Positions 1 to 64,000 of a DNA stretch of 64,000 bases are shown here, one piece after another. How positions within the stretch are numbered: position 1 is the first letter of the stretch; every line of letters starts with the position of its first letter. The position numbers and the translations under genes were made by a program. The notes beneath the pieces were generated by a model, which saw nothing but the letters and a program-made list of their open reading frames with translations, was not told where the DNA came from and searched no databases. The stretch spans positions 62,001-126,000 of the forward strand of contig JAAXNY010000021.1 in assembly GCA_013420905.1 (NCBI GenBank), in the 5' to 3' direction. Source of the DNA: Collybia mongolica (taxonomy: Eukaryota > Basidiomycota > Agaricomycetes > Agaricales > Clitocybaceae).

Positions 1-1055
1 GCGCGGGAGGCGATGGTGGAGGGGGCGCCAGAGGCTGTGGTGGAGAGGCCAGGGGGGGCACGGGAGGTGGAGGGGGCACGAGCGCTGTTGTCACCGCCCT
101 GGGCATTCTCGTTGTCGTCCCGGTCTTCCTCAGCGTCCTCCTCATCCCCATCTTCCTCGTCCCCGTCTTCCTCGTCTTCCTCATCTTCTTCGTCTTCCTC
201 GTCCCCGCCTTCCTTGTCCCCACTGGCCTCGTTCCCGTCCTCCTCGTCCCTGCTGGCCTCATCCCCGTCCTCCTCGTCCCCGCTCGTTTCGTCCCCACTC
301 ACCTCGTCCCCACTCGCCTCGTCCCCACTTGCCTCGTCCCCACTTGCCTCGTCCCCACTTGCCTCGTCCCCGCTCCCGTCCTCATCTCCGTCCTCCGCTC
401 CTCCCTCCTTTTTCCCCTCATTCTCCTCCGGTTCGCTGTCGCTGGCAGTCGGGGGTGCCACCTGGCGGGCACGACCAGTGCCCCCCGGCTTTGACGCTTG
501 AGGCCCCCGGGAAACGGCAGCGGCTGTGCGCGGGGGCGGCGCAATTGGCATGCCGCTTTCTTCGAGCATGCGCTCGGTCCTGGGGGGAGGCCGTTTTTGT
601 GAGAACAAGAAAAGTATATGAATTGAAAGACTCACTTTGTGAGGTGAGATAAGGCGGGGCTGGCCTTGCCCTTGATGCCCGTTTTACCGCAGGTGGTGGC
701 CTTTCTGGTGCTGCAGGTGGTGTGAGTAAGAATGAACATTTAAGAGGTGGCCGGGTATGCACCCTGCCTTTGGCTTGGCGGCGCTTGCCTTGACGGCGGC
801 GGCGGCTTTCGTGCGCTTGCGGGCTTCGTCGTCCTTGTCGGTTGCTGAGGTGGCACGCTTGCAACCACGGGTGGAAGGCAGGGGCGTCACGCGGACGTGG
901 CCGCTCCTTGTCGTCGGGCGTTCGGCTGCTTCGGCAGCAGCAGTGGTGGCGGCGGATTTGCGGGTTGTTGACATCATGTTTTTGCAGAAACTTGATGGGT
1001 TGCTGGGTGCTGGGTTGCTGGGCCTCGGTGTGGTTGAGGTTGACAATGTGCCCAT
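1..1055 (-). CDS. Acidic low-complexity protein, 3' end beyond window
   Basis: Minus-strand gene I could model as three in-frame exons: 763-1055, 636-710 and 1-579, with GT..AG introns 711-762 (52 bp) and 580-635 (56 bp). The ATG at 1053-1055 opens an Ser/Thr/Ala/Lys-rich N-terminus containing MMSTTRKSAATTAAAEAAER, a Lys/Arg-rich stretch (DDEARKRTKAAAAVKA), then a Pro-rich part and a very acidic tail of repeated SGDEA and DEEDEEDE units. The frame stays open to base 1, so the C-terminus is missing. No catalytic domain is visible. Similar Ala/Lys-rich then acidic ORFs are common in repeat-rich DNA of agaricomycetes; a nuclear or transposon-associated role is only a guess. The plus-strand Ser/Pro reading of the same bases is a shadow. 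Confidence 0.55.
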
Positions 1056-1117
1056 TGTTGATCGATGAGGTGGCCGATAAGTCACGTGACTAGACACGTG
1101 ACCACAACGCGTCGTTA

Positions 1118-1352
1118 CAACGCTCCGGAATTCTGTCCAGGAATTCCGATAGAATTCCTGTGGACTCTGTCGGAATTTCAGTGTTCTGAAGCCGGAATTC
1201 CTGTGGAATTTCATTCCGCTCGGAATCCGAGCGGAATCCGATCGGAATTTATATCAATTTTTACAGCCATTTTCTATTACTTCTGCAGCCAAAATTCCGA
1301 CAGGAATCCGAGCGGATTCCTGTCGGAATTGAGGATTCCGCTCAGAATCCAC
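1118..1352. repeat. Cluster of GGAATTCC-type palindromic repeats
   Basis: About ten copies of short palindromic words (GGAATTCC, TCGGAATCCGAGCGGAATCC, TTCCGACAGGAATCC) lie back to back, in both orientations, separated by a short AT-rich middle (about 1250-1290). The two halves are partly complementary, so the block can fold into nested hairpins. It looks like a small foldback or MITE-like element just upstream of the acidic gene; no transposase is visible. Confidence 0.6.
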
Positions 1353-1531
1353 TGGAAGATGTGGGGGAGTGTAAAGACCTCCAAAAATTCAGCGTATCCA
1401 ACAAGATCCAGTGTTGTTTTTCCCATGGTTAGTAATTTTGAAGTGTTCCGAGAATTCATTAGAACATGATCAGTAAACTTTTTGAAATACATCAGTAAGA
1501 CTTTGTAGTTGTGGAAATATTCTTCTAACTA

Positions 1532-1601
1532 TAATCATGCTTACGTTTGCCAACTACGCTGTTAGCTCTAACAGCATAGTTGACAAATGTAAGCATGATT
1601 A
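1532..1601. repeat. Long hairpin, ~34-bp stem
   Basis: TAATCATGCTTACGTTTGCC at 1532 is answered by the reverse complement ending at 1601 (GACAAATGTAAGCATGATTA), with the stem continuing almost to a few-base loop around 1567. Only a few mismatches are seen (for example ACGTTTGCC versus ACATTTGTC). It could be a solo foldback element or a cruciform-forming site. Confidence 0.75.
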
Positions 1602-1632
1602 CAAGAGGTTTGTTCTGCTTTGGGTCAAACTT

Positions 1633-2570
1633 TTCCCACAATACAAAATATTGCATATCTCCACAATGACAAGGCCTATGGATGCAATTTAAATTGCTAC
1701 TACTAGATATGGTGAAGGGCTACCCAATTGGTGCATTTATGTATATTTGTATGTGTTTGTACATCATCAAATATCATGATCAAAAGCAGCTCTCTTACTA
1801 CAAGCATGTTACAAATGAATATCAAGTTTGTGTATGACTTTGCCATACAGCTAGCCAAACAAACAATACCATCAAAGTTCCCACACTATAAATCATTGCA
1901 TATCTCAACAACAACAAGGCCTATGGATGTAATTTAAATTGCTAGTGTTAGATATGGTGAAGTAGTACCTCATGTATGTGTTTATATGTAATTATATTTG
2001 CTTGTATTTTCTAAACATTATCAACATCTTTTTTCTTGCTGCATATTACAAATGAATACTGTCTGTATATCACTTCATCACACATCTGGCCAAACAAACA
2101 ATAATACTAAAGAAATTTCCCACAATATAGATGATGCATGTTTCAGCAAACACAAAGCTGATGGACATGCTACTACTAGGCATTGTAAGGAATACATTAT
2201 GTGTATGTTCATATGTGTTTGTAGTTGTTTGTACCCTTCCAAATCTCATTATCAACAACAGCCTTTTTACTACATATTACAAATGAATATCATCTGTATA
2301 TTACTTTGCCAACATCTGGCCAAACAAACAGTATTAATGAAATTCCCACAATATAGATGATGCATATCTCAGCAAATACAAGGCTAATGGACACAATTGA
2401 AATTGCTGCTACTCCTAGACACATGGAGGGGGTACATCAAAAAATCTATATTTATATTTATTTGTACCTTTCCAAGTTTGATTATAATTTCTTGTTATAT
2501 TTATTTTAATATCACATTTATATATTACTTGGCCAAAAGCATAGCCAAACAAGTCAATGTGGATGCTCCT
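1633..2570 (+). repeat. Four-unit diverged tandem repeat, ~240 bp
   Basis: Units begin with TTCCCACA(A/C)TA at 1633, 1878, 2117 and 2343, giving spacings of 245, 239 and 226 bp. Each unit carries GCATATCTC, an AAGGC(C/T)TATGGA-like segment, a TTTGTA-rich middle, ATTACAAATGAATA and ends near GGCCAAACAAACA. The units are clearly diverged, with no long ORF, so this is an old tandem array or degraded transposon-internal repeat. Confidence 0.75.
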
Positions 2571-2915
2571 GGAATCTATAATGCTCAATATCTTGACAAT
2601 GGTTAGCTATATGGGTATGATTAAATATGGTTGTGATAATACAAGAAAAAAACACTTAACAGGCATATGTACATTTGTTTGAAGTTTGTCTTTGATAATA
2701 ATATTTCCATTTTTAGCATATCTGATAAGTTCTTGATTAACCCAGGATGCAAGGCTAGAAACTGTACTTTACAGTCCCCCACATGTCCTTGCGGACTGCA
2801 AAAGTCTGTGCAGACTCTGCAAGGACAGCAGGGACTCACTTACTTTCCTTTACTATTATAAATTACTTACTTACTTAAAAAAGAGTTTACTTACTGTATT
2901 TACTTACTGATCATT
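2571..2915. other. AT-rich stretch, no gene seen
   Basis: No convincing ORF. A short imperfect hairpin around TCCTTGC...GCAAGGA at about 2786-2825 and runs of TTACTTACTTAC near 2860-2900 are the only visible structure. Confidence 0.5.
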
Positions 2916-3590
2916 CTACATATAGTGATAGGAAATGTTATATATTGATAGTAAATACATAACTTTATATGGGCAGGTGCCCCTGCCACCCCTGTTGTCC
3001 TCATCAGCCCCCACGGCATTGTCAGTGGCCCGAGTTTCAGCAGTGGCACTGGCTGCTTTTCTTGTTGTCCCCATTGTTGTTGTTGTCACCCTTGTGGTGG
3101 TGGTGGTAGTCTGTTTCTTTGTTGTAGCCATTGTTGGTGCTGCTGCTGCTGCCATTGTTGCTGACTTTGTTGTTGTTGTTGTTGTTGTTGCCGTCTTCCT
3201 CAGGCTTGCCCTGCATTTGCAGTTAGGTGTGCTGGAGCACCCTGGATGTTGGCAGCCATACCCTTCTTGTCTCAGGTTCCCGAAGTGGGGGGGGGGACAT
3301 GCTGCATGGTGAGCACATAGGTGAGTGGCAGTACAGGACTCACCTCCCTCTGCCCCTTGGGGCACCCTTTCCTCATCGTCCCCTTGTTCTGCATCCATTT
3401 CTACCCTTTGCCCCACATTGTTTTGTGCATCGTCATATTGCCACTGGTTGGCATTGGGTGCATTGGCATTGGCATTGGCAGTGTGGGTGCATTCATGTTG
3501 GTGGTTTGGTGGGCATTGTTGATGTGGTTGAAGAGAACCAATGAAGACATGGCAACAGTAATGTGACTGCAGCATGTGCTTTGTAGCCAC
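2916..3590 (-). other. Low-complexity Thr/Asn/Ala-rich ORF
   Basis: A 224-codon minus-strand frame with Asn/Ala-rich (NANANAPNAN), acidic (EQGDDEE), poly-Thr and poly-Ala segments and a TTRKAASATAETRA motif that resembles the Lys/Ala/Thr-rich N-terminus of the acidic gene at the left edge. The coding strand consists of trinucleotide-type runs (GTTGTTGTT, GTGGTGGTG), so all frames are biased to be open. It may be a degraded copy of the same kind of repeat-associated gene; I do not support it as a functional CDS. Confidence 0.3.
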
Positions 3591-4639
3591 GTGACCTAGA
3601 TATGTTGACTTGAGGCTGGCTTACCTTGTGGCTAGGAATGCCCATCTTGCCCAATGGTTATGAATGCCAAACATATTACATAATGTTCTTGTCTGCATGT
3701 TCAAACCTAGCTGGATGCAAGTTTTTCAGCACTGTTATGTTATGTTATTAATAACAAATAGTATATATAATTTGAGTAAATAAAAATTATATTGAATCTG
3801 ATTAGTAATAGACTGGTCGTGTGGACTCCACAAGCTGTCCATCCATGCTTGTCTGCATGTCTGCATAAAATTACACAGGACTCAGCATGGATGCAGATTG
3901 TCATTTGGCTGAGTGTCCTGCCAAATGAGTCTGCACAGGTTATGTGGCTTGGTGTAAAGACTTTGCTAGAAATAAAATGTTAAATGTTGAATGGTTGATA
4001 TACATTTCAATACTGTGGGAACTTGTTTCTATTATAGGCATTTGAATTGATATTACTTCCTTATATCACACAAAATATAAGTCTATACAAGAACTTGTTC
4101 CCCACACAAGCCTGCAACTCCTCTGCTGTCCTCAGCTACTACTGCCCCCTTATTTGATTCTGCATTAGTGCTTACTGGTGTGGGATGTGCAAGGGATGGG
4201 TTGTGTTTGCATGCTATTGCAGTAGGTGGCCTCCTGTATTCAATGGTATTCCAGAGGGTGGGGGTTGTCTAAGGTCTGGGGCTGTGCAACAGTGAAATAC
4301 TTGCCCATACCCTACCACACTGTAAAGACTTGCATCACATTGAGTGTTAGAAGGGGGGAATGATATGAGCAGCAGGGTTCAGCCACACAGGGAAGGGGGC
4401 ACCAGAGAACTAAGTGGGCTTTATTGCAAGAAATCTGGATATGATAATCATACTCAGTATCCAGTTCCCTCTTGCCTCAAGGCAACTAAGTAGTCTTGCT
4501 ATGATTATCAGACCAGGTTCTCTTCCACAATCTTTTTATCCCTGGCACACATTATTACAACATGCTTTATTAGCACAAGATTGTAAATTCTGAGTGCAGA
4601 CAGTTGCCTGTCATATCAATGGGTAAGTTCCTGATTACT
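3591..4639. other. Repeat-like intergenic DNA
   Basis: AT-rich DNA with short low-scoring frames only. TGTCTGCATG words recur at 3691 and 3851. No coding or RNA gene is supported. Confidence 0.5.
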
Positions 4640-5104
4640 TCATGAGCATCCATCCATGTGCATGCTGTGGTTTTGATGCACCTTTATACTTGGATCAGAA
4701 AATGCAGCCAAACTTTCCTCAATTGCCTTGCACTTGCATGCCATTATCTCTGTCACTATTTCTTCATTACTGTTGCTCTCAGAGCTCTCATTACTGTTGC
4801 TATATCTTTCTCTCATCTTAGTTTCCACCACACTCAGTTGATTATCTGCTGAGGCCTGAACTTTCTGTTGCATGGCTGCTCTATACTTGAGGAGGTCAAG
4901 CTCTTGTTGCATTACTTTATTCTCATCAGTAAGTTTTTGAATCCTGGTTTCTTGTTCTTCATTATTGATTTCAAGTTGGTTGATTCTCATGTCATGCTTG
5001 TTCAAGGTTGCCAAGAAAACACTAGCATTTGCTTTTGAAGTCTTCAGCTGAGTAATTGTAGGTCCACATAGACTGCTTGTTGCAGGATCACAGCTCTTGT
5101 TCAT
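4640..5104 (-). CDS. Small coiled-coil protein, unknown
   Basis: Intronless 154-residue frame starting at ATG 5102-5104. Residues about 30-75 form a good coiled-coil heptad pattern (NQLEINNEEQETRIQKLTDE, then more Gln/Glu/Leu), followed by a Ser/Asn/Glu-rich stretch (SNSNESSESNSNEE) and a short C-terminal part with CKCKAIEESLAAF. It has no recognised DNA-binding basic region. It sits alone in repeat-rich DNA, so it is probably part of, or left over from, a mobile element; function unknown. Confidence 0.4.
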   Translation of the reverse strand: MNKSCDPATSSLCGPTITQLKTSKANASVFLATLNKHDMRINQLEINNEEQETRIQKLTDENKVMQQELDLLKYRAAMQQKVQASADNQLSVVETKMRERYSNSNESSESNSNEEIVTEIMACKCKAIEESLAAFSDPSIKVHQNHSMHMDGCS

Positions 5105-6071
5105 TGTTATACCATGGGTTTATTGAGACAAGGGGCATGTCAATGCAATGTGTTTGCTCACAAGGATCACATGTACCATTTTTTTTGCCACCATGGTTCT
5201 TGACAGCTGTCAGATGTAATTAAAGTTATTAATATAGCCTTTCCTCATTGTGAAGAGCATGGAATAGCAGAGAAAACTGGAGAATGCAAGCCCCACTAAG
5301 TATAAACATTATACAGTCATGATATGTTTGGCAAAACTCTGGTGAAATGACAAGCAAAATGTTAGGAATGTTTAAGTTAGGAGTAATAACCCAGAAATAT
5401 TCTGTATGGAGTATTTTGGGTGAAATACAAGGGTGTTTTGTGAGATACTTGAATTTTTCTTACATTTCACATGGTGTGATATCTATGACTTTGCACTGTG
5501 CTTATGAGGGCCAATGCAAGCATGGCATATCCAAGTTCAAAAGAGTGGATAGGTAAGTTTTGTAAAATCCCATTGATAGTTGAATACTACCAAATTTGTG
5601 ACATCTGAGCTGGTCATTGGGGTGACTTGTTGCCACCCTTTGGGTGGCTCCTCGTGCCCATGATCAGGCAAGGGGGGAAAGTGAAGATAAATCTTCCTCT
5701 CTGAGTCCCACTCTAATCAGGACAAATAAAGAATTCAAAGCCAGCCTAAGAAAAATAAAGTCATGTAAATAAAGACAAGTAAACCACTATCACGGCAATT
5801 ACCGCAACGATTGAGGTAAGAAAACTTCTGGCCCGTCCAGAAGGTATAACCTCATTCGAAATCGAACTCGGAAAAACCATTCCACGTGACATGGGCAAAA
5901 CTCATCCAAACTCAGCAAATATCGTGAAGAGAGCACATCTCTGTTAATTACGATAAGTCTTCTCCCTCCCCTCCTCATTTCTCAACGTACTTTCATTACA
6001 TGATCAGTCCAACCCTTCATTATTTGTGTTCCAGAAAGTATCTTTCAACGTAAGCTACACATCCTCCCTCT
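5105..6071. other. Intergenic, no gene seen
   Basis: AT-rich to about 5.8 kb, then the base composition changes to that of the gene-dense region. Short ORFs here lack coding character. This is the boundary between the repeat block and the gene block. Confidence 0.5.
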
Positions 6072-7214
6072 TCAAGTAATTGTCACGGTTGCTGGGTGGG
6101 GAAATTTAGTACCGTCGACATCAAAGGAAACGTCAGTCCAGACGTTTGAGTTCTCGGACAAGATGCCGAAAAGAAACTTGGGGTTGGCGTTCACGAAACT
6201 GCAGTGTGTCAATCCCGGGAACGCGCTGGGAAAGCGAACGTCCAAGCCGTCCACGCATGCGGTGCTGGTGTCGAAGTCCGACAGTGTGAGGTGCTTGACA
6301 CCCATGAATGTCTGGAGTTGCCAGTTCCTTGAGAAGTGGCTAACGATCTCGGCCCATGTTTGAGGGTCGACTTGAGATACCTCTATGCTGGCAAGTGCCG
6401 TTGGGTTGAAATCCGAGTTAAATATCGTTTCGGAATTCCGGCCCTTGCAGACTATATCTGTTAAAGCTGGTGTCTCGAAGGTCGTGCTTTGCGGAACGGG
6501 CACGTTCACTAATGTCAGGCGCTCGAGGGTGAGACTGTGGAATGTGCTGTCAAGTGACCCGCCACTTGTTGGCCAGTCCCAGGGGCCGACAGTATTCCGA
6601 ATTTCCATTTCTTTAACGCCCATGGAGAGGGTATCCATTAATACCAGACCATCGACGTAGATGCTGACCAGCCTGGTGATATCGTAATTTATTACTGGAA
6701 AGATAGACGGTTCGCGTCCGCTAGCGTCTATGCATGTGAGCTTCAGGCTCTTCAAAAGCGGTGCCATGCAGCGGTAACCAAAGACGTTACGAATGAGTTT
6801 GAAGTTCGCGTCGACGGTCGAGATGGTAAGACTGCGACAGCGATGCATCTGTGAAAGCACTGATATGAATGTATTCCATAGACGGAGATTCGCTCCGGCC
6901 GGGGTGGCCTGCGGATAATCGAGGAAAATATCGAGTGGACGTCCTTGAGATCGGGTGAATACACTATCCAGCACCGTGGCATCGTACCCCGAAATTCGGA
7001 TAGATGTCCATAAGTTGGGGAGGTCAAGGACGATTTCTCTCCACCTACTGACCACGTGCGATATCACGATAGGCATCAACCTTTGCCTCGGCATGTCTGC
7101 TGATGAAATACTCGACGCGAGCGCGAAAATTTCGCATAGTATCTCTGTCGGGAGGGACGCGAATTTCGCGTCTGGACGGTACCCCAAACCAAGCGTGTTT
7201 TGTTTACGATGCAT
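6072..7214 (-). CDS. F-box protein
   Basis: Intronless 380-residue protein from ATG at 7212-7214. An F-box-like domain lies at about residues 17-70: FASLPTEILCEIFALASSIS, a linker, then HVVSRWREIVLDLPNLWTSI, the usual agaricomycete pattern with a conserved Trp-Arg in helix 3. The rest is Leu-rich with irregular LRR-like strands (LTLERLTLVNVP, VKHLTLSDFDTS). F-box proteins recruit substrates to SCF ubiquitin ligases through Skp1; the substrate is unknown. This is one of a large expanded family in mushrooms, with another member at 34 kb. Confidence 0.85.
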   Translation of the reverse strand: MHRKQNTLGLGYRPDAKFASLPTEILCEIFALASSISSADMPRQRLMPIVISHVVSRWREIVLDLPNLWTSIRISGYDATVLDSVFTRSQGRPLDIFLDYPQATPAGANLRLWNTFISVLSQMHRCRSLTISTVDANFKLIRNVFGYRCMAPLLKSLKLTCIDASGREPSIFPVINYDITRLVSIYVDGLVLMDTLSMGVKEMEIRNTVGPWDWPTSGGSLDSTFHSLTLERLTLVNVPVPQSTTFETPALTDIVCKGRNSETIFNSDFNPTALASIEVSQVDPQTWAEIVSHFSRNWQLQTFMGVKHLTLSDFDTSTACVDGLDVRFPSAFPGLTHCSFVNANPKFLFGILSENSNVWTDVSFDVDGTKFPHPATVTIT

Positions 7215-7515
7215 CTGGATGAGTGGTTCAAGGGACGGAAAGGCTGAGAGGTAGATAACTTCAACGTACCAGAAAGAAATGGGCTCGGGGAGGGTACTCT
7301 GCGCTTATTCGGAAGCAGGATGCTTTATAGCCCACGGGCCGAGTGGCCCAAAAAAGAAATGCTGTGCTCCGATGAGGACAATGGGCATCGGACGTTAAAT
7401 TTTATGCGCATAGGCGCTCATTGTCTCTGCGGCTCAGATCAACCGATAAAGGCGCAAGCATAGGTCATTAAAGGTGACTTTTGATACACTAGTAATACAA
7501 AGCATACTGTTACAT
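7215..7515. other. Gap between F-box and AAA ATPase genes
   Basis: About 300 bp holding the promoter of the minus-strand F-box gene and the 3' end of the AAA ATPase gene. No ORF or RNA gene is seen. Confidence 0.4.
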
Positions 7516-10186
7516 TTATTTTCCGACAGCTCTCAATCCTTGAAATTCCTTCGTAAACTCCTCCATGGCATCAAGGGTCTCAGCGAAATGCGCAAATCCG
7601 ATTCGTTGGCCACGGCTGACGGCCAACGAGTGCGCAGTACGAACAGCATTCTTGATCTGCCTCCCATTGACGTCCCTTACGGCCAGGTCCCTAATCTGCT
7701 TGGGCGTAATCTCCTTGGCCCCCCCGAGTTTATTGATGAACGCAGTCCAGACTTGCTCCTTCGATGATTGAGTGAGTTCGCGGAAATGGAGCGCGACGTG
7801 TATACGGGAGAGGAATGCTTCGTCGAAGGCTTGGACCCGATTAGTAGTCAGGAACAGGATCCCTCGATAGTACTCGACGTGTCGAAGGCTGATCGTGATC
7901 GAAATCAACACAAGAATCACGAAATTGGGGGTGGGAAACTCACAAGACTGCCACCATCGCGTTTCGCTCCAGGTCGTGCAGCGAGCGTTGCTCCAAGAAC
8001 ACATCAGCCTACGAAAAAATTGGGTTAATCGAATTTTATCACTTATATATGGGACATATGTACTTCGTCAATCAAGACAATGGCCTTCCAAGCAGTGGCA
8101 ATATCAAAAATACGCTCGAGGGCCGAGTCTAAATGTGAAGCTCGCGTGCCCAAGTCGCCACCACCGATGACATACAGCGGCCGTTTGACATGCTCGCTGG
8201 TCGCTTCTGCGGAGAACGTTTTCCCTGAATCCAGTACTATGAGTTGTGCTGCACTGCCCCACGTATTGCGAGGTACCTACCAACACCAGGTGGGCCGAAC
8301 AGGTTTATCACTAAACCGTGTCCCTTCCCTTTAATGAAATCGTCGAATCCCGCCTCTTGGTGGTGGGCCTCGACAAGAGACTGAAGGAGGTCCTTCCGGT
8401 CGGTCGGAAGTACAAGGTTGGCGAACGCGTCCACATTCCAGTCGACATCTTGGATTTTCTCAACGTCAAATTCCACTAACACAAGGCAATATATCAGGGG
8501 ACCAAGCGAAACAAAGAGAATGCGCAGTCGTACACCAAATTTTATCGCTTAAGCTGAAACCATAAACGACGGTTGAAGTAAGGATTAGGTCTTCCTCGGA
8601 AAGATCGAGGTTCGCAATGTCCTCGTCATCGTTTCGTGATTCCACTAGGGTACCTATCCCCCGTAGTCAGCCATAGCAATCACAAGGAGGGTTGTAAAGT
8701 AAATACCGTTAGCATATTCTCCCGGAAGATAAAGGGGCATTGGTATTGGGACATTGGCTTCCCAAGGGTCGCGTGGAATGGAGGGTCGGCGATGAAGCAC
8801 CCTGGGGCCTTCCTCTTGGGGATTCGATAGGATGGGGGTGGGGAATTGGTAGTTAGGGTTGAGCCTGCGGAAAGTGGCTGTTTTGATTGTTAACGGGGAC
8901 ATGAATCGAGAAGACATCACATACCTCTATCAACCATTATTCTGCCTTTCACCTGCTCGAACGTTCACATTCTTGACCTGATGCGAGGGGTAAACCACTC
9001 ACGTTATGTTTCATAAGTTTGTCCCCAATCTTGAGAGCAGCAATGCCATCATACTGCTTATGGTGGACTCCAGTCAACGACATCCACTTCTTCCCCCTCT
9101 GTAGCAGGGTCTCGCGCAACCCCTTCTCGTCAGGGTGGTACTTGATAGGATACGCATCCAATGACTGGATATTCACAGTTCCCTTGAAGTACTTGAGCAA
9201 AATCGTAGCCTGGACCCTCCCGACCGCATGGGAAATGCGGCTATCCACCACATCCACGCTCTCACAGAAAAGCTGGTACACGGGCTTACCGTCGACCGCG
9301 GTGCGCTGGAACGATATGAGCTTGAAGAGGCGCGGAAGCCCCGTGATGGCGCAGCGGGTGACGAATATGGTGCGTGGGACGAGGATGGCGTAGAGGCGCT
9401 CGAAGGTGATTTCGGAATGGGAGGTGAGGCGGTGGATCGTGGCGAGGGTGGTGTGGTAGTCCACGGAGATGGAAGAGAGGAGCAGGTTGGCGGAGTTCAG
9501 GACGTGCACGTCGCGCTCGAGTTTGTCCTTCTTGCTCTGCAGGGCGTCCCGGTACGCGGTGATTTGGGGGAGGAAGGTGAGGAACATTTCTGGGTCGAGC
9601 TTTTAGGCGTAATATGTGAGAGCTGGGTGATGAGATGTGAGTTGGAATGTACGTACCTCCAACGGATCCGTATTCCATGAAATACCCGGCCATTCCTGGA
9701 TGACGTCTTTGCATATCTTCAGGATGTACTCACTCTTCACGATGAGCTTGAACGTCGGCTCTTGGTTTTCTTGTGTTGGAAGCGTACGAACAATCCTGTA
9801 TCAGCACATTTCATGAGGGTGCAATCCACACAGACAGCGTCGCAATAAACGTACACAAAACTGCAATCCTTCCAGGGGTCGTTGCCTCCAGAGTGGATGA
9901 TCGGCATGGTCTCGACCGTCACTTTTGAATTCATATTCTACAGCAATCGTCTGTCATCTTCCACAGGTCATACCACCTAAAAACTTACTCGATACTTCCA
10001 GGTCTTTCCCCATCGGCTGTAATAGTAATCGACGCGCTTCACTTTAAGAGAGGGGACAGGGAGAGGTTCTGCTCGAACGACAGTGGACATCTTGGACTCG
10101 TTGTCGAAAGCGTCGTCCACACCGTCCTGGTTGCGATCGCGGCTCGAAGCCGAGTTCTTCACAAGTGCGGACAGGCGGCGGTGCAT
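7516..10186 (-). CDS. DUF7025-type AAA+ ATPase
   Basis: Multi-exon minus-strand gene, ATG at 10184-10186, stop at 7516-7518. N-terminal half matches the fungal DUF7025 pattern: PTFKLIVKSEYILKICKDVI, then GVHHKQYDGIAALKIGDK and a GRIMVDR segment. The C-terminal AAA domain has Walker A GPPGVGKT, which is split by a 56-bp intron (8225-8280; GVG before it, KT after it), Walker B IVLIDEADVFLEQR, an ILFLTTNR sensor-1 region and AFLSRIHVALHF with the arginine-finger/second-region pattern. All ATPase key residues are present. Family members are soluble ATPases of unknown substrate, abundant in basidiomycetes. The start is the first ATG; an upstream GTG frame exists but is less likely. Exact borders of the middle introns (8.5-8.95 kb) are unsure. 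Confidence 0.85.
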
Positions 10187-10702
10187 GATGGTGGGTGACG
10201 GGAGGGTTGGGTGGTTATGGGCGTTCACGGTTTTTGATTGCCTTTATATGTAAGATGGGAGAAGCGCCAACGCGCCCGCGGAAATTCTATAAGGAACTAA
10301 GGTTATTAAGGGGTAAGGGTGGCTTGGGAGGATAGGGTTTAGCTTCGTTGCGGTGCAACAGTGTCTTGGGGCCTCTTACTGACTTTCCGTATCACTTGGA
10401 ATTTTCTGGGATCAAGGAATGGAAGGCGGTGAGTCAGATGCTGTGATGTTAGCTCTTTTGACGCGCAGTGACGGGGAGACATCAGAGAGAGACGCCGTCA
10501 CATGTCATCTGTGGAGCTGTCAAGCGCCATGTACACGTCTGTCGATAAACTGCATAGCATGGTATTCGTAATGTGAGAAGACGTACATTATGGGAACCTT
10601 TGACAGGCTATTAATGAGTAGGTATAGGCAGATAATAGAGGGTGTAAAGCAGTTAAGAAGAGAACAAAAAACTGACAACAAATCGGACATTCACCAAAAG
10701 AA
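10187..10702. other. Intergenic promoter and 3' region
   Basis: Lies upstream of the AAA ATPase gene and downstream of the BTB gene. No ORF, repeat or RNA gene is recognisable. Confidence 0.4.
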
Positions 10703-11929
10703 CTAAGTGAGGACAGCATCACGCTTGTTAGAATCGTCGGCCAGCCCAAACCACATCGGCAACGAGTCCCAAGCTTCCGCCCTCGCCTTCATAGCCGACA
10801 TCGCAAAGTCCGCCTTGCAGGGCTGACACATGCGCAGTCCGCACTGCCGCTGGCCATCCGAGAAGTCCGTCCGCGACAGCATCTCCATCGCCTGCACGAG
10901 CGTGAACAGCGCATCCGCATCGCGCCCGCACGCGATGCCGCCGACGGAGCGCAGGATGTTGAGCATGATGAAGTAGAACGACTCGTGGCACGGCCGGCTG
11001 GGGTCGGGGTCGAACTGGAATAGGCATTCGGTGGAGGGCGCGCGGTTTTGCAGCTCGGTGGCTACGAAGGTCGCCATGAAGCGCTGGATTCTCTCCCGGC
11101 CGATGAGGGTGCGGCAGAGGTTCTCGCGGGGGAGCGTAATGGAGGCTGGGGGGGACGGGCCCGTCTGTCCGGACACGAAGTGGTCGATGGCGAGTGAGGG
11201 GTAGGGAGCGCCGGATAGTATTTTGCTTGGTCCGTAGCGCGCGAGGTCGTAGAATGCGGCAGGGAGAACAGAATGTATATCCAGGTCGAAGGCTAGTTCG
11301 ATGACGAGGATGGGGTGTGGACAGGATTCGCGGGGGGCGTATCGGCCCATGGTGTCGGTTGCGTCATGTTCTCGTTGGTCCCATCCTGCGAGCGTTGATG
11401 GCCAGTCGAGGCTCAGTCTCATGAGGCAGCGTTGGCGAAGGGTCTCCACGAGGTATTTCGTGGAGAGGCGGAGCACACCAGCGATTGCAGCGAAATCGTC
11501 GGCACGCGGCGTTTTAAAATATCTGAGGGTGGGTCAGCCGATGCGCGAAATGGTTGTGACGGGTAAGGAGACGTACAGCCCATCATAAAGAGCACTCAAG
11601 AAATAGAACACATCCGACGGCCTGTCATGCAGCTCGACCCAAACACACCCATCCAACAGGTCCTGTTCTTGCGGCTGTGGTACCGAGAAAAGATCGTTAA
11701 AAATCTCGGAATGGCGCACCAGCTGGCCGCGGTGGACTTTGAACGCCGCTTGGCCGGCGATGATGACTATGTTTCCGTCGAGAAACCAGAAGTCGGAGCG
11801 GACCAGCCTGGAAAGACCGCTTGGGGCGTCCCCTGTACTCACGTCGGCGCCCATGTAGCTCGCGTCTACGGATGAGTGTAAGGTAGTGGGGAGACAGAAA
11901 ACTCGAATAGGGGGAGCCTTCGGTTGCAT
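10703..11929 (-). CDS. BTB/POZ domain protein
   Basis: Two exons: 11577-11929 and 10703-11522, joined across a 54-bp GT..AG intron (11523-11576) that restores the frame at LYDGL-YFKTPR. Residues about 40-110 form the fungal BTB domain: FWFLDGNIVIIAGQAAFKVH followed by RGQLVRHSEIFNDLF and VELHDRPSDVFYFLSALYDG. The second exon begins with the BTB helix TPRADDFAAIAGVLRLSTKY typical of basidiomycete BTB proteins and ends in a cysteine-bearing part (CGLRMCQPCKADF). BTB domains mediate dimerisation or Cullin-3 binding; no kelch or zinc-finger partner domain is seen. Role unknown. Confidence 0.8.
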
Positions 11930-12246
11930 GGCAGGAATTTAGCGGCTGGCATGTGGTAGAAATTTTGGATTTGACTGCTGGGCCTGGGCTAACGTGTGTA
12001 TAGGAAGCTTATTTTAACTGCCTGCCGCGTTGTATGCCAAAAGAGTATCAAATATCGATTAACGATGAGAATGTGGCGTGTATTCTTCATCGTGGGTTGC
12101 TGAAAAGTTCAATCTCAAGGGCGAACATGGAGGTCGAGGCAAGGCGCGAATAAATTACGTAACCAATGTTTGATGAACCCAATTGCCCTCCCACGCGCGG
12201 CAACCTGTCTCAAACCACCATCCATTTCTAAATCCAAGCTTCAAGC
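11930..12246. other. Divergent promoter region
   Basis: About 320 bp between the minus-strand BTB gene and the plus-strand gene that follows, so it should hold both promoters. No specific element identified. Confidence 0.4.
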
Positions 12247-13136
12247 ATGTTCAAGCCAAGGACTGTCGGGCGTTTGCTAAACGCTACTTTCGGTGCGAGG
12301 AACGTCGTCGTCGTCGCGCGCCCATTGTGTAGAGAGAAATTCAGCAGGGTATTACTTCTCTTGCACAGCCCACCAACACGATTTACATGACGCTCAAAGT
12401 TATCAGGTCAACCCTCTGTGGTACGGCGGTCTTTCGCGACTTCTACACCCCGCTTCACGACGCGAACGCTACCGCCCGACGAGGATCCAGCGAAAGCCGA
12501 AACGGAGGCCAAAACCGACGCCAACGAAACGATCTCACCAGACAAATGGATAGGCATACTCGAGAACACAGCTTCTGCACCTTGGCTCAACACCTTGCCC
12601 TTGGAACATGGCGACAGGCTGAAACGCGCTTACACACTCCTTTTCCAAATTGTGCTCTACCTCGGCAGGCCACAAGAACCAGAAATGGCTGAACAATTCC
12701 TCGTGGTGAGCCGAGCCCCAACACACACGTCCTTTTCCCGCTCACTATCCCACAGGCGTTCGGGACAGCACCTACGCCACCGGAGTCAGAGATAGGGCGT
12801 GCAAGGAAGGCAGTGGCGAAAATTACACGCGCAGTCGTACGGGATATATCCTCCGTCCCTGTAAGCTCGCCGTTGCGCACGGAGCAGACGGAAGTTTTCA
12901 ACATCTTTGGCGCGTTACAAGCGTTGCATGACATGTACCTCATGGACGAGGAGGTGGATAACTGGGGTGAGTTTTGGAGTAGGGCGCAGCCTGTTGTGCT
13001 GTCGCTGGGTATGAAGCTGGACGAGGTTGGGTTTGGGCTGAATCTTGACGAATTTGAGAAGGCGGAGAAAGAGAAGGATGAGAAGGAGAAGGAGAAAGGA
13101 GAGGAGAAAGAGAAGGAAATGGAGCAGGAGAAGTAA
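12247..13136 (+). CDS. Probable mitochondrial protein, unknown
   Basis: ATG at 12247. Best model has introns 12329-12406 (78 bp) and 12706-12755 (50 bp); this keeps one frame to the TAA at 13134-13136. The N-terminus is rich in Arg/Ser/Thr without acids (MFKPRTVGRLLNATFGARN, later RRSFATSTPRF), a typical mitochondrial presequence with an RRSFA-like processing site. The body has helical Leu-rich segments (WLNTLPLEHGDRLKRAYTLL, IFGALQALHDMYLMDEEVDN) and a C-terminal Lys/Glu run. I do not recognise the family. The first intron is inferred from the frame; the donor could differ. Confidence 0.6.
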
Positions 13137-13427
13137 GTTCACGCTCATGATGTTATGGTACTGCATTTTTCATGTATCTCGTAACTAACTATTGGTTTAC
13201 TTTCCTCATTCACGTGTCGCGTGCCGCCGCGACGCGTAGGGTGTGTCTTATGACCAAGTATTCCCATCAGCTGATTAAATCACACCTCTTCATCCAATCT
13301 GGAACGCTTTGAATTTCAAAGAACGCCAGCACATTGCCATGGAATTCTCACCCCATCATGGGGCTTCGAATTCGCACCTTACTCGCCCTTTGTCTCCGTC
13401 ATCAGCCCAACTAATCACCCATCCAGA

Positions 13428-14611
13428 ATGTCCACATCTTCCGCAACTCTTGCAGGCGCACCCGGAGAGTGCTGCTTCACGGGTGTGAAGCACACCGGAA
13501 CTGCTGCTGGGAGAACTGTCACGATTGCTGGCATGCAGACCTACCTGTCCGAACCGGAGAACCGACCATCCGACAAAGAACTCAGGAAAGTCATCCTGTA
13601 CTTCTCGGATATCTACGGCCCATTCTTCTTGAACGGCCAACTGCTTCAGGACTACTTCGCTAGTAACGGTATGGTCCAAAGCTACCATAGATCGGTGTAC
13701 GAAAGTTCATGAGTTTGACACAGGGTACACTGTCCTGGGCTGCGATTATCTCTTTGGGGACCCCGTCCATGTGCACACCGAGCCTGGGTTCGATCGTAAT
13801 GTTTGGGTGGTGGAGAAACGGAAGGCTGCTGTTGAGGCGGTCCCGAAGTGGTTGGAGGGTGTTAGGGAGTTATATGGTGCGCCCCCCGCCCAATTCCGCG
13901 TCACCCCTTCTCTTATTGGTATTGATATTAATGTCCTAGGGACTGACGCTAAGTATTGTGCCGTTGGTGAATACATGTATTGATAAAAGTGTTCCTTGCG
14001 GTGAGCTAAAGAGTGGTTCAGGCTACTGCTTCGGAGGGCCTTTCGCACTGGACTTGGCCACTACCAATAATGTCGTAGCTGGTAAGATCTCACGCCTTCT
14101 CTCCGATTACGCTGACGTGGGGTCATGCTAGCTGCTTTTGCGCACCCCGCATTTCTAAACGAAGACCACTTTACTAAGATCACCAGTATGTTAAACCCAG
14201 ATTTAACTTATACTATATTCTTAACAACCAAACCACAGAACCCCTGCTAATGTCCTGCGCGGGTCCGTTCTCCCTTCCTCCCAACGCTTCTGCTCCCCTT
14301 CTAATTTCCCTTTTGCGGTTGTCCAGAAACCGACCCGACGTTCCCGCTCGAATCCCGGCGCCGCGCGGAAGACCTCTTAATCGCTGCGAAGGCGAAGTAC
14401 CATATCCAGGTGTTCCAGGGCGTGTCGCATGGGTTTGCTCTACGGGGGAATCCGGAGGTCGAGCATGAACGTGAGTGTGTTTATGGTTTTTGTACACGGG
14501 CTTGCTGTTGTCTGACCGGGAGGTATTTGGGTTGAAGACTGGGCGAAACAGGAATCGGCGCGGGGGATCATTGGGTGGTTTAACAGGTTCACTGCTGTGA
14601 ATAGGAAGTGA
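13428..14611 (+). CDS. Dienelactone hydrolase family protein (copy 1)
   Basis: Eight exons, ATG at 13428, TGA at 14609-14611. N-terminus has the family's GECCFTGVKHTGT motif; then VILYFSDIYGPFFLNGQLLQ, YTVLGCDYLFGDPVHVHTE, the nucleophile motif GYCFGGPFALDL, the acid region ETDPTF, and the catalytic-His region VSHGFALRGNP; it ends WAKQESARGIIGWFNRF. Dienelactone hydrolases are alpha/beta-hydrolases with a Cys-Asp-His triad, all three seen here; fungal members of this type (AIM2-like) are cytosolic with unknown natural substrates. Intron positions are the same as in the next gene, showing tandem duplication. A weak point is the last intron, whose acceptor I placed just before the WAKQ codons. 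Confidence 0.85.
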
Positions 14612-15008
14612 TGGTGTTGGTAAAGGGTTTGCTTAGGAGTGGGTACGCTGTCGCTGGGGTATCTATACGATGTACGTTGCGATCAGAGTTATATGTTCGG
14701 AGTGCGCGGAGAAAGCAAAGCCTCCAAGGTACCCCGTGATGACGTCTTCTCCATTGAAGGACATCAGTTATAGTCCTTCAGATCAAGTGAGGGGACTTAT
14801 ATGAGGGGCGAGACCCCGAGAAGGCCGCAGTCTGGCAGCTGCGGGGGGATTCCCCAGGCTTGTCTTCCTCAAAACGTAGGTGCATTTCTCACTCCATCCA
14901 CGGTCACGGTCATGTGGCTTCGAAATTCACACCTTACTTACCAATCCTTTATCTCCCTTATAACGCAACTGACCCCTCGTGACTAGCGCTTACCACCACG
15001 ACCCTACG
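14612..15008. other. Spacer between tandem hydrolase genes
   Basis: About 400 bp holding the 3' end of copy 1 and the promoter of copy 2. The segment just before copy 2 (cttcgaaattcacaccttac at about 14919) resembles the segment just before copy 1 (gcttcgaattcgcaccttac), so the upstream region was duplicated with the gene. Confidence 0.55.
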
Positions 15009-16201
15009 ATGACCACCTCTTCACCGACGATTGCAGGACCCCCCGGAGACTGTTGCTTCACCGGAGTGAAGCATACTGGTACACCTGTGGGGACGACGAC
15101 CACGATTGCGGGCGTGCCGACCTATGTGTCGAATGCACGGGGCCAGGCTGCTGGAGCGCAGAAGAAAGTGATCATGTTCTTCGCGGATGTCTTTGGGCCT
15201 CTTCATACGAACAATAAATTGATACAAGATTACTTTGCCGAACATGGTGCGTGTTTCCTCTGCATTCCGATTTGCGCAACGTCAATTCTCATCGTTCGTG
15301 CTATCCACGCTAGGATATACTGTGCTGGGCTGCGACTACTTTTTCGGAGACCCAGTTTATATACATACGGAGAAGAATTTCGACCGGCCAGCGTGGATGG
15401 CAGAGAAGAAACGGCTGGCGGCCGATGCGGTCCCCAAGTGGACACAAGCCGTTAGGCAATCGTATGGTATGTACTCCCTGGAGGATTTTCGTGCTCCTTT
15501 CTCATCAAAGGTCGTCTCCCAGGCGTTGATACTAAATACTGTGCCGTTGGTAAGTCTACTAATACTTTTATCATTGGAGAGGTCTATACAGCTGTTTAGG
15601 TTATTGCTTTGGCGCACCCTTTACGCTGGATCTGGCAAGCACGGACACTATTGTAGCGGGTAAGCACCCCGTGTTTCATCGTATTCCTTTTATTGAACGT
15701 GCGCTTGTATCAGCCGCCCTTGCACACCCTGCATTCTTAAATGAAGACCATTTCACTAAAGTAACCAGTATGTCCACACTCGCCGCTTGAATCGGGCCGC
15801 GCTAAAAGGTCGACGATCAAATTATAGACCCCTTGTTCTTGTCCTGTGCAGGTACGATTCATTGTATGATTGATGCCCTACTTCAGCGTTTAATAATCCT
15901 CTTGGTATCTGTAGAGATCGACCACACGTTCGGGTTGGAATTTCGCCGGAGAGCGGAGGATCTGTTGATCTCCATAAAGGCGAATTATCATTTCCAGGTC
16001 TTTTCGGGCATTGCGCATGGGTTTGCTGTTCGGGGGGATCCAGCTGTAGAAAAAGAACGTGAGTGCTATTACTTGGCATAGGTTTCTGCACTCAGGAATT
16101 TAAATGTGTATTTAGGTTGGGCGAAGGAGGAGTCGGCACGGGGGATTATTGGGTGGTTTGATAGGTTTACTGCTCCGGGAAAAGAGCGGAGTGCTTTGTA
16201 G
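15009..16201 (+). CDS. Dienelactone hydrolase family protein (copy 2)
   Basis: Eight exons with the same intron positions as copy 1. ATG at 15009, TAG at 16199-16201. Motifs: GDCCFTGVKHTGTPVGTTTT, YTVLGCDYFFGDPVYIHTEK, nucleophile motif GYCFGAPFTLDL (second Gly of the usual CxGG replaced by Ala), acid region EIDHTF, catalytic-His region IAHGFAVRGDP, end WAKEESARGIIGWFDRF. Cys, Asp and His are all retained, so it should be active. The Ala after Gly in the nucleophile elbow is the main difference from copy 1 and may alter substrate choice. Likely cytosolic; no signal peptide. Confidence 0.85.
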
Positions 16202-16378
16202 ATTATTAAACCTTTTGTAGGAAATATGGATTATCATTATTGGTCAAGGCTATCACTTTTGGCGCGTTTTGGTCGCATAGACGCTAGCCGCGGATGGGTC
16301 TGGTGTTTTGGGAACCATATTAAATTACTAGTGGACTAGCTATGAAACAGTAAAACCAAAATAAGCGGGGAAGCAGGA

Positions 16379-16760
16379 TTACACGAAGGCCTTGAGGGAG
16401 AGCCGGAACCAAAAGAGGCGGCGGCTCTCGGTAACTACTCCGGTGGTGCTGTTCACGGTTCTGGTGAAGGAAGTGTCGGTTAGGAGGGGCGTGTGCTGCG
16501 GAGGTACGGACTGGGGCTCACGTTATTGTCCGACTTGACGGCGGTTCGGATTTTCTTTACGATACTGGTAAGGAGGCCCGCCATCTGGAGAGCGAGCCGG
16601 CGAGACCGATGGGGCCGACTTTTTGAGGGGTCCTTGCATCGATATCGACGCCGGTGGTATTCGAGGAGTTGAGAGTTTCCGCGCTGTAAGGCGTGGGGGT
16701 GGCAAGCGAGTGTGATGCAAAGCTTGAGATGATGACGGCGATGATGGGTATGAATTTCAT
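16379..16760 (-). CDS. Small secreted protein, 3' structure unsure
   Basis: ATG at 16758-16760 opens a clear signal peptide (MKFIPIIAVIISSFASHSLA, then TPTP) followed by a Ser/Thr/Asn-rich mature start (AETLNSSNTTGVDIDARTPQ). The direct frame stops at 16557. Downstream minus-strand bases hold further coding-like segments, MAGLLTSIVKKIRTAVKSDN and then TDTSFTRTVNSTTGVVTESR ending in LSLKAFV-stop at 16379, which would join through one or two very short introns. Whether these are exons or frameshifted remains cannot be decided by eye. Resembles the many small secreted proteins of saprotrophic or symbiotic mushrooms; function unknown. Confidence 0.5.
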
Positions 16761-17389
16761 GTTGGTGGTAGATGAGGTGTTGGGAGATGTCTGGTCCTGG
16801 CTTATAAAAACTTTAACGAGCGTGCGGAGTTCTTAAATGCTCTCCTGGTTAAAGTTCGTTGATCATGTTCCCAAGAGTGGCCGTGATGATTGTTGGGTTT
16901 TCTGTCACAAACGCTGTGGGGGTCTCCACACTCGTGGAACTGGCATGTTTTTGGACCCTTGACTGGACACTCGACCCCTTCTCACTCCTTCTCGATTCTC
17001 TCTCAGAAGGGAAGCTTATGAGTTGGAGATCATAGCTAGATACAGAACCGTTCCAACGAGATTGGTTCGAACCCTTGCAAAGGAAGCAAAAGCCGTTCAG
17101 AAAATGGCCCTTCTAACAGCCACGGGTTGGGTTCATGTGATGATCATGGTGAAGAATATGCGAACCCACATATATGCGCAAAAAATTGGTAAGGCTCTTA
17201 GGTCTATGAATTTAAAGCGCCGTTTCAACCATCAGGCGAACCAGAGTCGGGTCTTGCCGAGGCCGAAATGTGAGGATTAACCGAATCCTGGAGTAAAGGT
17301 GAACCACGGCCGGCAATGGCAAAGCAGAGCATATATTTGAGCGTCGACGAGCTCCACTTCTTTCTTCCAAACTGTCGTCACTATCCCAA
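16761..17389. other. Divergent intergenic region
   Basis: Lies between the minus-strand secreted protein and the plus-strand acetyl-CoA hydrolase, so it carries both promoters. A TATAAAA-like box (cttataaaaact, about 16800) sits some 40 bp upstream of the secreted-protein start on the minus side. No other gene is visible. Confidence 0.4.
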
Positions 17390-20013
17390 ATGCGCGTAAC
17401 TCCCTTCCTCCGCCAAAATGCCCCCTCCATTTCAGCTGCCTTACGCGAACGCGTTCGCCGGCCAGCACTTCTCAGGAAACTAGCTCATCCTGGCGATCTT
17501 GCTCCCTTGTTTAAAGTACGTCTCTCATTTCATGTCTCGTTATCAACTTTCTGATGGTGTATGTAGCACGATGACTATGCGCGTGTCATGGTTCATGTCT
17601 CTTAGACCCACGCTGAGACTTTGCATTCAGATCGGCTGGTCAGGGTTTACAGGCGTCGGATATCCCAAGAATGTGCCTACGGTGAGTTCAAAAGTATGAA
17701 TTCGCAGGATTAATTATAACAGCCGCACTAGGCTATTGCTGACCATATAGAATCAAATAACCTTCAAGCTGACCCAGGGACCAAAAAGAAGTTCAACCTC
17801 TTTGTTGGGGCCTCTGTGGGACCTGAGATCGAGGATCGCTGGGCACGTCTAGACATGTGCGTGTCACGATCACGTACCAATATTAACGTCTGGTGCTAAC
17901 TTTCTAATACAAAACTGTAGGATCGCACGACGCTATCCTCACCAGGTTGGAAAGGAGGTCGCGAAAGGCATAAATGCTGGACGTATTGAATTTGCGGATA
18001 AACATCTATCAAGTGAGTGTCAGACTCTGGAGAGATACTGGCTCTCTCTAATTTTATGACGAAAAGTGTTTCCGCAAGATTTGACCTACGGATACTACAA
18101 TCTGCGCAAAAAGCACGGGGATTCCAAGAAGCCCTTGGACTGGGCTATCGTGGAAGCGACCGCGATCACTGAAGAAGGGCATATTGTACCCGGTAAGCAC
18201 CATTCTTGTTCATGGGACACTATATTTACGCATTACAGGCGCGTCTGTCGGCGCGACTCCTGAGATCGTACAATCGGCAGAAAAGATTATCATTGAAGTC
18301 AATACACTCATCCCCAATCTAGAAGGTCTTCATGACATCAACCAATCGTTCCTCCCCCCACATCGTTTACCATATGTACGTCATTATATTTCTATTAATA
18401 CCCGACAGACGCCCATTATATCAAAAAAAAAGTTCATCAGTCACCCACAAGACCGGATCGGCCGGACCGCAATTCCCATCGACACGGACCGCGTCGTCGC
18501 GATCATTGAATCCCGAAAACCGGATAATACTGGTTCCAATGCCCCCGAGGTTCGGAATTTGGCCGGTACCATCCTTCGCGATGCTGAAATAATTCCGAAA
18601 CAGAACGATGAGAGCCGTGCAATTGCCTCTCATCTTATCGGATTCTTGTCCGAAGAAGTGTCTGCGGGACGTTTACCCAAATCACTGCTCCCTCTCCAAT
18701 CAGGTATCGGTAATGTGGCGAACTCGATTATTGGGGGACTGGCGGATGGTCCGTTTGAGGGGGTTCAAGTATGGACTGAAGTACTTCAAGGTTCGGAGAT
18801 TTGTCACGTTTGCTACTGATCTGTTTGTTAATTCACTCCTAGATACTTTTATCCGCTTTTTCGATTCTGGAAAGCTTTCCTTTGCAACCGCAACCAGTAT
18901 CAAGTTCTCGCCCGAAGGGTTCGTTTCAAATATTACTTATTCGCCTTCGACTTACATTTCTTTATGATTCTCAGATTTGACCACTTCTATAAACGTAAGT
19001 TGCGCACCCAATATTCGGTAAGGGATCGTATTTTACCTTTCCACATCCAGACTGGGCCGACTACAAAGACCGCCTGATGCTTCGATCCCAACAAGTAGCG
19101 AATTCTCCTGAAATCATCCGCCGCCTCGGTATCATCGCCATGAACACGCCCCTCGAGGTTGACATCGTAAGCTCCTTTTCTATCTGGTCTCCTAGTCGGT
19201 GCTAGGCATTTAATTCACCCGCACCTTAGTACGCCCATGCCAATTCGACGAATGCCTTGGGATCCAGGTCCGTTAGCAATGCGTCTAGGCATCATGAGTA
19301 TCTAAAACTGACGGTAGGATGTTGAATGGAATTGGCGGCTCGGCTGATTTTCTTCGAAACGCTAAATTGTCCATTATGCACACCCCATCGAGGTTTGTCC
19401 TTTCGAGTCACATCCTATCGACATGTATTAAACTTACTCTAACGTAGCCGACCCTCGAAAACGGACCCTACAGGTATCAGCTGCATTGTACCCTTTGCAT
19501 CGCATATAGACCAAACAGGTTTGAATCTTTTTTCTTCATCCTTCATCGCAGATTCCATATCCCGTTACCGTACAGAACATGATTTAGACGTTATTGTTAC
19601 TGAACAAGGCCTCGCGGACCTGCGCGGCTTGTCACCACGGGAGCGCGCGCCCGTCATCATTGAGAAGTGTGCGCACCCTGACTATAAAGACCTGCTTCGC
19701 GAGGTATTTGCTACGCTCATTGACCATGCGGTTCTTCATTGAACTCATTGCTTTTTTTGTACACAGTACTACGACCGCTCCTTGCATGAATGCCTTGCTC
19801 GTGGAGCAGGCCACGAACCACATATGCTCAAGGTGGGGTTGTAACCACTTGTATGGGATAAACGCTAATTATTTTTTTTTGTATGATTGCAGAATGCTTT
19901 TAAAGTAAGCTTTGTTTGTTATATCTCATTCTGTGTCTGGGTCTAACCAGATAATTCAGTTTCATACTAATTTCCAGGAACACGGGACCATGAAGATTAA
20001 GGGTTGGGATTAG
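17390..20013 (+). CDS. ACH1: Acetyl-CoA hydrolase / CoA-transferase
   Basis: About 17 exons; ATG at 17390, TAG at 20011-20013. Family sequence runs the whole length: [195 protein letters not shown] and [11 protein letters not shown]. Ach1 is mitochondrial and mainly transfers CoA from succinyl-CoA to acetate, detoxifying acetate. Between LFK and IGWSGF the family length is kept only if a 12-nt exon (17567-17578, HDDY) is followed by a GC..AG intron (17579-17630). The C-terminus ([15 protein letters not shown]) is a little shorter than in yeast. Identification is firm; small exons are inferred. Confidence 0.93.
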
Positions 20014-20449
20014 AACCGATTGTAGATACCCAACGTTGGTTGAATGTCATGTAGGTATCACGGACTTCACTTGACTACAATAGGACCATACTGTACAAGT
20101 GGTCTTCACAGCAATATGTCAGCAACACTAAATACTTGAGGCAGTTAGAAGTAGCTGGGCGAGAACATGATGTGAACAGCCATAGATGACTGATCTGATT
20201 AGTATTTCATATTTAGCTTCAACTTAATGGACATATCCTGTTGCATAGGGTGTGGTATGACTCAAGTCGCGATGAAATGTGTACTTTACGGGTGTTCAGT
20301 TTGGGTTTTGGGGAGATTTGTGTGCCTAGGTATGATGGGGACAGGATGTAGGTTAGGGTTCCGGAAGAAACCCCTTATTTATTAACATCGTAGTTTCTAA
20401 CAGGTTAGTAACATGTTAGTAACATGTTAGTCATTAACTCGCTCAAAAG
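20014..20449. other. 3' region with TTAGTAAC repeats
   Basis: Non-coding DNA after ACH1. At 20359-20440 a segment (agggttccggaagaaac, then gttagtaacatg repeated) matches a similar segment at 22600-22720 on the other side of the palindrome loop (agggttcgggaagaaact, then gttagtaac and gttactaac). This looks like the end of a second repeat family bordering the inverted repeat. Confidence 0.5.
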
Positions 20450-20959
20450 AGGCCCCCGGACGCTCCCATATACCTTCGGCCCGAAATTTCCCGAAAATTG
20501 GTCTCAAATCCCCAATGTTTTAGGTCTCAAATCCCCTATCCAGGCTGGGGTTTATGTTTAAAACATAAAACATACGGAAAACATAGAAAACAAACATAGA
20601 AAACAAACATAGATGTTAAAAAATCGGGCAGCTGTTTTAGTGCTGGGTGCCATCCTGACTCGACGCGATTGAGAGAAAGCCTTTTTTTTTCACCTTCTTT
20701 GCAAACTTCCTTCCCACTTGTGATCCGAACCAACTTCTCGATGCAGACGTTACGAATCGCAAACGTCAACCTCACCATTTATTTACATAACAATTACCCA
20801 AAAAGTTTTGGCCGCGAGGCTCTGAAATCCCCAATAATGGGCCGAAGATTTCAAAAAATTTCTCTCAAATCCCCTATCTTAGGTCGAAGATTTTGGCCAA
20901 TTTGGGGTCTGAAATCCCCAAAATTTCGGCCGAAGGTATATGGGAGCGTCCGGGGGCCT
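20450..20959. mobile_element. 510-bp hAT-like MITE (left copy)
   Basis: Terminal inverted repeats begin AGGCCCCCGGACGCTCCCAT and continue through ATACCTTCGGCC at both ends (20450 and 20959 inward). No transposase; the internal open frames are spurious. CTATTAAT lies directly right of the element, but the matching duplication is absent on the left, where GCTCAAAAG is found. The other copy (23372-23881) has an intact 8-bp target duplication, which with the short TIRs suggests the hAT superfamily. Confidence 0.8.
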
Positions 20960-21526
20960 CTATTAATCTTGCGGGAAATTTGCTCCATGTGAGCAGGTTG
21001 CCTTTGCGCAATATAAATGACACACTCGGGTATGCAACGTGACAGAATGTGTTTATGACGGGACCGCTTCATGATCGTGAGCATCATCAATGGAGGCTGT
21101 GCAAATGAATTAGCCGACCAACGCCGGAAGGGGCACAGCCTTACAATGCTCTGCCACAACGGTCAACTATCACAGCTGTCCTGTTCGGGGAACCTTCGAG
21201 AACATATTGACTCCGCAATGTACTGACGTGCACACCATACAGGAATATTGCTCAGCCTCTTAAATGCCGGTTACTGCGCCCACGGAAGTTGGAACGTTCA
21301 GCTTCCTACTTTAGTTATCAGTGACTTGTCACCAACCATACCGCCTTTCGATCTCGTCGGCATAAGAACTCGCAGGTAGCAAGCAGGTCTGGCAATCACC
21401 CGGCCGCAGGATATCCATAAAAGCCCAGGGACTAGTACCCACCGTTCTCAGGAGGCCCTTCTTACTCATACCCAACGATTCCAACCTCATTCCTTCGCTG
21501 TTCATCTTCGATGACAGAATACGACT
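20450..21526. repeat. Left arm of 3.4-kb inverted repeat
   Basis: These 1,077 bp are repeated in reverse orientation at 22797-23881 (1,085 bp). The size difference is one 8-bp insertion (caatgtaa-type, near 23180) in the right arm; otherwise only scattered substitutions are seen. The arm holds a 510-bp MITE, about 550 bp of upstream DNA, and the ATG plus first codons (MTEYD) of the loop gene. It ends exactly after GACT of codon 6 (21526). Confidence 0.92.
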
Positions 21527-22178
21527 TCTCCCCCGAGGCGCACCACCGCTATCTCGAGAGCATGCGCGGAATCTCCAAATGGGTGGACCAGACAGAGCAA
21601 CATAGGTCCCAGTTCGAGAACGCTGCGGCGCTGGCCCAACAGGGCAGGAAGGAGCACAAAGGTCGTTTAGCGAAGAGAAGAAGCTCTCGACGGCCACGCC
21701 CCTCATCCTTGCCACTTCCACCTCAACCTGGGATGATGTACGCGCCCTATCCAACGTCACCCTACTCGGGCTCTTCATCCAATGGGTTCGGATACTCCAG
21801 CGCACCGAACTCTCCAGGTCCCATGCCATCGTCGCCCTTGTACCACCACCCTCCTCAGTACATGATCCCCGCACCAAACTATGGGTACGGTGTGCCCCCG
21901 TTGTACTTACCATACGGATTCACACAAGGGTACCCTACGAGTCCATCGCATTCACATGCTCATGGGGCGTCATACGCCTTTCCGCCCTCACCGCCTTTCG
22001 GACAATTCCCGGGAATGAGCGGCGGCAGTATGATGGTGCCGGGCTACATCGTTCTCCCGCAGTCAAGTGTAAGGAAAGGGAGTCATAGACGAAGATCGAT
22101 GTCCTATGTGGTACGTTTATCCGCCGTCCGATCCGTTTCTCCATGCTCATGATCTCGTTTTACCTGTAGTATGTCTAA
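21511..22178 (+). CDS. Pro/Ser-rich protein with MTEYD(F/Y)SPEA N-terminus
   Basis: ATG at 21511; exon 1 ends at 22110, a 59-bp GT..AG intron (22111-22169) follows, and exon 2 is only 9 nt (Tyr-Val-stop at 22170-22178). The N-terminus (MTEYDFSPEAHHRYLESMRG, ISKWVDQTEQH) is shared with the gene at 56899, so the two are paralogues with a conserved ~35-residue start. The rest is Pro/Ser/Tyr/Gly-rich low complexity (PPQYMIPAPNYGYGVPPLYL) with a basic RKGSHRRRSMSY end. No signal peptide. Function unknown. It lies in the loop of the inverted repeat; its promoter and first five codons are in the left arm, hence duplicated. Confidence 0.7.
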
Positions 22179-22796
22179 TTGACATCTTGACTTCCGGATT
22201 AATGACTCGTTACACAACACATTACCCTTTGGGGATAACTGCGCCAATACACGCACGCAATCACACCGCCTCGGAGCACCCCTCAGATTTAAGGTACTGA
22301 GTCGGCGTCATCCGGATGTTACCAGGCCGATTACAAAGGACGTCCTTCAGACACTGATATGCGAACTTTCTGTTGTAACAGTCTTTATAATACCCCTACT
22401 CTCGCTAAATACAACACCAATACAGCGACATTCTCTCGTTTATCTGTTGGCTCCCGTCAATCAAGTCCCTTGAACGTTCCGGAACCAAGTAAATTTTTCG
22501 TTAAACCACGAAATTGGTGATTTTATATTATACAAACATAGGTAGATTGAACCATAAGCTAAGCGAGATATACGATAACCTCTCATCTCCAACCTACATT
22601 AGGGTTCGGGAAGAAACTCCGAGGTTAGTAACTAACAGGTTACTAACATGGCAGCTTTGGAGGGGGTTATTCACAGACGTTAATAACATGTTACTAACAT
22701 GGATGTTAGTAACACGTTAAAATTTGTTAGAAATGTTATTAACACTGTTAATAATTGTTAATAATTGTTAAAAAATCCCCCTCCCCTACCAATCCC
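22179..22796. other. Loop of inverted repeat, downstream of gene
   Basis: Non-coding. From about 22600 it contains repeated GTTAGTAAC and GTTACTAAC words and then ttaataattg runs up to the right arm. These words are the same as those left of the left arm. Confidence 0.5.
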
Positions 22797-22812
22797 AGTC
22801 GTATTCTGTCAT
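22797..22812 (-). pseudogene. Duplicated ATG and first codons of loop gene
   Basis: On the minus strand the right arm repeats the loop gene's promoter and its first codons (MTEYD), then runs into loop DNA and meets a stop after three more codons (WDW-stop). It therefore cannot encode the protein, but the copied promoter faces inward, toward the 3' end of the real gene. Confidence 0.75.
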
Positions 22813-23371
22813 CAAAGATGAACAGCGAAGGAATGAGGTTGGAATCGTTGGGTATGAGTAAGAAGGGCCTCCTGAGAACGGTGGGTACTAGTCCCTGGGC
22901 TTTTATGGATATCCTGCGGCCGGGTGATTGCCAGACCTGCTTGCTACCTGCGAGTTCTTATGCCGACGAGATCGAAAGGCGGTATGGTTGGTGACAAGTC
23001 ACTGATAACTAAAGTAGGAAGCTGAACGTTCCAACTTCCGTGGGCGCAGTCACCGGCATTTAAGAGGCTGAGCAATATTCCTGTATGGTGTGCACGTCAG
23101 TACATTGCGGAGTCAATCTGTTCTCGAAGGTTCCCCGAACAGGACAGCTGTGATAGTTGACCGTTGTGGCAGAGCATTGTAACAATGTAAGGCTGTGCCC
23201 CTTCCGGCGTTGGTCGGCTAATTCATTTGCACAGCCTCCATTGATGATGCTCACGATCATGAAGCGGTCCCGTCATAAACACATTCTGTCACGTTGCATA
23301 CCTGAGTGTGCCATTTATATTGCGCAAAGGCAACCTGCTCACATGGAGCAAATTTCCCGCAAGATTAATAG

Positions 23372-23881
23372 AGGCCCCCGGACGCTCCCATATACCTTCG
23401 GCCGAAATTTTGGGGATTTCAGACCCCAAATTGGCCAAAATCTTCGACCTAAGATAGGGGATTTGAGAGAAATTTTTTGAAATCTTCGGCCCATTATTGG
23501 GGATTTCAGAGCCTCGCGGCCAAAACTTTTTGGGTAATTGTTATGTAAATAAATGGTGAGGTTGACGTTTGCGATTCGTAACGTCTGCATCAAGAAGTTG
23601 GTTCGGATCACAAGTGGGAAGGAAGTTTGCAAAGAAGGTGAAAAAAAAAGGCTTTCTCTCAATCGCGTCGAGTCAGGATGGCACCCAGCACTCAAACAGC
23701 TGCCCGATTTTTTAACATCTATGTTTGTTTTCTATGTTTGTTTTCTATGTTTTCCGTATGTTTTATGTTTTAAACATAAACCCCAGCCTGGATAGGGGAT
23801 TTGAGACCTAAAACATTGGGGATTTGAGACCGATTTTCGGGAAATTTCGGGCCGAAGGTATATGGGAGCGTCCGGGGGCCT
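23372..23881. mobile_element. 510-bp hAT-like MITE (right copy, with TSD)
   Basis: Same element and length as at 20450, inverted. It is flanked on both sides by ATTAATAG (23364-23371 and 23882-23889), a perfect 8-bp target-site duplication. This marks the right arm as the original insertion site and the left arm as the copy. Non-autonomous. Confidence 0.88.
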
Positions 23882-24125
23882 ATTAATAGTGGGCACCTGG
23901 TAACGCATTTTCATTCCGCAAACGAATACTTATAATTATCATCTCGTACTTATAGTGCAATTTAGGAAAATGCTGCAGTTAGAATATATAGAAATTCTAT
24001 AGTTTTCCCCTGTAATACCCTTTCTATGTATTGTAAGCGCAAATTTCAGAAAATGAGTCACCTGGATACATAAGAATTCAATAGTTGCAATCCCCCCCCT
24101 CCGTAATGATACCTCTGCTATTTAT

Positions 24126-24350
24126 TTAAAACTCAATACTTTCCTCAGTTTCCATGGAAGTACTCAGACTGCTTAACATTTGGGGTGGATTCGGGAAGCG
24201 TGAACGTAAGCGGAGACATTTTATTGGATCCCTCATATTACCAGATAAACGAAGGGGAGGAATTAAGCAGATAGGTGCCATCGAATCAATGGTAGAACGC
24301 CTGTTTACCAGGGCGGTCATTAGCGTCGGATATATAACCTGTCAAATAAT
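24126..24350 (-). pseudogene. C-terminal remnant of 7TM-like membrane protein
   Basis: On the minus strand, after a possible AG acceptor, the frame reads VIYPTLMTALVNRRSTIDS and continues into a hydrophilic tail ending at 24126. The (M/I)YPT(I/L)..ALVN pattern is the end of the last membrane segment of a large basidiomycete seven-helix family, also seen degraded at 41.9-43.1 kb. I could not recover the upstream helices, so it is called a remnant; a gene with undetected exons is possible. Confidence 0.4.
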
Positions 24351-25667
24351 GATATTATAAAGGAGGTATAGGCCGCCGCTAAAGGTAAGAGACGTCTTTA
24401 CCAACCACTTGTTTAAAACATGTTCTCTAGTTGCGAATACCAAGTTGACCAGAGCTAAGCTTTGAGAGCGTAGAGTCAGTATGGAACCACATAAAAATGT
24501 TGCAGTAAAATGAAAGTCTTCCAGAAGCAAACAAAAACATGCAGCTCTGGCTGGACCTCGATGTCTGTTTCCCACGCAGAAAACGTAAGGCCATCTAATA
24601 TTCAGAACTTCCAGCGCCATAAAATCGCATCAACTGCTGACAGCACTTCGAAATAGGGGCATGAGCGGGCACCTACAGCGCCTATAAAGACATAAATTTG
24701 AAAGTAGATCATTCAAACAACGTAGTCTCGACCAATGTTAGAAAGTGTGGCCGGGGTCAGAATCAGCGAAGCGACGCGTGGGGATGGGGTGTTAGCTGGA
24801 GAGCTTCTTGGTTGATGGCGCCGCGAGGCGAGTCTTATGCAAGCATCCTTGCTCTGATCCGACTTCGATATATTCTTGGTTGTATAGTCGAACGCGGACC
24901 ATTTGAGTGAGGCACACCACGGAAAACTTCTGAGTCAATCTGTGCTGGCGATAATCATTGTGAGCGTCAATTTTTAAAATTGATACCTTGCTTTCGCTCG
25001 AACATGGTTTGGTTCCGAAGCACCGTACGATTTGACTCGCACGTTGCGAGCAACAAAAAAATACAAGAGTACCGACCAACAAGGATGAACGAGATCGGAT
25101 TGTATATCTGTGGGCGTTATTGTTCCAAAGAACAGCCAGAAGCAGATCCAAGATCGAAGAGCCGTAAGTGCGATGTCGCTGAACCTGTGAGATGGTATGA
25201 CATGACACATTTGACTATCCACGTTGTGCACACTTGGAGTGAGAAGACCATAGCCATTACAGGACTAAGTTCAGGATCGAGGTACATTGAATTTGTCCGA
25301 AAAAAAGTATTCTCACCGAGTCATCTTCCAGAAAAATTTAAGCTCCTCTCCTGAAATACTTCCTGATTAATGGTCGATAACTGACAGTACAGCTGTGATG
25401 TTGATAACGCCAAAACGGGTGCAGGACAAGTCGCAAGGGGGTTTGAACTTTGCTGCGCCAGGACTTCGGAAAAAATCATTGTACGTAAAATGGCACGTGC
25501 ATTGAGTCGTCCCATCAAACCTACCACGTGTCTCCGTTCACGGATACACCCAAGGGGATGTCAGAAAAAAAATTAAGGATACCGGGTCGAATTTTTTTTT
25601 AAGCCATCGAGGAGGGGACTAACTAACTACCTGTGGGAACTAATTGCCATATTAGGAAGGTAGAACA
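24351..25667. other. Intergenic, possible gene debris
   Basis: Only short frames without recognisable motifs. About 25543-25640 contains a Gly-poor A/T-run segment followed by ggactaactaactacc, similar in direct orientation to about 26281-26320 (ggactaactaaccagcc), so the PHD gene lies between two short related sequences. Confidence 0.4.
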
Positions 25668-26114
25668 TCAAGCCCTTGCCCGTCGTTTCGCCGCTCGTCT
25701 CTGACCTCCACCGCTCGCCTCACAGGCTTCGCAAATCCACGAATTGATGCTATATTCAAGCTGAACGCACCTTAGGTGGTACTGAAACCCTAATCAGTAA
25801 GTCTTGCTTTTCTCTTGAATGAGTATTTGACTGACCCAACCTGTTTCACATCCAGCACGGCGGCACATGATGACGTCCCTGTTGTTCGTTATCTCACTCT
25901 CCGATACAGCCTGCCCACATGTACACACCGCTAGCATGGAATGCAAGTCACGGGTTTTGCGCTTTCGCCCAGCTCGTGTCTCCGGGTGTCGCTTGTGGTA
26001 GTTCTGTATGCCAACCTTTCCAACATTGATTTGGGTTTCGCAATCTGGACAGAGTACATAACCATCCGTTACAGTCAGTTCTGGGGGCTCCTCCGAATCC
26101 TGTTTAAGTTCCAA
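25668..26114 (-). CDS. Small PHD-type zinc-finger protein, 5' end unsure
   Basis: Two coding blocks, 25841-26114 and 25668-25789, joined by a 51-bp GT..AG intron (25790-25840). The joined frame gives a PHD-like zinc finger: VCTCGQAV, then MCRRAGCETG, FQYHLRCVQL and SWICEACEA, i.e. C-x-C, C-x4-C, H-x2-C, W-x-C-x2-C. Before it is a second Cys2-His2-like unit (LCPDCETQINVGK..NYHKRHPET). PHD fingers bind histone H3 tails. The end is basic (QRRAAKRRARA). The frame is open to about 26150 without an ATG, so a 5' exon or a lost start is likely; the coordinate 26114 is only the limit of the clear frame. Confidence 0.55.
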
Positions 26115-27314
26115 GCCTGGTGAACACTTAATGCAAGGATCACGGGGTTGATCTCACTAAGGACATAACGCTCTTGATGCGCCCAGAGTGCTTGGTGCCT
26201 TTTTGCCGAATGGGGGATGGTTGCGCCCTTCCTTCTCAATCCATCGACCCTCCAGGTTCAAAACCACGTGACATTCCAAAAATTTTTTAAGCGACTTCTG
26301 GCTGGACTAACTAACCAGCCCTATATGATGAATTGAGCACGTGACATCCCCTTGGATACACCTAACAAATTCACATCAAGCACACATCTAAGGGGTCTTC
26401 GGCCCATCGATACACAGAATTCGAACAACATTATATGAGTGGGTTCAAACCAGTTGCGGTTTTTCACAGGAGCCTGATTGAGCCTGTGCGATATCAATAA
26501 TCTGTGATCGCAGACGTTGCTATCAAGGGTATTGGCAATATTTCGACGTTATCTGTATCCCAGGTAACTATTGGCCTTGCTATTTCATGTGAGGCCCCTT
26601 TTTTAGTTGGACCCCAAATGCTAAAGCTCTATCCATGCTATTTCTCGCAAATTGGCGTGGAAAACTTCGTTAGGCACGAACGACTCACGGTTGAGGCATT
26701 CAGTAAACCTTTTTTCGCGTGCGCTATTGGAAGTAGTCGTATGTCTTTGGTGAGAAAAAAATGCGAGAAGAACGTGTGGTGGTAGGATTCCAGGCAACGT
26801 TATCCATTGTACCCCAATTTGAGGCGTGTTGCACTGATCGATCTGGAGAATAGAAACGCTTTCGCAATACCGTCAGGTATGATCAAACGACCTTCTGATG
26901 GCTCAGATAAGGAGACGCTGAGAAAATCAAGCCTATCGCAACTTATAATTTATGCGGTGCCTTGGTTATTGGTGGTTTGGCCCGAAGCGAGAAGAGTCCT
27001 GCCAGGACAGAAAATGTGCGGACAAAGCCGAATATCATTGGGACGTAGGAAACCAACCTTTGTTGGAGACACACAAACACGATTCGCAATAACCGCCTGT
27101 ATGGGCTATCAGAAGATTGAGGAACAAGTGGTGAAAACGTGTTTGTTGATGGCGATAACAAGACTAGATACCCACCACCATGTTGATAGGAAGCAAATCA
27201 CATTCACAACCTCGTTTTCGCCTTTCCCTGCGGATTTCATCTATAGAGTCAACGCCGATGTTCCCATGATAAAATAAATTCGGACCACCAACTATCAAAA
27301 TTGAATCTCATACA
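26115..27314. other. Intergenic, no supported gene
   Basis: Several medium frames (for example 26807-27277 plus) lack family motifs or convincing codon use. CACGTGACAT words occur at 26266 and 26338 and the latter, followed by CCCCTTGG, is the reverse complement of CCAAGGGGATGTCA at 25551-25564, so the PHD gene is bracketed by a short inverted repeat. Confidence 0.4.
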
Positions 27315-28462
27315 ATGGCCGTACCAGAACATCGGACATGGTCGAATTATATTTCTTCCTTGGTTACAGTACCCTACTGGGCCGAGCCTGCAGAGAAAAG
27401 AAGGGCAATTGGTGACGATTGGGTCGCAGGGATGAAGTCTCGCAACCTGGACCTTTCTTCCTATGCACGGCTATGCCGTAACCATCTATTAATACCTAAC
27501 CTTGCCCAGAAGGCTTACGGCGTTCGACCAGAACGAAAACTGGCCGCAGCAGGCTTTGGAGGTGTTTAAGCTCTGGGTTTCTGAGGGTATGAGGGAGAGT
27601 GACAACGCTTCGATTACTCCTGTTCCTAAGGGCATGATCCTCAGAACGTCTACGGCCACGAGCGAGACGTCCACGCGTTGCGATATACCGGTGTTACCGT
27701 CGGCCGACCCGAACGAGCATCGAAGAAGGTTTGATGATACCAATAAGGGGCCTCACTGGGACGAACTTTGTTCAGGTACTGTATGCGATTTTATCATGAA
27801 AACAAGAGGTGTGACCACAGGCTGGGCAATGTCAGCTTATGGCAGGCCCCCCTCTGGGGGAACCTTTCTCCCGTGGCTTCGCGCCCACCTCCTTACCTTT
27901 GAAGTGCTCACTGGCGTCCCGGTCCCCTTTTGGAAATTCTTTTCTGCGAGTTCCACGACTTTTGGGTACCCTGCCTCTTGCCTCTCCCCCGCATATTTGG
28001 ACATCACATACACTCATCCTGACGGGGGAATTACCCTCGATCCACTCCGATTCATACCGACTCCCCGGGATGCTGCAGGAGCCTTCCGTCGTGGCCGCAC
28101 TGGGATCTGCTGCTAATTGACGAGAATGCAGGCACCCAGGATGAGCGCGAGGCAAAGATTACGAGACGAAGGAGTTTCTCAGAGAAATCGCTGACGCGCT
28201 TTTGCTCTCAAATATTCCCGACCGCCTAGAGCGGGACGAGTTGATCGAGAAGCTGGCTGGTAACTACCGCACATGGGTGGACGAGGATTTCGGACTGACG
28301 GTGCGTGCGGCATACGATCCCCCGTACTGGACATTGGCCGCTAATGTGGGCAGCTTATTTTGTAGGTGGGTGCAGTCGTATAGTACGTCCGGCACAGAGG
28401 AACTAAAGCCGTTTGTGTGGGATAACGAATCGGGGGTCTGCTCTTATGGTCTAAAAGTTTGA
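27315..28462 (+). pseudogene. Frameshifted hypothetical gene
   Basis: Coding-like sequence continues for 1.1 kb but changes frame at least three times with no good intron to explain it. Pieces: MAVPEHRTWSNYISSLVTVP (from 27315), then WPQQALEVFKLWVSEGMRES (about 27540), WPHWDLLLIDENAGTQDERE (about 28095) and KDYETKEFLREIADALLLSN (about 28155), ending GVCSYGLKV-stop at 28462. The last part reads like the C-terminus of an uncharacterised fungal protein. I call it a decayed gene; sequencing indels would give the same picture. Confidence 0.45.
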
Positions 28463-29634
28463 AATAGAAGCGAAATCATTGGTTGAGGAGGCTTTATAGG
28501 GGATACTTACCTATGATGTCCAGTGTCGTGTCGGAGATGGTAGTTTATTGAGGCCGGGGAAACGCAAGCGCTTGTTAAAAAAAAAATGCCGTCGACGTTC
28601 ACAGGAACAGAGCACCTTGATTAGTGACGATGCCATGTGGATGTGATGTGTTGGCAAGCATACGATTTCTGAGCTTCCCTTAGAGACCTAGCACAACAGT
28701 TGGTTAACAGGATTGGCAACAAAGGGGAGTGGAGAAAGAACTGGTCGTCGCGAAGCAGGTGGATTCAGGGGCTACATGGGTATTATCGAAGTTCGCCTCT
28801 GGGCGTTTTGCGAGTTGCCCTTGAAAACACTACTAAAGAGGGGGGAAAAGGATTAAAGCTGTTCCACGATGACTATGTATCTGTCCTATATTCGTTTGGA
28901 AGGTCGGGTCTGAGGGAGAGGTGGGGTGACCTAAAGCCACCCGTCAAGCAGAGGAGCGATGGTGAGATAAAGGTGGAGTGTTTACCGGGCTAGGCCATTA
29001 AGCGTATCGACTTACTAGATTCTCCACATAACGTCGACGTCAGAGGCTATTTGGGCGCACGAGGATCTTTATGAGTGGCGATAAATACATAAAAGTGGCT
29101 CTTGAGTCGCTACAATTAAATTAGACAGCGAGCTTAATACGAATTGAGTTTAGAGATCGAGATAACGCGGGGTTACGACGTGGGGTTTGCTACAGCGGCT
29201 TGAATTGCGAAGTGACACATAGTTCAGGTGTTATGGAGCATTTATGTACCAGGTAGTTGACGTCATCAGCTTTGAGTATAAAGGGTGTAGATTTCTGCCA
29301 TAGCATAAATGAAAAATACATATTCTCGAAGCGATTAGGCTTGCACGTAACTGGCACTTGACTTGACTTGCATGTATGAAAACCTTTCTTGGGATTGTTT
29401 GGTCCGGCGTTACGGACCTATTCGGCAGTTTCCCGGAAAACGATCAATAATAACACGGTCGCCCGAAAAGGAAACTAATTTGCGGTGGCGTTCGAACCAC
29501 AACCGCCGGTCTGAACTCGATCACTCCCGCACCACTACGCCCATGACGTCGTCGTGTCATCATCAAACCATCCCAGACATATATAAACGGCTTTTCGTTT
29601 CCAGATAATCCGTAACTTTTCCCATTTCCCCACC
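28463..29634. other. Intergenic and HAM1-like promoter
   Basis: No supported gene. A TATATAAA box lies at about 29579, some 55 bp upstream of the HAM1-like ATG. Confidence 0.45.
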
Positions 29635-32600
29635 ATGTCCCTTCCCCCCGCACCAAAAGATATTAGCAACAAGCCCGCCGCTGGGTCCGTCGTGGATCCA
29701 GTCAATAAGCAAGCTAAGGATGCAGACGTGGACAGAAAGGTGCGCAAACTTGCTTTGTTTTAGGTGTGAAATTGGCCTGGCTTACTCTTACCTTCAAGAT
29801 ACGGTTATATGGCGTCATCGAGGCCTTCCGCCTCGGTCGTCTTCCTTCCAATGCACAGATCGACCAAACCCTTAAATATGTGCTCGACCATTCGCCGATT
29901 CATACCGAGAAGCTATCGCCAGATGGCAAGAAGCTTATTCAAGACACGCGCGATATCATCGAAACAGCGCGTTTAATGGTGCAGGAGAAGAACGCTGACG
30001 AATTATTCCAGCAATTCATATGGCATACGCGGGATGTCGACAAAGAAGGCATCAAAGGCAGTTTGACGGGTACGGAGGCTCCTGTTGACAGGGAAAAAGC
30101 TGGTAGCGATTCCCAAGAAGGTTCGCCATGGCATCTTTCTTCTCATTGTTCTCTGTCTCATTCTCCATATCACAGCCGTACAACACCTTCGTACCCTCCT
30201 CTCTCTCGTCCTCACTAATTCCGAAGTTCGGAAACTTCTCTCCGACTTCTCTCTCATCGGCCGCGACCTTCTCGCCAAAACTGCACAGAAAGCAGCAACA
30301 CTCATAGCGCCCGATCCTGACGCACTCGCGCACGCAGACGAGTCCGCTCCACAAGATCAATTCATCACTGAGGGTGGACGCGTCGCAGGGAAGAACGAGA
30401 CACCGGTTTTGGAGGCTCGTGTTCCTGGAACGGATGTGCGCATGAAACAGCATCCACGCGAGGGAGAAACAAAAATTCGTGGAGAGGACGGCCAGGAGCG
30501 TCCCGCAGGACAGGTTCGGGATCACGTGGCTGGTGAGGCGAATCGAGCGAAGGAAGGGGCGAAAGGACACGTTGACCAGAAAACAGGAGGTGCTGTTAGT
30601 GGGCAGCGTGATGTTAGTGACACAGGGCGTGGGATGGACCGTGGCGATGCAAAAAATGTTGGACTGGGAGCCGCTCAAAGCGGAATGAGTCAGGCGGATA
30701 CGCAAGGCCTTGAGAGTGAGGCACGTGGTATTCTAGGCGGTGAGCGTGTCGACAAAGCACGCGGGAACCTGGAAGGGGCTCGTGATGAAGCACACGGGGC
30801 TCGCGAAGATGGAACGGAGGCACGCGATACCACGACACAAGAGGAAGCAGAGGCGAAGAAAAAGGGAGTAATGGAACGCATGAGGGGAGTCAGGGTAAAT
30901 CTTCATTGTCTTTCATTGTTTACGTTGCTGACGATTGCTTCCAGGATAATTTCACAGATCGCGTTCCACAGGAACATAAAGACCGCATAGAGCGGGGTAA
31001 AAAGTTCTTGATGGAGGACTATTTCCCCGAGGAGCGCCGGGACCAGTACATTTATCGAGGGAAGAAGGTTTGTTAGTCATTTTATTTCCCTTATCGCCTG
31101 CTCACATCCGCATATATTCCGTGTCTTTATTAGGTGATCATTGAATGTCAGAAGCACGACGACTACCAGGACTCTCTCCGATGGCTACTTTCCTACATCG
31201 AGGAGTACGCAAGCCATGGTCGTACTATGACTAGTAAAGGAAAGGAAGGTGCGAGTGGAGCGAAAGAGGTATGCATCAACGAACACATCTTCTATCTCTC
31301 ATTTTCCCTTAAATGTTACCTCCCAGGATCGTGCATTAAGGAACGCTATTTCGGAAATTCGAACATTGTTGGAGCGCTTTGCAAATGGCAAGAGTATGGG
31401 GATAATTGTTGACGCATTCAATGTGCTCGCCAATGATGCCAGACAAGACCAAGAACTCCGAAATTGGTTCCAATCTGTCGACTCGTATTACAGGAAGGTT
31501 CGTTCCAGTCGCCACTCCCTGTCACCTCACTTTTTAACGCTTCTGATTTCTAGGTTCTGTTGGAACCCGGCTACGTTTTGGAGCCGGACTGCAATACACA
31601 AGCGAAGAACCTTCGCGAGTCGGGCCGTCGCTTTTACGATGACAAGTACAGGGACCATTTCGATAATCTTTTCGGGAGCGTTGGGGAATGGTTCAAGGCA
31701 ATGGGCGATGACCCAGTGCGTTTCAGTGTCTCATTTCTCTTTGCCATGTAATTTGACCTTTCTATGTAGATCAATGCTCGGTTCGGTGAGGATTGGGCTC
31801 GCTTGACCAGGGACCTACTCTTTGATAGCGAGGGTAGCCTGAAATTCAAGAAGGACCTTTGGAATGATGTTCGCAAAGTCATCTTACCCGAGCTTGTTGA
31901 TAAGGCAATGTCTCCTCTTCCGTCCAGATCAGATCTGCAGCTGATACACCAACTTCATATAGGTTGGATATATCCCTATCCCGCGTATTGAATACACCGA
32001 TGAGTCGCTTGATCTCGTTGTGGAGAACCTCACGCTCTCTGGACGAAACCTTTTCCCCAATGTCATCGCGCTTGAGGCCCATAACTACGTCCGCTTCTCG
32101 CCATACTCTTCTATTACCGACGAGTCGCATCACCGCTTCACATTAACGTTCGGCCAGATGCAGGCCGACATGCGCGATGTTGCCTTCTACTTTAAGAAGA
32201 AGACGGGCGTCCCCAAGCTGACGGACTCGGGGCTCGCAGACGTTGTTCTGGGCGGTGAGGGACTGACTGTACGTGCTCCTCTTTCACTGTCACAGCCTAA
32301 TCTCTTACTTTACTTTCTGATCCAGGCTACAGCAGTTCTTGTCAGCGCAGGCAAGGACCAGTCATCGGTATTCAAAGTGCATGACGTCCACGTCAAAGTC
32401 GACACCCTCAAGTTCAGCATCCGGGATTCGAAGCACGATTTCTTGTACAAGACGCTGAAGCCCCTCGCAACTGGCTTGGTGAAAAGACAGATCCAGAAGG
32501 CAATCGCGGACGCCATCAGGACAGGTCTCGAGTATGCCGACGGGCAGCTCGTTGGAGTCCGGGATAGGATGGAGGTTGCGAAGCAGAAGGAAGGCGAGAG

Positions 32601-32933
32601 CAGGACACAGGTGCTGCAAGATGTGAGTGTTTCCCTTTCCTCGACTGACTGTTCATTCGTTGATCTGGGATATATCACTTTAGATGTTCAAACATAAGAA
32701 AGAGGAAGCGTCTATCAAATCGCATGAGCGCACCTCGCAGTTCAAGGTCGTGTCGAATAAGCGTAATTCACTGCTTTCGACTGCTGGGCACCCCGCTGGA
32801 TGGGTTAATAGGACAGCGGAGAAGGATGATCTTGCGGCAAAGGGCTCTGAGTGGAGGTCGGAAGCGTAAGTTACTTCTTATTTGTTGTTGTTCCGTGCTT
32901 ACGTTCGGGGAATGTAGGTTTACGATTGTTTGA
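29635..32933 (+). CDS. HAM1-like protein
   Basis: About 11 exons, ATG at 29635, TGA at 32931-32933. HAM1 N-terminal domain: RLYGVIEAFRLGRLPSNAQI, ADELFQQFIWHTRDVD, AVQHLRTLLSLVLTNSEVRK, SLIGRDLLAKTAQKAA. A Gly/Ala/Glu/Asp-rich hydrophilic linker with LEA-like repeats follows (residues about 190-370). The second half has YRGKKVIIECQKHDDYQDSL, NARFGEDWARLTRDLLFDSE and GYIPIPRIEYTDESLDLVVE, and the HAM1 C-terminal domain (FKVHDVHVKVDTLKFSIRDS, LATGLVKRQIQKAIADAI). Intron 30103-30175 (73 bp) joins DREKA to AVQHL. Intron 31915-31962 (48 bp) has a GC donor, AAG-GCAATG, and joins DK to VGYIP. The family is intracellular, possibly lipid- or membrane-binding; exact role unknown. Confidence 0.88.
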
Positions 32934-33266
32934 GACCTACGTCCTTAGAACCACCTCACCCATCCTTCTAATTGCGCGTGGTGCTTTTTTCCTCGCGTTG
33001 TTCTATGGACCTCTTCTTCAATCATTCTTGTATGCATCCCCCCTCTTTGATGAACATTTCCTGATTCGCGACTCGTTTGTGCTGTTACCATACTATTGTA
33101 CAAATTAGTGTTAAACGAAAATTACGAGCGATGTGTATGAATAAACGAATGGATACCTTACCATGACTATTTTTGCTGAGAAAAATGTGATTTGACGTAT
33201 GTCAATCGATGCAGTGTCTGGACTGGAGCAGAATAACGGCGGAAGTCCGGGCTAGAAAGAAAGTTG
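32934..33266. other. 3' region of HAM1-like gene and tRNA downstream DNA
   Basis: About 330 bp with no ORF of merit. Confidence 0.4.
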
Positions 33267-33275
33267 AAAAAAAAA
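33267..33275 (-). terminator. Pol III T-run terminator
   Basis: Nine consecutive T on the minus strand, five bases past the tRNA-Asp 3' end, the usual RNA polymerase III stop. Confidence 0.8.
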
Positions 33276-33280
33276 GGATT

Positions 33281-33373
33281 CTCCCTGTCTGGGAGTCGAA
33301 CCCAGCTCTCGCGCGGTTTTCCAACGACTTCACGATGACAAGCGCGTGTACTAAACCGATATACTAACAAGGA
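33281..33373 (-). tRNA. tRNA-Asp (GUC), intron-containing
   Basis: Minus strand, 93 nt. Acceptor TCCTTGT pairs with ACAGGGA (one G-T pair), discriminator G. D-arm TAGTATATCGGTTTAGTACA, anticodon stem CGCGC/GCGCG with loop TTGTCA...C giving anticodon GUC, T-arm CTGGG-TTCGACT-CCCAG. A 20-nt intron sits after position 37 (TCGTGAAGTCGTTGGAAAAC), the canonical place for eukaryotic tRNA introns. CCA is not encoded, as expected. Confidence 0.93.
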
Positions 33374-34061
33374 GTACATATATATGATAAGAGAGGACCT
33401 GTCAATCGTAGTTGTGAATGGGAATTTTGAAAACCTCAACCTCCATCATTCTTATCGCCTTTCAATGGTCGAATCTCCACGCTCGGTCTCCTTTTCATGA
33501 ATCCGACTATACATCCATGAACTGTTACTGAAGTCTGATTCGTGCTGTTTGGAAACGTGATGGCAGCCGTAGAAATGACGTCGTACACGGTGACAAAATG
33601 TTACATTGGTGTAAACGAGGGAGGAAACAAACTGTAGACTACGAGGTATAGATGGTGTGTACCACTGCCGAATGCCTCTAGTTACGTCCCAACGATTGGC
33701 CGGACGAGATAAACCAGGTCCTTGGGAATTGGATGGCTACGAGATAAGATAAGATCTGAAGCCTTTAACAACCACGTGCGCCTCAACAAAGAAGTCTTTG
33801 AGAAAGATGCACTCGACCGTAACTGTCAGGTTGACCAGTCGCTCCGAGTCAACTCGAAATTCCTTAAACTCCTGGGGATTGTAGGCCCATTACCGCTGCA
33901 TTCTAGTGGGAAACTTTCGCAGATTCTGCGTGATAGTTTGGTAGCAGATCTCGGTGAGTTGGTGCCACATATCATGATATGGTCGTATTTTCTAACCTGA
34001 TACACCTGCTTTGCAACTAGCTTTGCGGGTCTTTTTTCCAAATACGTGCTGGCCTCGACGT
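33374..34061. other. Intergenic, F-box promoter
   Basis: Short frames without motifs; holds the upstream regions of the tRNA (minus) and of the F-box gene (plus). Confidence 0.4.
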
Positions 34062-35477
34062 ATGGAGAACACTCACCCCATAGCGCATGCTTCCATGTAC
34101 CAAGATGGCATCCGCCCACTCATCCAAACCTTGCCGTCAGAGCTTTTGCTCATCATTTTCAAATTTGTTTATGTGGCAGCGCGCGGGAAAAAATTCGGCC
34201 TCGACATTCCTTGCCCGAACGAAACCTGCGCGATAGAACAAAAGTGTTTCTGTGATGTGAAATCTGATGGTGAATATGACTGGAATAATGATGGAAAACG
34301 TCTACCACTGGCTCTATTCCCAAACTCCGTAGCGTCGGTCTGCTCTCGGTGGGGGAAACTCATGCTACTCGTTCCTACTTTCTGGACACGCATCATTATC
34401 ATCTTAGACGCCGACATCTTTTCACCACTGGACTTCGAACACCAACTCGACTGTTCAGGGGATCGACCCATCGACGTTATTGTGACAAGGACCTCTTTTT
34501 CGGACGCAGTCGGCTTAAAGGATATTGAGAACTCCCGCATGGTACGAGTTATTGCAGCTCTCCGTGCTCATTTCCATCGTTGTCGAGTCCTCCGAATCGA
34601 AGTCGTTCACAGTTCATCGCTTCCCCGCTGCCTAGCAGTTCTGCCGCCGGTTATGCCTCACATTGAAGATTTATCGTTGAACAGCTGCATCAATAGCGGC
34701 CCTCCGGAAGTACAGCCCTATCGCATGTTGGACCGCGCGAGTCCATTTATTTGTGATTTGGAAAAATTTACCATTGACGGGTGGAATTTTGCTGAACTTC
34801 ATGACCGCCTCCTCATTGCCGACGGATCTAGGTTTTCGTCGTGTAACTCACTCTCCATAAAATTCGGCGGGGAAAACTTTTCGTCCGATTACATTGTGAA
34901 ATTTTTTGAAGAGAGCCTTATAGACCAGCTTGAAGTCGACTCCGTCATTTTCAGACAAGGAAATAACAAGATAGATTCTTCTAACCCTTGTGACCTTACG
35001 CTCAAAAACCTCGACGCGGTCGCCACATATATGATGCTATACATTTGTGACTCAATTGACTTATTGGCAATTGATAACTGTCAGCTAACCGGATCCTTAT
35101 CCACCGAGGCGGATACGTTACACCTGGAAAACATGGGCCCCAATCAGGGACTTGGGGATTTTTTACGAATGTGGCGTGGAACAGAGCTTCAAGTGACGAG
35201 ATGCCCTGGATTTGATGACAACGCCCTGAACATGCTGGGTAGGGTGGACAAAGGTGATTACAAACGGTCAAAGTCGGATCGGATGCAAGAATTGTTCATT
35301 GGTGGGTGCCACAATTTCTCAGTGGATGCGTTGAAGGAGCTGGTCAAGAAAAGATCCAACCCTCTTTCAACTTGCCTGACGCTGGAAAAGCTGTGTGTAG
35401 AATACTCTGGCTCCCTCCTCGAGGAAGATTTTACGTGGTTCGAGCAGAACATTCCTACATTTTCGTGGAATGTGTAA
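34062..35477 (+). CDS. F-box/LRR-like protein
   Basis: Intronless, 471 residues from ATG at 34062. F-box-like domain near the N-terminus: IQTLPSELLLIIFKFVYVAA, an insert with four Cys (IPCPNETCAIEQKCFCDVKS), then VASVCSRWGKLMLLVPTFWT with the conserved Cys-Ser-Arg-Trp helix. The remainder has Leu-rich repeat-like strands (LRIEVVHSSSLPRCLAVLPP, IEDLSLNSCINSG, LQVTRCPGFDDNALNMLGRV). Probable SCF substrate receptor; substrate unknown. A decayed partial copy lies directly downstream, so the locus has duplicated in tandem. An in-frame TTG lies further upstream but ATG 34062 is the first usable start. Confidence 0.85.
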   Translation: MENTHPIAHASMYQDGIRPLIQTLPSELLLIIFKFVYVAARGKKFGLDIPCPNETCAIEQKCFCDVKSDGEYDWNNDGKRLPLALFPNSVASVCSRWGKLMLLVPTFWTRIIIILDADIFSPLDFEHQLDCSGDRPIDVIVTRTSFSDAVGLKDIENSRMVRVIAALRAHFHRCRVLRIEVVHSSSLPRCLAVLPPVMPHIEDLSLNSCINSGPPEVQPYRMLDRASPFICDLEKFTIDGWNFAELHDRLLIADGSRFSSCNSLSIKFGGENFSSDYIVKFFEESLIDQLEVDSVIFRQGNNKIDSSNPCDLTLKNLDAVATYMMLYICDSIDLLAIDNCQLTGSLSTEADTLHLENMGPNQGLGDFLRMWRGTELQVTRCPGFDDNALNMLGRVDKGDYKRSKSDRMQELFIGGCHNFSVDALKELVKKRSNPLSTCLTLEKLCVEYSGSLLEEDFTWFEQNIPTFSWNV

Positions 35478-35559
35478 AGAGACAGTAGCCACACTTTCGA
35501 AGCAGCACTGAGTAATTGTATGTGTAATAAAGTGTTAAACCCTACCCTCTATCGGGCGA

Positions 35560-35937
35560 AGAAACATAGTTCGAATGGCGTGAATTGGAAACCGTTACCG
35601 TTGATGGGTGGAATCTCGTGGAGTTGGGTTCCCTTCTAAAACCTTTGAGGAATTGAATGAAGATGCTTCTATCATCAAGATCGAAGTTAACTCGGTGACT
35701 GGTCACCGCCATGCAAGGAAGGGACCCCCCCTCACAAGTTCTCTCCCCTCGAGTCCTTACATTGAAAACCTCAATACGGAGGCCACAAACGTGATGTTAA
35801 ATCTGTCTAACATTAGATTTGTATTGATAATTGACAATTGTCCATCGTATTCAATCACGCGAGATCAGCCCTTGTTCAGGAAGAATTCGAATGGTTCTCT
35901 CAGAATCTTTATACTTTCCGGTGGGAACTTATGAGTT
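35560..35937 (+). pseudogene. Decayed fragment of the F-box gene
   Basis: At about 35577 the bases read RELETVTVDGWNLVELGSLL, clearly related to DLEKFTIDGWNFAELHDRLL of the preceding F-box protein; a second block (IENLNTEATNVMLNLSNI, LIIDNCPSYS) matches LKNLDAVATYMMLYICDSI and LLAIDNCQL. The blocks are in different frames and the F-box is gone. A truncated tandem duplicate. Confidence 0.7.
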
Positions 35938-36074
35938 TTTCGGGATGTAGTCGTGTGTAGGATGGAATTATGTGATTACTAATGTATCCCAGCTTGTAGC
36001 CACATCACTGATGCATATTTCACTTTACAATTTACCCTACGGATATGTATGAATACCTTGTTTGAGAAATATAA

Positions 36075-38164
36075 TCACTGGGTGCAGGGCACAGTACCAT
36101 TGAACATGATATTATGTAAGTATTGTGAAAGTATGCAGTATACTATATAAATACTCTTAGCTAAGTATTTGAATGGTATGCAGAGTACTATCACATTAAT
36201 GAGAACCATAGTATTGTGCATGTATCATGAATGGGATCAGTATACCTCTCATGTACCTGTCCTGATAACAGCTAGATAATGTGAAGATAACCCCTAAGTA
36301 CCATGTGTAGAAGTATTCAATGATGCATCCTGAATACCATCATCCAACCAACTAGAGAAGTATCTTAATGGTACACAGGAATATGGGCAACATACCTTTT
36401 AGATACCAAAACAATAGATCCCAAGTACTACTAGTAGACCCTTTGAAAAGGTATGCAGAAGGTATTGTAGGTGGGCTAAAAATAACTTTCAAATATTGAC
36501 AAAGTATCTCTTGAATGATTCCTGTATACCACACCATATGTCATAAGGGAAGTACCAAGACAGGTCTTCAAATACTAAATGACACAGTATTAAGGGGGTA
36601 TAATGATAGTATCAAGATGGTACATGGAAACCAATAAATGATAAATTGGTCTATCATCACAATACCCTAAGGCTAGGTAATCAAGTGGTACAATAGGAGC
36701 AAGGCTAGAATAACATGTTAGTATTTTAGAAAAAGGTATGATGATGTTAATATGTGATAAATGTCACATAATATACTTAAGATACCCTAGATTACATACA
36801 GAAGTAGTACCTTATAGGCCTTCACTAACAACTTGAATGTTTGCTGTTCTGACACCCATATCATCAGTGAAAATGTTTACACAAACTTTGGGTCTATGTC
36901 TTAGAGCCAAACTCCATATAATGTATGTTTCCTAAACAGCAGGCTCTCATCTTGGAACATATACAGGTCCTGGATACACACATAACAGTAGGATTTCAGA
37001 TATGCATCATATGTCTGCATATACATATATCTCTGGAAGGAGCTTGTATCTGGTATACACATATCTGTGGTAGATTCCTGAATCTGTATATACATATATT
37101 GTGCCTGTATATGTGTATCCTCCTGGAAGACTATATACATGTCACGTATCTGGGATATATTCTTGGGCCTATGTATACACATATCACATATCTCTGGAAG
37201 AACCTTGATCTGCATATACATGTATCTGAAGTGACATATCTAGGATACATTCTTGGGTCCATGTATACACATATCACATATCTCTGGAAGAACCTTGATC
37301 TGCATATACATGTATCTGAAGTGACATATCTGGGATACATCCTTGGGTCCATGTATACACATATCACATATCACATATCTCTGGAAGAACCTTGATCTGC
37401 ATATACATGTATCTGAAGTGACATATCTGGGATACATTCTTGGGTCCATGTATACACATATCACATATCTCTGGAAGGACCTTGATCTGCATATACATGT
37501 ATCTGAAGTGACATATCTAGGATACATTCTTGGGCCCATGTATACACATATCACATATCTCTGGAAGGACCTTGATCTACATATACATGTATCCAAAGTG
37601 ACATATCTGGGATATATTCTTGGGTCTATGTATACATGTATCACGTATTTCTGGAAGGACCTTGATCTGCACATACATGTATCTGAAGTGACATATCTGG
37701 GATACATTCTTGGGTCCATGTATACACATATCACATATCTCTGGAAGAACCTTGATCTGCATATACATGTATCTGAAGTGACATATCTGGGATACATTAT
37801 TGGGTCTATGTATACACATATCACATATCACATATCTCTGGAAGGACATTGCAATTGATCTACATATGCATATCTGTGGCAGATTTTTGGATCTATATAT
37901 ATATATGAGGCAGGACCTCAGATGTGCATATACATACATGGATCTGGGTCTCATGTCTGCATATATATACATATCTTTGGTGGAATCTGGGGTCCACCTG
38001 TCCATATATCCATGGTAATTTCTAGGTCTGTTATATATCTCTGGGATATATCCTTGGGTCCATGTATACATGTATCCAGGTACTCTACCTGCCACTGTTA
38101 TATATATATATGGTCCCTAAAATCTTATATTTGTATATGCACATATCTCTGGAAGAACCTTGGT
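36075..38164. repeat. Left arm of 5.57-kb giant palindrome
   Basis: 2,090 bp, reverse-complemented at 39554-41643 with the same length. Proteins conceptually read from both arms are identical over long stretches; the only difference I noticed is a G/A in the last repeat (ggaagaacc versus ggaaggacc). Outer ends: TCACTGGGTGCAGGGCACAG begins the arm at 36075. Outer 0.8 kb is unique AT-rich DNA, inner 1.2 kb is minisatellite. No target-site duplication or recognisable transposon end is visible at 36074/41644. Confidence 0.93.
37150..37860 (+). repeat. 90-bp minisatellite, left arm
   Basis: Eight regular units; the GGG(T/C)C(C/T)ATGTATACAC landmark recurs at about 37167, 37255, 37345, 37442, 37532, 37622, 37712 and 37802, i.e. 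every 90 bp except one 97-bp step caused by an extra 7 bp. Each unit encodes 30 residues without a stop on the plus strand (HITYLWKNLDLHIHVSEVTY) and is also open on the minus strand. Degenerate units extend outward to about 36950 and inward to 38164. Confidence 0.92.
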
Positions 38165-39040
38165 CTACAGTCACGACTGCGTGGTGTGTCAATCTGCCGA
38201 TGGATGCACCTTTTGAGAAGGTTGTTGGTCAGCTCTTCGCAGGGCGTGGTTGGTTTCCAGGCTGTACTGCATGGTGAACTTCTTCGGCATTGGTGTTGTT
38301 TGCACTTTGAGGCTTTGTCTAGTACATCTCCACATGTCCTTGCACTGCAGGCCAAGCTACGAGGTGATGCTGTTCAACAAGAGAGACATGCTATGAAAAG
38401 ATCCCTGGAAGATGTGATGTTTTTCGTGGTGATACTACAGTCACAACTGTGTGGTGTGTTAATCCGCCAACAGACACACCATAAGAAAAGGTTGTTGGAT
38501 GGCTTTTTGCAGGGCGTGGTTGGTTTCCATGCTGTACTATGTGGTGAACTCCTTCGGCATTGGAGAAATATGGAGTCCCAGGATTTGATCAACAAAACCC
38601 CATACATCCTCACCTTGCAGACTATGCTCCGTGGTTACAGTATCCAACAAGGGAGACATGCTATGACCCGGTCCTTGGAGGATGCCATATTGTCAGTGGC
38701 AATGCTACAGTCACATCTGCGTGGTGTTTTAATCCGCCAACAAATACTTGAACTGTATGGGTTGTCTGGTCATTTGTTTCCTGGTGTGGTTTCTTTGCAG
38801 GCTATGTTGCATAATGTGATTGGGGTTCTTCAGTCTTGGAGAAACACACTCAGGAAAGGCTATCAATTCTTGAGATCACGGACATGGGTGGACTATCTAA
38901 CTGGAGGCTTGGTATTGATGCTAGTGGGAGTTGCTTTGGAAAGATGGTTGGCCAGGATTGAAGATGATCTAAAAATGCCATCACCCCGAACACATCATCT
39001 GGTGGGTCAGGGAAAGCTTCGAGGTAGATTTTGCCAATAG
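37922..39040 (+). CDS. IQ-like repeat protein with C-terminal membrane segment
   Basis: Open frame from ATG 37922 (inside the left arm) to TAG at 39038-39040. The unique part starts at 38165. Residues from there form eight consecutive 30-residue units, each opening with an IQ-like motif: LQSRLRGVSI, FQAVLHGELLRHW, LQAKLRGDAVQQ, LQSQLCGVLIRQQ, FHAVLCGELLRHW, LQTMLRGYSIQQ, LQSHLRGVLIRQQI and LQAMLHNVIG. Unit 7 fits the full IQ consensus (hydrophobic-Q-x3-R-G-x3-R). Then comes a strongly hydrophobic stretch (YLTGGLVLMLVGVALERWLA), a likely membrane anchor, and a short hydrophilic tail. IQ motifs bind calmodulin or related EF-hand proteins. The true start may be later than 37922, because the first ~80 residues are minisatellite translation. 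Not similar to any full-length protein I know. Confidence 0.5.
   Translation: MCIYIHGSGSHVCIYIHIFGGIWGPPVHISMVISRSVIYLWDISLGPCIHVSRYSTCHCYIYIWSLKSYICICTYLWKNLGLQSRLRGVSICRWMHLLRRLLVSSSQGVVGFQAVLHGELLRHWCCLHFEALSSTSPHVLALQAKLRGDAVQQERHAMKRSLEDVMFFVVILQSQLCGVLIRQQTHHKKRLLDGFLQGVVGFHAVLCGELLRHWRNMESQDLINKTPYILTLQTMLRGYSIQQGRHAMTRSLEDAILSVAMLQSHLRGVLIRQQILELYGLSGHLFPGVVSLQAMLHNVIGVLQSWRNTLRKGYQFLRSRTWVDYLTGGLVLMLVGVALERWLARIEDDLKMPSPRTHHLVGQGKLRGRFCQ
38165..38884 (+). repeat. Tandem 270-bp repeat (3 x 90 bp) in palindrome loop
   Basis: CTACAGTCAC(G/A) recurs at 38165, 38435 and 38705, exactly 270 bp apart. Each 270-bp unit holds three 90-bp subunits encoding distinct IQ-like motifs (types A, B, C); the array is ABC-ABC-AB. 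All spacings are exact multiples of 90, so selection or recent amplification has kept the frame. Confidence 0.9.
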
Positions 39041-39553
39041 CTATTAGCCCATAAAGATCTGAAGTTCTCCTGCCAATATGAATTACTGTGATCCACTGGC
39101 CCATAATCCAGATATGGGAGAATACTGGAATCCATGTTTATGCAGACCCATAGCTGTGTCTGGTAGCAAATACATATATTGGAGGTAGAATCTCAAATTT
39201 GTGTGGATAGTTTTTGTAAATTCCTGGGCCTATGTATACCATATTCTGAGGTAATGTGTATATACATACTTAGGAATCTACTACAGAGGTGGAATTCTAC
39301 CTTGGATATGTGTATACATGGACCCAATGATCTACCAGGGTCCACATATATATACAGTAGTGGTAAGTAGAGTACTTGGATATATGTATACATGGACCCA
39401 AGGATATGTCCCAGATATGTGTATCCAAACTCAAAACATTACCACAGATACATGGACATTCAGATTCTACATTTGCAATGTTCAACAGACCAAAGGATTT
39501 TCCACAGATATGGGTATACACAGACCCATATTACAGATATGTATATACACTGA
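39041..39553. other. Rest of palindrome loop
   Basis: AT-rich non-coding DNA. About 39290-39440 contains a diverged inverted copy of arm sequence (tatacatggacccaa, then gtacttggatatatgtatacatggacccaagg), like 39610-39670 in the right arm, so degenerate minisatellite-type DNA extends into the loop. Confidence 0.6.
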
Positions 39554-41643
39554 ACCAAGGTCCTTCCAGAGATATGTGCATATACAAATATAAGATTTTA
39601 GGGACCATATATATATATAACAGTGGCAGGTAGAGTACCTGGATACATGTATACATGGACCCAAGGATATATCCCAGAGATATATAACAGACCTAGAAAT
39701 TACCATGGATATATGGACAGGTGGACCCCAGATTCCACCAAAGATATGTATATATATGCAGACATGAGACCCAGATCCATGTATGTATATGCACATCTGA
39801 GGTCCTGCCTCATATATATATATAGATCCAAAAATCTGCCACAGATATGCATATGTAGATCAATTGCAATGTCCTTCCAGAGATATGTGATATGTGATAT
39901 GTGTATACATAGACCCAATAATGTATCCCAGATATGTCACTTCAGATACATGTATATGCAGATCAAGGTTCTTCCAGAGATATGTGATATGTGTATACAT
40001 GGACCCAAGAATGTATCCCAGATATGTCACTTCAGATACATGTATGTGCAGATCAAGGTCCTTCCAGAAATACGTGATACATGTATACATAGACCCAAGA
40101 ATATATCCCAGATATGTCACTTTGGATACATGTATATGTAGATCAAGGTCCTTCCAGAGATATGTGATATGTGTATACATGGGCCCAAGAATGTATCCTA
40201 GATATGTCACTTCAGATACATGTATATGCAGATCAAGGTCCTTCCAGAGATATGTGATATGTGTATACATGGACCCAAGAATGTATCCCAGATATGTCAC
40301 TTCAGATACATGTATATGCAGATCAAGGTTCTTCCAGAGATATGTGATATGTGATATGTGTATACATGGACCCAAGGATGTATCCCAGATATGTCACTTC
40401 AGATACATGTATATGCAGATCAAGGTTCTTCCAGAGATATGTGATATGTGTATACATGGACCCAAGAATGTATCCTAGATATGTCACTTCAGATACATGT
40501 ATATGCAGATCAAGGTTCTTCCAGAGATATGTGATATGTGTATACATAGGCCCAAGAATATATCCCAGATACGTGACATGTATATAGTCTTCCAGGAGGA
40601 TACACATATACAGGCACAATATATGTATATACAGATTCAGGAATCTACCACAGATATGTGTATACCAGATACAAGCTCCTTCCAGAGATATATGTATATG
40701 CAGACATATGATGCATATCTGAAATCCTACTGTTATGTGTGTATCCAGGACCTGTATATGTTCCAAGATGAGAGCCTGCTGTTTAGGAAACATACATTAT
40801 ATGGAGTTTGGCTCTAAGACATAGACCCAAAGTTTGTGTAAACATTTTCACTGATGATATGGGTGTCAGAACAGCAAACATTCAAGTTGTTAGTGAAGGC
40901 CTATAAGGTACTACTTCTGTATGTAATCTAGGGTATCTTAAGTATATTATGTGACATTTATCACATATTAACATCATCATACCTTTTTCTAAAATACTAA
41001 CATGTTATTCTAGCCTTGCTCCTATTGTACCACTTGATTACCTAGCCTTAGGGTATTGTGATGATAGACCAATTTATCATTTATTGGTTTCCATGTACCA
41101 TCTTGATACTATCATTATACCCCCTTAATACTGTGTCATTTAGTATTTGAAGACCTGTCTTGGTACTTCCCTTATGACATATGGTGTGGTATACAGGAAT
41201 CATTCAAGAGATACTTTGTCAATATTTGAAAGTTATTTTTAGCCCACCTACAATACCTTCTGCATACCTTTTCAAAGGGTCTACTAGTAGTACTTGGGAT
41301 CTATTGTTTTGGTATCTAAAAGGTATGTTGCCCATATTCCTGTGTACCATTAAGATACTTCTCTAGTTGGTTGGATGATGGTATTCAGGATGCATCATTG
41401 AATACTTCTACACATGGTACTTAGGGGTTATCTTCACATTATCTAGCTGTTATCAGGACAGGTACATGAGAGGTATACTGATCCCATTCATGATACATGC
41501 ACAATACTATGGTTCTCATTAATGTGATAGTACTCTGCATACCATTCAAATACTTAGCTAAGAGTATTTATATAGTATACTGCATACTTTCACAATACTT
41601 ACATAATATCATGTTCAATGGTACTGTGCCCTGCACCCAGTGA
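39554..41643. repeat. Right arm of 5.57-kb giant palindrome
   Basis: Reverse complement of 36075-38164; every position x in the left arm pairs with 77718-x. Ends with CTGCACCCAGTGA at 41643. Near-perfect identity to the left arm. Confidence 0.93.
39858..40568 (-). repeat. 90-bp minisatellite, right arm
   Basis: Mirror image of the left-arm minisatellite, including the same single 97-bp step, so the two arrays have not diverged even in copy number. Confidence 0.92.
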
Positions 41644-41868
41644 ATCTTTGAATCTCCGTTTATTTATCCTTCCACCTGCAGCTAGCCGTTGGCACAAAGC
41701 CATGTATAACCAGGGGAAGTCATATTATACAACAAATACAACGAGTTCACGCCCGTCCTGTCACCTCATCCCCGATCTAGGACGCGAGCGTGCTTGTAGT
41801 AGGGTCCGGAAGGGCGAAGCGGAGTGTAGTCGTGTGGCCGAGGTCCGCCTGCGTCTCTATGGAAGCTT

Positions 41869-43132
41869 TCATTGAAATATATTATCCATAGTGCGGTTAT
41901 TGTTCACAAGGGCGATTACTATGGTAGGATACATTGCCTATACGATTGCAGGACTCTATCAGTGTGACCATGTAATAAAAAGAATGTTGGCCTACCGAGA
42001 ATCCAAAATATATCGCCTCAAACGCGGTATTTGCGATGGGAAGATCAGGGAACCACCCCAGTATAAAGTAAACAGTCTGGAATATCCCACTCAGTCTAAC
42101 GATATAAGTCAAGGAATCGGATGAAGTACTTGAAGCATACAGAATAGGACCCCTGACTCTACAAGCAGAATGAGTATTCGTTCTGCCCGGGTCGGCTGAT
42201 GTTTCCCAAGGCCATTCTCCATGTCCTTTCTGTGGATCCTGCGATATATGAAAATCGAGATGATCTCCAGGATGAAACCGTAACATACCAGTATACATAA
42301 CCAATAAGAGCAGTAGCTATGGCGCTTGCTCCGAGAGGTAGGCCAACGGTGATGCCTAAGAGGTCATTGACCCACGGGTGCACTTTGTTCGCACTCATTG
42401 CAAAAAATACAAGGTATGCCAGCATCACCCCTGTGCATCAATTATATTAAAATAGTAAATGGTATAAGCCAAGTGCATGCCAACATACCAAGCGAGCCCA
42501 CCCACAAAAATAACGGCAGGATAGTTAATTACCGCCTATGTCGTAACAAAACAAACGCTCTCCAGACAACAACGCCGTCACTGATAATAGGCTAGGCGTG
42601 GCGCAAAATCATTGGGGTAAGACTAGTTGCTATTATCTGACTGTAAAAACTCACCGCAAAGTCAGCCATCCAGAAAATTAAAATGGTGGGCCCCTTCAAG
42701 AGGCCACTTACAATCCGAGGCCTCTCCACCACCGGCAAGTCTTGATATTTTATAAGGGCTGAGTGAATGAAGACATAGACTGTTGCAATTAATGTTCCCT
42801 CCTGGACTGTGGCCAAAATGAACGTGAAGGTGCTTATAAAGAATATCCGAAATTGAGGCCGACTTGGCCGATCTTTTTTGCTAGTGAAGGATATTACTAT
42901 CTTGTTCCGAACCTAAAAAGGCGTTACCGACAAATGTACAGTAGCAGACTGGGCAAAGAGGAGTACGAAGACGCCTATACATCGAGCACTTGCGTTGAGA
43001 TTTTGAGACGGTGAATAGCAGGTGAAACACATACCATAGATAAGGGTAAAGAGAGTGGTTTGTAGAAAATTAGCTACCAATGAAGTTCCAAGCCCAAATT
43101 GAGTCAGGAGGGTTTGGTTTTGTGGAAGCCAT
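41869..43132 (-). pseudogene. 7TM-like membrane protein pseudogene
   Basis: Minus-strand gene of a large basidiomycete seven-helix family, with introns still visible but several lesions. In order: MASTKPNPPDS, then after a frame change LGTSLVANFLQTTLFTLIYG, GVFVLLFAQSATVHLS, a stop in VTPF-stop-VRNKI, RIFFISTFTFILATVQEGTL, ISDGVVVWRAFVLL, another stop (RR-stop-LTILPLFLWVGSL), VMLAYLVFFAMSANKVHPWV, a frame change before RAERILILLVESGVLFCMLQ, a stop, and YPTIVIALVNNNRTMD at the end. The VESGVLFC and YPTIVIALV signatures identify the family. With two or more stops and frame changes it cannot make the full protein. Confidence 0.7.
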
Positions 43133-44783
43133 CAGGTTGAGGAAGGAAATGGGTAGGTTGGGACCATTGCCACAATATATAGTACCCACTATCTCAGTGC
43201 ATGTTTTCGGAAAGAAGTGATTATCAGTCACCGCCCAAAATCATTCTGCCACCGAAAGGCTATCACGGAGCGGCAAAACAAATGACAGTTCTTGCATCGT
43301 CCCCGTCATCAATTGAATCTACTTCTAAAAAGCTATGACGACGATTCAACGAAAGGATATATACGTAACAACGCTGGGTAATTCACCTGGTCAGTATGTT
43401 TGATAAGGTTAAGATTGAATCGACAAGTGCCGTGGCTCGCGGGGTCCAATCAGTTTCAGGGCGTTTTATGTTGGCAATGGGGTACGATGTTTGTCGATCT
43501 ATCTCGTCTGGGCGCTTCAACGTGCTTCACTCTCCGATCGTTCCTGAGAATTATTGAACTCTTGTCTATCCTTGGTGAATTTTAGTGCCCCCAGTTACAA
43601 GTTAAACAGAACAGAGAGCAGGGGATATATATGTGTTGTTTCACGGTAGTGTATTGCAATGGTGAAATTCAATGCAATTTTCAATAAGACGATCATCGTC
43701 TGAGGAAAGACGAACGCTCCGGGAATCCCAGAAGATTGATAGGCTTCAACTGTGATAAGGATCATTGACAGTGATTCAAAACACAGGAGATGTGTCCAGA
43801 TAACGTGCTAATTTCAACTGATTGAGAGGTGTCATCTCTATGATAATGTGGCGCAAGAATTACAGTACTTGCCTTGCCTCTGGATCGTGGCTTTTCTCCA
43901 TGGATTGTATGCTTTATTATAGAAACTCTCCACAACTCCACAACCTCAATATTTAAATAACTTACCGAATTGTTCCTCGGTATTCTGTATGCCTTTTCGG
44001 CCAGTTAGGTAGTAGGCGTGTAACGGGTGTAACATAACATCAGTTATCCCAAGCTCGACGAATCTTCCCGTACAGATTGTCCCTGAGAAAATCGAATTTA
44101 AACCTGGATACTGTTATTCAACAGCGGGTGTGCAACTTCCTATTCCTACTTTAACGGATGAAAGACTTTTATGTTCTGAAAGTGCGAGTAGCGATAAAGG
44201 CTTCGATTATGTAGCGCCGGGCTTGGATTGTGGAGGTAATAATTGACTGAATAGCACAAGAACGGCTGAGTTGGGTTGTTTGATTGGTCAATCACGTGGT
44301 TATTGTTACATAAGAGGACATCAAGTCGGATTGCGGGTATGGTCCATATGGGTATTCTTGTCTTCTTCACGTTTTAACCGGTCTGCGGCACCATCTGCGA
44401 ACCCCATTACAAACTCGAATGACCTGAACGGTTTGGCCATGGATTATTTAATCAACTGCCGAACTGCGAGGCCATTTGATGCTCTTTGGCACCTCAGGCC
44501 TGAACCGCTGCTTATTGAAACCAGCCATTTCAGTCCCTCTAAAATTATTTTAATAACCACTGACACTCGATTCGAGCTTTTTGTGGAGAGCCTAAGGTTT
44601 ATTAAGTTTGATCAACTCAGGTTCGACACCCCGGTTACTCTTATACTGGTCCACTTGCCGTTAACAGTCGTTCCCCACGGGTGTTGCCGCCCTGAATATT
44701 TAAGCGCAGCAGCCTGAGAGGATTTGCCATCCAGTGATAGATATTGCTCACGCTCCTTCCTCGTCCAAAGAAGCTTACACACC
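43133..44783. other. Intergenic, no supported gene
   Basis: Only frames without motifs (the longest, 44271-44717, has no family features). Holds upstream DNA of the 7TM pseudogene and of arginase. Confidence 0.4.
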
Positions 44784-46238
44784 ATGCCTTTTCAGTCAAA
44801 ATTCATTGCCGAGCCCAAAACCGCAGCAGTAAGTCCGCCTTTTATTGGAGGCTCAAACTCACACAAGGCAACTATCTCTCAGATTGTAGGTTGTCTTTTC
44901 AGGTAAGTCTCTTCTCCTTGTACAAGTAACTGATCAATGATCTTTCCTCCTACAGTGGTGGTGGAGTGAGTACAAATAGCTGTCTATCATCCCCTAAGTC
45001 TGTTGATGATAGCATATTCCCAGCCTAAGGGTGGCGTTGAGAAGGGACCCATTCACATCGTTGAAGCCGGCCTCGAACGTCAGCTTACTGCACTCGGGTG
45101 GAAAGTCAATTTCGATGGATATCATAAATTCGAAGACATTAAAGCTGAGGAAGGCCCACCCATTGGGAATTTGAAGAACCCGAGGTTGGTCTCACAAGTC
45201 AATGAATCCGTTGCAAAGGCTATCGGTGGCCACGAAAGCAAAGGTTACCTTCCTATCACCCTCGGAGGCGATCATTCTCTGGTTTGTGCTTATCCTAGTT
45301 CCGCAGACCCTGTTGAAATCGGAAGGTTTGAATGAATTACAGGCCATGGGTAGTATCTCGGGCACTATGAGGTAATCCTTATTTTCTGCCCATTTCACGT
45401 AGAATCTCTCATTTTATAGCGTCCACCCGAACACATGCGTATTTTATATTGATGCACACGCCGATATCAACACCCCCGAAACGTCGGGCTCAGGTATCAC
45501 TAGTGTCTGATCTGTTTGTGCTCATTGACTTTTTCAACGGATTATCTTCAGGAAACATACATGGCATGCCCCTCTCCTTCGTTTTAGGTCTTGGAAATAA
45601 AATCCCGGAATTTGCCTGGATAAAGCCAATCTTGGAAGCCAGACGCCTAGTATATATTGGCCTCCGGGACCTGGATACAACCGAGAAACACATTTTGCAC
45701 GAAAATAATATCAAGGCCTTCAGTATGCATGAGGTCGATAAATACGGCATCGGTAAAGTTGTAGAGATGGCGCTTGACCACGTTAATCCGAACAGAGATT
45801 TGCCCATCCACGTCAGCTTCGATATAGATGCCTTAGACCCTTCTGTTGCTCCCGCAACGGTTTTTCCGGTAAGGAAAAGTAGCTGAATATTGATGATCAT
45901 GTACTCACATTTCCGTTCCCTAGGTTCGTGGAGGACTGTCATTCAGAGAGGGGCGTTACATCTGCGAAGCTATATCTGATTCCGGATTGTTAGTGGCCTT
46001 GGATATTGTGGTACGCCTACCTCCTTTCAGTCACTCAAAGGTCACTGACTTAAGTATAGGAGGTCAACCCAACAATTGGTGGTGACGTCGGTGTCAGGCA
46101 AACCGTTGCAGTGGCTTGCTCCTTGGTGAGATCGGCGTTAGGTCAGTTTTTTCCTTTAACGCGAATCTTGAACATTATTGGAGGCTGATTCGGTTTTCCA
46201 TAAAAAACCAAACAGGGGAAACTTTAGCTAAACTCTAG
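44784..46238 (+). CDS. Arginase
   Basis: About nine exons, ATG at 44784, TAG at 46236-46238. Family motifs: VGCLFSGGGPKGGVEKGP, YLPITLGGDHSL (first metal His), TCVFYIDAHADINTPETSGS (Asp/His metal ligands), GNIHGMPLSFVLGLG, VSFDIDALDPSVAPAT (two metal Asp), VRGGLSFREGRYICEAI, LVALDIVEVNPTIGGD and the end SALGETLAKL. Arginase hydrolyses L-arginine to ornithine and urea with two manganese ions; all metal-binding residues are present. Cytosolic. One oddity: the usual TGTP before VRGG reads TVFP here, at an exon end, so either substitution or a misplaced intron border. No targeting peptide. Confidence 0.9.
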
Positions 46239-46517
46239 CATAACATTAAATGAACAAAGCGTCCAGTAATATTATCGTTGAGTACTGGTAGCTAATTTAG
46301 GGCGGGAAATCAACATAACAAATGTGCATACTAATTCACGCCAAGGTCGGTACCTTACATACGGAGCAGCAATGTTAAAAGAGGTAGACATGCATGAACA
46401 TTTATGGTTAGGGATGTAGAGACGTATGACCTGACAGAAAATATCCCGTATCTTTAGGATCCGAAGAGGTGCATAGTTCTTAAGAGTGCGTTTCGGTTAC
46501 GTACAGTCGTGCGGGTT

Positions 46518-46969
46518 TCATACTGGGCATGTAGGAGGATGAGGGTTGGAAATGGCTGTGGTAGGACACCCAAGGGCTGGTCCACCGCCTGCACCAGTGG
46601 CAGGGTTCTAAGTTCCGTGAGTGGTCAAATCACAACTACGATAAACAAATCCTCTCACATAGAAACACGCTTGAGTTGTGCCCGCATCGTAACTGCCCCG
46701 CCAAGTATCAGAGATCTAGTATCAAGCCGAAGTAATAACTCTATGAGTGACGTACTAGCAGAAGATCGCATATGGGTTGATTTGCTGGCGGTCGAGCGTC
46801 AGGCCGCCCGGGCCAACTGGTGGGCAACAAAACAGCTACAGGGGAAACATGGATATTGGTGAAAGATTAACGAAAACAAAATACATACCCCCGGTGGTGG
46901 AATAGGAGGCTGCGCGTAAGCCATAGCGACAAATGAGAGTACAGTCGCAGTCGCAGGAAGAAAGCGCAT
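46518..46969 (-). CDS. Small secreted cysteine-rich protein
   Basis: Four exons that join in one frame: 46889-46969, 46756-46835, 46659-46692 and 46518-46607, with introns of 53, 63 and 51 bp... the first spans 46836-46888. The 94-residue product has a signal peptide (MRFLPATATVLSFVAMAYAQ), then PPIPPPG, LFCCPPVGPGG, INPYAIFCYYDAGTTQACFY, ATGAGGGPALGCPTTAIS and a TCPV end: six cysteines after cleavage. Secreted, disulfide-stabilised; like the small cysteine-rich effector-like proteins of mushrooms. No single exon is long, so the gene is easily missed. Function unknown. Confidence 0.7.
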
Positions 46970-47039
46970 TTAGATCTAGCTGGGTGGAGTGTACGTGTCC
47001 GGGGTGACGATCTAAGTTGGGTGATTTCGACTCTTTAAA

Positions 47040-47146
47040 TAGCTGCAGCCTCGCTCTCCATTCCAGGGATGGTGAGGTATTCGTACTTGTGGCGGACCCT
47101 GTGCGGCGACATCTGACCGTTCTGGGACAACTTGATGAGTGTCAAA
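47040..47146 (-). other. Orphan coding-like segment
   Basis: Minus strand reads MGLTLIKLSQNGQMSPHRVR and continues to MESEAAAI-stop at about 47040. It has good codon character but only ~33 residues; it could be the last exon of an unrecognised gene. No partner exon found. Confidence 0.25.
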
Positions 47147-47260
47147 CCCATATCAATTTAAACACTCGAGCGCCAGGAAGATGAATCATTTCGGGTATAC
47201 AACTCGGCATAGAATGGACTCAAATGGTTGGCGCCAGTGATAGAGAAACGCTAGCACAGA

Positions 47261-47706
47261 TATGGGAGACGTGCCTCAATTGAACGGGATCGAGGGGCGT
47301 TGGGGGGACACGTTTCTGAGAATTGCAAAGAGATATCTTTACGACGAGGTATAAGGGTCATTGGAGCGATTGTGATCCAACATAATGGCCAGGAACAGTG
47401 GGCCGAAATCCACATACATAGGCGCTCGAAGATAAAAGATCTGACCAAAAATAGAACATTCAGCACGATTTATGAGAACATCTACTGGGGCGACAAAACG
47501 GACCCATGGATCATCCTCTGGCCTTCGAGGAAACAGGGTACGAGATTGGTATTACGAAAGGTGGTGGTAAGTCGCGGTTAAGCGCGTGTACCCAAGATTT
47601 TTATACAAAGTTCACCTTCCCTGCAAGGGATGAAGCAGCTGAGTGTAAAAACCTGGGTAAAATGAGGCGAAGCGTGGCTGCTAGGTCTCGCAGGAAATAT
47701 GGATAG
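47261..47706 (+). CDS. Possible spliced gene, unrecognised
   Basis: ATG at about 47261 starts MGDVPQLNGIEGRWGDTFLR; after a possible ~45-bp intron the frame reads EQWAEIHIHRRSKIKDLTKN and WGDKTDPWIILWP, then in another frame LAFEETGYEIGITKGGG, and after a GTAAG..AG intron DFYTKFTFPARDEAAECKNL to a stop at 47704-47706. The frame change near 47505 is not explained by an obvious intron. May be a gene with one wrong exon border or a recent pseudogene. Confidence 0.3.
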
Positions 47707-48071
47707 ACATACAAACATTTTCGTCGATTGATGGAAAAAGAAGATGTCTTTGATGATATTGATTTTACACGTTTCGGCCGAAGTAAGGTCGGTGTGATGT
47801 TGATAACACGTTGAAGTGTTAAAATATATGTAGTAATTTTCGAATCAAATATTCGAATCAAACACGCGTGCGTAAATAGTGTTACAATGTGATTAAGTCT
47901 TACGAACATTGGTCAAAACGATAAATAGTTTTTAATGACTGTGCTATGAAAAATGGGAAAAACCAAATTTCGCCTACAACGCAGAAGGTAATAAAAAAGA
48001 GCTATTTTAATATAATATCTTTCTCCGATGAAATACATATATCACAATATTCACACATGAGTTTCCACTCT
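47707..48071. other. AT-rich intergenic DNA
   Basis: No gene seen; 3' side of the lectin gene. Confidence 0.4.
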
Positions 48072-49268
48072 TTAGGTCCAGACCTGATTGTTGTTGTTGT
48101 TGGTGCACTGCCAAGTTTGAATACCATTCCCATTGGAAAGATTTCCGTTGGTAAGATCAAGGCATTGACCTATACATAACCGTTCAGTCTTCGCAACGTG
48201 GGGTACAACGATACAAAACAAACCTTGCCCAGTGAGAGCAATTCTGTTATCGTTGGTATAATACCAGGATTGAGCCGCAAGGCCTTTGTAACATGTCCAA
48301 ATTTTCATGCCAACGCCATTCCTGGGAGCTGAGTTCCGAGATAATGAGAAACGAAAGAGAGATACGATAGAGTTGGTAAGGACGTACAAGAGCCAGCATC
48401 TAAACAGAAATTTGTCCCGGCAACCTGAACCTTGGTGTTTCCACGACTGATTAGCCAGTTCTGAGCACCAGTGCCGTTGCAATCATAACTAGACCCCATA
48501 TTTCAGTCATGCCGCACAAAATTTGAAAACAATTCTTACATTTGAACGGGAGTTCCGTTGGCGAAGACGGCACCACGAACATCGAGACACTTGTTATTAT
48601 TTCTGTTGGGATTGATGGTAGTTCCGTTGTTGACAGGGGGAAGGACAGGAGGGAAGAGACCAGTCGGGCAGAATGTCACAGTATAACCAGTGTTGGGGGT
48701 GGGGCACGCATACAAAGGAGGGGTGGGTGCTTCCCCAGTAGGGTTAGGGAAGGAGGTGGGTGGACTCGAGAATGCGTTGTTGCAGGTGAGAGAATTGCAG
48801 GCCGCAGTTACACAGAAGCCGGATTGCTAGTAAGCGTCAAGATGTGAATATATGCCCCTAATTTTTTGCGGCTACTCACAACAGGGCGGTTGTTCGGGTT
48901 GATCTCGATGCCGGTGTTGAAGTTACTGGAATCTTTGACGATGTAGTAGTAGTCGTCCTGTAAGAAACGAAACGGGAGAAATGTCAAAATAGGAGAAGTA
49001 AAATACGACGTCGACCTACAGGTCCGAAGAATCCAGCCCTGGTTGTACCAGATCCGGAAGAAGAGCCACCATTGACGTTGGTGTAGATAAATCCGGAAAA
49101 GTTATTGCTGAAGGTACGAATTATGTTATCTCCACTCGTAACAGGACCCTGTGAGTTTCCGTTGATGTAAACATTGATCGTCGAAGGACAGTTGTTGACG
49201 ATGTTATAGCGGCGGACAGCCTGAGCGAGGAGAGGAGCGGCGAGAAGATAGATGGTGGAGGAAATCAT
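48072..49268 (-). CDS. Secreted thaumatin-like plus ricin-B-type lectin protein
   Basis: About six exons, ATG at 49266-49268, TAA at 48072-48074. Signal peptide MISSTIYLLAAPLLAQAVRR. N-terminal part (YNIVNNCPSTINVYINGNSQ, AGFFGP, DDYYYIVKDSS, FCVTAACNSLTCNNAF, YTVTFCPTG) resembles fungal thaumatin-like/osmotin-type secreted domains. A Pro-rich linker leads to a beta-trefoil of the ricin-B/CBM13 type: NNNKCLDVRGAVFANGTPVQ, AQNWLISRG, FCLDAGS, IWTCYKGLAAQSWYY, CLDLTNGNLSNGNGIQTWQC and a QVWT end, with repeated CLD and QxW motifs. This is a carbohydrate-binding lectin fold, without any catalytic toxin chain. Expected extracellular or wall-bound sugar binding. The trefoil looks complete or slightly short. 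Confidence 0.85.
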
Positions 49269-49806
49269 TGTGATGCGATGTGAGAGGGATGAGAATGGTC
49301 GAAGTACACAGCTGTATTTATGTAGTTGTGCTACGCTATTTTTGTCATGCGGAGGAAATATTCCGTGTCTTACATGTAGGGGTCCAACGGAGTCGAGTGG
49401 ATGGCGCGCTCTAGGGGCTCAAGTAGAGGAGGTAGTGGGACCTATTCCACATGTTAGTTAAAGGGTACCAAGCTTTTATTTTTAGACCATACACCAAGCC
49501 CACATGCTGAGGACAGGCTAAGGCGGTGTTTTGCTGTAGCGCGTGTTTTGTAGAAGAAGTTCGGTCGCAATCAGGAGCGCTGCCGTCGGGATTGGATGAC
49601 GCTCATCCAAGACAACCTGCTCGGCCGCATGATATAGTTTCCAGCACTGTTCGTTCCGAGGTCAAATTGGCGGCATAAATTCGCCTAATGAATTTCAAAC
49701 GCGGGGTGAGATAATGTATCGAGAGGCATAAGTAGGTAATATGTTATTAAAAAAATGGGAATATAGTAGCATGAAAAGGAGAGCTTTACATATCCGGATA
49801 CTGCCC
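49269..49806. other. Promoter region of secreted lectin
   Basis: About 540 bp; TGTATTTATG near 49312 may serve as TATA region for the minus-strand lectin gene. No gene. Confidence 0.4.
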
Positions 49807-52269
49807 CTATGGCTGTTTGGGTGGGGGGAAGAACATCATTCTATGTTTCCGCTGGGATTTGATCGGGAGGGGTGCGGCATCATGTGGGGCAGAGGGTTTC
49901 AGACAAGGAACAGGTGTGGATATGTCTGGCGTGGACCACGGTGAACCGTTCGCCGACGTCGTTCCGGCCCTGGAACGAGTAGGCGGGGAATCATCCAAGT
50001 CCATGGCGAAAAGATGCGCCAACGGATGTGAGGAAAGAATTGAGCCCGGGCCGGGGTCTATTGGATGCCGGGGGACCTGGGGAGAGAATGTCGAATACGA
50101 TGTAGAGGGAGACTCTGGTACCTTGGCCTCGTCTTCTACGTCCACAGACATCTGGCTCTGAGAATCCATCATCTGCACATGGCGCCGTAGATCGTCCACC
50201 TGAGACTGCAGCCGCTGCACTTCGAGATCTCGGTCCAACCTCCGGACAGCATCCTCCCGCATCTGCTGCTTAAGACTCCTAATCTCATCTAACAATTCAC
50301 CAACGATGGGAGAGTCGGGTATGGAAGATACAGATGCGGAGGCTGACGTCGATGCCACCGACATAAATTGCCGGGAATGCACGGTCGGACTGGTCGTGGT
50401 ACCCTGTTCTAAGGAATCCAAGACACCAGACAACGTCTCCCTGAACAATGACATTACCTGCCTCACTACCGAACCACTATCGTGATCCGATTGCAAACCC
50501 TCGTCTGACAGCGTTTGGCAGCGATACGTCGACACACTCGATAAACTCATGTCCCTCACGTTTGGGTCGAACGCGTGTTCACTGGGCTCAGGGCGACGAC
50601 TCCATGCACGAGGCGCTTGGCTTATACTCGTGGGCTCGGCATCCATGATCTCCATCTCCATTAACGCAGGCGGAGCCGGCTCTTGCACAGGCTCCGCCGA
50701 ACTCTGCGCTTCTCGATCTTCCTCTGGTACCTCCTCGACCGGTGGCTCTGGATCCACTTGCCGCGCCTTTCCAGCCGCTACCTCACTCCGGACATCTGTC
50801 GAACCCTCCGGACTGACGGCTGTAAGACTCGACGTAGGGGCAACTGTACTGGATCTAGAGAGCGTCGGTGACTGGGCCTTGGGTGTAGCTTCTCGTTGAG
50901 GCAGCTCGACAGGCTGTTGCGGGAAATTCTCATTCACGTTCGGTTCAACCTCCGTCGATGGATCTCCGCGGACAGGCTCATCCACGCCCTCTACCCCCCG
51001 ATCGCGCAGTACCGGGCGAACTGGTTTGCCGAGTTTCTGTACCCGCTGCAGGGCGGCCTGGACTCGCGCATCCCACGCACTCAATTTATTTTCTGAAGGT
51101 GACGGCTGCTCGCTCAGACCCTTCATAAACCGCGATGGCGATTGGGAACTCTCCGAACGGGGGAGGGGGCGCGACGTTTGGGAGGTCGGGGGGCTCATTT
51201 CTACGCCGGGCGGCAGCACAAGCTCGCTCCGTTGTGGTTCTGCGCTCACCGTGCGTATGGGGAGTACGTCCACAGCGAAGTTGGCTAGAGGGGTGGGAGG
51301 TGTATCGGAGGGGCTGAGCGGAAGTGGTAGTAGCGGCGAAGGAGGACCTTGGGCTGGCGGCGAAAACGGAAGCGGTGGTATCAGCGGCAAGGACGGTTCT
51401 TGGGCTGGTGGCGGAGTATTATGATTGACGGGATCGGGATAGGGATTCTGGTCTGTATCCTTGTCCCCGTCCTCTTCCTCTGGCGGTGACGTCTCATCCG
51501 CATTTCCCATCTCTATGTCCTGCGAGAAAACAACAGGAGGATCTTCCACACTTACCCCACTATCATCCATGGTAATTGTATCAGGGTCCACTTCGGGAAT
51601 AATTATGTCAGCCGAACTGATGCCAACAGGTTCCGGGTGTTGCGCAACAATGGATTCAGGTTCCGGAATTTCCGTATCCGAGGCCTGTAATACGGACTCA
51701 TGGGCGATGGATATTGGTTCGACGACTTTCGCCGATACGATCGACACATAAAGGTCGTCGGGGTTGGTCGTCCGGGTGCACGTGGGCTCAACGTCCATGG
51801 ATTTCCCTGTAGTCGTCGCGTCATCGGTATGATTGTCTGTAGCAGTGGAAGGGGGTTGTTCAAAGTCAGGAGTCGAGGCGAGATCGATGATTTCGTGGTC
51901 TTTTGATAATCCCCGGCGAAAAAAGTTGGGGTTATCAACCATTTGCTCTAGCTTAATGGTGATAGCGGTGGGTGAGAGATACACATCAGTCTTGCCGGGG
52001 GTCGAATCATTGTGGGCGTCTTTTGAGGTGAGTGGCGGTGGAGGGTTCTTGGATTCTTCGGCCTTTTCGGCAGCGGTTTCCGCCGCATGTGAGCGATTTC
52101 GTGATGCCTCTAAGTTGTGGTTGGTTTCCCAGTGCAATCGACCCCCGATGAAGCTTAGTCCACGTGTAAATTCATCGAAAGTAATCCCATTATTTATTTC
52201 GTCTCTCGTGAGGCTGAAGCCTTTATGGCCTTTCAGAACGAAGCGGACCCAATCTGATAACACAGCCAT
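49807..52269 (-). CDS. Large Pro-rich, coiled-coil ORF, unknown
   Basis: Intronless 820-residue frame from ATG 52267-52269. N-terminal ~45 residues (MAVLSDWVRFVLKGHKGFSL, NNGITFDEFTRGLSFIGGRL) look folded; then low-complexity acidic and Pro-rich DNA (PLPFSPPAQGPPSPLLPLPL), a Ser-rich part, and near the C-terminus a coiled coil (LLDEIRSLKQQMREDAVRRL, LEVQRLQSQVDDLRRHVQMM). It overlaps the upstream ORF by 37 bp in another frame (-1 relative to it), so the two may be made as one product by frameshift or splicing. No domain recognised. Confidence 0.55.
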   Translation of the reverse strand: MAVLSDWVRFVLKGHKGFSLTRDEINNGITFDEFTRGLSFIGGRLHWETNHNLEASRNRSHAAETAAEKAEESKNPPPPLTSKDAHNDSTPGKTDVYLSPTAITIKLEQMVDNPNFFRRGLSKDHEIIDLASTPDFEQPPSTATDNHTDDATTTGKSMDVEPTCTRTTNPDDLYVSIVSAKVVEPISIAHESVLQASDTEIPEPESIVAQHPEPVGISSADIIIPEVDPDTITMDDSGVSVEDPPVVFSQDIEMGNADETSPPEEEDGDKDTDQNPYPDPVNHNTPPPAQEPSLPLIPPLPFSPPAQGPPSPLLPLPLSPSDTPPTPLANFAVDVLPIRTVSAEPQRSELVLPPGVEMSPPTSQTSRPLPRSESSQSPSRFMKGLSEQPSPSENKLSAWDARVQAALQRVQKLGKPVRPVLRDRGVEGVDEPVRGDPSTEVEPNVNENFPQQPVELPQREATPKAQSPTLSRSSTVAPTSSLTAVSPEGSTDVRSEVAAGKARQVDPEPPVEEVPEEDREAQSSAEPVQEPAPPALMEMEIMDAEPTSISQAPRAWSRRPEPSEHAFDPNVRDMSLSSVSTYRCQTLSDEGLQSDHDSGSVVRQVMSLFRETLSGVLDSLEQGTTTSPTVHSRQFMSVASTSASASVSSIPDSPIVGELLDEIRSLKQQMREDAVRRLDRDLEVQRLQSQVDDLRRHVQMMDSQSQMSVDVEDEAKVPESPSTSYSTFSPQVPRHPIDPGPGSILSSHPLAHLFAMDLDDSPPTRSRAGTTSANGSPWSTPDISTPVPCLKPSAPHDAAPLPIKSQRKHRMMFFPPPKQP

Positions 52270-53015
52270 AAGTGTGTTATGTAAGGAGCCAAATCAGTAG
52301 TGGACGCACCGCCTTTTAATATATCCCTCTCATATTCCTCTTCTTTATACTCAAGCCAAAAATCCCTCACAAAGTCTTCCCGATTGACTAGCCACCGTCG
52401 GTAATACCTCGTAAGTGCACGGTCGAACATTGGGCACCTCCACATCCTATCCATCCCCGCAGCGCCCATCGCGGCCTTAGCCTGCTCTAAAAACCCGTTG
52501 CACAGCCGCGAAACGTGAAGGATGTCGAATTTGTAATCATCCCACTCTTCGTTCCGTTTCGCCGACGTCATGACGAGCCGTAAGGACTCCCACTGGAACT
52601 TCGCTGCAAACATGAGGGGAAGGCGGTAGCCACGAGGCACGATGGTGATGTCGCCGTTTTGGTCGGTAACCTCACACCACGGACTTTGTGCATGTGAAAG
52701 ACGAGGCGGAATGGAGAAGCCGTTTTTACAAAGGTAACCAATGATCTGGTCTTCATCCCAGTTATCTGGTTTTATGTATTCGAGCTCGTCTGGGTGTTTC
52801 CAAGGTCGACGCCGGTTGAGGAGGACGGAGGGAGGTTTGGTGCGAGATGGGGCGGAGGTGGTGTGTTGGGGTTCATTGAGAGTGGCTTCCTTTGGTTCCC
52901 ACTTCACCCGCTCCCACTCAGGTGTCCCTGATGGCGTGGTAGCAGCTGGCTCTTTGTGGAGGGCGGCTCTCGTGTGTATTCCAGAGCGACGAACGGGGAT
53001 TGTTGTTCTGGCCAT
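52233..53015 (-). CDS. Intronless ORF upstream of and overlapping the 820-residue ORF
   Basis: 260 residues from ATG 53013-53015. N-terminus is basic and low complexity; the body is protein-like: RRRPWKHPDELEYIKPDNWD, EDQIIGYLCKNGFSIPPRLS, VPRGYRLPLMFAAKFQWESL, RLVMTSAKRNEEWDDYKFDI and RYYRRWLVNREDFVRDFWLE. Gag-like layouts (short first ORF, -1 overlap with a long second ORF) come to mind, but no protease, reverse transcriptase or zinc knuckle is present, so a retroelement is not supported. Family unknown. Confidence 0.55.
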   Translation of the reverse strand: MARTTIPVRRSGIHTRAALHKEPAATTPSGTPEWERVKWEPKEATLNEPQHTTSAPSRTKPPSVLLNRRRPWKHPDELEYIKPDNWDEDQIIGYLCKNGFSIPPRLSHAQSPWCEVTDQNGDITIVPRGYRLPLMFAAKFQWESLRLVMTSAKRNEEWDDYKFDILHVSRLCNGFLEQAKAAMGAAGMDRMWRCPMFDRALTRYYRRWLVNREDFVRDFWLEYKEEEYERDILKGGASTTDLAPYITHLWLCYQIGSASF

Positions 53016-54582
53016 GCGAGGCGTGGAAATTCGTCAAACCGCTCGCTTGGGGTCTTGATCCCGGATTACGAATGTTCGGCTGGAAAGCTAGGCTTTTCGA
53101 CGGACAGGAATGTAGGTGATAGATAGAGAATGGAGGATGTCACCGATGAAAGGGAGATGGAGAAATAGGCCAGCAGACGAGAATGAAGTCCGAAGCAACT
53201 CTGCAAAAACTAAGTCGACGACGAAGCCACTGAAAACAAACAACCATCAACCAAAATTCCCATCCCCACACAACGTTCAGGGTACATGCTGCCCCTCGCT
53301 GCCAAGCTGTAATGCTGTCGCCTTCCACACACTTTACTTACTTCTAGGCAAATGTATTACTTATCCTCCTATTTCGAACTGTAAGACAGATATCAAAAAT
53401 TTCCTGGTGTTCGAAACAAAATCCGCTAAGTGCCTTACAAGTGATATCGAACATCATAGAATCAACCCAAACAGTGGCGAGCTGGCTATTATGCTGGAAA
53501 GCTCTCTGGACTCCTCTGCAGGCGCAGCACAGTGGGCTAGGGGTGTTGTTTGAGAGATCCGGATAACTAGACCATCCGTCTAGAAGACATGGCGACATGA
53601 TCTAAAAACATCATCACTTGGGTTTCACACATACACGACTGATTAATACCATGCTGATTGAAGTACTTTGAGCTATGAGAAGGCTTTCGACATACTTCGC
53701 TGCAGGCATCACATCATCCATCGCTCTTTTCTCCCCAAGAAAACGAACAAGAAAAAAGGCACCTGATGAACCACCCACACAAATAACTTTTTCAGCGATC
53801 AGAATAATGTATCCGAGTCCCCAGAAACACCATACCATGGCCCTTAAGAGTCGCTTGTAACCTCCCAGCATCCCTGGAAAACCTTTAAAACTTGGAACTA
53901 GGTGCTCAATTAATTTCTTCCACCCCCTGCTCCAAGTCGTGCCCTACGCCCACCCAACTGATCGTTATCACGCTAACTTGGCTGATGTCATTTTCTGTAT
54001 CGCGAACAGAGGAGCCCCAGCACACGCTTTGGTTGAATAAAACGCGGGTCTCCTCCACGATTAAAAATGTGAAAGGTGCCTAAAGATATATACATAGACA
54101 AACGTGGAAGGAACCTGGGTCTAGAGAGAAGCAATATTCAGTAGGAGTACTCTGGTACAACTTATGGAAGGATGACACAAACAGTAGCAGATTCGGCATC
54201 CCTCCTTCTCCACTCTCAGTCAATTGTAACTCTGGGTGCCTATCCCAATCCGAGGTCCATAAATAACGATCGTATTTAGATCGGGTTAAGGGCCCCCGCC
54301 CGTCCCCAGACCTCGGCATGATGTACCATACTCCAAACGGAAACCCCAGTTGATCCCATAATTAGTTATACTGTTACTCCCAGTGCCGGCTCTACCGGGG
54401 GTGGTACTAGGGTTCGACAATCGGAAAAAGTTAGGAAAAGGGGAGGCCAAGAAACCGAATTCCTATTTCTGTCATCGAACTCTGGTCCTGGGGCTTATCC
54501 ACCACACTGTGGGTACATAATCTTACAATAGTTCTCATCAAGACACGAACTTGGAACGTGGTACCTGGTGTCGGAGGAGCCA
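53016..54582. other. Intergenic, no supported gene
   Basis: Short frames only, none with family motifs. A hydrophobic minus-strand frame at 53614-53871 has no convincing gene context. Confidence 0.4.
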
Positions 54583-55217
54583 TAATAGGGTCGTACAAAG
54601 TTGAACGCAGATTCGCAGACGCAGACGCTTTCCCGCATATGCACCGGATTATGTAAGAATTTTTCGAAGTCCGTTTTGTGACACAGTGTGACTTTTAGGA
54701 TAGCGAGCCGCGAGCGCATCGAAAGTTTACCCAGCGATACCCCCCACCGCCGTCGCGGTTATTCCACACGGTTCTTACGTATACATTTAACTCTTTATAC
54801 ACAAAATTTGTTCCCAACTTGACTCTGGGACACGCCAATTAATACCCATCACCTTCGAATGGACGAGATTCTTCACCCCAGAATCTATTCAAAGGCTCCG
54901 AAGTTCAAATCCGCGCTAAATTTATTCCTACAAATCATAGTCATACTTGTTTACAATCTATAAAGTCTTTTTAGGTGCTCAGGTTCTCATAGAATGACGA
55001 AAAAATATTTCGTGTGATCATCATAGTAAGGTAGGCTCGGGTGATATCCTTGCAAGTAGAGATTGGAGGGATAATCATATTATACTGACTTGAATCCTGA
55101 TTCCTGACTCTACAGCGTGACGGAGCGGAGTATAAACTTTCACCTTACATAACGGTGCATATGCGGGAAAGCGTCTGCGTCTGCGAATTTGCGTTCAACT
55201 TTGTACGACCCTAATAT
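54583..55217. repeat. Small inverted repeat, ~74-bp arms
   Basis: Left arm 54583-54656 (contains TCGTACAAAGTTGAACGCAG and GACGCTTTCCCGCATATGCA) is repeated in reverse at 55143-55217 with a few mismatches and a 2-bp gap; the spacer is about 490 bp with no transposase. A foldback element or inverted insertion of a short sequence. Confidence 0.8.
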
Positions 55218-56898
55218 CAAGCATGAACACGTGGTAAGACGCGGCGGAGGTGGCGGTGCAATATAAATTCGCGTTACGCCTTGTGAACTCCTGAAGGCCT
55301 AGGCGCCTTTGATTAAGAAATGTTGCTTGTATATCGAAGGGGATCTGCCTCGCGTTAACATTTGTAAGAAAAAGAATTTCATAGGAGTTTTACGAAAGGA
55401 TCGCGAAGGATTTGAGCACCAATATGATAAGCTTCTTGGTATCATCCACGGTTGGGATCACTGTGATTAAGCCTGAGGATGACTCTCTCAATGAAGAAGC
55501 TGACCACGTTACTTTTTCATAAGGAGGCTCGTTTACAGATGTTCGAACTGAGATAGGGAACGGTTCGCGCAGCCCAAGCAAGGGGCAATACATTTGAGAA
55601 GACTCCACAGCTAAAACATGGCGTGACCTCACCTCCTTTCCAGGTAGCCTTTGACCGATGTAGGCTCTCCTAACCTGCTCATCCTGGTCGGTAATAAAAA
55701 AGATTCTTCAACCCCGGCGTTCCCCAAACCGCGCCAAATACCATTTTTCAGAAGGCGGGGGGGATGCACCATATGGCTTGAGGAAGAAATCGGGCGATAC
55801 TAATGGACTCGGCTACCCGGATCTTAAGCTTGGGACGTTCATTTGCGGCTGGGGTATGAAAATATCGCTTCCGCATCGGTGACAGGGTTATATGTAACAT
55901 CGGGGCGCCGTTTGAGTAAGAAGAGGACCACGGTCGCGATTCAAAGGGAGCGTTGATGACGATTTTTAATTCAAAGCAATATCAGTCCGCATGACCAGCA
56001 TCGCTTGAGTATGTAAAGGCGAAAGTTACCGCAAAGATCCCGAGGGAAAGGGATTTGAATGAATCATGTTGGCTGTCGATGAGGCGTACTGAGTGGATGA
56101 CGAGATACGTCGAGCACTTGCTGTATTGCGCGTTGACCCCTTGGTTTTGTGATGATCCATGACCCTATGCTAGTTTATAACGTATGGTCTTGTATTGAGG
56201 AAAAACGAAGCTGAAAAACGGGTTGCAACGGCCAGGGATATATTACGTAAACATGTGGCGTTGGCAATGCAAATTTCAAAAGAGGCTCACTCTGTCAACA
56301 TCAACGTTCCTCCTTGTCCCACATGGAGCACACCTCACTCAACCACTATCATACGGCTGGTCGAAAAAGCCACCATTCTCAAGCACTCCTGAGGCGCTGA
56401 TTTCGAGGAAGCGAGGCCTCATGGAATTCCCGCGGTTTGGAGGAAATTTTCGGATGTTCGGACAGGTGTCGCTGACCCTAGGGTTCTCAGTCGATAGCCT
56501 TGAACGGCCTCGAGGCGGGATTCATGCAGATTCATGATCAGACCACTTCATGGAAAAGAAGCTAAACAGGGCTCGTTACCACATATCATATGACACAGAA
56601 ACGTCCATCCATCATTCATTCCCCTTTCAAGCTATGTTCGGCCCGTGTCCAGCCTCATGCCTTCCACCACCCACCCTCAAATCCAGGGCTAGGCACCTCT
56701 CGTCCAAAAGCCATATATCCCACCATCACACACTTAGAATCCTTCCTAGTGAAAGGAGCCATCCGCCGCAGCGAGCATAGACTATAGACCGAACCAACAA
56801 TAGACCTGTCACCTGTGGGGCTAGTATAAGTACCCCGGCCTTCTTTGTTCTTTTCTTAAAAGCATTCCTCCCGCATCCTTCCTTTTTTCCATCCCACC
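55218..56898. other. Intergenic, promoter of next gene
   Basis: No supported gene. GTATAAGTACC at about 56824 may be the TATA region of the gene starting at 56899. Confidence 0.45.
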
Positions 56899-57796
56899 AT
56901 GACAGAGTACGACTACTCTCCCGAGGCCTACGAGCGGTACACCCGTACCCAGCAACGCATCGCAGAATGGGTTGATCGTACCGAGGAGCATAGGCCTCAT
57001 TTTGGGTCAGCTGAATCACCGAAATCATGGGGGCCTGCAGCTCCCCTGTTGCAGTCAGCGACAAAGGGTATACAGTCCATGTTTCGACGCAACCGTCGCC
57101 CGTCGTCATCTGACTCATCATCAGACACATATGCGGACACGCCTCAATCGCCTGGGCGGATGCAGCCCTTACGACCCATGAATATCCAGCAGCGACCGGC
57201 ACCCCAACACCAGCAGCACCACTCATCACACGAGCACTCTTCCCGCCGTTCTTCGCATAGCCATAAACCTCATCGACCAACATATGTTGTCACAACACCG
57301 CCTACGACTGTGCCGGGATATGCCTATATTTATACCAATCCCCAGGGCACTCCCGGCGTCATGATCGTGCCGCCAAAAGGCAGCGTCGCTGTGAGTATCC
57401 GGTGTTGTCATAAAGCGACTTTGACTGACTAATCCCGCCCTGCCGCAGACCTCACCGCCTCCCTCATATTATCAACCATCTGCACCCGCGTCGGCATATC
57501 CCATCCCCCAAAGTGCTCCCGCTGCGGCTTCATTCACATACACATCCCCAACTCAGACCCAAGCCCAAAGCCGTCCCCAGATACCACAAATCTACTCACA
57601 GACGACGGTATCCAAAGCCCAGCCCCAGGCCCAATATGCCCAACCGACGTACCCACCTGTCATTTATCCATTGACGCCTTACACGATGTATCCCCAACAA
57701 GCCCAGGCCTCAGTGCAGGCCCCGCCACAGATAATTTATGAGATGTCGAGTAGGAAGAAACACCGGAGGAGTGAGAGTTCGCGGAGGAGCCGTTGA
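56899..57796 (+). CDS. Pro/Gln/Ser-rich protein, paralogue of palindrome-loop gene
   Basis: Two exons: 56899-57390 and 57449-57796, with a 58-bp GT..AG intron. The start MTEYDYSPEAYERYTRTQQR, IAEWVDRTEEHRPHF matches the gene at 21511 over about 35 residues. The rest is low complexity, rich in Pro, Gln, Ser and Tyr (QHQQHHSSHEHSSRRSSHSH, PSYYQPSAPASAYPIPQSAP), ending in a basic SRKKHRRSESSRRSR tail. Both paralogues have an intron after a VPG.(I/A)-type segment and a basic Ser/Arg end. No signal peptide or enzyme domain; could be a disordered scaffold or RNA/DNA-associated protein. Function unknown. Confidence 0.8.
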
Positions 57797-58921
57797 TCTT
57801 TAGATGTGTTTTGTTGGTTTTCGTTATATAGGCTGAAGCCGAGCGTGGGGGATACATGATACACGAGCCCTAATTTGTAGAAGAATTCCGACAAGGGGAT
57901 GGATTTCTATGTACCAGCCTTGTACGAAATTCTAGGGCTTCCCTTTAATGCACAGATGTTATCGCACCGATATTTACCCGACCCAAGCTAAAAGGAGGTG
58001 ACCAACACAGCCTCTTTTCACCATCAGATACCAGTTCACATGACCGACCTTTTTCTCAACACTAGTCACTGTTGTTAGGTGGGTTTCAGGGTACTCCAGG
58101 TGGCGGGTTTCATGGATTACAGAAGGTGTTCTGTACCAAACACTTCGGGTAGTTGTTGTTCCATACTCAATGTTGCCCAAGGAGGAGGATGGGCCGAAGT
58201 CTATGCGTCATTCTGCTATTTTGAGATGTTTTTTCACGAAAACGATCATGAGAGGTTTCACTGTGATCATATCTCCCGTCAACATTGATGCGAGTCCGGA
58301 GAAACTCTGCTTACAGTCCAATCTCCCATTCATCTCCCATTGATTTATACCAAACAGCATTTACATGCAAATGTATAGTTATCTGATCTGTATATCGTTC
58401 GCATTGACAGACACGCAGCTACACATATGCATCAACTCCGTGGGAAATCTCTGATGTTATCAGACGCGTCTTATGAGAGCGATCTTCATAGTGTTTGATA
58501 TCATGTGAGTTGCCAAACAAATCGGATGTAACTTGGCAACTGAGATGGATATCGCATTTGAGTCGCACCGAGCACGCAGGTATGAGGATACCCGGCCTCC
58601 ACGATGATGGAGTTCATCAAAAGATCTGAAAGGGGACCCGAGAAATCTCAAAAATCAACGCTCACCACAGCCGCACATTCTTAATCATGACTTACCATAT
58701 AATGCGGGGTGGGCTGGGATCTTTGAAGCTTTCCTTCTTGCTATCAACTGGCCCTTGGTACTTCCGTGGCCGCCTTCGTCCCCTTCATAGCGCCGGCCGC
58801 TTGTATTATTTCGTTACTAGACGCTGCCTGGAGCAGCGATGTTGTTTTTGTTCTGGTGAGCGTTTCCATTTCACAGACAGGCCTCCGAGGTAGCACAGAT
58901 TTACGACTGCTATTCTGCAGT
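57797..58921. other. Intergenic plus unresolved 5' exon
   Basis: No gene supported to about 58.7 kb. A hydrophobic frame at about 58766-58855 (AAFVPFIAPAACIISLLDAA) may be the signal-peptide exon of the membrane protein that follows, but I could not find a start and intron that keep frame. Confidence 0.35.
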
Positions 58922-60127
58922 GTGATAACCCTCCTTACCCACCTTGTGGCAGCAACAGTTGAAATTCACATTCAAAACAATGGTTCCGTTGGCTCCTATA
59001 TCCCTGTCAATTGGACACGCGAGGAAAATGACCCCAAACTTTGGGATTTTAGGCTCATCAACGATACTATGGATAGCAATGGGGACATAGGGGTGGCGGT
59101 GTCAGTGTTCGCGGGTCACAGTTTAGGAGGAGAAGCTAGTGTACCATTTCCCGACATCGGGTGAGTCCACTCCGAACGCTAATGGAGATTGGCGTCCGTA
59201 ATTCATGATCCTGACGATAATGGGCAGTCAATTCACTGTAGTGGCTGTTATCATTGGTGACCATGACAAAGCGCCGCATATCATTGCAACGAGTGAGGCT
59301 ATTTCAATAGACAACTTACCACCACAGACATCTTCTAGTCCACCAGGATCTAGGTCAGTGTCAGTCCTCTAACTCGCCTATCAATTTAAATTCCTTATAA
59401 CAGTGTCACGTCGTCTACATCGACTAGTGGTTTACCTGCCGAATCGGCGGCCACCACATCTGCCAGTCCTGTGTGAGTGCCCGAGATATACCCACCTAAA
59501 CGATACTGAGATAGCTACCTCAGAGGGCCAGATCCCACTAGGTTCGTTGGTGGATTGTTCGTTCCCACCAAATCTCGGCCGCTGATAGTGTTACATTCTA
59601 GCCCACCTCCCAAAACACCACCGCCAGCTTCGTCTAAGCCTACCCCCAGGACGCCAGCTATCGTCGGCGGGGTCATTGGAGGGTCTTTCTTTTTATTACT
59701 CATAGGTTTCCTCATGTTTTGGTTTATCCGTCGTCGTCGCCACAACCAGGCTTCTCGACGTTTTACCTTCAATCGGGAATTTATGGTACAGCGCCGTGAC
59801 GCCCCCCATGTTTCTCTCAAACCTACGGACCGCGATCTTGAAGCTGCCATGATAGCCCAGCGCCCATCGGCGGAGCCGTTTAGCCGGCCTGCCTCGAGTG
59901 CCTCCCGGGGTTCGACGCAGACGACACGCCAGCTCGATATAGAGCTGCTAATCACGAAACTCCAGGCGCAGATACTGGAATTGCATAGCCAACCGGCTCG
60001 TGCGCGTGACGTGGAGAAGATGAGGCATCGGGTTGAGTGGCTACAAGAGCAGGAGAATTCTCCTTGGGCATTGGGTTTAACAGACGAGCGGCCGCCAAAC
60101 TATAATCTGTACATGACACCACCTTGA
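58922..60127 (+). CDS. Single-pass membrane protein, 5' end unresolved
   Basis: Visible exons: to 59160, 59228-59352, 59403-59472 and 59601-60127 (borders approximate). The extracellular part (VEIHIQNNGSVGSYIPVNWT, VSVFAGHSLGGEASVPFPDI, QFTVVAVIIGDHDKAPHIIA) is an Ig-like beta domain common in agaricomycete surface proteins. A Ser/Thr/Pro-rich stalk follows, then one membrane segment (IVGGVIGGSFFLLLIGFLMF) flanked by a basic stop-transfer (WFIRRRRHNQASRR). The cytoplasmic tail has a short coiled coil (LDIELLITKLQAQILELHSQ) and ends ERPPNYNLYMTPP. Topology like fungal wall-sensor-type proteins (Mid2/SKG6-like), but function is inferred only. Confidence 0.7.
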
Positions 60128-61432
60128 GATTCGCCGCAGTTTCTTTCGTACGCATCAGTGACTAGATACTTGTTAGTGAGTGACATTAAGGCTTTGCGCC
60201 GTCGCGTCTCACTAGGCCACGGCTAACAGGATGCTATGACAGAATCTAGGTGTTATGTCGTTTGGTTCGTGTTGAAGGAACAGCTGAACGCTAAACTTGG
60301 CGTGTCAAGACTCATACGTTGTATCTGTCAACGCTTGAGCATCGCTTCCGCCGCTCATCAAACAGAATGATATCGCGCGGTCACAAGGTAACGACCATGA
60401 CCACTGATCCCCATTAATAATCTCCACGGAGTTCAGGGTTTTCCCGTCACAGCCTTGAATCGCCTCGATAGAGTTAATGTGCCAGAAGCTTTTTTGGGCG
60501 GCTTTCTATAAATATACTGATAAGATCCCGCCTATGTAAAGACGAAGTGTTTGTCAATATTCTGTGGCGACGGGACTAAGAGCAAAGCTCAACTCGGGCA
60601 TCTTCGCTAGGAGCGCACCGTCAACTGACATCAACCCTCATGCACCCTTGGGGGCCGATCATACGAAGCCTTCCATTCTTCTCACGTCGTTCTACACTAC
60701 CCGCCCCACTCAACGAGCTCATACTGGACTCAAAGGCTTGAGAGGACAAAGGAATCTTACCATTGGAATTAATCGAACACTCAAATTCCCTCTGCCGAGC
60801 CTTCGCTCGGAACCGGTTCATGAAATGAAAGCCTGTGAAATCTCACATAGGGATTGCGATTATTCGCACCCAATCGTAAGGTAGTCGTCGAGGCCCTCGA
60901 AGACAGTGGACTAGGCCGAGACAGCTCCCGGAAGGGTGGAAAGAATGATGAAATTTAAAATGCAAAGTGTTAATTTAGTGCCTGAATTGTTCCTAGCGAA
61001 AGTTTAGTCTAATGACGATTTGCACCACTCCTAAGACTGACTAGGACTGAATAGTCTGGTATTAACGTGAGGCAGAGTGTTAAAGAGCGGCATACAGAGG
61101 TAATGTGGTACATCCCGGCGACAGGCTCATCCGCCGCTTGAACGTTAGAGATAGTCATGGGGATATTATCCCAATATCACCCGTCCCGAGAGAGTGGTTG
61201 ATGGTCCGATCAAAGTGAAGCATGGTTGGGGCCTGGCACGGCTGGCCTTGGCACATTCTCTTCGCGTCCTGGCGCTCGTTCCATTAGGCTCTTTTCCGAT
61301 GTGTACATTAGACTCAGGATGAATATAGGTAGGAAAAGACTTTGGGGGCAGGGACGTTGTAAGATCGGACCTCGAGAGTTAGATTTTACAGGGCGATTGA
61401 GGCACTCGGATCACGTTGTTTTTTTGTGGCTA
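60128..61432. other. Intergenic, no gene seen
   Basis: Only short frames. Includes the 3' end of the membrane protein and distal upstream DNA of the transporter. Confidence 0.45.
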
Positions 61433-61485
61433 ATCAGATATTGAAATTTTCTTATCAGATAAGCTAAGCGAATTTTATCAGATGA
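61433..61485 (+). promoter_or_regulatory. Three GATA-type ATCAGATxx sites (iron-responsive type)
   Basis: ATCAGATAT (61433-61441), ATCAGATAA (61454-61462) and ATCAGATGA (61477-61485) lie 108-160 bp upstream of the transporter ATG. The middle one is a perfect match to ATCWGATAA, the site bound by fungal iron-regulatory GATA repressors (Urbs1/SRE/SreA type). Their place before a siderophore-iron transporter supports iron repression. Confidence 0.7.
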
Positions 61486-61592
61486 TCGACCTAATAAATC
61501 ACACGATTTTTTGATCTTCTCCTCCTCCTTTAAAGAGCACGCACGACTGACAGTTATGGTTCTTCGTCCGCCATCCACGCGCCCTTATCATC

Positions 61593-64000
61593 ATGTCTTT
61601 TTCCCATGATAATCGCTCTAGCCGTTCGGTTCACAGCGACACGAAAGGACATGTCGACGCCGCCAGTACAGATGGCGACTCTGCAGCCCATCTTGGCGTG
61701 AAGACCGTGGAGGCGACGCATAAGGTGTATGGCAAATACTCCAAGTGGGCATTGTTCATTAGGTATGTTCTTATGTTCTACTTCTATTTCCGTTGCATCT
61801 CAAGGTGCTGTGTAGTCTTGGACTAGCCTCATACATCTACTCCTTGGACGGAACCACGACATACTTCTACCTCAATTTCGCGACATCTTCCTTCGGGGAA
61901 CACAGTCTTATTAGCCCCATTCAAGTGGCACAGTCTATCATCAGTTAGTCGTTTCTTGAGAATTTCTACGTTGAGCGTACTTATGATATGATTTATGTTC
62001 ATAGTCGCCTGTGGAAAACCTGTCGTTGCCAAGGTGGCTGATGTTAGCTCTCGGGGTACTGCGTATGCCGGCGTTCGTGAGTTTTTAATGACATGTGCGC
62101 TCACAAATAAACAACTAACTTCTTTCTCAAACTAGTAATCTTTTACGTTGTCGGTGTGTCTAGGCCGTTTCCCCCTCCGTAATATTTTCCACTCATTCTA
62201 TGTTTTACGTACAGGATACATCATCATCGCTTCGGCACAGAGTGTTGAGACGATAGCTGGAGGAATTATCCTGTACGCTCTGTAAGTGTTTCTCTATCAA
62301 CTCACAGCTACTCGTCCTTATTCATTCACCCACTTAGTGGATATACGTATGCTTGTTTCTGCTCCAACACGGTCCTATCTCACCATAGATATATAGAGGT
62401 CTGCAACTCCTCACGCAGATTATCATCGCAGATATCACGACCTTGAAATGGAGGGGTTTCGTTTCAGCAATGATGTCATCGCCGTTTATCATCAACGCAT
62501 TTGTTGGAAGCAACATTGCAGCTGCTATCATGAAAAACTCGACCTGGCGATGGGGGTGTACGTGATACTATTGTACGGTTTTGAATCACCCTGATGCTGT
62601 TTCATAGATGGGATGTTTGCTATTCTCGTTCCCGCAACTCTCCTGCCCCTAATCATCACGCTCCTTTGGGCTGAGAACAAGGCGAGGAAGCTAGGAATTA
62701 TCTTGTCAAAGAAACGTGGGGACGTTGAGGAGAAGAAGCTTCCTCTTCTCCCGAAAATCCGGGACGTTATTGATAGACTTGATATCGTGGGACTCTTGTT
62801 AATTGGGACTTCGGTCGCGCTCATTCTCCTCCCATTAACACTATCTCAATCCGCCAAGGGAGGGTGGAATAATGGTTCGTCTAATATCACAGTTCTAATG
62901 ATCTAATGCTCACATCACTCTCCTCAGCCTCTATGATCGCCATGTTGGTCGTTGGCGGTGTTTTAATTCCAGTACTCGTCTTCTGGGATTTTAAGATCGC
63001 TAAATACCCCGTCATCGCGCCAAGGTTCTGCATAAATCGCAGTGTTGTCATAGCTTGCCTCATTGGAGCGTTCGACTTCGTAAGTTGTTCCATCCTACTC
63101 CCTCCAACGTAAGGCTAAACGCAATCCAGATCTCCTTCTATCTGACCTTCACGTTTCTGTATTCCTTTGTTGTTGTTGTGAAGCCTTGGTAGCTACCATC
63201 ATCACTAATCTTTTGACAGTGATTAATCGCCACTAACAGGTCTCCCGTCAATGCCAATTACTTCTTCTCGACACAAACCGTCGCCCTAACCATCTTCGGT
63301 ATTCTGGGGGGGCTCGCTATGCGATACTTCGGTCGATACAAAGTATGTCTATCAGGCTGCCGTCGTTCTACCACACCCTAAACATACTTTCCCGCAGTAT
63401 ATCCTCATTACCGGCCTCGGCATTCGTCTTGTGTTCGTTGTTTTGCCTCGGATACCAGGGTCCATGTACTCACGACATCTGATACCACAGCGGCGTCGGA
63501 CTCATGATCCACTCTCGTGGAGCCAACGGATCTGACGCTGAGCTCGTATGGACGCAACTTCTCCAAGGCATAGGTGGAGGCTTCGCGGCAGTGTCTTCGC
63601 AGGTAGGAGCGCAGGCGTCTGTGCCCCACTCCGATGTAGCCATGGTAACTGCGGTCGTCCTGCTCATCACCGAGATCGGTGGCGCCATTGGGAACGCTAT
63701 TGGTCTGTAGCTTTTCTCTTTTCCCCTGGATAATCGATGTTGATCCTTTGCGTCTAGCTGGATCGATCTGGACCAACTTGATGCCCGGAAAGCTTGCCAA
63801 GCATCTGCCTTTCCTTCCCGAGGAGGATCGCCAAGCGCTTTTTGGGTCAATTACTGCTGTCATGGCTTATGAGCGAGGCACTCCAATCCGTGAGGGCGCT
63901 ATTCAAGGTTAGCTTGTTCTCACCGTCGTCTGAATGATTTCTGAACGCTGACATGACCCGAACAGCATACGATGACGTTATGAAGATTATGACCATCGTG
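61593..64000 (+). CDS. Siderophore-iron MFS transporter, 3' end beyond window
   Basis: ATG at 61593; at least ten exons, and the frame is open to the window end (AYDDVMKIMTIV). SIT/ARN family sequence: KYSKWALFISLGLASYIYSL, YLNFATSSFGEHSLISPIQV, VACGKPVVAKVADVSSRGTA, GYTGLQLLTQIIIADITTLK, WRGFVSAMMSSPFIINAFVG, NSTWRWGYGMFAILVPATLL, RLDIVGLLLIGTSVALILLP, LLQGIGGGFAAVSSQVGAQA and AVVLLITEIGGAIGNAIAGS. These proteins have 14 membrane helices and take up ferric siderophores by proton symport at the plasma or vesicle membrane. The N-terminus is hydrophilic, as usual. Iron repression is suggested by the upstream GATA sites. Only the last part is missing. Confidence 0.9.

Follow-up and report, generated by a model that had tools for sequence, protein, structure and literature searches.

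The inverted repeats at the ends of CACTA transposons are usually short. The EnSpm families of rust fungi are described as having CAC..GTG termini and 3-bp target-site duplications (TSDs) (PMC12730594), and CACTA elements as carrying subterminal repeats and producing a 3-bp TSD on insertion (PMC8978399). Foldback-type elements have mostly been placed in Mutator, among them Tetris, which is reported as non-autonomous with terminal inverted repeats (TIRs) of up to 1,735 bp, tandem repeats of ~220 bp and a TSD of 8-10 bp (PMC4079207). The foldback-like Galileo is assigned to the P superfamily with a TSD of 7-8 bp (PMC4168063). The element described here lies in a window of 64,000 nucleotides of the Collybia mongolica contig JAAXNY010000021.1, the whole stretch that was analysed and within which positions are numbered. 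It combines features of both kinds of system and is probably a non-autonomous EnSpm/CACTA-type foldback transposon with hugely extended TIRs, in which an inverted duplicate of the left end has taken the place of the right end.

A repeat search returned palindromic arms at 36075-38164 and 39554-41643 with 1,389 bases between them, bearing out the arm and loop lengths given by a sequence-only reading of the locus. The pairing of x with 77718 - x claimed in that reading holds, position by position, at 2,089 of the 2,090 positions of 36075-38164, the sole exception being 38156, while beyond both sides of the paired tract the mismatch density is chance-like. The outermost pair, 36075/41643, matches the final T of one AAT with the first A of another, identical repeats read directly at 36073-36075 and 41643-41645, and so belongs to the flanks. 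The inverted repeat proper is therefore 2,089 bases long, with a left TIR at 36076-38164 (+ strand) and a right TIR at 39554-41642 (- strand), which repeats the left arm in inverted form except for a single base, the partner of 38156. The whole element, CACTG...CAGTG, spans 5,567 bp (36076-41642), as judged from the pairing, the repeats, the termini and the recurrence of its outer end in unrelated surroundings on another contig (C9). Each arm holds a subterminal array of 7.5 copies of a 90-bp unit located by Tandem Repeats Finder (37147-37829, + strand; 39889-40571, - strand). The left TIR contains only 2 CpG, an observed/expected ratio of 0.03; the 5-kb flanks have ratios of 1.02 and 0.84, a contrast that would fit a segment of outside origin. 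One 90-nt unit (37147-37236) was folded as a candidate structured RNA and showed no more structure than shuffled versions of itself, 180 of 200 of which folded at least as well (z +1.16), and no Rfam family reached its gathering score in 36000-41700.

Transposon ends and a target duplication, neither of which had been noticed in the sequence-only reading, are thus present, with CACTG at 36076 and CAGTG ending at 41642 matching the 5'-CAC..GTG-3' termini (CACTA/CACTG) of EnSpm/CACTA elements, and AAT on both sides giving the 3-bp TSD, which can be read at the palindromic element only, the other end of the C9 copy being lost. Within the window, CACTG...CAGTG at exactly the spacing of the element occurs at position 36076 only; direct repeats of 3 bp that far apart are found at 1.8% of positions. 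The subterminal direct and inverted repeats typical of the group are represented by the 90-bp arrays of both arms and by diverged copies in the right part of the loop. The palindrome differs from EnSpm/CACTA elements in its 2,089-bp near-perfect inverted repeats, its IQ-like insert and the lack of any match to Transposase_21, the tnp2 of autonomous members, so that the class assignment is by the ends and as a non-autonomous element only. Since the ends and the duplication allow this placement, the undescribed class of element that had been considered possible is not needed. The suggestion that the element is mobile is upheld by the termini, the AAT repeat and the recurrence of the terminus at an unrelated site.

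In form the element resembles the foldback elements (Drosophila FB, Tetris) and Galileo, with long TIRs that hold tandem repeats and enclose a middle part, which is variable in those elements and known here from one full copy. Its termini and TSD, unlike those of Tetris and Galileo, are of the CACTA type, and a foldback of the Mutator superfamily, with an 8-10 bp TSD as in Tetris, was rejected on the 3-bp length of the direct repeat. A palindromic CACTA element was not found in the titles and abstract openings of literature on foldback elements, CACTA, fungi and inverted repeats, hinting that such an element may be undescribed so far. It is very improbable that two inverted elements, inserted one within or next to the other, form a composite that mimics a single palindrome. 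A CACTG motif next to where the right arm meets the loop (39548-39552) does speak for a composite, but it has no target duplication (ATA before 39548 against AAT after 41642), and a single AAT pair flanks the whole unit. As CACTG occurs 50 times on the + strand of the window, one occurrence near the junction is a modest coincidence.

The sequence-only reading had been staked on a second copy or related structure being present in some genome, and such a copy, truncated but sharing the outer boundary, was found in this genome on contig C9. Its terminus, at C9:991310, begins at the same outer base as that of the palindrome in an unrelated flank (CTAC before CACTGGG, compared with TAAT before CACTGGG at the palindrome). 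A genome-wide search with the 23-bp end, allowing up to 3 mismatches, gave 3 matches, the two ends of the palindrome and the C9 copy, and 0 control matches. From its terminus the C9 copy runs through the left arm and into the first 119 bases of the loop; because it crosses this boundary, the junction between left arm and loop is older than the split between the two copies. Between the C9 copy and the two arms of the palindrome there are 5 and 4 substitutions as well as a 2-bp indel, and the arms differ from each other only once; with 1 event set beside 4-6, the numbers are small. The 4 substitutions and the indel, which sits in a TA run, separate the C9 copy from both arms alike, and at 38156 it carries the base of the right arm. 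The earlier view that the arms are very new or kept alike by gene conversion stands, in the sense of recent copying or homogenisation. On its other side the C9 copy breaks at a 466-bp repeat that has two further copies (97%). Neither of the 2 CCAGTG sites in the next 4.1 kb is followed by TAC, so that no right end flanked by a duplication could be recognised for it.

Near-identical inverted arms are a classic signature of an assembly or sequencing artefact, such as a fold-back read or a duplicated contig end. Here such an origin is scarcely credible, as the limits of the arms coincide exactly with a transposon terminus and a direct repeat on unrelated flanks, no part of the loop save its first 119 bases and the arm-type repeats matches other sites in the genome, and at the one position where the arms differ the C9 copy sides with the right arm. 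A search for an empty site, as a paralogue of the joined flanks, returned only the two flanks themselves.

The right part of the loop (39041-39553, - strand), which contains 0 CpG, carries diverged repeats of the arm type, mostly in the orientation of the right arm. Seventeen of 18 BLAST blocks against the arm are in this orientation, the best having 81% identity over 122 bases, and 57 shared 10-mers are in right-arm orientation with 27 opposite, compared with 0 in either orientation for the left part of the loop. The orientation signal is not clean, since the 27 opposite 10-mers reveal partial self-complementarity of the repeats. This part of the loop is read here as a putative remnant of the original right end of the element. 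With no sibling bearing the original right end found in the genome at E<=10, the state before the replacement is reconstructed from a single truncated copy together with the stub in the loop. A stretch on a further contig, C8, has 71% identity to part of the arm, and no CACTG-type ends were recognised on it by eye among the motif matches.

The ancestral element would have carried its IQ-like insert between the left end and a right end of different sequence, the latter with related, inverted subterminal repeats. Repair of a break or gap, following excision or fork stalling, may then have resynthesised the outer right end on the template of the left end; copying would have begun among the subterminal repeats and run as far as the terminus, at which both ends were supposedly alike. 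The outcome would be identical 2.09-kb arms with a stub of the old right end left in the loop. An alternative, which would seem unlikely, is an old foldback family with TIRs of ~2 kb in which ongoing gene conversion inside the element keeps the two arms identical and the C9 copy is a truncated member. The C9 copy is compatible with the loss of a right arm, and could itself be a truncated palindromic element with its arms homogenised by repeated conversion. Dynamic TIRs are also reported for Galileo in Drosophila, with one copy having TIRs of 1,575 and 1,608 bp that are 97.5% identical (PMC4168063). The diverged, mostly right-arm-oriented subterminal repeats in the loop are, on the other hand, most simply explained as an old right end, and other palindromic copies were not found in this assembly.

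Under the preferred reading, replacement of the right end, the locus illustrates clearly one way in which 'foldback' elements with such long ends may come about. One CACTA-type element keeps an apparent stub of its old right end, and the left junction can be seen in a second copy; the overwriting step is therefore testable through a single sibling.

The left part of the loop (38165-39040, + strand) is open, forming part of a stop-free frame of 393 codons (37859-39040), and has IQ-like motifs every 30 residues. The IQ-repeat protein proposed earlier survives in part: the frame does match the IQ region of the host's own IQGAP gene, weakly, with 29% protein identity over 151 residues, whereas Pfam finds no domain in the main frame at E<=1. 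A search of a protein collection with the frame gave 1,956 candidates, none at E<=0.01, and a PDB search gave one chance-level match (E 0.88). Two 270-nt units of the frame have a dN/dS of 0.59, with 23, 25 and 28 differences at the three codon positions and, among codons with a single change, 8 synonymous and 21 not; the frame survived stop-free in simulation at a frequency of 0.068. Neither coding nor decay is proven. Like Pack-CACTA and Pack-TIR elements, the palindrome has a host-gene-like stretch between transposon ends, but the resemblance to IQGAP is at the protein level and no parent of the insert was found in the genome at the DNA level. A relationship between the 90-bp arm unit and the IQ units, which share a 90-nt period, was rejected, with 61 of 200 shuffles scoring as high.

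Mu killer of maize is described as an inverted duplication of transposon sequence (PMC3440606). The palindrome may be viewed in the same way, as an inverted transposon duplication readable as a hairpin, and differs in that no transposase sequence was found in its arms. Were it transcribed through, a 2-kb hairpin could silence the element's own family, as proposed for Mu killer. The ends are almost free of CpG yet the element would have moved recently, and so these ends may be unable to be CpG-methylated. That all of this holds together, with an end-overwritten CACTA foldback whose cis-acting ends are not CpG-methylatable and whose transcribed palindrome is a 2-kb family-silencing hairpin, is a long shot.

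Mobilisation in trans by a CACTA transposase would be possible. A six-frame search of the host genome gave 103 matches to Transposase_21 (PF02992), 97 of them marked as over the cut-off. The genome also has 119 matches to Plavaka (PF18759); the genome-wide match lists place none of either inside the palindromic element. PlavakaB elements are EnSpm relatives abundant in this genome, with termini given as CATCA..TGATG (PMC12730594). Plavaka was rejected as the source of the ends because the termini differ from the CACTG..CAGTG of the palindrome. In the Plavaka pair compared, the common sequence stops at ...TCCTGATG (right end only), and a left CATCA end was not found in the stretches examined. 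No transposase family sharing the 23-bp end of the palindrome was found in the genome. In one Transposase_21 family, the sequence common to three copies stops 2-3 bases past ...ACACAGTG, and this family would appear to end at CAGTG.

The palindrome at 36076–41642 is real. Within contig C21:62001–126000 of the surveyed assembly (46 Mb, 26 contigs), whose source is evidently eukaryotic, position x pairs with 77718-x at 2,089 of the 2,090 positions in 36075–38164, the sole exception being 38156, and an independent repeat search returned arms at 36075–38164 and 39554–41643 with 1,389 bases in between. Both agree with the sequence-only reading, which described base-for-base arms with one difference around a loop of this length. 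It also saw no transposon ends or target duplication, but this is contradicted by the termini. The left arm begins at 36076 with CACTGGGTGCAGGGCACAGTACC, the inverse of which closes the right arm at 41642, and AAT is found both before the left terminus and after the right. CACTG and CAGTG occur at the element's spacing at a single place in the window, and a 3-bp match at this spacing at 1.8% of its positions. With termini at a unique spacing and AAT on both sides, the palindrome therefore has transposon ends and a 3-bp target duplication. Taken as a whole, it is probably a non-autonomous transposon of the CACTA type, in foldback form and made symmetrical only recently, that carries an IQ-like insert. 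Elements of this kind are already known; what is new is the combination of CACTA-type ends, near-perfect 2-kb arms and what is likely to be a remnant of the old end in the loop.

Where a survey of fungal elements treats the EnSpm families of rust fungi, it gives them CAC..GTG termini and 3-bp duplications (PMC12730594), as in the element. The termini listed there for PlavakaB and PlavakaA, CATCA..TGATG and TGT..ACA, differ from its CACTG..CAGTG. Plavaka was also ruled out within the host genome, since the common sequence of the pair compared has its right end at ...TCCTGATG, unlike the element's termini. The EnSpm/CACTA transposase, Transposase_21, has 103 matches in this genome, 97 of them marked over the cut-off. 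In three near-identical copies from one such family the common sequence ends 2–3 bases past ...ACACAGTG; the inverse of this end, CACTGTGTCCCCATTGG, gave 47 matches at ≤2 mismatches, 35 of them exact, against 4 control matches. This one family end has only CACTG.GT in common with that of the element.

The right part of the loop (39041–39553) contains arm-type repeats, the best being 81% identical over 122 bases, and 17 of its 18 BLAST blocks lie in right-arm orientation. It has 57 ten-mers in common with the arm in this orientation and 27 in the opposite one, the latter because the repeats are partly self-complementary; the left part (38165–39040) has none in either. As CACTA elements are described with repeats near both ends (in the account of PMC8978399), the right part is likely to be a stub of an old CACTA right end. 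Most economically, the outer part of the right end would have been copied anew from the left end; in other transposons, changes of this kind have been put down to errors of gap repair and template switching (PMC4168063; PMC8277862). A CACTG pentamer at 39548–39552, at the right arm's inner boundary, has no matching target duplication and may reflect either chance or the trace of the repair event.

Arm matches genome-wide number five: both arms, a 42-base piece of the loop, a 327-base stretch on C8 (71%) and a near-complete copy at C9:989220–991310. A search with the loop showed that the C9 copy continues 119 bases into its left side, then is interrupted by a 466-bp repeat that begins exactly at the break point and has two further copies (C9:3299283 and C18:146450, 97%). 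Its outer end is at the same base as the element's, with a different flank (CTAC/CACTGGG vs TAAT/CACTGGG). No right end was recognised, since neither of the two CCAGTG sites in the remaining 4.1 kb of C9:985000–994900 is followed by TAC. Set against the left arm, the C9 copy has substitutions at 36864, 36885, 38027, 38097 and 38156 and, in a TA run at 38098, a 2-bp indel; a further substitution lies in the loop portion, at 38246, and all six substitutions are transitions. Both window arms agree against C9 at the first four and, as they match without gaps, at the indel, while 38156 sets the left arm apart from both the right arm and C9. It follows that the source common to the two arms is more recent than the one that either shares with C9, though the counts are small (1 vs 4–6). 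The differences seen between the arms and C9 would also be expected from conversion inside an older palindrome; evidence beyond these counts comes from the arm-type repeats in the right part of the loop.

A stop-free frame of 393 codons (37859–39040) runs from the arm into the loop and, from 38165 onward, consists of 30-residue units, most resembling LQxxLRGxxIRQ. Another stop-free frame, on C5 and bearing PF00612 IQ repeats, matches it with 29% identity across 151 residues (E 1e-11, as a single comparison). The C5 frame lies behind another whose CH-like match falls short of Pfam's cut-off, and we take this gene to be an IQGAP, its later part presumably being RasGAP-like. Pfam called no domain on the loop frame, and a search of the protein collection found nothing at E≤0.01. 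For the two 270-nt units of the frame dN/dS is 0.59, with 8 synonymous and 21 nonsynonymous single-change codons, and the probability of the frame staying stop-free by chance is 0.068. The proposal that the loop encodes an IQ-repeat protein is therefore plausible as a prediction only.

The arm has 2 CpG in 2,089 bases (observed/expected 0.03) and the right part of the loop none; the ratio is 0.38 in the IQ part and 1.02 and 0.84 in the 5-kb flanks, the nearest outside CpGs being at 36040 and 41657. Depletion is also seen upstream of the C9 copy (0.01, as poor as the arm) and downstream (0.32), kilobase by kilobase at 2–5 kb of the window (0.04, 0.15 and 0.00), at five Transposase_21 loci (0.27 to 0.74) and at two Plavaka loci (0.49 and 0.50). 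CpG loss is therefore common among the repeats of this genome, with the element at the extreme, and would ordinarily be explained by decay of methylated CpG. That a CpG-free element has nevertheless moved recently is worth a look, selection for the absence of CpG being only putative. By eye, a second nearly CpG-free block at about 2000–5700 of the window has stretches in common with the neighbourhood of the C9 copy.

A second palindrome lies at 20447–23884, with a 1.27-kb loop between arms of 1,080 and 1,088 bases (98.4% alike). In each arm the outer 510 bases form a MITE with the end AGGCCCCCGGACGC, presumably hAT-like from the length of its target duplication, which by eye is 8 bp at 3/3 other copies examined. 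The right MITE has CTATTAAT on both sides and the left MITE its duplication on the inner side only, which suggests a left arm copied exactly as far as the MITE end.
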